This document shows, one piece after another, positions 1 through 64,000 of a stretch of DNA of 64,000 nt. Position 1 is the first letter of the stretch. Every line of letters begins with the position of its first letter. The position numbers were made by a program, and so were the translations under genes. This DNA comes from an uncultured bacterium. Lineage in GTDB: Bacteria; Fidelibacterota; Marinisomatia; Marinisomatales; Marinisomataceae. The notes beneath the pieces were generated by a model. The model did not search any database, had not been told where the DNA came from, and saw only the letters and a list, made by a program, of their open reading frames with translations. The DNA is taken from the NCBI GenBank assembly GCA_943788675.1, contig CALSRE010000001.1, positions 113,400 to 177,399 on the forward strand. The letters run 5' to 3'.

Positions 1-698
1 GTCACAGCGTTTTTGAATACTTCTCTACCATTTTGATAAGGTAAATGGTGCTCTTTCAGCTACAATCTTATCATCTATTCTAAGCGGATTAAATACGAGC
101 CTGGAGCTTTTGCCCCTAAATGTTCAACACCTTTTCCATCAGCAAAAAGATGAGTTGATAAAATCTGACTATCATCTTGAGATTCTTGAAGCACGACTGC
201 ACCAGATCCATCGCCAAACAATACACCCGTTGCTCTACCTTCAGGTGAACGATCAATGATTGTTGACATCAAATCAGAACCAACTAAAAGTACATTTTTA
301 TATTTTCCAGTTTTAATATATTGATCACCCATTTCTAATAAATAAATAAATGCTGAACATGCTGCACTGATATCATATGCAGGAACATGGTGAGTTATAC
401 CTAATTTTTGTTGAATAATTGGTGCCATTCCAGGAAAATTATAATCTGAACTGACCGTACCCACTATAATAGCATCTATTTCATTTGGTGTAATACCAGC
501 TTTTTGGATTGCTTCTATGCAAGCCGGTAGTGCTAAATCAGAATTGGCAGTTCCAGCTTCTACCCACCTTCTTTCCTCAATTCCTGATCTTGTTTTAATC
601 CATTCGTCAGTTGTATCCATCATGTCTTCTAAATCATGATTTGTTACAACGTTATTTGGAACATTAAATCCAATACCTGCTATTTTTGATTTCTTCAT
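1..698 (-). CDS. fabH: 3-oxoacyl-ACP synthase III (FabH), runs off the window edge, frame-disrupted
   Basis: ORF 75..698 MKKSKIAGIGFNVPNNVVTNHDLEDMMDTTDEWIKTRSGIEERRW...YDISAACSAFIYLLEMG. The C-terminal continuation (NPLRIDDKIVAERAPFTL, then QNGREVFKNAV) lies in other frames at 1..~95, implying about two frame breaks. Confidence 0.9.
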
Positions 699-709
699 AA
701 CAATTTTTT

Positions 710-1049
710 GAGCTGATTTATAAGCCGGGTTTTGTACATCAATGATGCGATGATCATTCCTCTCTATTTTATATTTCTATAAAACTCTAGCAATCTACCC
801 TTCCCTCAAATGATGCGAGCAGCATCTTGGGTCTACGTGATCTTGCACCTAGTGGGGTTTACCAGCTAATAATGTTACCATTATTACTGGTGGTCTCTTA
901 CACCACCGTTTCACCCTTACCAAATAAATGGCGGTCTACTTTCTGCTGCACTGTCCATATTCTCACGAATCCCACCTGTTAGGTGGCACTATGCTCTGCG
1001 GTGCCCGGACTTTCCTCTCGAAAAAATCGAGTAATCATCCAATCAGCTC
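710..1049 (-). ncRNA. rnpB: RNase P RNA (bacterial class A-like)
   Basis: Minus strand contains GAGGAAAGTCCGGGC, ACAGTGCAGCAGAAAGTAGACCGCC, GGTAAGGGTGAAACGGTG, a GAGGGAAGGGTAGATTGCTAGAG-type segment and CCCGGCTTATAAATCAGCTC. The ends pair (GAGCTGATT / AATCAGCTC), consistent with P1. Confidence 0.95.
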
Positions 1050-1094
1050 TTGGAGATATAATAAGGGATTGAAATTGAATTAAGAAGAAAAAAA

Positions 1095-1814
1095 TTAATT
1101 TTTTGTATTGTTTTCTGACTTATACAAAAATCTACTACATGTACCACAATTGACTATTTCTTTGGATAGGGCTTCATTAACTAATTGAGGAGGAATATAG
1201 GCTCCACAACCTTCACAATTATTGTCTAAAATTTCTGAACAAGCTACACCTTCTCTAGCATTATAAATTTGCATATATGTTTCCATAATATCTTCCGAAA
1301 TGTCTTTTGCAATATTATCTCTCTCAATTTTTAATGCATTATTTTCTTCTGACACTTCTTCCATTTTGACATTCAAATCATCTTTTTTTGACTTTAATTC
1401 TGTGATGATTCCATCTAATGAAGCTTTATCTTCATCAATTTCTTTTGATAAATTTTCTTTTTTAGTCATTAACTCAATTAACTCTGATTCTTTTTCATCT
1501 AAAAGATTTTTTTCAAAATCTATAGTTTCCATCATGGCATCATATTCTTTATTTGTAGAAATTGATCCATCAATTAGCTTATCTTTTAGAGAATTTATTT
1601 TATCAGAAGTGGTTTGTACAAGCGTTTCATTAGTACTAATAAGCACTGTTGTATCTTTGAGATCGTTTTCTTTATTTTCTAATGATATTTTCACTGAATC
1701 TTCTTCTTCAGTTAATTCTTGGACTTTTGTAGGAAGATCGCCTAGTAATTTATTGATTTCAAATAATTTATTATCTACATCTTGTAATAAAATTATTTGA
1801 TTAATTAGGCTCAT
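1095..1814 (-). CDS. Coiled-coil protein with C-terminal C4 zinc ribbon (COG1579/DUF164-like)
   Basis: Long coiled coil, then CEGCGAYIPPQLVNEALSKEIVNCGTCSRFLY. Confidence 0.8.
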   Translation of the reverse strand: MSLINQIILLQDVDNKLFEINKLLGDLPTKVQELTEEEDSVKISLENKENDLKDTTVLISTNETLVQTTSDKINSLKDKLIDGSISTNKEYDAMMETIDFEKNLLDEKESELIELMTKKENLSKEIDEDKASLDGIITELKSKKDDLNVKMEEVSEENNALKIERDNIAKDISEDIMETYMQIYNAREGVACSEILDNNCEGCGAYIPPQLVNEALSKEIVNCGTCSRFLYKSENNTKN

Positions 1815-1917
1815 AGAATAAGATATTTCTCTGCTGTCTTCATATCGAGATGAATATATTCTAATTACATTACAAAAAAAACATTTATTATGACTTTAAT
1901 TAATTATATTATTTCAC

Positions 1918-2247
1918 GTGTCAAACTTTGAAAAATTAAAGACTTTTGAGCCATTGCCCTCCTCTTTAACTATAAGAGAATCTTCAATTCATGGATTAGG
2001 TCTTTTTGCTTCCACAAAAATTACTTCTAAAACAGAGCTTGGAATCACTCATGTTAAAGATAAAAGATTTTCACATGGATATATTAGAACGCCATTAGGT
2101 GGATTTTTTAATCATTCAATAACCCCAAACTGCGAAGCTGTATATGATGGAGATTTTATAAAGCTATCAACAATAAAAAATATAAATCTCGGTGATGAAA
2201 TTACCGTTGATTACACAAAACATGATTGGATAAAAAAAGATTTATGA
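1918..2247 (+). CDS. SET-domain protein (putative lysine methyltransferase)
   Basis: GTG start; IRESSIHGLGLFAS, FFNHSITPNCEA and LGDEITVDYT match SET-domain motifs. ATGA overlap with metK. Confidence 0.85.
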   Translation: MSNFEKLKTFEPLPSSLTIRESSIHGLGLFASTKITSKTELGITHVKDKRFSHGYIRTPLGGFFNHSITPNCEAVYDGDFIKLSTIKNINLGDEITVDYTKHDWIKKDL

Positions 2248-3360
2248 AAAACTATTTTTTTACATCTGAATCAGTAACAGAAGGTCACCCAGATAAAGTT
2301 GCTGATCTAATTTCAGATAATATTGCAAATTATCTAATAAATCAGAACGAAAGTCATAGAGCGGCTATTGAAACAATGGTTTCGTCAAACATGGTAACCA
2401 TTGCTGGAGAAGTCAAAACAGACTTAATGGACAATACTGATTCAATTGAAGAATTAGTTAGGCAAACCATTAGAAACATTGGTTATGAACAAAAAAACTT
2501 TCATTGGAATACACTATCTTTTAAAAACTTAATTCATACTCAAAGTGTTGATATTGCTAGAGGCACTGATGACTTTGGTGCAGGTGATCAAGGAATGATG
2601 TTTGGCTATGCATGTAATGAAAACGATTCTTTAATGCCAAGTGCCATCTACTACAGCCACAAGATTACTAAAGCGCTTTCTACGGCAAGACATAATGGAC
2701 AAGACTGGATGGGTCCAGATGGAAAAGCGCAAGTAACAGTCGAATATAGTAATGTGAATGACCCAGTAAGAATATCAAATGTGGTTTGTAGCACTCAACA
2801 TAGTAAAGATTTAAAAGATAATCCTGATGAAGTGCAAAAAAGAGTAGAAAAAATTATCAAACCAGAATTAAATGATATGTTTGATGATGATACTATTTTT
2901 CAAATTAACCCAACTGGTAATTTTGTTACAGGTGGACCAGATGGCGATACTGGAGTTACTGGACGAAAAATCATAGTTGATACGTATGGTGGCTATGCAC
3001 CTCATGGTGGAGGAGCATTTAGCGGAAAAGATTGTACAAAAGTTGATAGAAGTGGTGCATATATGGCAAGGTATTTAGCTAAAAATATTGTTGCATCAGG
3101 AGTTCGCAAAATGCTACTATCCAACTCAGCTATGCTATAGGTGTTAAAGAGCCTGTATCGCTTTACGTATATTGTGATGGTAGAGTTAGAAATGATATAT
3201 CAGATTGGATTTATCAAAATATTGATTTGACACCTTTAGGAATTATTAGAAGATTTAATCTATTTACATTAGATCTAACTAAAACTACAAATTATGGCCA
3301 TTTTGGTAAAAAAATCTTGCTTGGGAAAATACTGATATAGCAAATCAATTAAACTTTTAA
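2244..3360 (+). CDS. metK: S-adenosylmethionine synthetase, frame-disrupted
   Basis: FFTSESVTEGHPDKVADLISD, GAGDQGMMFGYA, NPTGNFVTGGPDGDTGVTGRKIIVDTYGG. Frame breaks near 3110 (TIQLSYAIGVKEPVSLYVY continues in another frame) and near 3311 (NLAWENTDIANQLNF). Confidence 0.93.
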
Positions 3361-3368
3361 GAGGAAAA

Positions 3369-4854
<1,486 letters not shown>

Positions 4855-4984
4855 TTTTCAATATTTATTTTTGGCAAATTTGATAATAAAATTATTTAGC
4901 TGATAAATAAAATAATAGCACTATTTTAATTATTTTCATTTCGCCACTCTTCATAACTTGTTTCATTAATTAATTTTTATTTCT

Positions 4985-5472
4985 GATGGGTCTCCTATTT
5001 TATATATGTCCAAGAAAATTATGGTTTAAATCATAAGATTTTTAATCTCTACAAATTTAGGACTATGAAACGTCATACACCTCGGAGCTCCCAACTGAAG
5101 AATTGTAGTAATGCCGAAGAATAGTTACATTTCAATTTTTGGTAAGTATTCTTAAGAAAATTTAGTTTCGATGAACTTACCCCAGTTTTTCAATATGTTC
5201 TCAAAGGTGATATGCATTTTATAGGTCCCAGGCCATGCATGGCAAAAAATGAAGAGATTGTCAAAGAAACTGAGGGAGCTCAATATGGTGTACATAAAAT
5301 AAAGCCTGGAATAACTGGTCTAGCTCAGGTTGAAGGTAGAGATAGCAATAGTTATGAACAAAAGGTTGATTTAGATTATACTTACTTAAAGAATAAAAAT
5401 TTTTTAATGAATTTAAGAATACTAATAAAAACAATATTTGTAGTTCTTTTCACTAGAGACATAAAGCATTAG
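4985..5472 (+). CDS. Polyprenyl-phosphate sugar-1-phosphate transferase (bacterial sugar transferase family), frame-disrupted
   Basis: IFNLYKFRTMK in one frame (~5040), then GDMHFIGPRPCMAKNEEIVKETEGAQYGVHKIKPGITGLAQVEGRDSNSYEQKVDLDYTYLKN in frame 5212..5472. Confidence 0.8.
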
Positions 5473-6942
5473 ATGATTTTAAATACAATATATAAAAATG
5501 ATGGTGCTGAATCAGTTCACTATTTCGATAATGAAATAAATGTTTTCACAAAATTTGATAAAGTTTTTATCGAAGAAAATTCATCAATAACTGAAATACA
5601 AATACCAATTAAATGGTGGAAAAAAATCGTTGGTAATATAAGAATATTAAGAAGATTATTAAGAATTGATCAATACACCATTAAGTTAGTAGGAAAAAAT
5701 AAACAAGGTTTAGTTATAATAAATGATGGTAATGTTTACTACTATGATAAGCAAAAAAAAATATTGCAATTAACTTTAAAATTAAAACAGTGTAGACAAT
5801 TACTAAAAAATTCAATATGTGAAACGAAAGATGGGGAGCTTTTTTTTGGAGAATATGGGCAAAATAAAAAAAGGCAACCAATACCTATTTATAAATCTGC
5901 CGATAAAGGTAAATCTTGGAACATAGTTTATAATATTGAAGCAAAGAAGGCTAGACACGTACATGGATGTTTTTGGGATAATTTTGAAAATAAAATTTGG
6001 ATTTTGACAGGTGATTTTAAGGATGAAAATCACTTTATATGCGTAGATAAAGAATTCAAAAAAATAGAATGGATAGGTGATGGAACGCAGAAATTTAGGG
6101 CATGCAATCTCTTTTTTGAGGAAAATTATATTTATTGGATTACAGATTCAGAACTTGAGAAAAATTATCTTTATAAATTAAAAAGAGAAAATAGAAAATA
6201 TCTTAGGCTACAACCTTTCCCAGGTCCAGTATGGTATACCAAAAAAATAAATGAAAATAATTACTTAGCTTCAATAACGTGTGAGAAAGGACCAGGGTCA
6301 CATCCTAATTACGGTTTTATATATCATTCAAAAAACTTAGAAAAATGGAATAAAGTTATGGTACTAGAAAAAGATTTTTGGCCAAAAAAATATTTTAAAA
6401 ACGGAGTAATTTCATTTTCAGATGGTAAACAAACACATGATTCATTCGAAATATCGGGTGAAGGTTTTAAATATTTTGATGGTAATTCTCATATCTGTGA
6501 AATTTTAAGTATTAATAAATATGTAAAAAAATTTATTATAAATAATATTTTAGATTTAAATAAACTATCTTTAAAAAAAGGATATCTTAGTTCTAAAAAA
6601 AGAAAGTTTTCAGAATTGGATACAGATGATCTTATACACTTAATCCAAACTACTGACTATAATGATATTGATATTAAACTAAGCGAAAAAATTTTAAAAT
6701 TTTGTGAAGTTAAAAATAATTCATCAATAGAAATTTATAATAACTTTAAAGGAGATCATAAAATTGAATTATTAATATCTGTTCTTTTATTGAACTATTC
6801 AAAATTTGATGATTTAAGATATTTGAATGTTGTTTTAAAAATACTTGATAATTTTAATAATAGTTATTTCTCACAAAAAAATAATAAATCTAATTTCAAT
6901 AGTCTGGTTGAAATCCTAATATCAAACAAATTTTATGACTAA
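5473..6942 (+). CDS. BNR/Asp-box beta-propeller-like protein of unknown function
   Basis: Asp-box SADKGKSW (5896..5919); sialidase-like repeat spacing; C-terminal extension without a recognised motif. Confidence 0.6.
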   Translation: MILNTIYKNDGAESVHYFDNEINVFTKFDKVFIEENSSITEIQIPIKWWKKIVGNIRILRRLLRIDQYTIKLVGKNKQGLVIINDGNVYYYDKQKKILQLTLKLKQCRQLLKNSICETKDGELFFGEYGQNKKRQPIPIYKSADKGKSWNIVYNIEAKKARHVHGCFWDNFENKIWILTGDFKDENHFICVDKEFKKIEWIGDGTQKFRACNLFFEENYIYWITDSELEKNYLYKLKRENRKYLRLQPFPGPVWYTKKINENNYLASITCEKGPGSHPNYGFIYHSKNLEKWNKVMVLEKDFWPKKYFKNGVISFSDGKQTHDSFEISGEGFKYFDGNSHICEILSINKYVKKFIINNILDLNKLSLKKGYLSSKKRKFSELDTDDLIHLIQTTDYNDIDIKLSEKILKFCEVKNNSSIEIYNNFKGDHKIELLISVLLLNYSKFDDLRYLNVVLKILDNFNNSYFSQKNNKSNFNSLVEILISNKFYD

Positions 6943-7729
6943 TAAAGGTATTATAATATTCTCTCCGAGCAAATACAGTCTTTACACATTATGTGTTGCT
7001 AAAATGTGTTTAGATCAAAAAATTCCTATTGCAGGTATTATTGTTTTAAAACTATTTAATTTTCAAAGATTCAAATCTGAGTTTAGAAGAGATGGAGATA
7101 GATTACTAAAAAAAATATGGAAAAAAATTTTTTTAAAAGAGAAAGCATATACCAATAAACGCTTTAATATAGTTAATCTCAAACAAACCTTAAACCTAGA
7201 TGATAGCAATATTGTAAATTTTGCGAGAAAAAATAAAATTGAATTAATTTTCTGTAACAATTTTAACAATTCAAAGATAGAAAAATTTTTAAAAAAAATA
7301 AAACCAGAAATAGCGTTATTTACAGGAGGTGGCATAATTAAAAATAAAATAATAAATAATTTTAAAATTGGTATTGTTAATTGTCACATGGGTCTATTGC
7401 CAGATTATAGAGGTATGGATGTTGTAGAATGGCCAATACTAGAAAAAAATTTTAAAAAATTAGGTTTAACAACGCATTTAATGGATACTGGGATTGATAC
7501 TGGAAAGATAATTCAAAAAAAAGTATATAAACTAAAATCTAAAATAAGTATTAAAAATATAAGAAATGACTATGAAACGTTAATGTGTAATCTCCTTATT
7601 GAAGCATATTTTAAATTGCGAAATGATGAAAAACTTTTAACTCAAAATTTTAGTGATGGAAAACAATATTTTATTATGCATAAAAAACTAAAGCATTATG
7701 CAAATATGAATATTAGAAAAAAGAAATGA
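6935..7729 (+). CDS. Formyltransferase-family protein (possible sugar N-formyltransferase)
   Basis: IVNCHMGLLPDYRGMDVVEWPILEKNFKKLGLTTHLMDTGIDTGKII matches the formyltransferase Asn-x-His...Asp pattern. Confidence 0.8.
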   Translation: MTNKGIIIFSPSKYSLYTLCVAKMCLDQKIPIAGIIVLKLFNFQRFKSEFRRDGDRLLKKIWKKIFLKEKAYTNKRFNIVNLKQTLNLDDSNIVNFARKNKIELIFCNNFNNSKIEKFLKKIKPEIALFTGGGIIKNKIINNFKIGIVNCHMGLLPDYRGMDVVEWPILEKNFKKLGLTTHLMDTGIDTGKIIQKKVYKLKSKISIKNIRNDYETLMCNLLIEAYFKLRNDEKLLTQNFSDGKQYFIMHKKLKHYANMNIRKKK

Positions 7730-8466
7730 AAATTATTTTACTCAGACATGGACAAAGTCAATGGAATCTTGAAAATAGATTTACAGGATGGAAAGATGTA
7801 ACGCTTACTGCTGAAGGTATTGAAGAAGCAAAATATGCCGGAAATGCTATTTTAAAAAATAATATTTGTATACAAAATATTCATACTTCAATACTAACAA
7901 GAGCAGTAGATACTTCAAAAATTGTATCAAATATTATTGGTTTTGATAAAAACAAAATTGTGTATGACTGGAGACTAAATGAAAGACATTATGGTGCATT
8001 AGAAGGTTTAAATAAATCAGAAACAGCTGGTAAATATGGAGAAAAACAAGTTCTAATATGGAGAAGGAGTTTTAGCACTCCTCCCCCACTTCTTAAAAAT
8101 AATGATTTTAGACACCCCAAAAATTCAATGCTTTTTAAAGATATTTCAATTGATAAACTTCCATCAGGAGAAAGTCTTAAAGATGTTATTATAAGATTGA
8201 ACCCTTTTTGGGAAAAATTTTTAAAAAATGTTAAACAAAGTTCACGAAATCACTTAATTGTTGCTCATAGTAATTCACTGAGAGCAATTGTTAAAATTTT
8301 GGAAAATCTTTCAGAGAAAGAAATATTAAATGTAAATATTCCTACAGGAATTCCTCTGGTGTACGAGCTAGATACCAAATTTAATATAATTATGAAAAAT
8401 TATTTGATCGATAGTAATACTCTTAAAGAAAAACAGGCTTTAGTAGAAAATCAAGGTAAAAAATGA
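7726..8466 (+). CDS. gpmA: 2,3-bisphosphoglycerate-dependent phosphoglycerate mutase
   Basis: LLRHGQSQWNLENRFTGWKDVTLT, LNERHYGALEGLNKSETAGKYGEKQV, RRSFSTPPP, IPTGIPLVYELD. Confidence 0.93.
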   Translation: MKIILLRHGQSQWNLENRFTGWKDVTLTAEGIEEAKYAGNAILKNNICIQNIHTSILTRAVDTSKIVSNIIGFDKNKIVYDWRLNERHYGALEGLNKSETAGKYGEKQVLIWRRSFSTPPPLLKNNDFRHPKNSMLFKDISIDKLPSGESLKDVIIRLNPFWEKFLKNVKQSSRNHLIVAHSNSLRAIVKILENLSEKEILNVNIPTGIPLVYELDTKFNIIMKNYLIDSNTLKEKQALVENQGKK

Positions 8467-9428
8467 ATATAATAAATGAAAAAAAACTTAGGAGAAAAAT
8501 ATCTAAATTAAAAGTTCTCGTAATTGGAGATTTAATGTTGGATTTTTATCAAGAAGGAAAATCGGCAAGACTATCTCCAGAAGCTCCTGTTCCTGTTGTA
8601 GAGCTCATGAAAGAAAAATTTGAAGCTGGAGGGGCTGCTAACGTAGCAATAAATTTATCAAAAATGGGTGCAAATGTAACATGCATAGGATATGTTGGAG
8701 ACGATTTATGGGGAAAAAAACTAACAAAGATTCTAAAAAATTATAAAGTGAATACAAGAAATATTGATATAATTAAAAATCATATAACAACTGTTAAACA
8801 AAGGATTATTTCAAATTCAAATCAAGTTGTAAGAGTTGATCATGAAAAAGTCCTGAAAACATGGAAACCAAGAATAAATATAAAATATGAAAAATATGAC
8901 ATTATAATTTTATCAGATTATAATAAAGGTGTTTTTAAAAATAATTGGTTTAAAAACAATGGTAACATTGTAGTTTTAGATCCAAAAAAATCAAACAACC
9001 ACTTATTTAAAAATTCTTCAATTATAACTCCGAATTTAGATGAACTATCAATTTTATCAGGAATTAAAAATATTGTGAATAATAACTTAGTTCATAAAGC
9101 TTCTAAAATACTTATTGAAAAATATGGGTTTGAATATGTGATTGCAAAGAAAGGACGAAAAGGTATCTCAGTAATTAATAATCAATTCAATATTGAAAAT
9201 ATTAAACCAATTAAAATTAATAATCCTGATGTAACTGGAGCTGGTGATACAGTAATTGCTATTTTTTCTCTATTTTATGTAATAACAAAAAATGTTCGTA
9301 AATCTGCTTTAATAGCTAATTGCTCTGCAGCAATGGTTGTTAATAAAAAAGGTACAGTTGCTTGCTCATTAAATGAATTAATAAATTTTTCTATAAATAA
9401 TAAAATTAATTTATCTATCTCTCTTTAA
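8463..9428 (+). CDS. PfkB-family heptose-7-phosphate kinase (RfaE domain I / HldA-like)
   Basis: VLVIGDLMLDFYQEGKSARLSPEAPVPVVELMKEKFEAGGAANVAINLSKMG and NPDVTGAGDTVIAIFSL. Confidence 0.85.
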   Translation: MNIINEKKLRRKISKLKVLVIGDLMLDFYQEGKSARLSPEAPVPVVELMKEKFEAGGAANVAINLSKMGANVTCIGYVGDDLWGKKLTKILKNYKVNTRNIDIIKNHITTVKQRIISNSNQVVRVDHEKVLKTWKPRINIKYEKYDIIILSDYNKGVFKNNWFKNNGNIVVLDPKKSNNHLFKNSSIITPNLDELSILSGIKNIVNNNLVHKASKILIEKYGFEYVIAKKGRKGISVINNQFNIENIKPIKINNPDVTGAGDTVIAIFSLFYVITKNVRKSALIANCSAAMVVNKKGTVACSLNELINFSINNKINLSISL

Positions 9429-10630
9429 TAATATCTAACATTTTATTCGCTAATTTTTTGTGATTATATGCATTCGCTAATGATGTACAATCTTCTTTAC
9501 AAGTATTGTAAACTAAATGATTATCTTTGAGAAGTAATAAATTTTCTTTGAAGCTTTGATAATTTTCAGGTTCAAAAAAAACTCCTGCATTATACTGTTC
9601 TAAAATTTTTCTTGCTTCCCCATCTACGCCCAATAAAATTGGTTTTTTCATTGATGCTAAATTGAACAATTTTGAAGGAATAACTTTAACAAAAGCATCA
9701 TTTTTCTTCAAATTAACAAGACCAATATCACAAATTGAAATATAGTCTAATAAAGATTCTTCCCCGACAGTATCAATAAATGTAATGTTTTCCAATTTAT
9801 ATTTCTTGGACAATTGCAGTAAACTGTTCTTCTCAGCTCCATCACCAACAAATAAAAAATGAAATTCGTTATCTGACATTTTATGATTTGATTCAATTAT
9901 AAAATCTAAAGCGTGAGAAATACCATGAGTACCATAATATCCCACAACAAACTTATTTTTTAAATTAAGTTTTTCAATCAATTTATGATTTTTTACTTTA
10001 GGGCTATAGATTTCTGAATCTACTCCATTAGTAATTACATGAATTTTATTAGGACTAATTCCTCTAGAAATCAAATTTTCTTTAAATGCTTTGGTCAGTG
10101 AAATGACTATTTTAGCATCATTATAAAGAAATAGTTCTATACTTTCTAATATACTTAATACTGATTTATTTCTTATTACACCAAGTGCCTCAATAGACTC
10201 AGGCCATAAATCTCTTAATTCAAAAACCCAGGGCTTTCTTTTAATTTTACTCAGAAAAAAAGCTGACCATGTAGTAAAAAATTGAGGTGATGTAGCAATT
10301 ATTATATCATACTTTTGGAATAATCCAAAAAATAAACTCATAATTGCATAGCTTAATTGATCAAGAATTCTTTTAACTACACCAGAATTCGCTGCCATGT
10401 ATGACCAAACTCTGATTAATGTAATTTTTTCCATCCTCTATTGTTTCTTTTGTGTAAAATTTATTTTTATAACCACTATAAACTTTACCTTTTGGATAAT
10501 TTGGGAAACAAGTGATTACAGTAATATGTATATCATCTTTTTTAACCCATTCTTTGATATTTTTCATTGTTCTTGTTGCAGGAGGATTAACCTCAGGGGG
10601 AAAATTATCTGTCAGAAATAAAATTTTCAT
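9415..10630 (-). CDS. Glycosyltransferase family 4 (WbuB-like), single frame break
   Basis: ORFs 10373..10630 (MKILFLTDNFPPEVNPPATRTMKN...) and 9415..10434 (ITLIRVWSYMAANSGVVKRILDQLSYAIMS...FELRDLWPESIEALG) are N- and C-parts of one protein; break near the T-run at ~10425. Confidence 0.88.
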
Positions 10631-11772
10631 AACATTCTTAAATCTCTTGTTAAAAATGTTTCAAGTTTTTTATAGTCTTTATCTGCTAAAAATAAATTAG
10701 TATCTAACACATTCAAGTTTTTGACATACTTGTTGTAATTATTGAATATCATTTCTAATGAGCACTTTAAATCCTCAAGATTTTGATAATTTGTTTGTAA
10801 GCCAATTGACAAATCAATAACTCGTGAACCTAAATATGTATTTTTAGATGTTATAATTGGCACCTTATAATACATAGCCTCATATAGTTTATTTGGTAAA
10901 GCTAATCTGTTATTCATTGATTTATTTATTTTGCTGTATGGCATATAAAGTATATCTATAGAACTATAAATCTTAGAAACATCATTAAAAAATTTGTAGG
11001 GACCAAAATATTTTACATTTTCTATTTGTCGAGCGTAAGCCGTAATTTTTTCTGCGTATTTGCCCATCCCATAAATATGAACTTCGTATCTACTATCATT
11101 TTTAACAGCTTCAAAAAGCCTTTCATACACATCTAATTGTAATAAAAGGCCAACAATACCAATTATCCTTTTTGAATTTTTATTTTTTGGTACTTTTTCA
11201 GGTAATAAAGATTTTAAAGGCTTATTTTCTAAAACAAAAAAAGCACCTTTAAAAAAAATTTTATAATGTTCCGTAAAAAATTTTTCAGATGTAACTATTA
11301 ATTTATCAACGCTTCTAAAAACAATTTTTTCTAGAAATAAAAAAATCTTTGCATTTAATGAAGTAGATTGATGATAAGAAAGAAGATCAGATATTTGAAT
11401 TACTTTTGTCGTTTGTTTTGATCTAAATATGCTTGAGATATTATACATTAATTGCATATCAATATTATTTGTAATGCATATATCAATTTGATATTCATTT
11501 AATTTTTTGTTTAAAGTAATAATTGAGGTTAAATATTTCCATATTCTATTAAAATAATTTGATATTGATGATAAACTATCAGGAATAATATCTAAAATAA
11601 AAATTTGCTTTACATCATATTTGTAATCTTCTAATAAATCATTCATAATATTTCTGTAAAAATATATTAGAATAACATTATTTTTTTGGGATAAAAATTT
11701 AATTTGTTTTACAAACCTAGGATTAGGCTGATGACTTAGAAGAAATAGAATATTTAATTTATTTTTATTCAT
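10627..11772 (-). CDS. Glycosyltransferase (GT4-like)
   Basis: GT-B pattern: KRIIGIVGLLLQLDVYERLFEAV, VHIYGMGKYAEKI, NRLALPNKLYEAMYYKVPIIT. Confidence 0.75.
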   Translation of the reverse strand: MNKNKLNILFLLSHQPNPRFVKQIKFLSQKNNVILIYFYRNIMNDLLEDYKYDVKQIFILDIIPDSLSSISNYFNRIWKYLTSIITLNKKLNEYQIDICITNNIDMQLMYNISSIFRSKQTTKVIQISDLLSYHQSTSLNAKIFLFLEKIVFRSVDKLIVTSEKFFTEHYKIFFKGAFFVLENKPLKSLLPEKVPKNKNSKRIIGIVGLLLQLDVYERLFEAVKNDSRYEVHIYGMGKYAEKITAYARQIENVKYFGPYKFFNDVSKIYSSIDILYMPYSKINKSMNNRLALPNKLYEAMYYKVPIITSKNTYLGSRVIDLSIGLQTNYQNLEDLKCSLEMIFNNYNKYVKNLNVLDTNLFLADKDYKKLETFLTRDLRML

Positions 11773-13189
11773 AATTATTGAGGTGTTTCAAAATTTCTTT
11801 AACCTTGTTATTCCATGTATAATAATTTTTAGCTCTTAATCTTGCGCTAGCTCCCATATGCTTTAGAGACTCATAATTTTTTAACGTAAATTTAATCACT
11901 TCACCCAACAAGATAGAATCTCCTGGTTTTACGGTAATACCTGTATCTTCAGCGTTTATTTTAAAATCATTCAAATCATTATTAGATGATATTTTTAAAG
12001 ATGGGTATAATATTTCTGATATTTGATCTAAATGAGATGCAATAATAATTTTTCCAATTGACATATACTCAAAGAGCTTTGTCGGTGAACCTATGAATTT
12101 CTCTTTTGTGCTTATATTATGTGGTGATAGAAAAATATCAGCAATAGATAAATAATCAACTATTTTAGAATAATCAACATTCCCAGTAAAGGTTATATTT
12201 TTGGCTCCCTTCATTTTTTTTTCAAAATTGTTTCTATAGAAACCATCACCAACCATTAGGAAATGACAATTTATATTTTGTTCATTTAATTTATTTATTG
12301 CCTCCTCCATAATATCAACACCATGCCAAAAACCAAATGAACCACTAAAACAGACAATTTTTTGATTTTTATCTATCTTTAAATTTGATTTTAAATCATT
12401 ATTATTCGCTTTAAAGATATTAACATTAACTCCATTTGTAACAACAAAAACATTTGTATATCCTTTTTTTGCTAATTCATCTTTTAATACAGAAGAAACA
12501 GCAATAATGATTGATGCTTGGTTCAACATTATTTTTTCCAAAATTTTGGTTATCTTAATAAAAATTTTTTCAATGAAAAAAGAGCTATTCTTTACCTCCC
12601 AACTCATAGAACTATTATATTCAACTATAAGAGGTATTTTGAAAAATCTACTTAGTAACGCACCAGAAATATCATCTCTACTTAATCTTTGATAAATAAT
12701 ATCATAGTTATTGGATGAAAAATAATTTTTCAACTTATTAAAAAAATATTGAGAGAAAATTAATCTGTTTGATATGTTTACATAATTAAGAAAGCGAGAT
12801 GGTCTGAAAATAGTACTTTTTATATCCTTGTTAATGTCTTGCAGTTTATCAATACCAAAAAAATGAATGTTATTAACTAAATCATTGAACCCATCTAATG
12901 TGCCTAATGTGTGACCAAGTGAACCTCCAGATCTTAAATTATATGAATCTGTTGTTCTCAAATATGCAACATTTAAATGTTCAATTTTTTGATTTTTTTT
13001 AGGCATGTTTTTTTTACTAAATGCAAATTTTATTAATAATAAAGGGAGGTTTATAAGATATAATATTTGAAGGAACGAAGATATAATTGCTAGAAAAGTG
13101 CTCTTAACTAAAAAAAAATTTGTGAACTTAATTATTTTTTGATTTGTGTCAACGATATAGGTTTTTTTTGAATTGAAAAATGAAAGCAT
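11765..13189 (-). CDS. Glycosyltransferase family 4
   Basis: DIIYQRLSRDDISGALLSRFFKIPLIVEYNSS, VVTNGVNVNIF, ICFSGSFGFWHGVD, GSPTKLFEYMSIGKIIIAS. Confidence 0.9.
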   Translation of the reverse strand: MLSFFNSKKTYIVDTNQKIIKFTNFFLVKSTFLAIISSFLQILYLINLPLLLIKFAFSKKNMPKKNQKIEHLNVAYLRTTDSYNLRSGGSLGHTLGTLDGFNDLVNNIHFFGIDKLQDINKDIKSTIFRPSRFLNYVNISNRLIFSQYFFNKLKNYFSSNNYDIIYQRLSRDDISGALLSRFFKIPLIVEYNSSMSWEVKNSSFFIEKIFIKITKILEKIMLNQASIIIAVSSVLKDELAKKGYTNVFVVTNGVNVNIFKANNNDLKSNLKIDKNQKIVCFSGSFGFWHGVDIMEEAINKLNEQNINCHFLMVGDGFYRNNFEKKMKGAKNITFTGNVDYSKIVDYLSIADIFLSPHNISTKEKFIGSPTKLFEYMSIGKIIIASHLDQISEILYPSLKISSNNDLNDFKINAEDTGITVKPGDSILLGEVIKFTLKNYESLKHMGASARLRAKNYYTWNNKVKEILKHLNNYE

Positions 13190-13395
13190 TAGATAAAAAA
13201 GAGAAGACCACTTGAGATAATTAATATCGTAAATGCCAAAAAATAATCTATCTAATTTTTCGTCTCTTATTGCATTAAACTGCTTTGATTTGTTTAAATA
13301 AAAATCAGAGTAATTTTTAATTTTTACCTCTTCAGATATATTAAATTTATTTAAAGTATGTTCTATTTCTCTAAATTTTATATCCTTTAATAATA

Positions 13396-14682
13396 CTAAT
13401 TGTTTCGTAACTCGCCTCCAAAATATCTATTTATGTAATATATACTTATCATAATTAAAAATAAGAAAATATCAGTTGGATTTAATAAAGAGTCAAAAAT
13501 TGATGTCATTGAAAGAAAAAGAGCTTTAGTCATCATGTAACATAAAAAAACTAATTTAATTGTATTATTTTTTATAAAGCTTATAAAAAATTGATATATA
13601 AATATTAATGCGTTAACAATAATTACATAAAAAAATACGCCAAGAAAACCAAAATCGCTATATGCATAGCCAATAGCCGGAGCAGGTGCATTAGCTACAA
13701 ATCCATAAATTAAATAATGTAGTTCGTGAGATAAATTAATCTGATTAAAATCAAATAATCCTAAAGGGTTAATTATAGTTGCACCATAGAAAAAACCATA
13801 ATGGTTTACTAAATCCGGAACTAAAGATAAAGCTAATGGATAAACTGCAAAAATTCGTTGAAATAACGCAGATAATATAAAACCTAAACTAATATCTAAT
13901 TGTCCAAAAAAAGAAAGATAGTACAAAGAAAACATAGAAATAAATAAAAATACAGAAGAAATAATTATAGTTTTAAAATCAATATTTTTTGATACAAAAA
14001 TTTTAATAAAAAATAACTGTAGTATTAAGATTACAATGGGTGTTTTATGTAAAAATGATAATGATAAAATTACAGAAAAAATAAAGTAAGAATAAAATTT
14101 AAACATGTTTTGTTTTGACTTATTTTTTAGATAATCAATATATAATATTGAACATATTATTTGAGGGATGTAGTAAAATCCTAATCTAAAAAACCAAAAA
14201 TTATTTATTTCTAATAAAAAGTTTGAACGTGATTGAACAATTAAATCATTTCCTAATTCAAAAAAACTTGTTGAAAAAAAGGGCGGTATTCCGTTTGATA
14301 TATAGTAATAAATTACAATTAAAAATGATATCAAAGCTAAAACATATTTATAAGATATGACTCGATCCAAACTCAATTCATTATAAATTCTATTGTTTTT
14401 TAAATGAATTGGTAAAAAAAGTATAAAGCTTAATACCTGAATCAGAAGAAGTGCAAAAAAAATATTTAATGAAGAACTTTGAGTTTTATATATTGAATAG
14501 TCAGAAAGAAGATTGCTCTCGGGGAAAAAAATAAAAAAACTACCAAAAATATTTAGAAAAATGAAAGATGCACAATAAACAAAATTGATTGGTGTTTTTA
14601 AAAAAATTCTTTCTTTCAAGCACAAAAAAATAAAAATGAGAGATAAAAAAATCAGTGATAAGTAGTATAAAGTATTAATCAT
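13396..14682 (-). CDS. Oligosaccharide repeat-unit polymerase (Wzy-like), multi-pass membrane protein
   Basis: 428 aa, strongly hydrophobic, many TM segments, between a flippase and glycosyltransferases. Confidence 0.65.
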   Translation of the reverse strand: MINTLYYLSLIFLSLIFIFLCLKERIFLKTPINFVYCASFIFLNIFGSFFIFFPESNLLSDYSIYKTQSSSLNIFFALLLIQVLSFILFLPIHLKNNRIYNELSLDRVISYKYVLALISFLIVIYYYISNGIPPFFSTSFFELGNDLIVQSRSNFLLEINNFWFFRLGFYYIPQIICSILYIDYLKNKSKQNMFKFYSYFIFSVILSLSFLHKTPIVILILQLFFIKIFVSKNIDFKTIIISSVFLFISMFSLYYLSFFGQLDISLGFILSALFQRIFAVYPLALSLVPDLVNHYGFFYGATIINPLGLFDFNQINLSHELHYLIYGFVANAPAPAIGYAYSDFGFLGVFFYVIIVNALIFIYQFFISFIKNNTIKLVFLCYMMTKALFLSMTSIFDSLLNPTDIFLFLIMISIYYINRYFGGELRNN

Positions 14683-15886
14683 CTAATACAAGATCTTTAG
14701 AGTTAAATAATATCTTTTGAGACTTTAAAAAAGTAATAAAATTTAAAAGTAGCCATGCAAATAATGAAAAAATTGCTAAACCTATAACATCAAAAAAAAT
14801 GATAATAATTGGGGAGGTTAATAAATAGATAGAAAAAATAATTGAATAAATTTGAAATAAAAATTTAGCATTTTTCGCTCTGAAAACTATATTTACATAT
14901 GGGCTAAAAAGAAAAGAAAAATATGATGATATAGCTAATATCTTAAAAATCTTAATTGACTCTGGATATTTATTATTATCCAAAAAAGGTATAAAAAAAT
15001 CACTTAAAAAAATTATCATGATAAATAGTGGGAAAGCTGTAAAAGATAAATAACTAAAATTTTTCATTATAGACTTTATCTCATCAATAGATTTACTTTT
15101 CTGAACTAAAGGTAACATAAGTTTATGAATTGAATTTAAGATAGTCCTAAGAAATCCATAATAAGTAAATGCTGCTGCAAAAATTGCAACCGAATACTCC
15201 GTAGAAAAATATTTTAACATTAATAAATCCGTATAAGAAAAAAGAATTACAATCAAAGAATAAAGTAATAGAAACATTTCATTGCCATGTAATAAAGATT
15301 TTGTGAAGATAATAACATTTCTTAAATCTAATAAATCCTTAATTCTTAAAAGTTTTATTCCAAAAAAAATAAAAGACGATAACGATGATAGGCAATAAAC
15401 TATTAGAATATTCATTGTGTTTAAAGTATTCAAACATATTAGAGTGATAAAACTGAATGAATAAATTGCGATTCTTGTAAAATCAGATAAATAATAAACT
15501 TTAAAATTTAAACTTGCTTGAAAGTGTGTTTGAACAAACAAAAATAATACCTGAGATAAAGTAGCTAAAAAAATAATTGAAAAATAATTATTAAAGATTG
15601 AACTCATTGGTAATAAAAAAATAAAAATTACTGCTGTTAACAAAATTTGATAAGTAAAAAAAGATGATTTAGGTAATGATTTATCAATACCCCCTGCAAT
15701 ATATAGTCTATTAAAAATTGATGAAACAGATGAAGATACTATGTTGATTAATGCAATAGAAATTGAATATATTGCAAACTCTTCAACTGATAAAAACCTA
15801 ATAATTAAAATACTCATTATCCCAAAAATTGCTTTTGAAATTATATCTAAAGTAATAATCTGAAATAAATATTTAAAAATGCTCAT
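14675..15886 (-). CDS. Oligosaccharide flippase (Wzx-like)
   Basis: 403 aa polytopic protein, N-terminal MSIFKYLFQIITLDIISKAIFGIMSILIIRFLSVEEFAIYSI typical of polysaccharide flippases. Confidence 0.8.
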   Translation of the reverse strand: MSIFKYLFQIITLDIISKAIFGIMSILIIRFLSVEEFAIYSISIALINIVSSSVSSIFNRLYIAGGIDKSLPKSSFFTYQILLTAVIFIFLLPMSSIFNNYFSIIFLATLSQVLFLFVQTHFQASLNFKVYYLSDFTRIAIYSFSFITLICLNTLNTMNILIVYCLSSLSSFIFFGIKLLRIKDLLDLRNVIIFTKSLLHGNEMFLLLYSLIVILFSYTDLLMLKYFSTEYSVAIFAAAFTYYGFLRTILNSIHKLMLPLVQKSKSIDEIKSIMKNFSYLSFTAFPLFIMIIFLSDFFIPFLDNNKYPESIKIFKILAISSYFSFLFSPYVNIVFRAKNAKFLFQIYSIIFSIYLLTSPIIIIFFDVIGLAIFSLFAWLLLNFITFLKSQKILFNSKDLVLDD

Positions 15887-17916
15887 TTAGTTAATTCAAT
15901 TTTAGTTTCTAAATCTTTATCAAAATCAATTTGAAATCTCAAAGCATTATTATTGATTTTTCCATACTCTGGAGAGCTGAAGAAATTAAAAAGTTTAATT
16001 TTTGAATGATTACGAAAAGTTATTTTCCCAAATTTAAAATTAATTTTATTATTGTCATTTTTAATAAAAGTATCTTTATTTAAAATTAAAGAAAATGATT
16101 TTGGCAATGATGAATTATCAAAAGAGTCATTAATTAAAATTGAATTTTTTGATTTATTGTAATTTATTTTTCTTTTATGAATTAAACCTTTCCCAATTCT
16201 ACTATACCCATCATGTGATCCTGAAAAACTAAATCCTTCACTACTAATATTAAATTCAGAATACATTTTTTTTGAATCAAGCGACATACCAAATAAATAT
16301 TTATCTATGAACCTGTTTTGTTCTTGGTTATTAACAATTACTGTATTGTGACTCTTTGTAGATCTAAATAAGTTTCTTTTTTTTGACAAGGGTGTATAAA
16401 GATATGTTCCGGGGTCAATAAATATATCTTCTCCTTTGTACTTAAAAATAAAACTCAATTTATCATTATGCGCATGACCGCCATTGCCTCTTTGACCATT
16501 TAATCCATTATATATAGTAAAATGGATATCATCATCATTATAAACAAAAATTCCTGCTTTTGGACAAAATAATTTCAAATTATTATATTTCGAATCTTTT
16601 ATATCTTGATTAAAAATTAAGCTGTAAAGCCTTATTAAATATCTATGGTCGGTTAAATCCTCATTACCTAATCTTAAAAAAACTCCGCTATCATTATCGC
16701 CAATTTGAGGTATTTTCCCAGAATTGTCTTGTATGTAATATGAAAAATGAAACATTTTTTCTAATCTTTTCATGAATGCATTAGAAAATTTATTTTGATT
16801 TTTTGTAAGCATAGCTGAATATGCAAACAATTCTAAAACTAATCTATGATACGAGGTGGAACCTTCACTATTCATTCCATTTTTATATGTTTGTTTAAAA
16901 ATTTCTTTTTCAATTTCTTTTTGAAATTTTCTATTGATAGAATGAGATTTTATATAAAATGGTGCGTATGAAGATATAAAAAATAACCCTACAATATCAG
17001 ATAAGTAATGGTTTGAAGTAAGTGTTGATCTCCATTCTAAATTATTAACTAAATATTCTTGATGGTGATATATTGATTTTGCTAGAGTTAGTTTAAAACT
17101 TTCTTCTTGAATGAGTTCTGATCTTCCAACAATATCTAATGCAACGAGCCAGTTTGATGCCCTTATACCAACATCCATTGCACAAACCCAATTAGGTCCA
17201 CAACAATATGGATTATTATTTATCCAGTCGATAATCTGATTTTTTATTTCAATTACATATTTTTCATCCTTAGTGAATCTATATGCAATTGCAAGGGTGA
17301 CGAGATGTTGACACCTTGAAAGCTCCCATGGAACTTTAATATCCACACCTTCAGGATTCCCTGAAGAAAGAATTTTATCATAGAATAATTGATTATCCCA
17401 TTGATAACCTGACTTAAAGTCAATAGTCCAATTAATTGGTTGATAATTTTTATTTAATATATTATTAAATGGAATATTTTTAATATCATCTTTGAATACA
17501 ATTCCTTCAACCCCCTTGGGAGTTAAACCATAATTAACATTAACTAAACCACTACCCAGTAAATCAAAATTATGTTGCATTATTCTTTCTGCCTCATCGA
17601 TCAAAAAACTTTTTTTGACAATTAATTTCTCGATATTTTCTAGATTATTAAAAATATTCATCTTGTTAAAAGAAAATTTTTTAAGGAAAGATTTTTTTTC
17701 TCTTGTGATTGAATTTTTTAATAAATATTTATCTTCATAAAAATAGGCAATACTTTTTTTCTTAATTTTTAGCTTAATTTTATTTTGATATAAAATTTTA
17801 TTTATTTTTATAATAAAATCTTTATGATTAATTCTCTTGCTTCTTAAAAGATGAATTATTGAAAAAAAATTTCCATTTATGATGTAATTAAATAAAAGTT
17901 TTAGCACTCTAATCAT
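15883..17916 (-). CDS. Heparinase II/III-family (alginate lyase-like) protein
   Basis: RASNWLVALDIV, SNHYLSDIVGLFF, NSEGSTSYHRLVLELFAYS, GGHAHNDKLSFIFKYKGEDIFIDPGTYLYTP. Confidence 0.87.
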   Translation of the reverse strand: MIRVLKLLFNYIINGNFFSIIHLLRSKRINHKDFIIKINKILYQNKIKLKIKKKSIAYFYEDKYLLKNSITREKKSFLKKFSFNKMNIFNNLENIEKLIVKKSFLIDEAERIMQHNFDLLGSGLVNVNYGLTPKGVEGIVFKDDIKNIPFNNILNKNYQPINWTIDFKSGYQWDNQLFYDKILSSGNPEGVDIKVPWELSRCQHLVTLAIAYRFTKDEKYVIEIKNQIIDWINNNPYCCGPNWVCAMDVGIRASNWLVALDIVGRSELIQEESFKLTLAKSIYHHQEYLVNNLEWRSTLTSNHYLSDIVGLFFISSYAPFYIKSHSINRKFQKEIEKEIFKQTYKNGMNSEGSTSYHRLVLELFAYSAMLTKNQNKFSNAFMKRLEKMFHFSYYIQDNSGKIPQIGDNDSGVFLRLGNEDLTDHRYLIRLYSLIFNQDIKDSKYNNLKLFCPKAGIFVYNDDDIHFTIYNGLNGQRGNGGHAHNDKLSFIFKYKGEDIFIDPGTYLYTPLSKKRNLFRSTKSHNTVIVNNQEQNRFIDKYLFGMSLDSKKMYSEFNISSEGFSFSGSHDGYSRIGKGLIHKRKINYNKSKNSILINDSFDNSSLPKSFSLILNKDTFIKNDNNKINFKFGKITFRNHSKIKLFNFFSSPEYGKINNNALRFQIDFDKDLETKIELTK

Positions 17917-19784
17917 TTATCAAAATTTTTTTTCATCCATAAATTTAATGAATATAATGTCCATATTTGAAATCCGTATAATTTAGATTTACTATGTCTA
18001 TTATAAAGATTTTCCAAAAAATTTATATCAACATACTCTCTTATTGGAGAATCTTTATCAATGATAACATCTTTGTGAAACCAAGCTGGTAATTCATTTT
18101 CGAAGAAAGGGTTTAGCAGTTGACCAAATCCTATTTTAGGAGCATTAACAATATATTTGGGTAATTTATCTTCTCCAATTCTCTTCAAAATTGATTTTGG
18201 ACCATTCTTCATTTTGATATTCCAAGGTAAAGTTGCAGAATATTCAATTAAATTATGATCCATGAAAGGACTTCTTGCCTCAATGCTTGTTGCCATACTT
18301 GGGTAGTCAACTCTTGGCAATAGAAGCTCTGCTAATCTCAATTTATACTCAATATTTAGAACTTTTCTCAAAAAACTATCAGCAATATCGCTCCTAATTT
18401 CATCAGCAAGTTTTTTCAAGTATTCATATGAATTGTATTTTTTGTTTTTAATCCAAAAATTTCTTTTTTCATCTTCGCTAAATCCAAAAATAAATCTATT
18501 TGCATAGCTTGGTACTGATAAAGATCTTATAATTCTTTTTGATAGTCTATTGTTTGGGTACAGTTTAAATAAGCTAATAATAATTTTTTTAATTATGTCG
18601 GGTATAAATATATTTACTTTATTCAAAAAATTTAGTTTAGTATAAATTGGATATCCCCCTATTTCGTCACCACCTTCTCCAACTAAAAGTACTTTAAAAT
18701 TATTTTCTCTAGCTATTTTAGAAATACCAAACATTAATGCAGTGTTAGGGTCACCTAATGGTACATCTTTTGAAATTTCTAAATAATCTTTTATCCAATT
18801 TGTAAAATCGTTTTCATTTAATATTTTATTGATGAATTCAACTTCATTTTCTTTAGAATATTTTCCAGCGATTGCAGACTCATCTCCTTTTTTTGAAGAT
18901 TCAAAAGAAATATTAATTGAAGCAATCTTGTCAGCTCTGAATTTTTTTGTATAATGTAAATTTAAAGAACTATCTATTCCTCCACTCAAGGCAATTGAAA
19001 TTGGAACATCTGCAACATTTCTAAATTTCATAGATTTTTCTAGAAGATTTAATGTTTGTGACTGTGCATCATTAAAATTGGAATTATTCACTTTGTTGAT
19101 ATAATCAGAAATATTCCAATATTGAACTTTTTTATTTTTTTTATTTAAAGAAATTTCTAAATAATGACCAGCTTCTAATTTAAAAACATTTTCAAAGAAG
19201 GTTTTGGGAGCAGGAGTTGTAAGGTATGTCAGATAATTATAGACTGATTCTTCATCAATTTTTTTTTCAATTAAACCAGAACTAAAAAAAGCTTGATTCT
19301 CTGAACTAAAAAATAACGTATTATTTTTTGATACATAGTATAAAGGTTTTTTCCCAAGTCTATCTCTAACCAAAAAAACTTTATTTTTTTTCTTGTCATA
19401 AATTGCAAACGCAAACATTCCTACAAAATAATCTAGACATTTCATGCCCCACTCTTTATATGCATTAATGATAACTTCCGTGTCTGAGTTTTTTGTTTGG
19501 AATATATGTTTTTTATGAAGTTTTTTTCGGATTTCTTCATGATTATAGATTTCACCATTATAAACTAAAACAACGTCTTTATCCTTTGAAAACATTGGCT
19601 GATTTGAATTAGAATCAATATCAATAATTGATAACCTTCTATGTGCAAAGGCAATATTTTGATCAATATAGAAACCATCTGCATCAGGGCCTCTGTGAGA
19701 AATGCATTTAGAAAAAGATTTTACAATTGATTCGCTTGTAGCATCCAAATTCTGAAAATTGATTGCACCAGCAATTCCGCACAT
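17913..19784 (-). CDS. asnB: Asparagine synthase (glutamine-hydrolysing) family
   Basis: MCGIAGAINF (N-terminal Cys), SHRGPDADGFY, ALSGGIDSSLNLHY, LVGEGGDEIGGY. Confidence 0.94.
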   Translation of the reverse strand: MCGIAGAINFQNLDATSESIVKSFSKCISHRGPDADGFYIDQNIAFAHRRLSIIDIDSNSNQPMFSKDKDVVLVYNGEIYNHEEIRKKLHKKHIFQTKNSDTEVIINAYKEWGMKCLDYFVGMFAFAIYDKKKNKVFLVRDRLGKKPLYYVSKNNTLFFSSENQAFFSSGLIEKKIDEESVYNYLTYLTTPAPKTFFENVFKLEAGHYLEISLNKKNKKVQYWNISDYINKVNNSNFNDAQSQTLNLLEKSMKFRNVADVPISIALSGGIDSSLNLHYTKKFRADKIASINISFESSKKGDESAIAGKYSKENEVEFINKILNENDFTNWIKDYLEISKDVPLGDPNTALMFGISKIARENNFKVLLVGEGGDEIGGYPIYTKLNFLNKVNIFIPDIIKKIIISLFKLYPNNRLSKRIIRSLSVPSYANRFIFGFSEDEKRNFWIKNKKYNSYEYLKKLADEIRSDIADSFLRKVLNIEYKLRLAELLLPRVDYPSMATSIEARSPFMDHNLIEYSATLPWNIKMKNGPKSILKRIGEDKLPKYIVNAPKIGFGQLLNPFFENELPAWFHKDVIIDKDSPIREYVDINFLENLYNRHSKSKLYGFQIWTLYSLNLWMKKNFDK

Positions 19785-21931
19785 TATGAATCCCTTATAA
19801 TAAATGTGGCTTCAGTTGTTTGAATCATATCCCACAAGTCAATTGGCCAACTTTTAGATTTACCTCTTATTGAGTCATAAAATGCGTTTAATTGTTCTAA
19901 ATGACCTTTTTCGTTTATCCTTGAAGTTATATTTTTAATTTTAATATTAAATCCCTTTAAAGATTTATAATTATCCATCAAAATACTTTTCGAGTCAAAA
20001 TGTACCTCTAAATATTCTTTCGATAGCTTTTTTGCGCCATTTGCAAAATATTGGATATTCGCAATAGAACCATCTGCATACTTTAAAACAATAGACTTGT
20101 TATCTGAAGTAAAAAAGTGCTCATTTTTAGGCTTTAAAGTTTCTGAAGAAATAGAAATAATTTTTTCATTTGTCAAAGATGTCATAAGGTCAATAATATG
20201 ACAACCTTCTCCTATTATTCTTCCTCCATCTTTGTGAACCCAATGATCGTCGGGAAGATAGCCTGCATTCATTCTATATTGAATAAATAATGGGTTAACT
20301 CTTTTATTGGTGTGTTTTTTTATTTCTTTAATATATGGACTAAACCTTCTATTAAAACCTGTAAAAATTATCGGAGGATTGTCATCCTTATTTTTTGAAT
20401 AAAAATCTTTAATCTGATTTAGCTGTTCTTGATTGATTGCCAAAGGTTTCTCAACGAATACATGCTTCCCAGATTTTAATGCCTTAAGCGATAATTCAGC
20501 ATGACTTTTGTGAGGAGTCGATATTAAAACAGCATCAATACTTTGGTCATTCAATATATCATCGTAATTTGTTGTTGCATAAGATGCACCATAAGTTTCA
20601 GAGACATATTTAGCTGATTTACCAGTCCTATTCATGACAGCGTGAAGAGAAAATTTATTTTTTAATGAATTAATATTTGGTAGGTGTACAGCAGTAGCAA
20701 AGGCTCCCGAACCCACTAAAGCTAAATTCACTAATTTATCATTTTTCTTTACTTTAGAATGGATAATTACTTTCTTGTCATCATGTAAATATTTATCAAG
20801 ATGATTGAGGTTTGCTTTGCCATAATCTAATAAAACAATTAAAGGTTTATCTTTAGATTGTAATAAATCAAAAGCTTGTTCAATGTGTTTTATTGGGTGA
20901 ACAGAATGAATTATTTCATCAATTATAATTTTTTTTTCAGAAAGTAATCTTAGATACTCTTGCATATTTCTATTTTCGGTCCATCTTACATAAGCATAAG
21001 GGTAATCATTACCATCTTGCTCATAATTTGTATCATACCGTCCGGGACCGTATGATGTTGATATAATTAAATCTAGTTCTTTTTCATAAATATCAGGTCT
21101 TTTAACATTTAAACCAACTACTCCAACAACTACAACTTTTCCTTTTCTTTTACAAGACTGGAAAGATTCGGATAAGGGTTCACTTGAATCTGTTGCGGCA
21201 CACAACAAAACACAGTCTGCACCTCTACCTCCTGTCCAATTAATAATTTTATCTATATTATTTTCTTTTTTTGGGTTAATTGTAATTTCCGCTCCAAAAG
21301 ATTTTGCAATCTTCAACCTAGAATCATCTAAATCTACTGCAGCAACTCTAACTCCAGTTAGTTTTAACATTTGAATACACAATAACCCTAATAAACCAGT
21401 ACCAGTTACAACACAATACTCTCCTAAATTTAAATCAGCTCTTCTGACACCCTGCATAGCTATTGCACCAAGTGTTACTGTAGAAGCTTTTTCAAAATTG
21501 AGACGATCTGGTATCTTACATACTAAATTTTTTGGTACATCAACAAATTCAGCGTGATTTGCAATTCCTGCACCTGATGCAGTAACCCTATCACCAACCT
21601 CAAAGTCTTTAACACCATCACCTACACCCACAACAACTCCACTAATAGAGTAACCAGTAGCAGCTCCACCGTCAACAATGCCTTTGACTTTAGCGATAGT
21701 TTTTTGAATTCCTAGCGATGATACAGAATTTAATACCTGCTTTACTCTTTCAGGTTGCTTAAGGGCTTTCTTTATTAGTCCATCTATTTTGGAGCCTTTA
21801 ACACTATGAGATTCGGTTCCAGCAGAAATACAACTATTTACAACTTTAATTAAAACACATCCTGGATTTACATTTGGGGAGGGAACATCTTCACCAATTA
21901 CTTTTCCTTTTTTTATTATTCCTTGAATCAT
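19784..21931 (-). CDS. Bi-domain oxidoreductase: zinc-type dehydrogenase plus Gfo/Idh/MocA domain
   Basis: N-terminal MDR domain (GVGDGVKDFEVGDRVTASG, VVTGTGLLGLLCIQMLKLTG) fused to LALVGSGAFATAVHLPNI...VLISTPHKSHAELSLKALKSGKHVFVEKPLA. Confidence 0.9.
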   Translation of the reverse strand: MIQGIIKKGKVIGEDVPSPNVNPGCVLIKVVNSCISAGTESHSVKGSKIDGLIKKALKQPERVKQVLNSVSSLGIQKTIAKVKGIVDGGAATGYSISGVVVGVGDGVKDFEVGDRVTASGAGIANHAEFVDVPKNLVCKIPDRLNFEKASTVTLGAIAMQGVRRADLNLGEYCVVTGTGLLGLLCIQMLKLTGVRVAAVDLDDSRLKIAKSFGAEITINPKKENNIDKIINWTGGRGADCVLLCAATDSSEPLSESFQSCKRKGKVVVVGVVGLNVKRPDIYEKELDLIISTSYGPGRYDTNYEQDGNDYPYAYVRWTENRNMQEYLRLLSEKKIIIDEIIHSVHPIKHIEQAFDLLQSKDKPLIVLLDYGKANLNHLDKYLHDDKKVIIHSKVKKNDKLVNLALVGSGAFATAVHLPNINSLKNKFSLHAVMNRTGKSAKYVSETYGASYATTNYDDILNDQSIDAVLISTPHKSHAELSLKALKSGKHVFVEKPLAINQEQLNQIKDFYSKNKDDNPPIIFTGFNRRFSPYIKEIKKHTNKRVNPLFIQYRMNAGYLPDDHWVHKDGGRIIGEGCHIIDLMTSLTNEKIISISSETLKPKNEHFFTSDNKSIVLKYADGSIANIQYFANGAKKLSKEYLEVHFDSKSILMDNYKSLKGFNIKIKNITSRINEKGHLEQLNAFYDSIRGKSKSWPIDLWDMIQTTEATFIIRDS

Positions 21932-21946
21932 TACTTATCCTTAAAA

Positions 21947-23134
21947 TTAATTTAATATTCCACAAAAATCTAATGCATCACAAACTTTAAGACTTTTAAA
22001 TTGATCATGTCCAACTAAGAATACATTAATATCTGCATTACTTAATGCATAATCTATGTCAACAAGCTTTAAATTATTATGAGATGAAATGTTAGGCTCA
22101 ACAACTACTACATTATGATTACTTTCGATTAATTTATTAACGATGAAAATAGCTGGAGATTCTCTTAAATCATCAATATTAGGCTTAAAGGATAAACCAA
22201 AACATGCAATTATAGGATTTCTTTTTTTTGAAACTAAAAAATCTTTTGCCTTTTTTTGTATTTTCTCGATTACCCAATTAGTTTTTTCTAAATTTCTTTC
22301 TCTTCCTAACTTAATTATTTTGGATTCTTCTTTATCTGAACTAACAATAAACCATGGATCAACTGCAATACAATGTCCACCTACACCAGAGCCAGGACTT
22401 AAAATTTCAACTCTTGGATGCTTATTAGTTAAGCGAATTAAATCCCAAACATTGATATTAAATTTATCACAAATAATTGAAAGTTCATTAGCGTATGCAA
22501 TATTTATATCTCGAAAACTATTTTCAGCTAACTTGGCAAGCTCCGCAGTTCTATCATCGGTTTCTAGAATCTCTCCTTTGACAAATTGTTTATAAAATTT
22601 AGATGCAACCTTTGTCGATTCGTTATTAACTCCGCCAACAATACGATCATTTTCAATTAATTCTTTCATTATATTGCCTGGCAAAACTCTTTCAGGGCAA
22701 TGAGCAATATAAATCTTAGAAGTATCAATACCCATCTTTTGTAATTCTGATTTTACTAATTGAGTAGTGCCTAAAGGTGAAGTTGATTCTAAAATAATTA
22801 AATTATTTTCTTTAATGTATGGAGCTATTGATTGAGTGGCATCAATTACATATTTTAAATCTGGACTAAAGTTCTCTTTGAAAGGCGTTGGCACAGCAAT
22901 TATAAAAATATCAGAAAATTCTGGTTTAATGCTAGCTCGTAGAGATTTTGCTTTTACAGCATTCTTAACAAAGTCTTCTAAATCATTTTCTACAATATGA
23001 ATTTCACCACGATTTATGGTGTCAACTGTATCTTGAACAATATCAACTCCATGAACATCAAAATCTTCATTAGCCAATAATGCAGCTGTAGGAAGACCAA
23101 TATACCCTAAACCAATAACACAAACTTTTTTCAT
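21947..23134 (-). CDS. wecC: UDP-N-acetyl-D-mannosaminuronate dehydrogenase-like
   Basis: VCVIGLGYIGLPTAALLA, ESTSPLGTTQLVKSEL, HCPERVLPGN, GVGGHCIAVDPWFIV. Confidence 0.9.
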   Translation of the reverse strand: MKKVCVIGLGYIGLPTAALLANEDFDVHGVDIVQDTVDTINRGEIHIVENDLEDFVKNAVKAKSLRASIKPEFSDIFIIAVPTPFKENFSPDLKYVIDATQSIAPYIKENNLIILESTSPLGTTQLVKSELQKMGIDTSKIYIAHCPERVLPGNIMKELIENDRIVGGVNNESTKVASKFYKQFVKGEILETDDRTAELAKLAENSFRDINIAYANELSIICDKFNINVWDLIRLTNKHPRVEILSPGSGVGGHCIAVDPWFIVSSDKEESKIIKLGRERNLEKTNWVIEKIQKKAKDFLVSKKRNPIIACFGLSFKPNIDDLRESPAIFIVNKLIESNHNVVVVEPNISSHNNLKLVDIDYALSNADINVFLVGHDQFKSLKVCDALDFCGILN

Positions 23135-24261
23135 TTAATATTAGATTCTGATTTAATAAAATTCAAAATTCTAATAGATGCTTCTCCATCGCCATATGGA
23201 TTTTTAATTTGGCCTATTGAATCATATAATTCTTTATTTGCTAACAAATCATTAGTTTTTTTTACTATTTGCTTAGTTTCAGTTCCAACCAAAATCGTTG
23301 TTCCAGTTTTAACTCCTTCTGGCCTTTCCGTATTATTTCTCATAACTAAAACAGGTTTACCTAATGAAGGTGCTTCTTCTTGAATTCCACCACTGTCAGT
23401 TAAAATAATATATGATTTATTCATAAGCCATACAAATGCTGGATAATTTAATGGTTTAACCAGGTGTATGTTTGATTTATTAGATAAATATTTATTAACG
23501 GTATCAACAACATTGGGATTTAAGTGAACAGGATAAATAATTTCAACATCTTTAGATTTTGAAATTTCCAAAAGTGCATTACATATATTTTGAAAGCCTT
23601 GGCCAAAGTTCTCTCTTCTATGACCAGTAACTAAAATGATTTTTTTATTTTTATTAATTGTTTTTTTCAAGATTTCAATTTCTTCATTTTTATAATTATT
23701 TAGTTTTTCAACAGCGTATAATAGAGCATCAATAACAGTATTCCCTGTAACGCATACTTTATTTTCATCAATATTTTCATTTAATAAGTTAGTTTTAGCT
23801 TCATTAGTTGGAGCAAAATGAAAATCAGCAATTCTACCTGTGATTGATCGATTCATCTCTTCTGGAAATGGAGAATATTTATCAAAGGTTCTTAATCCAG
23901 CTTCAACATGACCAACTGATATTTGATTGTAGAAAGCAGCAATTGCACCGAAAGAACTAGTTGTTGTATCTCCATGTACAAAAATATAATTTGGCTTTAC
24001 TTCATTAATCACAGTATCTAGTGAAGATAAAATTTTAGAAGATAAAGAAGTTAAGCTTTGATTTTTTGTCATTAATTCTAAATCAAAATCTATATTTATT
24101 TCAAAAAAATCAGTTACTTGGTCTAGCATTTCTTTATGTTGACCTGTTGAGCAAACATAAGTATCAAAAGAAGATTCATTAGATTTAAATCTACTTATTA
24201 AAGGAGCAAGCTTAATAGCTTCTGGTCTGGTTCCTAAAATAAATAATATTTTTTTTTTCAT
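23131..24261 (-). CDS. wecB: UDP-N-acetylglucosamine 2-epimerase (non-hydrolysing)
   Basis: FILGTRPEAIKLAPLI, VHGDTTTSSFGAIAAFYNQISVGHVEAGLRTFDKYSPFPEEMNR, TDSGGIQEEAPSLGKPVLVMRNNTERPEGV. Confidence 0.95.
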   Translation of the reverse strand: MKKKILFILGTRPEAIKLAPLISRFKSNESSFDTYVCSTGQHKEMLDQVTDFFEINIDFDLELMTKNQSLTSLSSKILSSLDTVINEVKPNYIFVHGDTTTSSFGAIAAFYNQISVGHVEAGLRTFDKYSPFPEEMNRSITGRIADFHFAPTNEAKTNLLNENIDENKVCVTGNTVIDALLYAVEKLNNYKNEEIEILKKTINKNKKIILVTGHRRENFGQGFQNICNALLEISKSKDVEIIYPVHLNPNVVDTVNKYLSNKSNIHLVKPLNYPAFVWLMNKSYIILTDSGGIQEEAPSLGKPVLVMRNNTERPEGVKTGTTILVGTETKQIVKKTNDLLANKELYDSIGQIKNPYGDGEASIRILNFIKSESNIK

Positions 24262-24328
24262 TATTTTGACTTAAATGCGTCGTAATCTATTATGATTAAA
24301 CTATATTTAAAATAATTATTATTAGTAT

Positions 24329-26260
24329 TTGTTATGGATAATTTTAAACTTAAATTTTTTCGTGGTGCATAGATTAATATATTTTTTATTGATTTCAGGA
24401 TTAGTATTTGGTCAATCAATTACAAATAGCCAAATAGAAAAAATTAAAAGTGAATTACAGAAAGACTTAATTAATAATAATCCAAGTCAAGATGCTGTGA
24501 TTGAAGGTAATCAACCCTTGGATAAAGTCAATATTTTGGTAGAACCTTCCCAAAATCAACTTACTTCACCTGAATACTTTGGTTATGATTATTTAGAAAG
24601 AGATTTAAACTTCTATGATAATCTCTCTCCATTAAGTAACTACATTCTTGGTCCTGGAGATGAAGTAATTATTTCTATGTGGGGGGAAACTAATAACCGA
24701 GAAACTTTTATTATTAATAAAGATGGACTTATTTATTTTGAAAATGTAGGATTTATCAATATTTCTAATTTGAATATTTCTGATGCTGAAAAATTACTAA
24801 AAGAAAGATTGTCAGAAATTTATTCCACACTAAATGATAAAGATAATCCAACAAATCTCAGAGTTGAGTTGGGTAAAATAAAATCCATTAATGTATTTTT
24901 TACTGGTGAGGTGAACAATCCAGGAATAAGCATAATCCATCCTTTTTCTGATATACTCACTGCTTTAATTCAAGCAGGTGGTGTTCAAAAAACAGGATCT
25001 TTAAGAAATATTAAGCTGATTAGAGCTAACAAAGTTGTAGCAACAATTGATTTTTATAATTTTTTCAACTTTGGTATTAAAGAATTTGAAAACTTACCAA
25101 TTACTAATGGAGATATCATTCATATCCCCTTTGTTGAAAAAAGAGTGAAAATTGAAGGTGAAGTTAATAGACCAAAGTTATATGAATTAAAAAATAAAGA
25201 AACACTATCTGATTTGATTACCTTTGCTGGAGGATTGAAATCTTCTTCTAGTGCTAAAGCTGTAATTAAAGAAATTGCAGGGCTATCAAGTAGAGTTAGT
25301 GATGATTTTGCAAAATATGGTAGATCTGTAAATTTAATAAATTCTAAGGAAATTGTTTTAACGAATGGAGCAGAGATTTTTGTTTTACCTATTGCTGACA
25401 ACGATTTTGAAGTAACAGTTTATGGAAAAGTTAACTTTCCTGGGAAATATCCAATATCCAGCGATAATAATTTAAAAAATCTCTTAGATACAGCTGGTGG
25501 ATTTAATGACCCTATCTTTAGAAAATCGATTGAGGATGAAATAACTATTTTGAGACTTGATGAAAATCAATTTTTTTCAAAAGGATTTTCCGTGAACTAT
25601 ACAGATGCTGAAAATTTTGAACTTAAAGCTAATGATCAAATTTTTGTTTACGAAAATCAAAACTACCTTAATGCTCAAATGTTTTCTGTAGTTGGCGCAG
25701 TTAATAAATCTGGAACATTTCCTCTAAAAACAAACACAACTCTTCGAGCAGCTATAGAATTGGCTGGGGGAATAAATGAAATGGGATCTTTAAAAAGTAT
25801 AGCTATAGATAGAAACTTTAAAAGTTTTGATGAATTTGGAAATGAAATAGTAGAAATTAAAAAAATAGGTAATATTGATTTGGATTTTGTTTTATCTGAT
25901 GAAGATGTTGTTAATGTTTCTTTTTTAAGTAATGTTATTAAAGTTGACGGCAATGTTTATAGTCCAGGCTTAGTTGCTTTTTCAAAAAGAATGACTGTGT
26001 CAAAAGCTGTTGAATTAGCTGGAGGCTATAAGCCAAATAGCTTAAAGAAAAGATCATATGTAATTAGAACTAATGGTGAAATTGAAAAAGTAAATCTTTT
26101 TAGAGGACGAGCAACAAGGGTGTTTCCTGGAGATACAATATTTGTTCCGGTAAATACAGATCCAAATGAATTTGATATTACTCAATTTATTGCTGACCTT
26201 TCTACTACACTTGCAAATATTGCTACAATACTAATCCTTGTAGATAATCAAGCCGACTGA
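24329..26260 (+). CDS. Polysaccharide export outer-membrane protein (Wza-like, SLBB repeats)
   Basis: YILGPGDEVIISMWGETNNRETFIINKDGLIYFENVGFINISNLN plus repeated SLBB segments. Confidence 0.9.
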   Translation: MLWIILNLNFFVVHRLIYFLLISGLVFGQSITNSQIEKIKSELQKDLINNNPSQDAVIEGNQPLDKVNILVEPSQNQLTSPEYFGYDYLERDLNFYDNLSPLSNYILGPGDEVIISMWGETNNRETFIINKDGLIYFENVGFINISNLNISDAEKLLKERLSEIYSTLNDKDNPTNLRVELGKIKSINVFFTGEVNNPGISIIHPFSDILTALIQAGGVQKTGSLRNIKLIRANKVVATIDFYNFFNFGIKEFENLPITNGDIIHIPFVEKRVKIEGEVNRPKLYELKNKETLSDLITFAGGLKSSSSAKAVIKEIAGLSSRVSDDFAKYGRSVNLINSKEIVLTNGAEIFVLPIADNDFEVTVYGKVNFPGKYPISSDNNLKNLLDTAGGFNDPIFRKSIEDEITILRLDENQFFSKGFSVNYTDAENFELKANDQIFVYENQNYLNAQMFSVVGAVNKSGTFPLKTNTTLRAAIELAGGINEMGSLKSIAIDRNFKSFDEFGNEIVEIKKIGNIDLDFVLSDEDVVNVSFLSNVIKVDGNVYSPGLVAFSKRMTVSKAVELAGGYKPNSLKKRSYVIRTNGEIEKVNLFRGRATRVFPGDTIFVPVNTDPNEFDITQFIADLSTTLANIATILILVDNQAD

Positions 26261-27249
26261 TGCAAATTTTTCAATACAAAAAAGCAAAACAAAAATTCAA
26301 AAAATATTTTAATTCATTTATTAGAGTTGTAACGATCATATCTATTTTTTTTACATTTTACTACTTTTTCAAAACTCCAGTTTATACTTCTCAATTAACA
26401 TTTTATTCTACATACCAAGACAATCAAGATGCCTCTTCAATATTAAATCCATTCGGCGGCTTAATGGGTTTAAATTCTGGCTCACTTGACTTTTCTGTTT
26501 CAGATTACATTAAATCAGATAAAATGCTAGGGTCGGTTTTGGCTAGTGAATATACTGTTGAAGGGCAAAAAATATCTTTAGTAGAATTATGGGTTGGAGA
26601 TTTTGATAAAAAAACATTAAATCCTATAAAGACATTTTTTCGATTCAATACTAATTTAAAGTTTAACAATCAATTGACTATTGATGATAAGAAAATGGTT
26701 ATTGCTAAAGAAATTTTAAGCAATAAAATTAAATTTTCTGAGAATAGAATTTCTTCATTATACTCGATTACTGTTACTGTTCCAAAGCATCCAACTCTCT
26801 CAAAACAAATTCTTGATAATATTTATGATTCAATTATTAGATATACAAATGAGATTGAAAATTCTAAAGCATCAGAAAAAATATCGTTTATTAATGATAG
26901 ATTGCTACAAATTGGAATGGATTTAAAAAATGCTGAAAATGAACAGCTTATTTTCCTTGAGAAAAACAAAAGCCTAAATTCACCAGCATTAGTATTGAAT
27001 AGGGATAGAATTCAAAGAAAGATTGATTTACATGATGAAGTATTTAAAAACCTTTCAAACCAACTAGAAATTGCAAAAATTAATCAAAAAGATAATACAT
27101 CATCAATTTTTCTTCTCGATTCTGCACAAGTCCCTTCTAAAAAGAATGGTGATAGTCTCATATTATCATTATTAAAAGTTATCATTCTAGCTTTTACTTT
27201 TTTTGTAGTTTTCATCTTTTATAAATCTTCTATTGAAGTAAATGAATGA
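26260..27249 (+). CDS. Chain-length determinant (Wzz-like)
   Basis: Two terminal TM segments flanking a coiled-coil periplasmic region; follows the Wza-like gene with overlapping stop/start. Confidence 0.75.
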   Translation: MQIFQYKKAKQKFKKYFNSFIRVVTIISIFFTFYYFFKTPVYTSQLTFYSTYQDNQDASSILNPFGGLMGLNSGSLDFSVSDYIKSDKMLGSVLASEYTVEGQKISLVELWVGDFDKKTLNPIKTFFRFNTNLKFNNQLTIDDKKMVIAKEILSNKIKFSENRISSLYSITVTVPKHPTLSKQILDNIYDSIIRYTNEIENSKASEKISFINDRLLQIGMDLKNAENEQLIFLEKNKSLNSPALVLNRDRIQRKIDLHDEVFKNLSNQLEIAKINQKDNTSSIFLLDSAQVPSKKNGDSLILSLLKVIILAFTFFVVFIFYKSSIEVNE

Positions 27250-27713
27250 TTATTTGGTTCACAGGCCAGCCCGGAAGCGGTAAAACAACTCTTGCTCATC
27301 ATATTATTGAGCATTTTAAGAAATCATCTGATAGCAAGTTAAAAATAATAAATATTGATGGTGATGATTTAAGATCGATTAGTAAAAATAAGGATTACTC
27401 GAAAGAAGGAAGAATAAAAAATATTTCTACTGCAATCTCAATAATACGATTTCTTGCTAATAAAGGGTATATTTGCGTTGTTTCAATTGTTGCCCCATAT
27501 AGATTCTTAAGAGATGAATTAAAAGATGAATTCTCTTTTTTAGAAGTATATTTGCACACAAGTGAGATTAGAGGAAGAGAAGATTTTTTTGCTTTAGATT
27601 ATGAAGAGCCCATTGATTCTAATCATTTAGTAATAGATACAGGACAATTAAACATAAAGGAAAGTTTAAATGAAGTACTCAATGTTTATAGGAAGATGGC
27701 AACCATGGCATGA
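27246..27713 (+). CDS. Adenylylsulfate kinase-like (CysC family) P-loop kinase
   Basis: IIWFTGQPGSGKTTLAHHII, NIDGDDLRSI, VSIVAPYRFLRDEL, FLEVYLHTS. Confidence 0.8.
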   Translation: MIIWFTGQPGSGKTTLAHHIIEHFKKSSDSKLKIINIDGDDLRSISKNKDYSKEGRIKNISTAISIIRFLANKGYICVVSIVAPYRFLRDELKDEFSFLEVYLHTSEIRGREDFFALDYEEPIDSNHLVIDTGQLNIKESLNEVLNVYRKMATMA

Positions 27714-28011
27714 TGGTCATCGGTGGCTTATAAATCAAAGATTAGACGAAGGTAAGAATGTTCTTATTTGTATACGTGAAGTAAGTCTTGATGATAAAAA
27801 TCCTTACAATCCAGAAGAGGTAAAAGCAAATATTGAAAATGAGCTTTCCGATTTAATTGATAAAAATAAAGTTAAAGTCATTATAATTCCTGACATTGAA
27901 TCAGTAAATTATGGTAGAGGTGTCGGTTATGAAATCATTGAGCATAAACCTCCAAAAGATATAGGCGTAATTTCAGCTACAAAAATCAGAGAAAAAATTT
28001 TTGAAAAATAA
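27670..28011 (+). CDS. Small HxGH nucleotidyltransferase (cytidylyltransferase-like fold)
   Basis: FIGRWQPWHDGHRWLI, VISATKIREKIF (IS[ST]xxIR motif); 44 nt overlap with the CysC-like ORF. Confidence 0.78.
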   Translation: MKYSMFIGRWQPWHDGHRWLINQRLDEGKNVLICIREVSLDDKNPYNPEEVKANIENELSDLIDKNKVKVIIIPDIESVNYGRGVGYEIIEHKPPKDIGVISATKIREKIFEK

Positions 28012-28014
28012 AGA

Positions 28015-28088
28015 GGGCCCATAGCTCAATTGGTTAGAGCAACGGACTCATAATCCGCAGGTTCGGGGTTCAAGTCCCTGTGGGCCCA
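28015..28088 (+). tRNA. tRNA with CAT anticodon (elongator Met or lysidine-type Ile2)
   Basis: Hand-folded: acceptor GGGCCCA/TGGGCCC, D-stem GCTC/GAGC, anticodon loop CTCATAA, T-arm CGGGG-TTCAAGT-CCCTG, discriminator A. CCA not encoded. One A-C mismatch at 27:43. Confidence 0.95.
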
Positions 28089-28091
28089 CAA

Positions 28092-29004
28092 ATGAGTAGT
28101 CATTCTTATATATATAACTCAAAAAACGAAAATATTTATATTAATATTAATGGTGAATTGTTTTCCAGAAGATGAAGCCAAAATATCTGTATTTGATAGT
28201 GGATTTTTACTTAGGAGATGGAGTTTGGGAAGGTATTAGACTTCATAAGTCTAAACTTGTTTTTATTGATGAACATCTTGATAGACTTTTCAATAGTGCT
28301 CATGGAATTTCATCTAAATATTCCTTTATCAAAAGAAGATATATTTATGAAATTAAAAAGTATTATCGAAAAATGAAATGACAGATGATGTTCATATTCG
28401 CTTAATTGTATCTAGAGGGGATAAAATTACTCCGTATCAAAATCCAAATGCAAATGTAGGCCCAATAAATTTTGTAATTATACCTGAATATAAAAAAACT
28501 GACCCAGAACATATATGAAATGGAATAATAATTGGAAGAGTCTCTACAATTAGACCTACTGAAAATATTTTAAGTCCACATTATAATACTCTAAGTAAAC
28601 TAAATTGCATCTTGGCTAGTATCGAAGCTAATAAACTTGGATATGATGAAGGTATTATGAATGATCCTTACGGAAATATTAGCACTTGCAATTCTACCAA
28701 TCTTTTTTTTATTAAAGAAGGTCAAGTTTGGACTTCAACTGGAAAATATTGTCTCAATGGAATTACGAGAGAGTAAAGCAATTCATATTTGTCATATTAA
28801 TAAAATTCCTTGCATTGAAACGAACTTTACTTTTGAGGATATTAAAGATTGTGAAGAGGCTTTTGTTACAGGGACATTTGCAGGAATTATTCCAGTATCT
28901 AAAATCGAAAAGATAAATTAAGTTCAACAAACTCTAACTCTTTAGTTAATAAAATAAGAGCCTTATATAATCAATATATAAATCAATACATATATTATCA
29001 ATGA
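28092..29004 (+). CDS. PLP-dependent class IV aminotransferase (BCAT/D-amino-acid aminotransferase-like), frame-disrupted
   Basis: Pieces in order: NINGELF / PEDEAKISVFDSGFLL / GDGVWEGIRLHKSKLVFIDEHLDRLFNSAHG / IEANKLGYDEGIMNDPYGNISTCNSTNLFFIKEGQVWTSTGKYCLNGITRE / EAFVTGTFAGIIPVSKIEKIN / LVNKIRALYNQYINQYIYYQ*. Confidence 0.85.
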
Positions 29005-29715
29005 TAGTTGCTTGCTGGTCAGGTCCAAGAAATATTTCTACAGCACTAATGAGATCATGGTCTTCAAGAAAAGATACATTTGTAACAGATGAACCTTTTT
29101 ATGCATATTATCTTAAAACAAACTAAGTTAAAACATCCTCAATATGAGGAAATAATTAATCATTATCCCTCAAATTATGATGAGGTTGTTAATTATCTTG
29201 TTAATAAAATTCCCAAAGATAAAAAAATTTGGTATCAGAAACATATGGCTCACCATATGCTTGATTTAAATAATATAGATTGGGTGAATAATTGTGAAAA
29301 TTGTATTTTACTAAGGCATCCAAAAGAAGTAATTAGTTCTTATTCCAAAAAAAATAAATTGAATTCAGTTGAAGAATTAGGATACCCACAACAATATGAA
29401 ATTGTAAAATATCTTAAAAAAATAAATAGATCATATATCATTATTGATTCAAGTGAACTATTAAGAAATCCTGAAAAGGTATTATCAGCTTGGTGTATGA
29501 AAATTAATATTCAATTTGACAAGTCTATGTTGAAATGGAATACAGGTAATCATGCAAATGATGGTATTTGGTGGAAAAGCTGGTATGATAATGTAATTAA
29601 AACTTCTGGATTTCAAAAATATGAAAAAAAAGATATTAACATTGAGAATAAATATGATTCTATTTATAATGAATCAATGAAATATTATAGTTTTTTAAAA
29701 GAGGATAAAGGATGA
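29001..29715 (+). CDS. Sulfotransferase-like P-loop protein, one frame break
   Basis: MIVACWSGPRNISTALMRSWSSRKDTFVTDEPFYAYYLK (first frame), then KLKHPQYEEII...CILLRHPKEVISSYSKKNKLNSVEELGYPQQYEI; frame break at ~29123. Confidence 0.82.
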
Positions 29716-29912
29716 ATTCTTTACTAAAATTATGGTCACAACCAACATGGATAAAATGGCTTATTTATTTAGCTATTGTATACATTTTATTCCTAATCAA
29801 AGAAGCGTTTGCTATTGTGTTATGGTTCCTTTTTTGTGTTATTCTATACTATATAATTTTTGCTAATAATGTATTTAAAACAAGGACCTATTATGAAAAA
29901 AATAATTTTTAG
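29712..29912 (+). CDS. Small (66 aa) predicted membrane protein
   Basis: WIKWLIYLAIVYILFLIKEAFAIVLWFLFCVILYYIIFANN; ATGA overlap with the preceding gene. Confidence 0.55.
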   Translation: MNSLLKLWSQPTWIKWLIYLAIVYILFLIKEAFAIVLWFLFCVILYYIIFANNVFKTRTYYEKNNF

Positions 29913-31545
29913 TATATTTGCACTAACATTCTTGTCTTGCCAGGAAAGTAGACCTCATGGAAACCAATATAAGCTGCCAGAATTAACTCCAAATAATTAT
30001 TTAATAGGAAATTTAAATGAAAATCGTTCATCATATAGAGTTTCTTTTTATGATATAAATATTGACTTTGATATTGAAAAAAAATCAATAGATGGATATG
30101 TCACAATTAAAGCTGAAAGTGTAAGAGATTTAAAATCACTACAGGTTGATTTAGCTGAAAATTTAAACATTAAAAAAGTAACTCATGAAGATAATGAATT
30201 ATCTTTTTCAAGAGAATATGATGCAGTTTTAATTGATTTTATTTCAACTATAAAGAAAGATAGTATTTTTGAATTTACGGTTTTTTATCAAGGAATTCCG
30301 CAGAATGCAGATAATCCGCCATGGGCAGGAGGATTTACATGGTCGAAGGACAAAAATGGAAGAGACTGGATTGCTGTTTCATGTGAGGGTGAAGGTGCAA
30401 GAATATGGTGGCCTAACAAAGATCATATTACAGCAGAAGGTGATAGTGTTCGAATGGCATATACAGTTCCATCAAATATGGTAGCAGTTGGCAATGGTAA
30501 ATTAAAAAGTATTGTGAATAATGGTGATCAATCTACCTATGAATGGTTTGTTAGCAACCCAATAAATAATTATAATATTTCAGTACAAATTGGAAATTAC
30601 GTAGCAGTCCAAGATACTTTAATTAAAGGTGATAAAATTCATGAAATGAACCACTATGTGCTTGATTATAATGAAGAACTTGCCTCAAATTATTTTACCC
30701 AATCAAAAGAAGTTATAAGATTTTATGAAAAATACTTTGGCGATTATCAGTGGTATGATGATGGATATAAACTAATTGAAGTACCATACTTAGGAATGGA
30801 ACATCAATCTGCTGTAACATATGGAAATGGATTCAGTATTTATAATGGAGTAAGAAGTAAAAGTTGGCCAATGTATGGTGTTATAGATCCTCTTATTATC
30901 CATGAAACAGGCCATGAATGGTTTGGTAATAGTGTTACTGCATCGGATCCGACGCATATTTGGATTCATGAAGGTTTGCAAGTTTATTCTGAAGCAATAT
31001 ATTTTGAAGATAAGTTTGATAGTTATGAAATTGGAGTCCATTACTTAAATACTCTAAAAAATAGAATTGTTAACGAAATACCAATTGTCGGAAGAGAAAA
31101 TGAAAATCATTGGGCACTACATGGTGATACCTATATGAAAGGTGCATGGGTAATGCATACTTTGCGAAGTGCGATTGATAATGACGAAATTTGGTTTCAA
31201 ATTTTGTATGAATTTATGACAGAAAATGCAAAAGGTTTTGCCAATACAAATGATTTTTTTAAAAAAGTATATGATAGAACAGGTGAGAATTATTGGTATT
31301 TTGCTCAACAATATTTTTATTCACCGGAACAACCTATACTTGAATATTATCAAACTGAAAATAGATTTTATTTTAGATGGAACAATGTAAATGACAATTT
31401 TATTATGCCAATAGATTTATTGGTAAATGGAAAAGAATTACGAGTAAATCCAAATAAAGAATTTCAATTTTTTGAAATTTCTAAACATTCTCAAGTTGAA
31501 ATTATGGACTGGAAATATTATGTTTTACCATCAAAAACAAAATAA
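29893..31545 (+). CDS. M1-family (aminopeptidase N-like) metallopeptidase, lipoprotein signal
   Basis: Signal MKKIIFSIFALTFLSC; HETGHEWFGNSVTASDPTHIWIHEGLQVYSE (HExxH...E). Confidence 0.9.
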   Translation: MKKIIFSIFALTFLSCQESRPHGNQYKLPELTPNNYLIGNLNENRSSYRVSFYDINIDFDIEKKSIDGYVTIKAESVRDLKSLQVDLAENLNIKKVTHEDNELSFSREYDAVLIDFISTIKKDSIFEFTVFYQGIPQNADNPPWAGGFTWSKDKNGRDWIAVSCEGEGARIWWPNKDHITAEGDSVRMAYTVPSNMVAVGNGKLKSIVNNGDQSTYEWFVSNPINNYNISVQIGNYVAVQDTLIKGDKIHEMNHYVLDYNEELASNYFTQSKEVIRFYEKYFGDYQWYDDGYKLIEVPYLGMEHQSAVTYGNGFSIYNGVRSKSWPMYGVIDPLIIHETGHEWFGNSVTASDPTHIWIHEGLQVYSEAIYFEDKFDSYEIGVHYLNTLKNRIVNEIPIVGRENENHWALHGDTYMKGAWVMHTLRSAIDNDEIWFQILYEFMTENAKGFANTNDFFKKVYDRTGENYWYFAQQYFYSPEQPILEYYQTENRFYFRWNNVNDNFIMPIDLLVNGKELRVNPNKEFQFFEISKHSQVEIMDWKYYVLPSKTK

Positions 31546-31548
31546 TTA

Positions 31549-32748
31549 ATGAGAGCATTATTTTTATCTTTTGTATTGCTGTCATTTCTTTTATCCCAAG
31601 ATAAAAAAGAAATTAATTTTCAACTTCAAAATCAACAAAATCTAGAGTGGTGGTCAAAATACAATAATAATGGGATAGATTTTAAAAAATCTTTTGTCTC
31701 TACCTATTTTAAAAAAAAATTTAATTCAACAAGCCTTACAATTAAGGCTTATTTTTCTGAAAGCGAAATATTATTAGGTGAATCATTTATAGGTATAAAT
31801 ACAAAATATGGCAGAATACAGGTTGGAAAATATTATAGAAATTTTAGCTACTATTTAAATGATAATTTAAGTTCTGGATCAATGCTCATTGGAGTAAATG
31901 CACCTCCAGTTCTAAAAATAGGGATTGATGGTAGTTATAAATTAAAAAAAAGAAATGATTTAATTTTCCGTTACGGAAGTTCAAATGGTATCTTTGAAAA
32001 AAATGAGGTCTATAAAGAAGCTCCTTATTACCATGATAAATTTATTTATTTAAGCCAAATAAAAAAAAATAATGAATTTGGTGTGGGGTTTGTTCATACG
32101 GCTATGTGGGGTGGCTATTCAAATATTTATGGTCGTTTTCCGATCGGGTTTGATAGTTTTTTAAAAGTTCTAGTTAGTGCAGATGGAGAAAAAAAAGATA
32201 GCCAACCACATGCGAATGCCTTGGGGAATCATTTAGGTATTTGGGATTTCTATTGGATATTTGAAAGGGAGCAAAAATCTCTAAAGTTTTATTACCAACA
32301 TATTTTTGAAGATACAAGTGGATTAAGATTTGCAAATAAAGCGGACGGGCTTTGGGGGGTAGAATTATTAAATCGAAAAAATAAAGTTAGTTTTATTCTT
32401 GAATATATTAATACAATTAACCAGGATAGTAACCCACCATATGTTAACGAATCATACTATAATCATTCAGAATACTCTTTGGGATGGAGTTATAAAGGAT
32501 ATGTTTTAGGTAATCCATTTATAAATAATTTAACTCCTAATCCCTCCGAGGTTATTTACCTCGCATTAGCTGCAAAGGAAATAAATTCTTTTAGAATCAA
32601 AATTATTGCTTCCAAGCAAATTAATGCAGGTGGAGACTTAAACTACTCTTTCAGTTTTGGAAAGAAATATGAAAATTATATACTATCTTTTTTTGTAAAT
32701 GGAAATAAAAAGAATAATTTAGGATTAAAAATTGCTTATGAATTATAA
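31549..32748 (+). CDS. Capsule assembly Wzi-like outer-membrane protein
   Basis: Signal peptide, beta-rich sequence, GFVHTAMWGGYSNIYGRFP, NALGNHLGIWDFYW. Confidence 0.75.
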   Translation: MRALFLSFVLLSFLLSQDKKEINFQLQNQQNLEWWSKYNNNGIDFKKSFVSTYFKKKFNSTSLTIKAYFSESEILLGESFIGINTKYGRIQVGKYYRNFSYYLNDNLSSGSMLIGVNAPPVLKIGIDGSYKLKKRNDLIFRYGSSNGIFEKNEVYKEAPYYHDKFIYLSQIKKNNEFGVGFVHTAMWGGYSNIYGRFPIGFDSFLKVLVSADGEKKDSQPHANALGNHLGIWDFYWIFEREQKSLKFYYQHIFEDTSGLRFANKADGLWGVELLNRKNKVSFILEYINTINQDSNPPYVNESYYNHSEYSLGWSYKGYVLGNPFINNLTPNPSEVIYLALAAKEINSFRIKIIASKQINAGGDLNYSFSFGKKYENYILSFFVNGNKKNNLGLKIAYEL

Positions 32749-33314
32749 GTAGTTTCTACTATTTCACAAATAATATGACCGATTAAAATATGTAATTCTT
32801 GTATTCTTGCAGTATTATTAGAAAAAATATTAATATTAAAATCGGATAATTTAGAAACTTCTCCGCCGTCATTTCCTGTCAAAGAAATTGTAACTATTTT
32901 TTTTGATTTAGCAATTTTAATTGCATTAATAATATTATGAGAATTACCACTCGTAGTTAAAGCAACTAATACATCACCGCTAGTACCAATAGATTCAATT
33001 TGTCTAGAAAAAATATTATCATAACTATCATCATTTGACCAGGCAGTTATAAAGGCAGTATCAGTATTGAGACATAAGGATTTTAATGGAGATTTTTTTT
33101 TCTTAAACATACCACCAACAAGTTCTGCAGACAAATGACTTGCTTGTGCTGCACTTCCACCATTACCACACCAAAGAATTTGTTTTTTATTTATAAGTGC
33201 CTCAATTAAAATTGAAGTTGTTTCTTCAATTTTATTTTGAAAATAACTCTGATTATCATTTAATAAATTAACATGTTCGGAAATAGCTAAATCTATTTTT
33301 TCAGTTTTATTCAT
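32736..33314 (-). CDS. gmhA: SIS-domain phosphoheptose isomerase
   Basis: ILWCGNGGSAAQASHLSAELVGG, VLVALTTSGNSHNIINAIKIAKSKKIVTISLTG, QELHILIGHIICEIVE. Confidence 0.88.
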   Translation of the reverse strand: MNKTEKIDLAISEHVNLLNDNQSYFQNKIEETTSILIEALINKKQILWCGNGGSAAQASHLSAELVGGMFKKKKSPLKSLCLNTDTAFITAWSNDDSYDNIFSRQIESIGTSGDVLVALTTSGNSHNIINAIKIAKSKKIVTISLTGNDGGEVSKLSDFNINIFSNNTARIQELHILIGHIICEIVETTYNS

Positions 33315-33378
33315 TAAAGGTAAAATAAAGATTTATAATTTAGTAAATAAGTTTTTTTAATATTATTTAACTATATTA

Positions 33379-34242
33379 ATGATTATGAAAATAGGAATTA
33401 TTGGAAAAGGTTTTGTTGGTTCTGCAGTTGAATATGGCTTCACTTGTGATGAAAATTTAAAAGCACAAATTAAAATTTATGATATCAATCCTGATATCTC
33501 AACAAACTCTTTATCAGAAACTATAAACGATTCAGATTTTGTTTTTATTTCTGTTCCAACTCCTGCAAATAATGATGGATCTATAAACTTAGAATCTTTG
33601 GATATTGTTTTAAAAAAAATTAGTGAATGCATTGAGAATGATTGTATAATACTTATTAGATCTACTATTACACCAGGAACTTCATTAAAATTTTCAAAAA
33701 AATATCCCTCACTTAATATTGTTTTTAATCCAGAATTTTTAACTGAAAAAAATGCAAATAATGATTTTATAAACCAATCTCGAATAATTCTTGGAGGAGA
33801 GAAAAAAAATACCTCTAGAGTAGCAAAACTTTATAACTGGAGATTTGAAAATAAGATTCCAATAATTGAAACAAATTACCAAACTGCTGAATTAATTAAA
33901 TATATGAATAATACATTTCTTGCAACAAAAGTATCATTTATGAACGAAATGTTTTTAATTGCTAATAAAGTTGATGCTGATTGGAGCAAAGCTGTTGAAG
34001 GATTCATATTAGATGATAGGGTTGGCGCCTCTCATGTTAATGTTCCAGGACATGATGGGAAGTTTGGTTTTGGCGGAAGCTGTTTCCCAAAAGATATTCA
34101 GGCATTAATAAAATTTTCTCAAGATTTAAATATTGATTCAAAAGTTATTCAAGCAGCATGGAGTACCAACTTAGAAGTAAGACCAGAAAAGGATTGGGAA
34201 AAACTCAAAGGAAGGGCTGTTGTAGATAAAGATATTAATTAA
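33379..34242 (+). CDS. Short UDP-glucose/GDP-mannose dehydrogenase-family protein lacking the C-terminal domain
   Basis: MKIGIIGKGFVGSAVEYGF, IRSTITPGTSLKF, FNPEFLTEKNA, FGFGGSCFPKDIQALI; 287 aa. Confidence 0.85.
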   Translation: MIMKIGIIGKGFVGSAVEYGFTCDENLKAQIKIYDINPDISTNSLSETINDSDFVFISVPTPANNDGSINLESLDIVLKKISECIENDCIILIRSTITPGTSLKFSKKYPSLNIVFNPEFLTEKNANNDFINQSRIILGGEKKNTSRVAKLYNWRFENKIPIIETNYQTAELIKYMNNTFLATKVSFMNEMFLIANKVDADWSKAVEGFILDDRVGASHVNVPGHDGKFGFGGSCFPKDIQALIKFSQDLNIDSKVIQAAWSTNLEVRPEKDWEKLKGRAVVDKDIN

Positions 34243-35264
34243 ATCGATAGCCATCTATCGTTATCCAAAGTCCAATTAATAGTCGATTCAAGTCTATCAT
34301 ATGCTGATTGTGGCTCCCAACCCATCTTTTTCATTTTTGAACCATCGAGAGCATATCTTAAATCATGTCCTGGTCTTTGAGAGTGAAAATCAACCATTTC
34401 ATAATCAAGATTTTTATGTTGAACTTTTGCAATAAATTGTGCCAATGAAAGATTATCAATTTCATCTTTACCAACTATGTTAAACTTTTGACATTTCATT
34501 CCAGTCGCATCTGGAGTAAACAATGACATATCATAATTAAAAAGGAACATTAAAGCTTCGGCAACGTCTTCAGCATGAATGTAATGTCTTGAACCTGCTA
34601 TAGTTTTTTCAGGATTTGCGTGTACTGTTACAACTTCATCATCTCTTACTTTCTTGATTACCATTGGAATGAATTTTTCGGGATTTTGTCTTTCTCCAAA
34701 AACGTTCATTGTATGAGTAATTAATGAAGGTATTCCATAAGTATTTTCAAATGCCACTACCAACTCTTCTGCTCCCGCCTTTGAAGCGGAATAAGGGTTA
34801 GTGGAATTATATCTATCATTTTCTTTATAATTAATCCCTTTCGGAGCCGGGCCAAAAACTTCATCTGTACTAAAATAAGCAAATCTTTCTAAGTTATGTA
34901 GTTTTCGTGCATAATCTAAAATATGAGCAGTCCCCACAACATTATCCATTACAAATTCTAAAGGATAACTAATTGATCTATCAACATGTGACCCTGCCGC
35001 CAAATGGCTTATAAAATCAACTTCACCGATAGTTGAAATAATTTCAGGGTTTAATTCAGCTTTTAAATCGTGATGAACGACTTTAACTCTTTTTTGCTCT
35101 GATTCAGGATAAGAAGAAACAACCTCTTTAAGACGATTTAAATTACCGCTGAAGTCAAGCCTGTCTAAGGTAATAATTTCCCAATCTGTTGTAGATAAAA
35201 TTTTATCTATAACATGATGTGCAATAAAACCAGCTCCACCAGTTATTAAAATTTTCTTACTCAT
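34239..35264 (-). CDS. NAD-dependent epimerase/dehydratase (dTDP-glucose 4,6-dehydratase-like)
   Basis: ILITGGAGFIAHHVIDKIL, AYFSTDEVFGPAPKGINYKENDRYNSTNPYSASKAGAEELV. Confidence 0.88.
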   Translation of the reverse strand: MSKKILITGGAGFIAHHVIDKILSTTDWEIITLDRLDFSGNLNRLKEVVSSYPESEQKRVKVVHHDLKAELNPEIISTIGEVDFISHLAAGSHVDRSISYPLEFVMDNVVGTAHILDYARKLHNLERFAYFSTDEVFGPAPKGINYKENDRYNSTNPYSASKAGAEELVVAFENTYGIPSLITHTMNVFGERQNPEKFIPMVIKKVRDDEVVTVHANPEKTIAGSRHYIHAEDVAEALMFLFNYDMSLFTPDATGMKCQKFNIVGKDEIDNLSLAQFIAKVQHKNLDYEMVDFHSQRPGHDLRYALDGSKMKKMGWEPQSAYDRLESTINWTLDNDRWLSI

Positions 35265-35265
35265 G

Positions 35266-36177
35266 CTATTTTAACCCTTTATTCTTTTTATAGTTTTTTA
35301 TCCAACTAATCAAATCAGTTGTAGGTGCCCAACCTAATAATTTTTTTGCTTTTTTAATATCTGATAAATTTGCAAAAGGTTCATTCAGTGGTTCGTTGAA
35401 AACAACCTCTCCTCCAATATTTTCAGCTAGTTCATTGATTGATATATTTTCTCCATTACCTATATTTATTACTTCACCTTTTCCAACATTTTTGGATTTT
35501 GCAGCACGGATATTTGCCCTAACTACATCACCAACATATGTAAAATCCCTTCTTTGATTACCATCGCCATTTACTGTTAACGGATTTTTATTTATCAATT
35601 GATTTAGGAATATTCCTACAACTGTTGCGTATGCGCCTCCTAAATTTTGTCTTTCTCCAAAAACATTAAAATATCTCAAAGATACTGTTTCAATATTATA
35701 AACCTTCGAAAACATTCTACAGCAAAGTTCTCCATAATATTTTTGATTTGCATATGGAGATATTGGATTTGGCTTATCTGACTCTTTGGATGGAAGTTTT
35801 TTAGTAGATCCATACGCGGATGAGGAAGCACTATATACAAGCCTTCGAACACCCATATCAACTGAGCATTTAAGCATATTCATAATTCCAATAGTATTGT
35901 TTAATTCATATTTAATTGGGTTAAGAATTGATGGTTGAACTCTCGCTAAAGCAGCACAATGAAAAACTGTATCACATTTATCAAGGACATTTTCTATTAT
36001 ACCTATATTTGCTTCATCAGCAATATCTATCTCATGATATTTAGCATCTTTATTACAATTTTCTTTTTTACCAGAAATGAAATTATCAATAACATGCACT
36101 TCATGACTTTGACTTACTAGTTTATCCACTAGATTAGATCCAATAAATCCTGCACCTCCAGTAACTACGTATTTCAT
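35266..36177 (-). CDS. NAD-dependent epimerase (UDP-glucose 4-epimerase-like)
   Basis: YVVTGGAGFIGSNLVDKL, VYSASSSAYGSTKKLPSKESDKPNPISPYANQKYYGE, VSLRYFNVFGERQ. Confidence 0.9.
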   Translation of the reverse strand: MKYVVTGGAGFIGSNLVDKLVSQSHEVHVIDNFISGKKENCNKDAKYHEIDIADEANIGIIENVLDKCDTVFHCAALARVQPSILNPIKYELNNTIGIMNMLKCSVDMGVRRLVYSASSSAYGSTKKLPSKESDKPNPISPYANQKYYGELCCRMFSKVYNIETVSLRYFNVFGERQNLGGAYATVVGIFLNQLINKNPLTVNGDGNQRRDFTYVGDVVRANIRAAKSKNVGKGEVINIGNGENISINELAENIGGEVVFNEPLNEPFANLSDIKKAKKLLGWAPTTDLISWIKNYKKNKGLK

Positions 36178-37286
36178 TATTTTGATTTAATTATATTAAC
36201 AATGAAATCTATATCAGCTTCGGATAAATAAGGATGCATAGGCAAACTGATAATTGAGTGTGATAAATTTTCTGAAATAGGCAGAGACCCTTTTTGGTAA
36301 CCTAAGTATTGAAAAGCTTTCATTAAATGAATTGGAAACTTATAATATATAACAGAAGAAATTTTCTTTTGTGATAATCTATCAATTAAATTGTGTCTTT
36401 TATTGTTTGATCCTAGCACAATAGAAAATAAAGCGTGTGCAGATTGATACCCTTTAGGATGATGCTGTGCATTATTAAGATATTTCCGATAATAAGAATT
36501 AACTTCATTTCTCATTTCCAGTTCTTCATCAAAAATAGATAATTTTTCTAATAAAACAGCTGCCTGAATACTATCTAACCTACCATTCAATCCAATCATT
36601 TCGCTATTGTATTTATCTTTTTTAGTTCCATGAATACGAATCGCTTTACATTCTTCTGCTAAATTATCATCATTTGTAAAGATTGCACCGCCATCTCCAT
36701 AGCACCCCAAAGGCTTAGCAGGGTAAAAAGAAGTAGCAGCAACATCACCAAAATTACCAACCTTATTATCTTTGATAGATCCACCAAAACTTTGAGCTGC
36801 ATCTTCAATAACTTTTAAGCTATATTTTTTAGCAATTTTATCTATTAGTCTATATCTTGCAGGTAGCCCAAACAAATCCACAGGAATGATTGCTTTAGGC
36901 TTAAGCTTTCCATCATTAATAACTTTATTAATTGCAATTTCTAATTTTTCACAATCGATATTAAAAGTTGATTCATACACATCTACAAAAACAGGAGTTG
37001 CGCCTAATAAAGCAATCACTTCTGCTGTTGCAACATAGGTAAATGGTGTGGTAAATACAGCATCACCAGGGCCTATACCCCATGCCATAAGTGGAATTAA
37101 TAATGCATCGGTTCCAGATGAGCAAGAAATTGCATGTTTAACTCCGCAATAATCTGCTAGTTTTTCTTCAAGTTCATGTACCTCTGGACCCATAATGTAA
37201 GCACCATGATCAAGAATCTTATTAATTCTTTTTTCTAAAGGCTTTCTGATACGTTTTTGTTGTTTTTTAAGATCTAGAAATTCCAT
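36177..37286 (-). CDS. DegT/DnrJ/EryC1/StrS aminotransferase
   Basis: AISCSSGTDALLIPLMAWGIGPGDAVFTTPFTYVATAEVIALLGATPVFVDV, VIEDAAQSFGG, ATSFYPAKPLGCYGDGGAIFT. Confidence 0.93.
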   Translation of the reverse strand: MEFLDLKKQQKRIRKPLEKRINKILDHGAYIMGPEVHELEEKLADYCGVKHAISCSSGTDALLIPLMAWGIGPGDAVFTTPFTYVATAEVIALLGATPVFVDVYESTFNIDCEKLEIAINKVINDGKLKPKAIIPVDLFGLPARYRLIDKIAKKYSLKVIEDAAQSFGGSIKDNKVGNFGDVAATSFYPAKPLGCYGDGGAIFTNDDNLAEECKAIRIHGTKKDKYNSEMIGLNGRLDSIQAAVLLEKLSIFDEELEMRNEVNSYYRKYLNNAQHHPKGYQSAHALFSIVLGSNNKRHNLIDRLSQKKISSVIYYKFPIHLMKAFQYLGYQKGSLPISENLSHSIISLPMHPYLSEADIDFIVNIIKSK

Positions 37287-37499
37287 AGTTAGATATCAAT
37301 ATTAGTGAAAAATTAAAAATAAAAACAAAGCTTTAAAAAAATAATTAATGAAACAATAATAACAATAGAGATAGATTTGATTTTTTTTTATATGAATAAA
37401 AGTTTGGATTTTTGATATAAAACTCACAAATTCCCAATGTAACTAGATTGTTATGACAATGATGTCAATACTAAATAACTAATAATGAGGATAAAAACT

Positions 37500-40241
37500 A
37501 TGAAACGTACAATTTTTAGTGCTCTTCTAATGTTTTCTATTTCAATGACTGCTTTGTTTGCCCAAGGAACTATTTCTGGTAGCGTAACAGATGCAGATGG
37601 AAAACCATTACCGGGAGCAAATGTAATTGTTGAAGGAACAAATTTAGGTGCTGCTGCTACGTTAAGCGGTGGTTACTCAGTAGATGTTCCATCTGGTTCC
37701 TACACTTTAACTGCTTCTGTAGTTGGTTTTTCGAAAGAAACAGTGACAGTAAGTGTTGGTAATTCAGGAAAAACAGTAAATTTTACTTTAAATCCCTCTG
37801 CTGTCGCGCTTGGAGGTGTTGAGGTATTAGCAAACAGAGTTAACGAAAACTCTGCTGTACCTTATACAGATTTCTTAAAAAGTGAAATTGACTTTAGGCT
37901 TGGTGGTAGAGGTCTTCCACAAGCACTTTCAACTCAACCAAACGTTCACGTTAACCAAGGTGGTGGTTGGGACGACGAAAATGTATTTGTTAGAGGTTTT
38001 GACGACAGATATACTTCATATGCAATTAATGGTGTACCAATGAATGATATGGAAAATGGAAATCTATATTTTTCAAACTGGAGCGTATTAGCAGATGTTG
38101 CTAGTGTAGTTCAAATTCAAAAAGGTGCCTCAGCAATTAACTTAGCTGTTCCAAATTTGGGTGGTGTAGTTAATTTTATGTCATTTAATCCAAACCAAGA
38201 AAAATCTGTAAGCGTAAAGCAAGAAGCAGGTTCCAATGGATTAAATAGAACTGCTCTCGTATATAATAGTGGATTTTTGATGGATGGTAAGCTTGCGTTA
38301 GTAGCAGCGGCTTCTAGAAGAACTGCTCACCAAAGAGTAGCCAAAGGAACGTTCTCAGAAGCGTGGGGATATTACTTTATGGGATCATACCAATTTGACA
38401 AAAATAACAGAGTTGAAATGGTAGCCCTTGGAGCTCCTCAAAAACACGGTCAGGCGTATTACACTGACTATATCTCATACTATAGTAATGATTTAGCATC
38501 AGAATACGGTGTTGCTGATAGCGATTTAAGAGATGAAAGAGGTTGGGATTATAATGCAAATGGTTATGGTGTATTTACTGACGGCTTTAAAGATAAAAGA
38601 GCCTGGGCTAGTTGGGTACCATTCGATGGAAACATCAACCAAACTATGAGAATAGATAATGAAAATTGGTCAAGTGACGAGTGGACTACAAGAGTAAACT
38701 ACTTCCATAAACCAATTATTCAGTTTAATTCATACAACACGTTTGCAAATGGAATGACATTAACTTCATCATTATACAATTCTGGTGGAGAAGGTGGCGG
38801 GGGTGGATTCACTTCTGATCGATACACACTTGTTGGTGATGTTGGTGACGATTTGTCAAATTCTGATGGAACAGTTAATGTTGACTGGTTAGTAGAATAT
38901 AATTCAAATCCAGCAACAAGAATTGAGACTGACTATGGTATCGCAACGCCAGTAGCAGGTAGATCTTCAAGAAACAACCAAAATACTACTGGATTAATGT
39001 CTAAACTTTCTATGGATTTAAATTCTGAAAGTAAATTAACAATTGGCCTTGATGTAAGGACTGCTGAAATTGAACATACTAGCAGAATTGTTAGTCTTTT
39101 CGGTGCAGATGTTTACAAAAATACTTATCGCGGAGATGCATCTTGGACAGACGCACAAAAATACAGAGGCTTAGGTGATAGACAAGAATATTGGACTGTT
39201 ACTACTGTAGACTGGCAAGGAATGTATGCTCAATATGATTATAGCTCTGGACCAACTACAGCTTTTGCTGTAGCAGGTTTAACTACAGCTGAATATACCG
39301 CTACTGATAAATTTGGTGGTGGTGTTGGAGAAGAAGACCCAATGCTAAAAGCTGATGCTGCCACTGGTTGGCAAGTAAAAGCTGGTGCAAGCCATAATCT
39401 AAATGACACTTATCAGCTATTTGGTACTGTTGGTTATACTCAACTTACACCATCGCTTGATAAGTTAATTAACGATGAAGCTTTCATCATGAATACTGAT
39501 TTTGAAAATGAATTTGCAACTTTCGTAGACTTTGGAACACGTTTCAAATCTGCAAATGGTCAAGTTGTTGGTTCTGTTGGTATGTACTATACTCTATGGG
39601 AAAATAGAGATCTTAGAGTACAGCAAACTGATGCTTCTGGAGACAGATCATATTTAAGTATTCAAGGTCAAGATCAGGCTCACTCAGGAATTGAATATGC
39701 AATATCATATCAACCAATTCCTGTTTTAAGATTTGATCTTAGAGGTTCAGAAAATGTTTGGGAAAACACAAGTGATTTAACTTTCAATTACATTGATGAT
39801 CTAACCGATCCAACAGATGTGACCACAGTTGATGCTTACATGAAAGGTACAAGAATCGGTGGAGCTCCACAGAGTCAACAATCGTTTATTGTAACTACTT
39901 TTATGAACAGATTAAAAGCATCAATAGAACTTGAAAGATTTGGTAATATGTATGCACAATTTAAATACGGTGATGATGCAGCAGACAGACTATATGTTTT
40001 CAATGACCCAGACAATCTATATAAAGACATTCAACAAAAATCACTTGATCATCAAGTAGTTAATTTTATGTTTGAATATCAGTTAGATAAAGTAAAACTA
40101 AATCTAGGTGTATTTAACGCACTCGACGAAGAGTACGTTCTTGACCTAGAAGACAATGGAATGGATGGAGAAGTAAAAGACCTAAAAGGTCAACCACAAA
40201 TGAAACGTAATTATACATTAGGGGTTTCTTACTCATTCTAA
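37500..40241 (+). CDS. TonB-dependent receptor with N-terminal carboxypeptidase-regulatory-like domain
   Basis: Signal peptide; GTISGSVTDADGKPLPGANVIVEGTNLGAAA; plug domain VFVRGFDDRYTSYAINGVPMND; terminal aromatic NYTLGVSYSF. Confidence 0.92.
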   Translation: MKRTIFSALLMFSISMTALFAQGTISGSVTDADGKPLPGANVIVEGTNLGAAATLSGGYSVDVPSGSYTLTASVVGFSKETVTVSVGNSGKTVNFTLNPSAVALGGVEVLANRVNENSAVPYTDFLKSEIDFRLGGRGLPQALSTQPNVHVNQGGGWDDENVFVRGFDDRYTSYAINGVPMNDMENGNLYFSNWSVLADVASVVQIQKGASAINLAVPNLGGVVNFMSFNPNQEKSVSVKQEAGSNGLNRTALVYNSGFLMDGKLALVAAASRRTAHQRVAKGTFSEAWGYYFMGSYQFDKNNRVEMVALGAPQKHGQAYYTDYISYYSNDLASEYGVADSDLRDERGWDYNANGYGVFTDGFKDKRAWASWVPFDGNINQTMRIDNENWSSDEWTTRVNYFHKPIIQFNSYNTFANGMTLTSSLYNSGGEGGGGGFTSDRYTLVGDVGDDLSNSDGTVNVDWLVEYNSNPATRIETDYGIATPVAGRSSRNNQNTTGLMSKLSMDLNSESKLTIGLDVRTAEIEHTSRIVSLFGADVYKNTYRGDASWTDAQKYRGLGDRQEYWTVTTVDWQGMYAQYDYSSGPTTAFAVAGLTTAEYTATDKFGGGVGEEDPMLKADAATGWQVKAGASHNLNDTYQLFGTVGYTQLTPSLDKLINDEAFIMNTDFENEFATFVDFGTRFKSANGQVVGSVGMYYTLWENRDLRVQQTDASGDRSYLSIQGQDQAHSGIEYAISYQPIPVLRFDLRGSENVWENTSDLTFNYIDDLTDPTDVTTVDAYMKGTRIGGAPQSQQSFIVTTFMNRLKASIELERFGNMYAQFKYGDDAADRLYVFNDPDNLYKDIQQKSLDHQVVNFMFEYQLDKVKLNLGVFNALDEEYVLDLEDNGMDGEVKDLKGQPQMKRNYTLGVSYSF

Positions 40242-40270
40242 TTTAATTAATTATTAGTTATTGAGTAAAA

Positions 40271-40300
40271 GGGCTCTCAAACATGAGAGCCCTTTTCTTA
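40271..40300. terminator. Bidirectional rho-independent terminator between convergent genes
   Basis: GGGCTCTCA-AACA-TGAGAGCCC followed by TTTTCTTATTTT; preceded by AAAA for the opposite strand. Confidence 0.9.
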
Positions 40301-42043
40301 TTTTGATGTTTTCTTTTGAAGAGCAATTAAGTCTAGGACCATTTCTTCACTAGCAATTTCTCCTGACTCTTCAATAATACGAATTTGATTTCTAAGTTTT
40401 GAAATTTTATTCTTTATTTTTTGGTTTTCTAGCGTTTCAATACAGTCCGATAATATATTTAATTCGTTTTCCTTATCAGGAACATCAACAGCTAATAATG
40501 CGACTAGGTTTCTTTCTTCAGGGGCATTTCCAAGATATTCTAGTAACTGCGCAACATTTTTATATCTATTTGAATTATCAATTATAGTTTTAACAATATT
40601 ATAACATAGCTTATTATCAAACAAAGATAGTGATATATCTTTTGATAGCTTTTGGTTATGAATGAAAAGTTTCAGAATTTCAAATTGTGCCTTGTCAGAT
40701 TTTGAATCATAGTGTTTGATTTGATTTTTTTTATCTTTTTCATTTTTTTTATTATATCTTCTGTTTGACTTTAACTCTGCAAATCTTCCAATAACTTCAT
40801 TTTCAATAACACCAAGCTCATCTGATAGTCGTTTAATTAAATCATTCCTGATAATAACATCATCAACCAACTTGATTTCTTCAATACATTCATTTAAGAA
40901 TTTTGATTTATCCGAAGCACCTAATGAGTGTATATTTTTTTTATTGATAATATAGTTAATTGGGTGAAAAGCAGTTTTTATCAGCTCTTGAAAAGTTAGT
41001 ATACTATTTTCTTTCAACTTGAAATAATCATCAGGGTCAAGCCCGTCGCCTAAATCTATCACTCGTACTTCAAAACCATTTTGTAGTAAAATATATCCAG
41101 TTCTGATTGCGGCATTAACTCCAGCATTATCTGAATCGTATGTAAGGATAACTCTATTAGTATACTTAGCAAGTGCATTAGCATGCTTTGTAGAGAAAGC
41201 CGTACCTGAAGTAGCTAAAACGTTTTTAAAACCTTTCTCATAGAGTCTAAGGAAATCAGTTTGTCCCTCAACTAATAGCACATAATTTTTTTTTCTGATT
41301 TCTGGCATTGTTTGATAAGAGCCATAAAAAACTTTACTTTTTTGGAATAGTAATGTTTCAGGTGAATTTAAATATTTAACATCTTCTTTATCTGACAAGC
41401 TTCTTCCGCTAAAACCAATAACCTTTCCTGAAGGGCTGTAAAAAGGAAACATGATTCTATTTCTAAATCTATCTAAAAAACCCTTTTTACCACTGGAAAA
41501 TAGACCTGACTTTTCAATAACCTCTTCATCAAATTTTTGATTCAGTTCTTTATAAAGCAAATCCCATGAATCAGATGCAAATCCGATATTAAACTTTTCT
41601 ATAATTGCTTTATCAAAAAAACGATCATTTAAATACTTGCTAGCTTTTTTCCCAGCTGATGATTTAAGATTATTTGAAAAGAATAAGTATGCTAAGTTGT
41701 GTATCTCATATAGCTGATCATAAAGATTGCTCTGCTGTTCATTCCCTACTTCAATTATTTCAATACTATGCTTTTCAGCCAATGAACGGATTGCTTCTGA
41801 AAAACTTATTTTCTCATACTCAATTAAAAATTGAATGGCATTACCTCCTTGGCCTGAACCAAAGTCATACCACATATTTTTTTCAGGAGCAACGCTAAAT
41901 GATGGTTTAGTTTCTGAACGAAAGGGACTTAAACCAAAATAATTTCTACCTCTTTTTTTTAAATCTACGTATTGAGAAATAACATCAAAGATGTCTACTT
42001 CTTCTAAAACTCTATTAATTGTTTCTTGTGCTATTCTTCTCAT
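40298..42043 (-). CDS. dnaG: DNA primase with zinc-ligand-less N-terminal domain
   Basis: RIAQETINRVLEEVDIFDVISQYVDLKKRGRNYFGLSPFRSETKPSFSVAPEKNMWYDFGSGQGGNAIQFLIEYEKISF; Toprim LLVEGQTDFLRLYEKGFKNVLATSGTAFS, VILTYDSDNAG. Confidence 0.95.
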   Translation of the reverse strand: MRRIAQETINRVLEEVDIFDVISQYVDLKKRGRNYFGLSPFRSETKPSFSVAPEKNMWYDFGSGQGGNAIQFLIEYEKISFSEAIRSLAEKHSIEIIEVGNEQQSNLYDQLYEIHNLAYLFFSNNLKSSAGKKASKYLNDRFFDKAIIEKFNIGFASDSWDLLYKELNQKFDEEVIEKSGLFSSGKKGFLDRFRNRIMFPFYSPSGKVIGFSGRSLSDKEDVKYLNSPETLLFQKSKVFYGSYQTMPEIRKKNYVLLVEGQTDFLRLYEKGFKNVLATSGTAFSTKHANALAKYTNRVILTYDSDNAGVNAAIRTGYILLQNGFEVRVIDLGDGLDPDDYFKLKENSILTFQELIKTAFHPINYIINKKNIHSLGASDKSKFLNECIEEIKLVDDVIIRNDLIKRLSDELGVIENEVIGRFAELKSNRRYNKKNEKDKKNQIKHYDSKSDKAQFEILKLFIHNQKLSKDISLSLFDNKLCYNIVKTIIDNSNRYKNVAQLLEYLGNAPEERNLVALLAVDVPDKENELNILSDCIETLENQKIKNKISKLRNQIRIIEESGEIASEEMVLDLIALQKKTSK

Positions 42044-42555
42044 TATTTAAAAATATAGTCTTTGAAAGGTTCGAGTAAAACAAGAATCTTTGACTGATTA
42101 TATAAAATTTGGTACACATTATCAGAAATATATTTTTCAAAAATACCAGCAAATAATATGAGGGCAATAATGCCTTTTATGCCTCCAAGTATAAAGCCTA
42201 ACACCATATTCAAATTCTTATATGCATAAATACCACCATCAAGCAGAAACAGTAATAAGCTCGTTAGCAATCTTAATGCTATAATAGACATTAAAAATAT
42301 TATTGTAAGTGAAAAAATTATTATAATGGTCGCATTTATTGATATGTACTGTGATATCAAAAAAGATAGGTCAACATAAAAAAGAAGGGCCAATGCAATG
42401 CCAACAACTAGGTTCAAAAAATCTGTAAATGATTCTACAAATCCTTTTTGCATACCAAACACACTCATGATTAGAATAATCATTGAAAAAAGTAAATCTA
42501 AAATCATATTATGATAATAGTTCTTTAACAATAGATTGAGCGGTATTACCATCAA
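42043..42555 (-). CDS. CvpA-family membrane protein
   Basis: Polytopic; ILIMSVFGMQKGFVESFTDFLNLVVGIALALLFY. Confidence 0.75.
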   Translation of the reverse strand: MMVIPLNLLLKNYYHNMILDLLFSMIILIMSVFGMQKGFVESFTDFLNLVVGIALALLFYVDLSFLISQYISINATIIIIFSLTIIFLMSIIALRLLTSLLLFLLDGGIYAYKNLNMVLGFILGGIKGIIALILFAGIFEKYISDNVYQILYNQSKILVLLEPFKDYIFK

Positions 42556-42946
42556 TCTTACCAGCTCCCTGCTTCATCACATTGGGCATTACTTTACCAA
42601 AATCTTCCATACTAGTCGCACCAACTTCAGCTACAACAGAAGATACCAAGCTTCTTAAATCTTCCTCACTCATCATAGACGGAAGATAAACTTCCACAAA
42701 TCCTAATTCTCGTACTTCTTCCTCCACTAAATCATTACGGTTTCCCTTTTTATAAAGCTTAATAGATTCCTTGTGCTGTTTTGCTACCGTTTGGAGCACT
42801 TTAATTATTTCTTGATCAGATAATTCTTTTCTTAATTCAATCGCCTTATTTTTGCATTTTGATATAATAAGTCTTAATGCACCTGCTTTTTCTTTCTCTT
42901 TACTTTTTAAGGCCTGCATCATGTCTTGTTCTAATTTTTTAAGCAT
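42509..42946 (-). CDS. GatB/YqeY-domain protein
   Basis: MMQALKSKEKEKAGALRLIISKCKNKAIE, DFGKVMPNVMKQGAGKIDGNTAQSIVKELL. Confidence 0.92.
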   Translation of the reverse strand: MLKKLEQDMMQALKSKEKEKAGALRLIISKCKNKAIELRKELSDQEIIKVLQTVAKQHKESIKLYKKGNRNDLVEEEVRELGFVEVYLPSMMSEEDLRSLVSSVVAEVGATSMEDFGKVMPNVMKQGAGKIDGNTAQSIVKELLS

Positions 42947-43668
42947 TAGTTTTCTCTTTCATTAATTGTTTTCATGGCTAATAATATTTGATCCTGATTT
43001 GCTTCAAAACCAATAAATCTTCTTCCTCTTTTTTTTGCAACAACTCCCACAGCGCCTACATTCATAAAAGGATCTAAAATCCAATTCAATTTGAAGCTAC
43101 TTGCTTTGATAACTCTATGTATAATTTCTTCATAATCTAGATGAAACCATAAATTATCTTTGATATCGTCAGGCTTTGGATTATTAATATTTTTACCATT
43201 TACAATATAATTTTGGTTAAAAATATAATCATTGGTTTTAGTCGCAAACCAAATATCAGAAATTTTGTTTTTCCATTGTGACAGTTCAACATTTTCAATT
43301 TGTCTTTCAGCAGTAATTCTAGATTGCACAATAAATTTCTTGCCTAAAACAGAATGATACAGTGAAGATGATTCCCATGGGCAAATAATATAAATTGAAC
43401 CACTAGCTGTTAATACCCTCCTACACTCCTCCATCCATTCATCTATCCACCTAACATATTCTGTGTAGGTTAATGTATTATTAGGATCTAATGATGGCTC
43501 AGTTACTATTAAATCAATTGATTCATCAGGCAGCTTTTTTAGCCCTACTAGAGCATCTGATTTAAATAACCCTTCAGATAACTTGTCCTTAAAATGAATA
43601 TCAACCTCTGTCTTTATAGCAGGTAAATATTTGTTTAAGTCTTTTACAGTTAAAATATCTTTATTCAC
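42946..43668 (-). CDS. Orphan DNA methylase-family (N4/N6) protein with atypical catalytic motifs
   Basis: DALVGLKKLPDESIDLIVTEPSLDPNNTLTYTEYVRWIDEWMEECRRVLTASGSIYIICPW ... LDPFMNVGAVGVVAKKRGRRFIGFE. Confidence 0.8.
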   Translation of the reverse strand: MNKDILTVKDLNKYLPAIKTEVDIHFKDKLSEGLFKSDALVGLKKLPDESIDLIVTEPSLDPNNTLTYTEYVRWIDEWMEECRRVLTASGSIYIICPWESSSLYHSVLGKKFIVQSRITAERQIENVELSQWKNKISDIWFATKTNDYIFNQNYIVNGKNINNPKPDDIKDNLWFHLDYEEIIHRVIKASSFKLNWILDPFMNVGAVGVVAKKRGRRFIGFEANQDQILLAMKTINEREN

Positions 43669-43719
43669 TGCTATAATTTAATCTTATAATGTTAATTTAA
43701 AAATTGTAAGTTTTCGAAT

Positions 43720-44604
43720 ATGAGTAATTCAATAAAACCGAGAATAGCTATTAGCTCTTTACCAAAATCTGGCTGGTGGCCAAATGGTATTACAGCATAT
43801 GAAGATAATGATATGATGAGTAATGGCGCATATCCTAATCAAATGCTTCTCAAAGAAGAGCACTTAAGCTTAATAAAAACTTTGAATAAATATTCTTTAA
43901 GTATTATGAAAATTCCTTTTAAACAAGAGCTAGAGGCGTATGAAAAGTATGACTTTGTTTTTATGAGAGATCATTTTTTATGCAATACAAACAAAGATAT
44001 TGTGATGTGTAATATGAAGCTTTCAGAAAGAATGAATGAAGGAGAATTTGTTATTTCAAATCTGGAAAATATAGGATATAATATTTCATTTCTAGATGAC
44101 GAATGTATAGCAGAGGGTGGTGAATTTTTTTACTTACCAAAAGAAAATATATTGCTTGCTGGTCAATGTAGGAATAATCTCAAAGGCGCTGAGCAGATGG
44201 CAGAAAAATTAAAGGTTTCTAAGTTATATATTATTCCATCTGGTGGATATCATCTTGACACATCTATCTCTCCAATTTTTAATAATAACTATGATTGTAT
44301 TGGAATTATTTGTGCAGCTGAAGTATTTAATAATGAACAATTCTTAAACTTTTCTAATATATGCCATCAAAATAATTGGGATATCATTAAGGTTGAGCAC
44401 CACAACCAACTTGAATCAATTCAATTTAGAACATCGATGAATAGCTTATCGCTTCCCGGCCTAATGATTGGAAGCGCAGCTCTTAAAGACAAACAAATAA
44501 TAGACTTTACATCAGTAAATAATATCGTCTTAGATACCACACCCGCTTCTCAATTTAATTTAAGCGGCGGATCTGTACATTGCCTTACAAACGAGCTATT
44601 TTAG
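43720..44604 (+). CDS. Amidinotransferase/DDAH-fold enzyme
   Basis: FVFMRDHFL, IAEGGEFFYL, IPSGGYHLDTSISP, terminal NLSGGSVHCLTNELF (catalytic His and Cys candidates). Confidence 0.75.
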   Translation: MSNSIKPRIAISSLPKSGWWPNGITAYEDNDMMSNGAYPNQMLLKEEHLSLIKTLNKYSLSIMKIPFKQELEAYEKYDFVFMRDHFLCNTNKDIVMCNMKLSERMNEGEFVISNLENIGYNISFLDDECIAEGGEFFYLPKENILLAGQCRNNLKGAEQMAEKLKVSKLYIIPSGGYHLDTSISPIFNNNYDCIGIICAAEVFNNEQFLNFSNICHQNNWDIIKVEHHNQLESIQFRTSMNSLSLPGLMIGSAALKDKQIIDFTSVNNIVLDTTPASQFNLSGGSVHCLTNELF

Positions 44605-45191
44605 CTAGGAAAGTCATCTTCGAGAGATTCCCATAAATATAATGTGGATATGGTTTTATATGGCGCCCATTTTTCAGCAATTTTTCTTATTTCGTCAAGT
44701 GTCTTAACTTTGTATTCTTTTTTAATAGCATTAATCAATGCTAAATCTCCCTCTGGAAATATATTTAAATCTCCTTTTGTGAAAATCATAAACATATCTA
44801 TTGTCCAGTTTCCAACGCCTTTGATTTTAATAAGCTTACTTCTAATAATAGACTGATCTGTACAATCATATAAATCATTTATAGAATTTTTTTCTTTAAA
44901 AATATTTTCAATATAGTTTTTTTTCTGTTTTGAGAGTCCAATCTTCTTACAATCCTCCTCTTTCCATAAAATTATATTATTTTTATTGAGATTATAGAAA
45001 TCTATAAATCTTTGATATATACTATTTCCTGCTTTTGTAGATATTTGTTGAAAAATAATATATTTACATAAGTCTAATATATAATCTTCAGACTTTGAAA
45101 GTTGTGGTTGGTCATATTTCTCTATTAATCTTTTTTGAACTTTGTCAATTTTTGACAAATGTTTTAAATGAGAGTCCTTGATATACATCAC
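44601..45191 (-). CDS. HhH-GPD DNA-3-methyladenine glycosylase (AlkA-like)
   Basis: YIIFQQISTKAGNSIYQRF, KIKGVGNWTIDMFMIFTKGDLNIFPEGDLAL. Confidence 0.88.
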   Translation of the reverse strand: MMYIKDSHLKHLSKIDKVQKRLIEKYDQPQLSKSEDYILDLCKYIIFQQISTKAGNSIYQRFIDFYNLNKNNIILWKEEDCKKIGLSKQKKNYIENIFKEKNSINDLYDCTDQSIIRSKLIKIKGVGNWTIDMFMIFTKGDLNIFPEGDLALINAIKKEYKVKTLDEIRKIAEKWAPYKTISTLYLWESLEDDFPS

Positions 45192-46138
45192 TGTTGATTT
45201 TTAAAGAATTGCCAAATTAATTCTGAGCTTGAAATGTCGTGTCCCCAATTTTGGCTAAACCATGTATGTCCTTCTCCTTCTAAAGAATAGAGCTCAACTG
45301 TTTTTTCTTCTCCGCAGTTATAAGAAGTTAGCTTTTTAGTATATTGTCCGTCTCCATTAAAATCTGGAAGATTTATAGAAGCTTGATTGCTACACTCATT
45401 GTAATTTTTCCAAAATTCGTGTGCTTCATTTGCAGAGTATAGCCAATCTCCTCCATCATATGGAACGACTGTATCGTCTTCACCGTGAAAATGAATAATA
45501 CTTTTTTTTGTTTTGGGTTCACATGCAGTATAACCTCCCATTGAGCCTGTTACTGATCCAACGCTATTTACATCATCTAGTTCGCAGGCTAAACGATAAC
45601 TCATAAACCCACCCATGGACATCCCCGTAGAAAAGATTTTTGCTGAGTTGATATTGTAATTTGATTTGAAGTAATTGATTAGAGATCTAAACAGTCCAAC
45701 ATCATCAACTGTGGTAAATGCTCCAAATATTCCAGCATTCCAACCTGTATTTCCATAGATATCTGTAGTTCCTTGCACATAAACAGCAATGAAGTTTTCT
45801 TCATCAGCAATTTGATCAAAACCGGAGTATTGTCTAATAATTGGAGCTTGACTGGTATATCCGTGTAACACAAACACTAAGGGAAGAGACTGGGTTTCTG
45901 AATCAAAATTAGGAGGCACATGAACAATGAAATTTCTTACAAAATTTCCAAACGGTGCTGAAAAAGAAGCAGTTTGAGAATCATAAGTTGTTATGAGCTC
46001 AACAGAAAGGTCTTCTATAGTCTCTCCACCTCCACCGGTATTCCCATTGCCATTGTCTGTCAGAATACCCTCAGAACCAATATCAGAAGAACAGCTTACA
46101 ATAGCCAGCGAGATCAATATGTAGAATATCTTATTCAT
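45188..46138 (-). CDS. Secreted lipoprotein esterase, PHB-depolymerase/LpqC-like alpha/beta hydrolase
   Basis: Lipobox IVSCSSD; LPLVFVLHGYTSQAPI, FSTGMSMGGFMSYRLACE, IHFHGEDDTVVPY. Confidence 0.85.
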   Translation of the reverse strand: MNKIFYILISLAIVSCSSDIGSEGILTDNGNGNTGGGGETIEDLSVELITTYDSQTASFSAPFGNFVRNFIVHVPPNFDSETQSLPLVFVLHGYTSQAPIIRQYSGFDQIADEENFIAVYVQGTTDIYGNTGWNAGIFGAFTTVDDVGLFRSLINYFKSNYNINSAKIFSTGMSMGGFMSYRLACELDDVNSVGSVTGSMGGYTACEPKTKKSIIHFHGEDDTVVPYDGGDWLYSANEAHEFWKNYNECSNQASINLPDFNGDGQYTKKLTSYNCGEEKTVELYSLEGEGHTWFSQNWGHDISSSELIWQFFKNQQ

Positions 46139-46721
46139 TTGTAATTTTAGTGATTATTACATCAATCTTTTGAAATAATTCTGATTCTGTTGAATTATTT
46201 TCAACTATAAAATCTGCATGTTTTACTTTTGTGGAATCTGGAAGTTGCAAATTCATTCTTCCTAATATTGAATCTTCTAATAAATTACCGCGCATGAGAG
46301 CTCTTTCTTTTCTTATAGCTTTGTCTGCAATAACAACCAATAAAATCATCCCCTTATATCTAAAATAGTTTACTGAACCAGATTCTATTATCATCGCTGC
46401 ATCAATAATGAAAAATGGATGTTTGCCATCTTCGTTGACAATTCTTTGTTCAATTTCTCTCTCTACTAATGGGTGTATGATACTATTTAACTTTAGTTGA
46501 GATTGCTTATTTTCAAATGCAGCCTGGGATAATAAATCTGTTTCCAACGATTTTAATTGAGGAAATGCTTCTAATATTTGCTTTTCAACTTCTTTCGTAT
46601 GAAGTATTTTTTTTGCCTCTACATCTGCATCAAAAATATATGCTTTGTATTTGTTTTGAAGATATTTTGATATACTACTTTTTCCTGATGCAAGACCGCC
46701 AGTAACACCCAAGACAATCAT
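46131..46721 (-). CDS. coaE: Dephospho-CoA kinase
   Basis: VLGVTGGLASGKSSISKYL, FDADVEAKKIL, IIHPLVEREI, DAAMIIESG. Confidence 0.92.
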   Translation of the reverse strand: MIVLGVTGGLASGKSSISKYLQNKYKAYIFDADVEAKKILHTKEVEKQILEAFPQLKSLETDLLSQAAFENKQSQLKLNSIIHPLVEREIEQRIVNEDGKHPFFIIDAAMIIESGSVNYFRYKGMILLVVIADKAIRKERALMRGNLLEDSILGRMNLQLPDSTKVKHADFIVENNSTESELFQKIDVIITKITNE

Positions 46722-47273
46722 TTATTTAATTATGTTAAAAATTCTTGAAGTAACCTTTTTAATAGATCCATCACCATCAATATTAATAATTTCATTATTA
46801 TAAAATTTTATCAACGGAGCAGTCAATTCTTGATATACTTTTTGACGGTTAACAATTACTTCTTTAGTATCATCTGCTCTACCAGATTTTTCAGCTCTTT
46901 CTACTAGACGGTTTATTAACACATCTTCATTTACATATATATTTATTACATAATCAATTTTCTGGTTTAATGATTCAAAAATGGCAGACAAACCTTCTGC
47001 TTGAGGAATAGTTCTAGGGAAACCATCTAAAATCAAACCATTTTCCTTAAAATTTTCTAAAGTTGTTTCCATCATTGCTAAGAGAACTTTATCCGGAACC
47101 AAATTTCCTGCATTCATATAAGATTGAGCTTCTATTCCCGTTGAAGAACCTTTAGAAATTTCAGAGCGTAGGATATCGCCCGTAGACAAGTGAATCAAAT
47201 TAAATTTGCTAGATAAAATTTTTGCTTGTGTACCCTTACCTGCTCCTGGAGGACCCATAATCAGTAACTTCAT
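46722..47273 (-). CDS. adk: Adenylate kinase, short-LID type
   Basis: LLIMGPPGAGKGTQAKIL, HLSTGDILRSEI, LILDGFPRTIPQAEGL, RADDTKEVIVNR. Confidence 0.96.
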   Translation of the reverse strand: MKLLIMGPPGAGKGTQAKILSSKFNLIHLSTGDILRSEISKGSSTGIEAQSYMNAGNLVPDKVLLAMMETTLENFKENGLILDGFPRTIPQAEGLSAIFESLNQKIDYVINIYVNEDVLINRLVERAEKSGRADDTKEVIVNRQKVYQELTAPLIKFYNNEIINIDGDGSIKKVTSRIFNIIK

Positions 47274-47274
47274 T

Positions 47275-47766
47275 TTAAATTCCTTGTGACTTCGGTGGAT
47301 CGAAAATTGCCTGCATTACTATGCCTAGCTTTGTAGGATCATTCTGCAGTTTTTTCTGAATGGTTAAAAGTTTTTTTGATGTTGATGTATTTTTTTTCTG
47401 AACTAGATTGATTTTTGTCTCAAGATGAGATAAATGTTTTTCATTGAAATCATATTTTTTCTCTACCTTGATATCGTTTACACTATAACTATCTTGCTTC
47501 GCGGTGCTTTTAGCTCTTAAAGTATCTACTGTATCAATTTCACTGTTGGCTGTTTTAGGCAATTCTTCCAGATCAATAGTAGATTTTTCCATTGCCTCAT
47601 CAAGAAACTCAAATATGTTGAAATCTGAGTTTTTTGATTTATTTTCTTGGTTAGACAATGGCTTAGGAGCAAATACTTCTTCACTATTTTGTTTCTTCTG
47701 CCTACTTCTATATGCAGAAAAAATATAGAAAAGAAATATCGCCCCCCAATATATTAACTCTTCCAA
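47275..47766 (-). CDS. Hypothetical protein with N-terminal TM segment and C-terminal conserved-looking tail
   Basis: LIYWGAIFLFYIFSAYRSRQKK ... DPTKLGIVMQAIFDPPKSQGI. Confidence 0.6.
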   Translation of the reverse strand: MEELIYWGAIFLFYIFSAYRSRQKKQNSEEVFAPKPLSNQENKSKNSDFNIFEFLDEAMEKSTIDLEELPKTANSEIDTVDTLRAKSTAKQDSYSVNDIKVEKKYDFNEKHLSHLETKINLVQKKNTSTSKKLLTIQKKLQNDPTKLGIVMQAIFDPPKSQGI

Positions 47767-47769
47767 CGA

Positions 47770-48741
47770 TTAGCCCTCAGAGTCATCCTTTTTATCATCT
47801 GACACTCCTGCAATAGACTGTCTCATGCTAGTGTCGGATGCTATATTGTCCAACTTGTAATAATCTAACACTCCTAAGTTGCCTTTTTTAAAGGCTTCTG
47901 CCATTGCAAGAGGAACTTCGGATTCAGCTTCTACAACTTTTGCTTTCATTTCTTGCTCAAGGGCAACTGCCATCGCTCTTCTAGTTTCGGCCTTTGCTTG
48001 TGCAACTCGCAGATCTGCTTCAGCCTGATCTGCTTGAAGTTGGGCACCGATATTTTTACCAACATCTATATCAGCAATATCGATTGACAAAATTTCAAAA
48101 GCCGTGCCGCTATTTAGTCCTTTTTCTAATACTGTTCTTGAAATCGAATCAGGGTTCTCAAGCACTGCCTCGTAAGTTTCTCTTGAACCAATAGCGCTTA
48201 CAATACCCTCACCCACTCTTGCGATGATAGTATCTTCAGTAGCTCCACCAACTAAGTTTGGAATATCAGTTCTTACTGTTACTCTTGCTCTGGCTCTTAC
48301 TTCAATACCATCCTTTGCAACAGCAGATAATTTTCCATCTACGGGTGCATCAATAACTTTAGGATATACACTAGTTTGCACAGCTGATAGAACATCTCTT
48401 CCAGCCAAGTCAATAGCAGTAGCAATAGAGAATGTTAATTCAATTCCTGCTTTTGATGCAGCAATTAGTGCATCAACAACTTTATCTACATTACCGCCGG
48501 CCATGTAATGAACTTCTAAATCATCACCGCTGACTTGATCTAATCCCGCCTTTTTTGCAGCGATCAACCCGCCAACAATAACTCCCGGAGGAACTCTTCT
48601 GAACCTCATACCAACGAGATTAAAAATTGTAACATGTCCTCCTCCAATACTAAAAATAGCTTGTAGCCATAGTCCCACAGGTACAATCCATAGTAGTAGT
48701 AAAATAAATAATATTAATGGTATGGCAACATATAGTCCCAT
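47770..48741 (-). CDS. floA: Flotillin-like protein FloA (UPF0365)
   Basis: [93 protein letters not shown]-type region. Confidence 0.93.
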
Positions 48742-48799
48742 TACGCCTCCTTTATGTTATATATATAAATTTAAGTCTATTGTTGATTAATAATTATAA

Positions 48800-50005
48800 C
48801 TACTCAACTTTACTTCTATTTTTATAATTCTTTTTTAATGTGGTTTTATTTGAATCAGTATTTATAAGCTTTTGAAAAAAGGCAGATTTTCCAATGATTC
48901 TTAATAAAAATATTATTCCAAAAATTCCAACAACTATAGCCCATGAAAAACCATCCATAGCCTCAGAATATACTTCTGGTCCAACTGGAATATCGGGAAT
49001 TAACAATAAATATAACCCATAAAATAAAACCACAATTCCCGTAATTCCAAATAATCCAAATCCAGGAATAGCAACAAACTCAACAAATAGCATTGCTAAA
49101 CCAAAAAATACAATTAACAAATCAGTTGCTGAGGCTAATTGAGTCAAATATCCTGCGCCCAGTGCGAGAGTTAAGCATATAATACCAATTGTTCCTCCTA
49201 TGCCCCAGCCTGCACTATATAATTCGGATATTACACCTATAGTTCCAAACGTAGTAAGTAAAGATGATACAGTTGGGTTTGTCAATATACGGACCACATT
49301 CTCTGACCAATTTTCATCGACAACTGTGATTTGGTAGTCTTCAATATTTAAGCTTTTCAGAAGCTCTTCAACGCTTTCACTCTTCCCATCTGCGATACCG
49401 TACTTTAAAGCTAATTCGGTAGTAAGCGTTATTAATTTTCCCTCTTTTCTTCCTTCAATATCCGTGACCGTTAAAGTATCTCCTTCAACTATAAGAAATT
49501 CAAAGCTTAGTTCTTCATCAACCATTCCTCGAGCAATTTCAGGGTTTTTACCTGATTTTTCTGCAGTAGCAGCCATTTCTTCACGCATGTAGCTTTGTGA
49601 TTTCTCTGACTGCTTAGAGCCGGACATATCTACAACGCTGGTTGCCCCAATGGTAGCCCCCTCTGTCATAAATATTTGATCGCAAGATAAAGATATCAGT
49701 GATCCGGCTGAAATAGCTCTTCTGTTGATAAAGGCAATAGTTTCAATTTCAGTAGATGCGATTGCGTCTTTAATTTGTGTTGCTGCATCAACCCTCCCAC
49801 CAAATGTATCAATATCAAATAAAATTAAATCAGCATTATTAGATTCTGCCAAATCAATTCCTCTGTTTACCAACCCTGGTATACCAAGATCAATTACGTC
49901 TTGAATCGGTATGACATATACTTTTTTACTTGATTCCTCTGCAGCAATAAATGCTGAGAAGAAAAAAATAGTGCCAATAATTATGTTCTTAAATTTTGTT
50001 TTCAT
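48800..50005 (-). CDS. NfeD-family protein (ClpP-like protease domain plus membrane domain)
   Basis: VYVIPIQDVIDLGIPGLVNRGIDLAESNNADLILFDIDTFGGRVDAATQIKDAI, RRAISAGSLISLSCDQIFM. Confidence 0.9.
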   Translation of the reverse strand: MKTKFKNIIIGTIFFFSAFIAAEESSKKVYVIPIQDVIDLGIPGLVNRGIDLAESNNADLILFDIDTFGGRVDAATQIKDAIASTEIETIAFINRRAISAGSLISLSCDQIFMTEGATIGATSVVDMSGSKQSEKSQSYMREEMAATAEKSGKNPEIARGMVDEELSFEFLIVEGDTLTVTDIEGRKEGKLITLTTELALKYGIADGKSESVEELLKSLNIEDYQITVVDENWSENVVRILTNPTVSSLLTTFGTIGVISELYSAGWGIGGTIGIICLTLALGAGYLTQLASATDLLIVFFGLAMLFVEFVAIPGFGLFGITGIVVLFYGLYLLLIPDIPVGPEVYSEAMDGFSWAIVVGIFGIIFLLRIIGKSAFFQKLINTDSNKTTLKKNYKNRSKVE

Positions 50006-50030
50006 TGCTAATTCAAAGATTTACATTTAG

Positions 50031-50861
50031 GTGATGTATTTTTTTTTAAAAGCTTTTTCTTTGTACTTGAGAAATGCTCCAACATTTGCTTATAAAATTA
50101 CCTATAAAATTATTTATAGTCTACTATTCCATGTACTAAAAATGAGGAAAAAAGTAATTTTAAAAAATTTGCAGTGGGCCTATCCAGAAAAAGATGAGGC
50201 CTGGCACAATGAGGTGATGAAGAAAACATACAAATTTTATACTAAAGAATTTTTAGACTTTATTGCTTATCCAAAATTCTACGATTTAACGAAGGTTAAA
50301 TTTAAAAATGAGGATATCCTCATAAAAAACTTGACTGGAAAGGGTGCAATATTAGTTAGTTCGCACTATGGATCATTTGATAAATTATTTTGTGCGCTTA
50401 GCGGACTGAGGATTAAATTGACTGGGGTAGCTTACAAGCAAAACAGTGGTGGTGCCGATCTCTTTTTTAAACGAATTAGAGAGAAATTTATGGAAAATCA
50501 ACTATACAAGGGAGGAAACCCTAAGTTGCTATCAAAAGCTCTAAATGATAATAATGTTTTGATTTTACTTAGTGATCAGGATGCTAAGAAAAAAGGAGTA
50601 AAAGTTAAATTTTTTAATATTGATTCTTCAACTCATTCGGGTGCTGCTATCTTAGGTAAAAGAAAAAAAATTCCTTTAATATATGCTGATATAATAAAAA
50701 ATAATGGTTCTTATGAAGCATCATTTAGTGAAATCGATACCAATGATAGTATTCATGCTATTGTACAGCAATATACCAGCAAAATTGAAGAGACTATCAG
50801 AAAAAAGCCCGAACAATATTTTTGGTTTCATAAACGATGGAAGTCTGTGAGAACATACTAA
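50031..50861 (+). CDS. Lipid A acyltransferase family (LpxL/HtrB-like)
   Basis: KKVILKNLQWAYPEKDEAWHNEVM, AILVSSHYGSFDKLFCALS (HX4D), LLSDQDAKKKGVKVKFFN. Confidence 0.87.
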   Translation: MMYFFLKAFSLYLRNAPTFAYKITYKIIYSLLFHVLKMRKKVILKNLQWAYPEKDEAWHNEVMKKTYKFYTKEFLDFIAYPKFYDLTKVKFKNEDILIKNLTGKGAILVSSHYGSFDKLFCALSGLRIKLTGVAYKQNSGGADLFFKRIREKFMENQLYKGGNPKLLSKALNDNNVLILLSDQDAKKKGVKVKFFNIDSSTHSGAAILGKRKKIPLIYADIIKNNGSYEASFSEIDTNDSIHAIVQQYTSKIEETIRKKPEQYFWFHKRWKSVRTY

Positions 50862-51424
50862 TGGAGAGAATCAAAATAAATCAACCGGGTGCAATGAAAA
50901 AATTTATAGATGCCTTAAATGAAAATAAGATTATTGCATATCCTACAGATACTATTTACGGATTAGGTACGGCAATTGACAATGATTGCGGTATTGATAA
51001 AATAAATGAATTAAAAAATCGTATACAGCCAATGAGCATTGCAATCTCTAGCTATAATATCATTAAAAATCGAATTATGATTAATAGTACTATCGAAAAA
51101 AAAATAATTGAATTGATTAAAGATGGTAGTACATGCATAGCTGATTATTACCCTGAATCATTCAACAAAAAAATTACAAAGGATGGCAAAATAGGATTTA
51201 GAATACCAAACCATAAGTTTTTAAAAGACGTCCTAGATAATTATAATAAGCCTATAACCACTACAAGCATAAATAAAACAGGTAATAGTCCGCTTACATC
51301 TCCAGAAAATATAGAAGAGATATTTGGCAACCAAATTGACCTGCTAATAGATGATGGAGTGTTAAATAATAGTGCATCAAAAATATTTATAATTAATAAC
51401 GACGAGATAAAGCAGATAAGATAA
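50837..51424 (+). CDS. Sua5/YciO/YrdC-family (threonylcarbamoyl-AMP synthase-like)
   Basis: KIIAYPTDTIYGLGTAIDNDCGIDKINELKNR, GKIGFRIPNHKFLKDVLDNYNKPITTTSINKTGNSP. Start may be 50861. Confidence 0.85.
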   Translation: MEVCENILMERIKINQPGAMKKFIDALNENKIIAYPTDTIYGLGTAIDNDCGIDKINELKNRIQPMSIAISSYNIIKNRIMINSTIEKKIIELIKDGSTCIADYYPESFNKKITKDGKIGFRIPNHKFLKDVLDNYNKPITTTSINKTGNSPLTSPENIEEIFGNQIDLLIDDGVLNNSASKIFIINNDEIKQIR

Positions 51425-52138
51425 ATGAGAGCTTATTTAATAATTCTACTTATTTCTTTTTCTTGGAGTATGTCTGACGATAGTCGATTTAGCAAAAAGG
51501 TAGAGTATGAATATAGTGCTTATATAGATCTTCTAAATATCAAAATAGGCGAGGCTTCGTTATCTGTTGAAGAGTCTGATAACATTGAAGGTAGAGATGT
51601 CTACCATTTAAACTTTAGTGTTAAAACATCAAAACTGGGAGACAGAATATATAAAATTCGAAATAAAATTGATGTTTGGATTGACAAAGAAAATTTAAAT
51701 GTTGTTAGACAAGAGAAGAGTGTGCGAGAAGTACGCAAAAAGAAAAAATCTATCACTTCCATTCAAGGAGAGTTGGCAATTACAAATGGTAAAAAATATA
51801 TTATTAACGAAAATACATTTGACCCCTACTCACTTTTACTTATTCTTCCTGAATTTGAAATACCGATAGAAACTTCAAAAAAATTTAATATTGTTGATGC
51901 TGGCAAAGTAAGAGAAATAGAACTAACAAATGAAGGATTTCGTAAAATTAGAACACCGTATGGTACATTTTTAGCTTATACATTAACACCAAGCAAAAAT
52001 GATGATTCAATTCTTAAAAATAAAGGGGATATGGAGGTTTCTTATGCTTCAATTAGTGACAATTTAGTGCCAGTTGAAATATTAATAAAGTTAGGGCAAG
52101 GAGTTATAAGTCTTAGGCTTAAAAAAGTACGCGAATAA
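51425..52138 (+). CDS. DUF3108-like periplasmic protein
   Basis: Signal peptide; YEYSAYIDLLNIKIGEASLSVEESDNIEGRDVYHLNFSVKTSKLGDRIYKIRNKIDVWID. Confidence 0.65.
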   Translation: MRAYLIILLISFSWSMSDDSRFSKKVEYEYSAYIDLLNIKIGEASLSVEESDNIEGRDVYHLNFSVKTSKLGDRIYKIRNKIDVWIDKENLNVVRQEKSVREVRKKKKSITSIQGELAITNGKKYIINENTFDPYSLLLILPEFEIPIETSKKFNIVDAGKVREIELTNEGFRKIRTPYGTFLAYTLTPSKNDDSILKNKGDMEVSYASISDNLVPVEILIKLGQGVISLRLKKVRE

Positions 52139-53291
52139 TATCATTTAAAAGTAAAAAAACCATTAACGAAAGTAAAATAAACATTCCGACTGATTGAATT
52201 CTAATTCTAGTTTTAACAGATAGCTTTCTTCCTAAAAGTGACTCCACTAAGATTAATGCAATGTGTCCACCGTCTAACCCAGGTATTGGTAAAATATTTA
52301 TATAAGCTAGATTGACACTGATTAATGCCATTAAAAATAAAAATGGAACTAAGCCAGCTTGTGCGGCTTGTCCCGCCATATCTCCTATCATGATAACGCT
52401 ACCAACCTCATCTCTTGAAACATTACCTTGAAAAATCATTTTTAAAGAAGAGGTCATTAATGTCATTGCCCACTTGGTTTCCTTAAGTCCGTAAACCAAA
52501 GATTCTGTAAAACTTAACTCTACCGGGACCTGGTTTTTAGAGATTCCAAGCGCACCCACTTCTCTATCTACTCTACCTGAAGTCAAGTCAGGTCTTGCGC
52601 CTAAAGTAACTTGCTTATTCAACGTCTCGCCCTGTCTATTAAATGATATGGTAATTGTTTCATTAGGATATTTTTCAATTTGCCCCACTGCTTCATACCA
52701 GCTATCTACATTTGCTCCTTCGATTGCAATAAAAGAATCACCTACTTGCAAGCCAGCGTTATAGGCTGGTTGATCAGGTACAATATAGTCGATTGTTGTA
52801 TTTGGATTTTCAATCTTTGTGTCTCCTTGCAGGTTTCCAATGAGAGTGAAAACAAAAAAAGTAAGTATAAGATTCATGATTACACCTGCGCTCATAACCC
52901 ATATTTTTTGGAGAGCGTTCTTTGATTCAAGCTCATCTTTCTCTCCCTTAAATTCACTATCCATACTTTCGTCTAAAATACCTTTCATTTTAACATAACC
53001 GCCTAAAGGTAAAAGCCCGATAGTAAAAATAGTTTCTGAAGGAGTATTAAATGATGAGAGCGTAGTTGAATAAATTTTTTGCCATTTTACTTTTCCATTT
53101 TTTAAGACAAAGAAGTATATATCAATAATTAAACCTTTTTTAGTTTTAGTAAAATCGACAAAATTTGGTGGCATACCAATTGAGAACCGTTCAACACCAA
53201 CGCCAACGCTTCTAGCTGCCAAATAATGTCCAAGCTCATGAACAAATACTATGACTCCAATTAATACTATGAATGCTAATATATAAATCAT
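52119..53291 (-). CDS. rseP: RIP metalloprotease RseP
   Basis: VIVFVHELGHYLAARSVGVGVERFSIG, LLPLGGYVKMKG, PDZ region, ILPIPGLDGGHI. Confidence 0.94.
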   Translation of the reverse strand: MIYILAFIVLIGVIVFVHELGHYLAARSVGVGVERFSIGMPPNFVDFTKTKKGLIIDIYFFVLKNGKVKWQKIYSTTLSSFNTPSETIFTIGLLPLGGYVKMKGILDESMDSEFKGEKDELESKNALQKIWVMSAGVIMNLILTFFVFTLIGNLQGDTKIENPNTTIDYIVPDQPAYNAGLQVGDSFIAIEGANVDSWYEAVGQIEKYPNETITISFNRQGETLNKQVTLGARPDLTSGRVDREVGALGISKNQVPVELSFTESLVYGLKETKWAMTLMTSSLKMIFQGNVSRDEVGSVIMIGDMAGQAAQAGLVPFLFLMALISVNLAYINILPIPGLDGGHIALILVESLLGRKLSVKTRIRIQSVGMFILLSLMVFLLLNDIIRVLF

Positions 53292-53293
53292 CT

Positions 53294-54430
53294 CTATTTA
53301 GGCTCCAAATATAGCTTAATATTTCTATCTAATTTAATTAAATCTTCAAGCATTGGTAAATCATCACTTGAAAAATTTTGAATTGTTTTTTTAATGAGGG
53401 GAAACATTTCATTGAATGCTATTTTTTCATCTAAAAATTGTTGTACAATATAATCGTTAGCAATGCTCATTATTGGAACTCTATTTCCACCAGCGTTGAT
53501 TAATTCATTTACTAACCCTAATACTGGATATCTATTTATATCTGGTTTACTGAATTGTAAATCCATTTTTGTAAAATCTAAACTTTTAACACTGGCATTT
53601 CTCCTTGATGGACATGTTAAAGCATATTGAATTGGAACTCTCATATCCGGAACTCCTAAATGTGCCTTATAAGAACCATCAACAAATTCTACCATTGAAT
53701 GAACTATAGATTGCGGATGTATAACTATCTCAATTTGGTCAAGGTTCACATTGAACAACCATAATGCTTCAACTAGCTCTAGTGCTTTGTTCATCATAGT
53801 AGCAGAGTCTATAGATATTTTCTTACCCATATCCCAATTAGGGTGATTTAACGCTTCTTGAGGAACTATAGATTCAAAAGTACTTAGCTCTCTTTTTAAG
53901 AAAGGCCCTCCGCTGCCTGTTAAAATTATTTTTTTTAATTCAGATGCATCTTCACCATGTAAACATTGATAGATTGCTGAATGTTCACTATCAACAGGAA
54001 ATATGGTAACATTATTTTTTCTTGCTAGTGGCATGATAATATGACCCCCTAAAACAAGAGATTCTTTATTGCTTAATGCAACATCTACTCCATTTTCAAT
54101 CAACTGGATAGTTGGCTGTAAACCAGCAGTACCAACAATTGCATTTACTGCAATATCTATATCTTCTAAAGGAATATTACTTGAAGCGTTGTCGCCATAT
54201 ATAAGCTTAATATTTTTTTTCTCGCAATATTTAATTAAACCATGCGATAAATCAATATTATTAATAGCAACCAAAGCGGGTTTAAATAATTTTATTTGCT
54301 CAAACAAAAGATCGCTATTAGAGTTACAGCTTAACCCAATTACATTATAGGTTTTGCTTTTTGATAAAACATCAAGAGTTTGGATTCCAATAGATCCAGT
54401 AGATCCAAATACAAAAATATTTTTTTTCAT
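53294..54430 (-). CDS. dxr: 1-deoxy-D-xylulose 5-phosphate reductoisomerase
   Basis: IFVFGSTGSIGIQTLDVL, LSNKESLVLGG, PVDSEHSAIYQCL, LTGSGGPF, HPNWDMGKKISIDSATMMNKALE. Confidence 0.96.
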   Translation of the reverse strand: MKKNIFVFGSTGSIGIQTLDVLSKSKTYNVIGLSCNSNSDLLFEQIKLFKPALVAINNIDLSHGLIKYCEKKNIKLIYGDNASSNIPLEDIDIAVNAIVGTAGLQPTIQLIENGVDVALSNKESLVLGGHIIMPLARKNNVTIFPVDSEHSAIYQCLHGEDASELKKIILTGSGGPFLKRELSTFESIVPQEALNHPNWDMGKKISIDSATMMNKALELVEALWLFNVNLDQIEIVIHPQSIVHSMVEFVDGSYKAHLGVPDMRVPIQYALTCPSRRNASVKSLDFTKMDLQFSKPDINRYPVLGLVNELINAGGNRVPIMSIANDYIVQQFLDEKIAFNEMFPLIKKTIQNFSSDDLPMLEDLIKLDRNIKLYLEPK

Positions 54431-54439
54431 TTTAAGAGT

Positions 54440-55216
54440 CTAAATAATTCCTCTTTTGCTCAACTCATAAAACCTTATAATATCTTCAATATTAGAGTTG
54501 CCCTTGAATTCTTCTTTAATCCTGTTTAATGCATCTGATTGATTTAAGTCTGATCTAAAAAGATATCTATAAGCTTTCTTAATGGTAGATTTTTCATCTT
54601 CCTCAAAACCTCTTCTAGTTAATCCAAGAGAGTTAATACCAGAATACTTTACTGGATGTTTTCCTGCTAGAATAAAAGGAGGAACATCTTGAACTAACTT
54701 AGAGTTTGCAGCAACCATTGCATGCTTACCAATTTTACAAAATTGGTGGGCGTTGCTTGCTCCACCTAAAATAGCCCAATCACCAACTTCAACATGGCCG
54801 CCCAAAGCAACTAAATTAACAAGAATAGCGTTATCCCCTATGATGCAATCATGCGCAACATGAACACCCGTCATAAGTAAAACATCTTCTCCAATTTTTG
54901 TTTCTCCCGTCTCTTTAGTGCCTCTATTTAGGGTAACAAATTCTCTTATAGTAGTTCTATCTCCTATAACTAGCTTTGTTTTTTCTCCTTCAAACTTCTT
55001 ATCTTGCGGGATTGCTCCTATACTACTATTGTTGACAATGTGACAGTCGTTTCCTATTTCTGTAAATTCAGAAATTGTATTAAAATTCCCAATTTTTACA
55101 TTGTCGCCAATAATTACATTATCTTCTATAACATTAAAAGCTCCAATTGAAACATTATTACCAATTTTAGCTGTACTAGAAATAACATTAGTTTTATGTA
55201 TTTTATTATTGATCAC
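54440..55216 (-). CDS. lpxA: UDP-N-acetylglucosamine acyltransferase
   Basis: Hexapeptide repeats; TIREFVTLNRGT, LLMTGVHVAHDCIIGDNAILVNLVALGGHVEVGDWAILGGASNAHQFCKIG. Confidence 0.95.
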   Translation of the reverse strand: MINNKIHKTNVISSTAKIGNNVSIGAFNVIEDNVIIGDNVKIGNFNTISEFTEIGNDCHIVNNSSIGAIPQDKKFEGEKTKLVIGDRTTIREFVTLNRGTKETGETKIGEDVLLMTGVHVAHDCIIGDNAILVNLVALGGHVEVGDWAILGGASNAHQFCKIGKHAMVAANSKLVQDVPPFILAGKHPVKYSGINSLGLTRRGFEEDEKSTIKKAYRYLFRSDLNQSDALNRIKEEFKGNSNIEDIIRFYELSKRGII

Positions 55217-55222
55217 TTGCTC

Positions 55223-55654
55223 CTATTTATTAACTAGCGATGCTATAAACTCTGCTTTTGCTACTAGCTCACCGCCCACATGACATGTAGCATTAAACTT
55301 AAATGAGTTCATTTTTTCTTTGATTGTTTCTGCGTTAATTACAATTTGGTCGCCAGGTATGACATTTTTTAAAATTCTAAAATTATTAACCTTTGACAAG
55401 TAAACTAAATGATTCTTAGGATTGTCAATATAGTCTAAAATAATAAGGCATGCTGATTGAGCCATAGACTCCATAATTAAAACTCCTGGCATGATAGGTT
55501 TTTCTGGAAAATGACCAACAAAATAAGGCTCATTGATTGTTACATTTTTAATTGTCTGAATATTTGATTTTGCTTTTTTATCTATCACCTTATCAATCAT
55601 AAGGAATGGGTACCTGTGAGGAATCATTTCTAATATATAGTTTATATCTTTCAT
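55223..55654 (-). CDS. fabZ: 3-hydroxyacyl-ACP dehydratase
   Basis: ILEMIPHRYPFLMIDKVI, NEPYFVGHFPEKPIMPGVLIMESMAQSA. Start assigned 1 nt after the lpxC stop. Confidence 0.95.
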   Translation of the reverse strand: MKDINYILEMIPHRYPFLMIDKVIDKKAKSNIQTIKNVTINEPYFVGHFPEKPIMPGVLIMESMAQSACLIILDYIDNPKNHLVYLSKVNNFRILKNVIPGDQIVINAETIKEKMNSFKFNATCHVGGELVAKAEFIASLVNK

Positions 55655-55655
55655 A

Positions 55656-56573
55656 TTAAAATTGGTCTTTAAATTCATCTCTTAACAATTTAGCAAATTC
55701 TACGTTTCCTTTATGGCCACTTTTGATTGCTGTTACATGCCCTTTGATAGGCTTACCAAGCAATGCTAAGTCTCCAATAAGATCTAAGGTTTTATGTCTT
55801 ACTGGTTCATTTTTAAAGCGTAGTTGCTGTGACTTGTAAAGACCTCTTGTGCCTTTATAAAATTTAATACCAAATTTATCTTTAAAAAACTTTACTTCAG
55901 CTCCGTCCATATCCTTATCTACAATAATTACCGCGTTCCCCAAATTTCCACCTTTGATGAGTCCTTGTTTAGTTAACTCGGTCACTTCGCTTAGCAAACA
56001 AAAAGTTCTTGCAGGTGCTATCTGTGTTTCATAATTAGTATAAGCATTTTGGATTGAGCTATATTGCACATCTAAGTCATCTAAATCATACTGAATAGTA
56101 AAGGTAGTCTTAAATCCATCAAAAGGAACTGCTAACACCTCAACATCTTTTTCTTCATCGTTATAGACAACTGGCTTGGTAATTTCTAAAAAATCTACCT
56201 TAGCTTTTTGTTCAACTATTACACCTTCTTTTAGTGCTGAAACAAAATCTTTAGAGCTGCCATCCATAACTGGTGGTTCCTTGCTATTCAGCTCAATAAT
56301 TAAATTATTAATTCTCATTCCAGCACAGGCAGACATTACATGCTCTGTTGTATGTACTCTAACTCCATTTTCTTCTATTGTTGTTCCTCTAGTAAGATCA
56401 ACTACATTATCAATATAGGGAGTAACCACTTGATCTTTCATATCATTTCTGATGAACCTAATTCCAGTATTTTCATCGGCTGGATGAAATGTAATAGTAC
56501 TCTGTACTCCAGTGTGGAGCCCAACGCCTGTACAAGAAACTGAATGCTTAATTGTTCTCTGCTTAGATGACAC
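55656..56573 (-). CDS. lpxC: UDP-3-O-acyl-GlcNAc deacetylase
   Basis: QRTIKHSVSCTGVGLHTG, TTEHVMSACAGM, ELNSKEPPVMDGSSKDF, RHKTLDLIGDLALLG, AIKSGHKGN. Confidence 0.96.
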   Translation of the reverse strand: MSSKQRTIKHSVSCTGVGLHTGVQSTITFHPADENTGIRFIRNDMKDQVVTPYIDNVVDLTRGTTIEENGVRVHTTEHVMSACAGMRINNLIIELNSKEPPVMDGSSKDFVSALKEGVIVEQKAKVDFLEITKPVVYNDEEKDVEVLAVPFDGFKTTFTIQYDLDDLDVQYSSIQNAYTNYETQIAPARTFCLLSEVTELTKQGLIKGGNLGNAVIIVDKDMDGAEVKFFKDKFGIKFYKGTRGLYKSQQLRFKNEPVRHKTLDLIGDLALLGKPIKGHVTAIKSGHKGNVEFAKLLRDEFKDQF

Positions 56574-57558
56574 TATTTTTTAACTTTCTCTCTAATATTT
56601 CAAATCTAGTAAACAAAGCGTCTCTTTTTTGTTTTTCTTTAATTGGTCTAGCAGGGTTGCCTGCATATATTGCTGAACCAGGTAAAGACTTGAGAACACA
56701 AGATCTTGCTGCAAGAACAGCCTTTGATCCAATAGTTACATGTGGACCAACATCGCTTTTACCTGCAATTGTGACATAATCTTCTATTGTTGCGCTTCCG
56801 CCTATAAATACACCACCAGCTACTAAACATCCTTCTCCCATTTTAACATTGTGGGCTAAGTGCACTTGGTTATCGAGCTTACAATAATTTCCAATAGAGG
56901 TGTCTTGAACTGAACCTCTATCTATTGTGCATGAAGCGCCAATCTCAACATTTTCCCCAATTATGACATTTTTTATGTGGGGAATTTTATGATGACAATT
57001 GTCATTTGTATGGTAACCAAATCCATCACTACCAATTACAGTACCAGAATGAATAATGCTATTTGCTCCAATAGTAATATTATCATATAGAATAACGTTA
57101 TCATAAAGAATAGAGTTGTCCCCAATAACTGAGCCAGCACCGATTTTAACACCGCTACCAATGAATACATTGTTGCCTATTTTCACATTCTCGCCAATCA
57201 CTGAAAAAGGTCCTAAATGCAAACTTTCTTTTTTGTTTAAAGAATCATGAACGATAGAATTTTCTGAAACCTCATAGCTAGGCACGGGTCTTTGATCAAA
57301 AATGTCTAGAACTTTAATCATAGACAAATAGGGGTTATCTACAACAATTCCTGCTTTATTGCCTAAGTCTACTTCTGATGTAACAATAAAGGCTGAGGCT
57401 TTTGATTCAGCAATTGCCTTTTTGTATTTTGGAAGAAAAGCAAATGAAATAGATTCTTTAGACGCCAACACTATATCATCAACTGAAGATATAGGTATTG
57501 ATTTATCGCCAATTAATTTACCATCAATTTTATCAGCAACCTCTTTAAGAGTAATCAA
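56563..57558 (-). CDS. lpxD: UDP-3-O-acylglucosamine N-acyltransferase
   Basis: Hexapeptide repeats; VIGSDGFGYHTND, IDRGSVQDTSIGNYCKLDNQVHLAHNVKMGEGCLVAGGVFIGGSATIEDYVTIAG. Confidence 0.95.
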   Translation of the reverse strand: MITLKEVADKIDGKLIGDKSIPISSVDDIVLASKESISFAFLPKYKKAIAESKASAFIVTSEVDLGNKAGIVVDNPYLSMIKVLDIFDQRPVPSYEVSENSIVHDSLNKKESLHLGPFSVIGENVKIGNNVFIGSGVKIGAGSVIGDNSILYDNVILYDNITIGANSIIHSGTVIGSDGFGYHTNDNCHHKIPHIKNVIIGENVEIGASCTIDRGSVQDTSIGNYCKLDNQVHLAHNVKMGEGCLVAGGVFIGGSATIEDYVTIAGKSDVGPHVTIGSKAVLAARSCVLKSLPGSAIYAGNPARPIKEKQKRDALFTRFEILERKLKNSVI

Positions 57559-57571
57559 AGTGGTACCTTAT

Positions 57572-58090
57572 TTATTCTGATGCTTGATTAGTCTTTCTAA
57601 GCTCGTAAAGTACGTCGTCTGTTAAATCAATTGTTGGTTTTGTATACAAAGATGCTTGTGAACCATCAATGATTAAATCAAAACCTTTTGAAATGGCTAC
57701 TGAATTAACAGCTGCCTTAAATTTTTCAACAAGCTGGAACTCTAATTGGGCTTGCTTTTGGGTTAGCTCACCATTAGGTCCAACCTTAGATAGTTGAAAA
57801 CTTTGCATTGATTGATTCATATCCACAATATCTTGTTCTTTCGCTTTTTTTAAATCTTCTGAAAGCATTAAGTTTTGTTGTTCGTATTCTTTAACCATGC
57901 TATCAAGCTGAGTAGCCATTGCTTGGTATTCTTTTTGAATTACCTCTAGATCAAGTTGAAGTTGTTGCTCAACCTGCTTGAATTCTTCAAAATTTAACCT
58001 AATTGTCTCAGAAAAAACTACACCCAATTTTTGCTGAGCAAAAATCATGTTAATCATCAACACACTAAATAATATTTTTTTATTAATCAT
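57572..58090 (-). CDS. OmpH/Skp-family periplasmic chaperone
   Basis: Signal MINKKILFSVLMINMIFAQQKLGVVFSETI; coiled-coil core; KFKAAVNSVAISKGFDLIIDGS. Start is approximate. Confidence 0.85.
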   Translation of the reverse strand: MINKKILFSVLMINMIFAQQKLGVVFSETIRLNFEEFKQVEQQLQLDLEVIQKEYQAMATQLDSMVKEYEQQNLMLSEDLKKAKEQDIVDMNQSMQSFQLSKVGPNGELTQKQAQLEFQLVEKFKAAVNSVAISKGFDLIIDGSQASLYTKPTIDLTDDVLYELRKTNQASE

Positions 58091-58104
58091 ATTAACTCTC
58101 CTTT

Positions 58105-60483
58105 TTAAAAAGTTTGTCCAAATGTGATGGTATATTCCCAACCATGGGGATTTCCATCGCCATTAATATCATCAAAACCATAACCCATGTCAAAACCTAA
58201 TTTACCAAGACCTGGCATAAAAAACCTAACTCCAATTCCAGCTGATTTTTTCATGGAAATTGAATTGAATCTATCAATGTAAAATGGTTCTGTCAATCTG
58301 GATGTATTCCAGACATTTCCAAGCTCCCCAAAAGCCATGATATAAATTACAGGGTTCTCAGATATTGGATATCTTAATTCTGTAACTATTCTTCCCATTG
58401 AATTTCCACCTACAGCTTGCCCTCCATTAGATTGAGGTCCTAAAGAATTATCTGGATATCCCCTAAAAGCGTTTCCATAGGGTATTCCATTTCCTCCCAT
58501 AATAAATCGCTCATCGAATGGTACAAAGCTTGGTGTATCATTATCGACACTAATATTTTTAATAACTCCCATTTTGGCTGAACTGTATAAAATAAATTTT
58601 GAGAATGTTGGGGTGAACCATTCAAGGTTTATCATATGTTTTTGAAAATTTTCATTTCCTCCAAGGATTCCACCAGAATAGGTACTATTAATCATAAAAG
58701 TAGAACCTTTTGTAGGGAATTCTGCTCTATTTCTACTATCCCTTGAAAATGTTTGGCTTATGCTAATTCCTCTAGTTTTTTGCAGGCCACCAATATATTG
58801 ATCGATATCTGCCTGAGTACCTTCATATTCTTTCTGCATAAACTTTACCGACCACATAACTCTAAAAAAATCATCTGGCCATTCTAGTCTTCTTCCAAAA
58901 CTTGCAACAGCTCCTCCAACAGTAAAGTCTAGAGGAAAGTAATAGTTTGTAGAAGAACCTCTATACGAATAAAATACTGATGCACCAACTAAGAATGGAC
59001 TGTCGTTAATCATGGGATCTTGAAAGCTAATATTTAAAGATTTATATTTGGATGGCTCTTGACCTGAATATAAAGAAAAGTTGGTTCCTGTACTTAATCC
59101 TACATTTAATTTTTGGCCTCTACCTCTAAAATTATCAAACTCTACTCCAGCACCTCCTGTCATACCATACTCTCCAGTGAAGCCTAAATTTGCATTAATT
59201 CTTTGAGTAGATTGCTTTTCTTCTACAAAAAAATCAAGGTTTACTTTATCATCCGAAACAGGATTTACATCAGGAATAACATTATCAAAATAATTCAAAA
59301 TCCAAATATCTCTTTGACTTCTCATGAGTTTAGACCTGTTAAAAACATCCCCAGGATATATTTTAAGCTCTCTTCTAATAACATTTTCTCTTGTTTTCTC
59401 ATTTCCAGAAACAAAAATTTGGTCAATATAAACCTTATTACCCTCATTAAATTTAAATAATACATCCAAAGAATTTTCTCCAACTGGAGTGATTATTGGG
59501 GTCACATTACTAAAAATATATCCCTTATTTTGATAAATACTCATCATATTTTCATAAACAGATTTATCAAATTGTTCTTTCGAAAATATTTCTCCCTCTT
59601 TCAAGTTTAATAGTCTTTGAAGATTTTCCGTACTTGCGACCCTATTATCTTCAAATCGGAACTTTGAATACTTATATTTTGGTCCTTCATCAATTTTTAA
59701 AATCAATGAAAGGGTGGAATTATTTTTATCTACTTCTATGGTTTCACTTAGCACTCTAAAATCTCTAAAACCCTGATTATTATAAAAATTAGTTAGGCTT
59801 TCTATGTCTTCTTTTAACCTGTTCTTATCAAAATTCTTTACCCAAAATGTCCACCATTTTCTCTCTTTAGTGTTATTTAATTCTTTTCTTAATTTTCTTT
59901 GTGAAAATTGATTATTTCCAACAAAATCAATTGATGATAATCTATATTTTTTATTTTCTTTGATTAAAAATAGTATATCTTTTGCATGCTCAGTTCTTAC
60001 AACTGTGTCCTTAGGTGCCACTATTGACGGTATGACTGAGATATCATAATATCCATCCTCCTTATATAAATCTATTATAGACCTTGATGCTTCATCTAAT
60101 GAATTGATTTTAATTCTTTGCCCTTGCCTAATTGAGATTACGTCTTTTATTCTACCTTCTCTAATTGATATTCCGTCAAAAATAATATTATTTAAAACTG
60201 GATTTTCCACTACATTAATTGTTATCTCCACACCATACTGAGACTCATTATTCAACACTATAGTTATATCATTGAAAAGCCCTAAATCCCATAGTCTAGT
60301 TATTGCAGTAGAAATATCAGCTCTTTGAATTTTAGTACCATCTCTTAGGCCTGCTGAATATTTAATCATTTTGTCTGACGTTGTAGTATTGCCTTCAATA
60401 TTAACTCTATATAAAGTCACGTCTTGTGCAAATAAACCCACAAAGATAAAGGCTATAAATACTATTAATTTCAATGATTTCAT
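58105..60483 (-). CDS. bamA: Outer-membrane assembly protein BamA
   Basis: Five POTRA-like segments, C-terminal barrel, RGISISQTFSRDSRNRAEFPTKGS, FRGYPDNSLG, YTITFGQTF. Confidence 0.93.
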   Translation of the reverse strand: MKSLKLIVFIAFIFVGLFAQDVTLYRVNIEGNTTTSDKMIKYSAGLRDGTKIQRADISTAITRLWDLGLFNDITIVLNNESQYGVEITINVVENPVLNNIIFDGISIREGRIKDVISIRQGQRIKINSLDEASRSIIDLYKEDGYYDISVIPSIVAPKDTVVRTEHAKDILFLIKENKKYRLSSIDFVGNNQFSQRKLRKELNNTKERKWWTFWVKNFDKNRLKEDIESLTNFYNNQGFRDFRVLSETIEVDKNNSTLSLILKIDEGPKYKYSKFRFEDNRVASTENLQRLLNLKEGEIFSKEQFDKSVYENMMSIYQNKGYIFSNVTPIITPVGENSLDVLFKFNEGNKVYIDQIFVSGNEKTRENVIRRELKIYPGDVFNRSKLMRSQRDIWILNYFDNVIPDVNPVSDDKVNLDFFVEEKQSTQRINANLGFTGEYGMTGGAGVEFDNFRGRGQKLNVGLSTGTNFSLYSGQEPSKYKSLNISFQDPMINDSPFLVGASVFYSYRGSSTNYYFPLDFTVGGAVASFGRRLEWPDDFFRVMWSVKFMQKEYEGTQADIDQYIGGLQKTRGISISQTFSRDSRNRAEFPTKGSTFMINSTYSGGILGGNENFQKHMINLEWFTPTFSKFILYSSAKMGVIKNISVDNDTPSFVPFDERFIMGGNGIPYGNAFRGYPDNSLGPQSNGGQAVGGNSMGRIVTELRYPISENPVIYIMAFGELGNVWNTSRLTEPFYIDRFNSISMKKSAGIGVRFFMPGLGKLGFDMGYGFDDINGDGNPHGWEYTITFGQTF

Positions 60484-60486
60484 TTT

Positions 60487-61173
60487 TTAAACTTTTCCAA
60501 ACTTTCTATGTCTATTTTCAAAATCTTTTATAGCTTTTTCAAGCTCATTTATATCAAATTCAGGCCAATACTTATTAGAGGTGTAAATCTCTGCATACGC
60601 TGATTGCCAAAGTAAAAAATTGCTCAACCTGGTTTCTCCACCAGTTCTTATAACTAAGTCTATGTCAGGCAATTCAGGGCAATATAAGTGATTTTTTAGA
60701 ATATCTTCATCAATTATTTCAATATTTTTCTCTAAAATTGAGTTCATTGCATCTATTATTTCTTGGCGTCCTCCATAGCTTAAAGCTAAAGTTAAAAACA
60801 AGCCCGAATTATTCTTTGTCTTATTTATTGTTTGCTCCACAAATTCCTTAGTTTTTTTTGGTAAATCCTCTAATCTTCCAACGATATTAAATCTAATATT
60901 GTTCCTCATCATGGTATCTAATTCTTTATCTAACATTAATGATAATAATTTCATTAGAGTATCGACTTCTTTTTTTGGTCTTAGCCAATTTTCATTTGAA
61001 AAAGTATATAATGTCAAGAAGGGGATTTTTTTTTTAACACATTCATTAATTATTTTTTTAGCTGTTTGGGCTCCTGCTTTGTGACCAAGAGCTCTGGGTT
61101 GATCTTGATTAATAGCCCATCTTCCATTACCATCCATAATAATTCCTAAATGGTTTATAGAACAATCATTCAT
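60487..61173 (-). CDS. uppS: Undecaprenyl diphosphate synthase
   Basis: HLGIIMDGNGRWAINQDQPRALGHKAGAQTA, LTLYTFSNENW, LIRTGGETRLSNFLLWQSAYAEIY. Start set at MNDCSINHLG. Confidence 0.95.
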   Translation of the reverse strand: MNDCSINHLGIIMDGNGRWAINQDQPRALGHKAGAQTAKKIINECVKKKIPFLTLYTFSNENWLRPKKEVDTLMKLLSLMLDKELDTMMRNNIRFNIVGRLEDLPKKTKEFVEQTINKTKNNSGLFLTLALSYGGRQEIIDAMNSILEKNIEIIDEDILKNHLYCPELPDIDLVIRTGGETRLSNFLLWQSAYAEIYTSNKYWPEFDINELEKAIKDFENRHRKFGKV

Positions 61174-62266
61174 ACTGTTTAACCAGGCTTTTGGCAATAT
61201 TAATGAATATTTCTGAGACTGGATGACCTGCATTAGATTGGACCAACGGCTCTCCATGGTCAATTGAAAGCATTAAATCTTCAGAATAAGGTATTTCTGC
61301 TAGTAATGGAATATTTAACCTTGTGCTCTCTTCAAGCCCGCCACCTTTTTTAAATAAATGAAAGTTAAATGAAAAAGATTCATTTTCTACATTGACTGAT
61401 TTTCCATTGATTGATATTTCCTTATTGTTTATCCCAGGTATTTTGCCTTCGATTTTCATGAAGGACATATTTTCAACAACTCCAAGTAATTTGGTTTTTA
61501 CTTTTTTAAACATATCTGCACCTTTTCGAACATCAGTTAATGCAATATCATTTGGTGTAGTTACAATTATAGCTCCATCTAATGGAATTTTTTGTGACAA
61601 AGTAAGCTGAACATCGCCGGTGCCTGGCGGGAGATCTAATATCAAATAATCTAACTCTCCCCATGTAACATCCTTAAAAAACTGTTCTGTCATTTTAGCA
61701 ACTAATGGGCCTCTCCAAACAACAGGTGCTTGATTGCCACTAATGAACCCAAAACTCATTAACTTTAAATTATTTTTTTCAATTGGTACAATTTTTTGCC
61801 CATCAACAACTTTTGGATTTTCATTTACTCCCATAGTAATTGGCAAAGAAGGCCCATATATATCCAAGTCTAGCAATCCGGTTTTATAGCCTAGACTAGC
61901 TAAAGCTGAAGCAATGTTTAAAGCAATAGTTGATTTACCAACCCCTCCTTTACCGCTTGCAACTGCGATAATATTTTTTATTTTGCCTGCAACGTTTGCA
62001 TCTTTATTGCTTGTGTCTACTGTTTTTCTTGTGGGTTGATCTAAAACTTTTATTTTAATTTCAAACTCTTCTGATTGAACTGATTCTAAGACTTGTTTTA
62101 CTAGCTGGTTTTTCTTTTCTTCATTTTGAGATGAAATTGAAAGCATTATTGTAATTATACTATTATCAATTATCACATCCTTAACCATTCCAAATGAAAC
62201 AATATCTCTATTGAAGCCAGGATAGTTGATTGTCTTGAGCTTTTCTAGTATTTGATTTTTATTCAT
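61166..62266 (-). CDS. Mrp/NBP35 Fe-S carrier ATPase
   Basis: IIAVASGKGGVGKSTIALNIASALASLGYKTGLLDLDIYGPSLP, LDYLILDLPPGTGDVQLTLSQ. Confidence 0.95.
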   Translation of the reverse strand: MNKNQILEKLKTINYPGFNRDIVSFGMVKDVIIDNSIITIMLSISSQNEEKKNQLVKQVLESVQSEEFEIKIKVLDQPTRKTVDTSNKDANVAGKIKNIIAVASGKGGVGKSTIALNIASALASLGYKTGLLDLDIYGPSLPITMGVNENPKVVDGQKIVPIEKNNLKLMSFGFISGNQAPVVWRGPLVAKMTEQFFKDVTWGELDYLILDLPPGTGDVQLTLSQKIPLDGAIIVTTPNDIALTDVRKGADMFKKVKTKLLGVVENMSFMKIEGKIPGINNKEISINGKSVNVENESFSFNFHLFKKGGGLEESTRLNIPLLAEIPYSEDLMLSIDHGEPLVQSNAGHPVSEIFINIAKSLVKQYE

Positions 62267-62333
62267 TTATAAATATAGTTTTATGAGTGTAAAAATAGAA
62301 AATCAAAGCGTAAAATGTTAGGGAATTATAAAC

Positions 62334-62630
62334 TTATCTTTCTTGACCAAAAAAGCTATAATTTTTGTCGATAGAAGTTTCGTATTCATCAGGAACTTCG
62401 TCTTCATCATAAATGGCATCAACAGGACACTCAGGTTCACATGCGCCACAATCAATACATTCTTCTGGGTTTATATACAATTGCTTATTGGTAGCATCAT
62501 AGCCACTTGCTTTTGCTTCTTCTCCAGATCCTTCAGGATCGTCTGGTCCATGAATGCAATCTACTGGGCAAACTTCTACACATGCTGTATCACATGTTCC
62601 AACGCACGGATCTGCTATAATGTATGTCAT
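62334..62630 (-). CDS. Ferredoxin (7Fe/8Fe type)
   Basis: MTYIIADPCVGTCDTACVEVCPVDCIHG ... INPEECIDCGACEPECPVDAIYDEDEVP. Confidence 0.93.
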   Translation of the reverse strand: MTYIIADPCVGTCDTACVEVCPVDCIHGPDDPEGSGEEAKASGYDATNKQLYINPEECIDCGACEPECPVDAIYDEDEVPDEYETSIDKNYSFFGQER

Positions 62631-62661
62631 AATTATGTTAATAATACGTAGTTTCGTTCCG

Positions 62662-63858
62662 ATGTTCAAAGGAAAAAATTTAAATATATTTTTATTAACA
62701 GTTCCGTTGATGAACTCAATTGCTAGATCGATTTACGATGTTGCCTTTATATGGCTTGTTTTAGATTTAACCAATTCTGAAAAAATCACAGGAATTGTTG
62801 CTATGACATCTTATTTACCTGCAATCTTGTGTGGCTTATTTATCGGTGCAATAGTTGACTTGTTTCCTAAAACAAAAATGATATCATTTGCAACTATAAT
62901 GCAAGGGCTAATCTTAGCGCTTATACCACTATTATTTTTTTTCAACATCACTTCTATATGGGTAATTGTATTAATTGCCTTTTTTCACAATGCATTTGGC
63001 CTACCTATGGTGCCTGCATTTAATGCCTACTTGCCAACTCAAATTGATAAAGAGGGGCTACTTAAAGCTAATTCAATTGTTAATATTTCATGGCAAACCG
63101 CAGTATTAATAGGCCCAATTATCGCTGCTCAACTTTTAACGGTTTACAACGTTGAACACTTATTTATTTTTTGTCTTTTATTTTACTTTATAGCCGCAGC
63201 TATAACTACGATGGCTCCAAAAGATCTTGTTGAAAAAGAAGAAATTAATATTAATAAAATTTTCTCGAAAACAAAAGAGGGCATTCACTATCTCAAAGAA
63301 CATACTACATTCGCATTTATCATTCTACTAACCTTGTTAAGCAATTTATTTGTGATGGGACCTGCAATAGTTGGCATACCAATATTAGTCAAGCTCTACT
63401 TGGGGGGAACCGCATCTGACTTTGCACTTGTAGAAGCATTTGTAGGTTTGGGGATGCTTATTGGAACTGCAACAGTATATAAAATTGGGAATAAGTTGCC
63501 CCATGGTCTGCTATTTCTTTTAGGATTATTTATTGATGGCGCAAGTTTTTGCTTTTACTATTTTATAGAAACATTAAGCCAATTAAGCTTTTTATCGTTC
63601 ATGCATGGCATCGGGATTCCTTTCTTAATTATTTCAAGAGTATCAATTATGCAAAAAAATATACCCGAAAAATTACTTGGCCGTATCTTTGCAATTATTT
63701 CAGTTTCAATTTTAAGCATGACTGCTGTATCTAGTGGAGTGATTGGCTTATTGACAGAGTTTATGAGTATTCATGAAATATTTTTATTATTCGGATTAAT
63801 GGCAGGATTATGTGGGGTAGCAGGACTAATTCACCCTAAAATTAGACATCTAAACTAA
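62662..63858 (+). CDS. MFS transporter (MFS_3/enterobactin-exporter-like)
   Basis: NIFLLTVPLMNSIARSIYDVAFIWLVLDLTNSEKITGIVAMTSYLPAILCGLFIGAIVD; polytopic throughout. Confidence 0.85.
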   Translation: MFKGKNLNIFLLTVPLMNSIARSIYDVAFIWLVLDLTNSEKITGIVAMTSYLPAILCGLFIGAIVDLFPKTKMISFATIMQGLILALIPLLFFFNITSIWVIVLIAFFHNAFGLPMVPAFNAYLPTQIDKEGLLKANSIVNISWQTAVLIGPIIAAQLLTVYNVEHLFIFCLLFYFIAAAITTMAPKDLVEKEEININKIFSKTKEGIHYLKEHTTFAFIILLTLLSNLFVMGPAIVGIPILVKLYLGGTASDFALVEAFVGLGMLIGTATVYKIGNKLPHGLLFLLGLFIDGASFCFYYFIETLSQLSFLSFMHGIGIPFLIISRVSIMQKNIPEKLLGRIFAIISVSILSMTAVSSGVIGLLTEFMSIHEIFLLFGLMAGLCGVAGLIHPKIRHLN

Positions 63859-64000
63859 AAGATTTGACACTCTGGACTTTGTAAGATCTCTCAACTCTTC
63901 AACGCTTAAATCTTTATAATCAGCTGGAATAATTGGTTCTCCAAAAACAGTTATCAATTTTCCTGGATTGACAATCCAGCTATTCCTTACATTTGCGCTG
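63850..64000 (-). CDS. Probable lysophospholipid acyltransferase (PlsC-like), C-terminal fragment only
   Basis: Minus-strand SANVRNSWIVNPGKLITVFGEPIIPADYKDLSVEELRDLTKSRVSNLLV*. Confidence 0.55.
   Translation of the reverse strand, partial: SANVRNSWIVNPGKLITVFGEPIIPADYKDLSVEELRDLTKSRVSNLLV

Follow-up and report, generated by a model that had tools for sequence, protein, structure and literature searches.

The zinc that DnaG-type primases hold in their N-terminal domain is usually regarded as essential for locating primer start sites, and the role of the metal motif itself has been described as unresolved (PMC6163395). Template recognition by the phage T7 primase, for example, depends on its zinc motif (cited in PMC6163395). 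In phage T4, template bases stack on aromatic and histidine residues in the core of the zinc ribbon (PMC10359460). In the DnaG of C. difficile, the choice of start trinucleotide depends in part on the residue that directly precedes the third zinc ligand: a K70H substitution lowered priming at CCC and increased priming at CTA (PMC5204125). A search of the open-access literature returned no papers on a zinc-less cellular DnaG, although this is not proof of novelty.

Ribbon domains of this kind that lack zinc ligands were found on several types of mobile DNA (residues are numbered here as in the DnaG described below). The Toprim primases of Bacteroidota plasmids and mobile elements, including those in IMG/VR (L065, L066, L068, L070-L073, L078-L086, L088), are element-borne proteins of about 300 aa. 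They carry Ser/Arg/Asp at the first three ligand positions and various residues at the fourth, within the signature SP[FL]R.E..PSF.V...N.W.D[FY]. A second type is represented by the DnaG-like primases of Flavobacterium phages (laban6-1, FPSV-D35) and IMG/VR contigs (L103, L104, L106, L108, L111, L112). These have Ser at ligand 1, a variable residue at ligand 2 (Asn, Gln, Ser, Val or Thr), Asp at ligand 3 and Ser, Ala or Thr at ligand 4; a Trp precedes the Asp by two positions (Ser...Trp-x-Asp-Phe-Ser-[SAT]). A full-length DnaG with Ser/Asn/Asp/Ser, lacking Trp at position 58, is encoded on a Mycoplasmatota plasmid (L074, CP074574.1), and zinc-less domains also occur on gut and oral plasmids. 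The combination of Ser at ligand 1 with Trp58 and Asp60 is shared by nearly all of the zinc-less domains found; the patterns used to scan IMG/VR required the Trp and the Asp, so that counts there are biased. Judged from these sequences, the zinc-less ribbon is a recurring state that is mostly found on mobile DNA, and in one genus of Ca. Marinimicrobia it is found in a chromosomal gene.

The window analysed, a stretch of 64,000 nucleotides, belongs to a Ca. Marinimicrobia genome of 1.02 Mb (95.7% complete, two contigs). In it, dnaG occupies 40298..42043 on the minus strand as an intact open reading frame of 581 aa. The full-length protein scores 391.7 bits against the DnaG model TIGR01391 (cut-off 283.6). 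Its N-terminal ribbon domain (aa 1-100, 41744..42043, minus strand) fits the CHC2 zinc finger PF01807 with 101.5 bits (cut-off 24.9). This is followed by DNAG_N, the N-terminal part of the RNA polymerase domain (aa 121-244, 41312..41683, minus strand; PF08275, 135.7 bits), and by the Toprim region (aa 254-342, 41018..41284, minus strand). Alignment with solved DnaGs shows that the Toprim catalytic residues EG (E259-G260) and DxD (D303-x-D305) are intact, and the LDPDD motif is kept. Directly upstream lies cvpA (42043..42555, minus strand; PF02674), preceded by yqeY (42509..42946, minus strand; PF09424). A gene for an N6/N4-type DNA methylase (PF01555) is found at 42946-43668 on the minus strand, directly upstream of the three. 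The whole genome gives one match to PF01807 and one to PF08275, both within dnaG, and no second DnaG was detected with these two models. A normal DnaB of 450 aa is also encoded.

All four zinc ligands of the N-terminal domain are replaced. Ser39 (AGT, 41927..41929) stands for the Cys of ligand 1, Arg42 (CGT, 41918..41920) for the His of ligand 2, Asp60 (GAC, 41864..41866) for the Cys of ligand 3 and Ser63 (TCA, 41855..41857) for the Cys of ligand 4, all on the minus strand. In a gap-free alignment these residues fall exactly on the Cys/His/Cys/Cys of the Bacillus stearothermophilus DnaG zinc domain (1d0q), which puts the register of the four positions beyond doubt. Two neighbouring residues are also new on the same strand: Trp58 (41870..41872), which is fixed in the genus and present in most zinc-less domains found but is Tyr or Phe in zinc-bearing relatives, and Tyr59 (41867..41869), just before ligand 3, where proteins with the Cys-His-Cys-Cys (CHCC) set have His or Lys. 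In domain order, ribbon fold, Toprim residues, genomic place and status as the sole DnaG, the protein resembles bacterial DnaGs with a CHC2 ribbon (TIGR01391; 1d0q, 2au3), from which it differs in the four ligands and in Trp58 and Tyr59. It carries the zinc-less SP[FL]R...W.D signature of the Bacteroidota mobile-element primases and shares with them alone Arg42, which the phage domains have not kept. It is, however, a chromosomal protein of full length with DNAG_N and a C-terminal region, not a short element-borne primase. A pattern scan for close viral relatives of the whole protein found none. An initial annotation had described a housekeeping dnaG beside yqeY and cvpA, with Toprim motifs retained and the four ligands lost at these same codons, and had pointed to a similar pattern in Toprim primases of Bacteroides mobile elements; each of these points holds, the loss of ligands by virtue of the intact reading frame and the 1d0q alignment. 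The N-terminal domain is thus presumably metal-free.

The replacements are a character of the whole genus. Of 24 genus genomes, 22 match a DNA-level signature for the zinc-less domain, and all 22 that hold dnaG have the four replacements and Tyr before ligand 3. The two others are 72% and 56% complete, and no dnaG at all was found in them. Elsewhere in the phylum, none of the 221 genomes matches the signature; a backwards control pattern gave no match. Direct reading of 34 genomes of the same order, and of ten more from the class and the phylum, showed the CHCC set in all of them; Lys or His precedes ligand 3 in each of the 36 CHCC rows. Across the genus the codon for Ser39 is always AGY and that for Ser63 always TCN, each one base from a Cys codon (TGY), as expected for one ancestral change. 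At Arg42 and Asp60 the codons vary and the residues are constant. Sequencing error and strain-level decay are ruled out by the 22 genomes together with the pN/pS ratios given below.

The initial annotation had suggested zinc sparing as a cause, and the other zinc proteins of the genome bear on this. If the genus had dropped zinc from its proteins generally in a zinc-poor habitat, DnaG would be one case among several. The genus belongs to Ca. Marinimicrobia, known as marine bacteria, and has small genomes, which is in keeping with such a history. The genus genomes, at 0.4-1.0 Mb, are the smallest among those compared, with mostly 1.5-3 Mb in the order; zinc loss in DnaG and small genome size coincide, and a cause is not implied. 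The RecR zinc-finger model (PF02132) also had no match in the genome, although this short model matched only 9 controls and missed B. subtilis, a species in which RecR ought to be present; the genome here may lack RecR or encode an altered form. Against these points, RpoC retains the four Cys of its N-terminal zinc site, arranged as usual in two pairs, all four zinc-finger Cys are still present in LigA, and both CxxC pairs are intact in the C4-type zinc ribbon that lies at 1098-1895 of the window. General zinc sparing is therefore not supported, and the presence of zinc-less domains in gut and oral plasmids and phages also speaks against it; we regard it as unlikely. The zinc finger of LigA has an unusual C-x4-C spacing (NCPESGC...CLNINC) and scores 21.3 bits (Pfam cut-off 25.8).

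A horizontal origin is the next alternative. A zinc-less primase of a phage or mobile element, or its N-terminal domain alone, might have displaced the original gene at the locus, and the Ser...Trp-x-Asp signature is indeed also found in phage and mobile primases. In approximately unbiased (AU) tests, grouping the genus with phage DnaGs L104, L111 and L112 was not rejected (p 0.6). Other groupings of the genus with zinc-less DnaGs gave p 0.056-0.2, the value for all zinc-less rows together being 0.056. Some of the phage DnaGs sit on long branches, and any link with the genus could run in either direction. The rest of the evidence points the other way. The yqeY-cvpA-dnaG order is common to the zinc-less genus and its zinc-bearing relatives, in which cvpA adjoins dnaG across the order, and the ligands were therefore most likely lost in place. 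The zinc-binding domain of the genus is 49% identical to that of order relatives and about 40% to those of zinc-less phage DnaGs; for the polymerase domain the values are 39% (mean) and 24-30%. A tree of the polymerase domain, built with the zinc domain left out, places the genus within its phylum with support of 98/96. Residues typical of the order, such as YFGL and SVAP, are kept. Replacement from a mobile source is thus quite improbable. In-place loss of the zinc ligands is the simplest and most likely reading, and the gene is taken to be chromosomal and vertically inherited beside conserved neighbours; the AU tests do not decide for or against a link with phages.

The altered domain is not decaying, as its conservation shows. 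Mean identity across the genus is 90% in the zinc domain, 75% in DNAG_N, 83% in Toprim and 48% in the C-terminal domain. The pN/pS of the zinc domain is 0.13, falling to 0.06 for residues 35-72 around the lost site; elsewhere in DnaG it is 0.30, 0.22 and 0.52, the last in the C-terminal domain. These are ratios of raw proportions, given in that form because many synonymous distances were saturated, and they are good for comparing domains, not as absolute values. The earlier view that random decay was unlikely is borne out by this strong purifying selection. The zinc-less DnaG is real, genus-wide and under strong selection.

Animal TWINKLE, in which the primase-family N-terminus has lost both its zinc site and its priming activity, suggests another outcome. 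The domain might have dropped out of priming here as well and been kept as a module that supports the helicase or the fold, and the dependence of template recognition on the zinc motif in T7 primase is in line with such a loss. The DnaG of the genus differs from TWINKLE in keeping its catalytic residues and in being under strong selection. Conservation within the protein is highest in its zinc domain, and no other DnaG was found in the genome, so loss of priming is very improbable. Still less credible is binding of another metal through Asp60 and nearby residues: an Asp at ligand 3 is invariant across the genus, and almost every zinc-less domain found has one too, but it is just one clear ligand among Ser, Arg and Ser, and by general chemistry Arg would be unfavourable at a metal site.

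With these alternatives weighed, we consider it probable that one Ca. Marinimicrobia genus has inherited this housekeeping DnaG vertically, and that the zinc-ribbon domain of the protein has turned zinc-independent while the fold, Toprim centre and DnaB partner were kept. Structure prediction agrees with this. An AlphaFold model of the N-terminal domain without metal (m739da30c0567) has a pLDDT of 93; all five models exceed 91, and the blocks that cover the former ligand loops average 95-97. The input consisted of 13 sequences, among them zinc-less phage domains and one CHCC sequence; from seven near-identical close sequences alone the prediction was poor and the ligand loop was of low confidence. 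The model superposes on 1d0q with TM 0.83/0.86 and an rmsd of 1.1 Å over 92 residues, and it also matches 2au3. AlphaFold can draw zinc ribbons without metal, so the model shows the predicted compatibility of the metal-free sequence with the zinc-ribbon fold, not the stability of the apo-protein.

A mechanism can be outlined from the residues that changed. The four ligands were replaced by Ser, Arg, Asp and Ser together with the appearance of Trp58 and Tyr59, and the rest of the ribbon fold was apparently kept. Side-chain packing by Trp58 would take over from the metal in holding the fold, and the metal cross-link could be replaced by polar or salt-bridge contacts of Asp60 with Ser39 and Arg42. 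Trp58 and Tyr59 may lie at the face that contacts the template, or they may fill the space around the lost metal. The domain would still touch the single-stranded template and help to start primers. Since Tyr59 replaces a His/Lys residue known to influence start choice, the start-site preference may differ from that of zinc-bearing relatives, and an altered initiation specificity is possible by this analogy. We propose only tentatively that the sole replicative primase of the genus functions with a zinc-free domain for template recognition, which evolved in place and converged on the Ser...Trp-x-Asp solution of phages, plasmids and mobile elements, and that it has a changed start-site preference. 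Zinc seems to be dispensable in a DnaG domain that was thought to need it. A natural and strongly conserved zinc-free DnaG, if true, would allow the contribution of the metal to be told apart from that of the fold. In a cell apparently without another DnaG, it would also offer a simple system for the study of start-site choice.

Several other primases of the phylum depart from the usual form. One DnaG of the same order (L060, from G041) has the CHCC set, with one residue inserted between the third and fourth ligands (KCFGGCDAGG). Searches with the zinc-domain protein and PF08275 found DnaG in none of the four f16 g40 genomes (G159-G162; 79-93% complete) and did not find it in six of seven f9 g29/g30 genomes (G113, G114, G116-G119). 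Most of these genomes that were examined for DnaB have it, and the missing DnaG reflects either an assembly gap that recurs or a primase that has diverged or been replaced in these lineages. The DnaG of another f9 g29/g30 genome, G115 (L129), looks foreign. Two divergent primase-like proteins of 525 and 543 aa with a weak DNAG_N match (L131 from G229 and L132 from G046) were also detected in the phylum, and each of their genes is preceded by a similar neighbouring gene.
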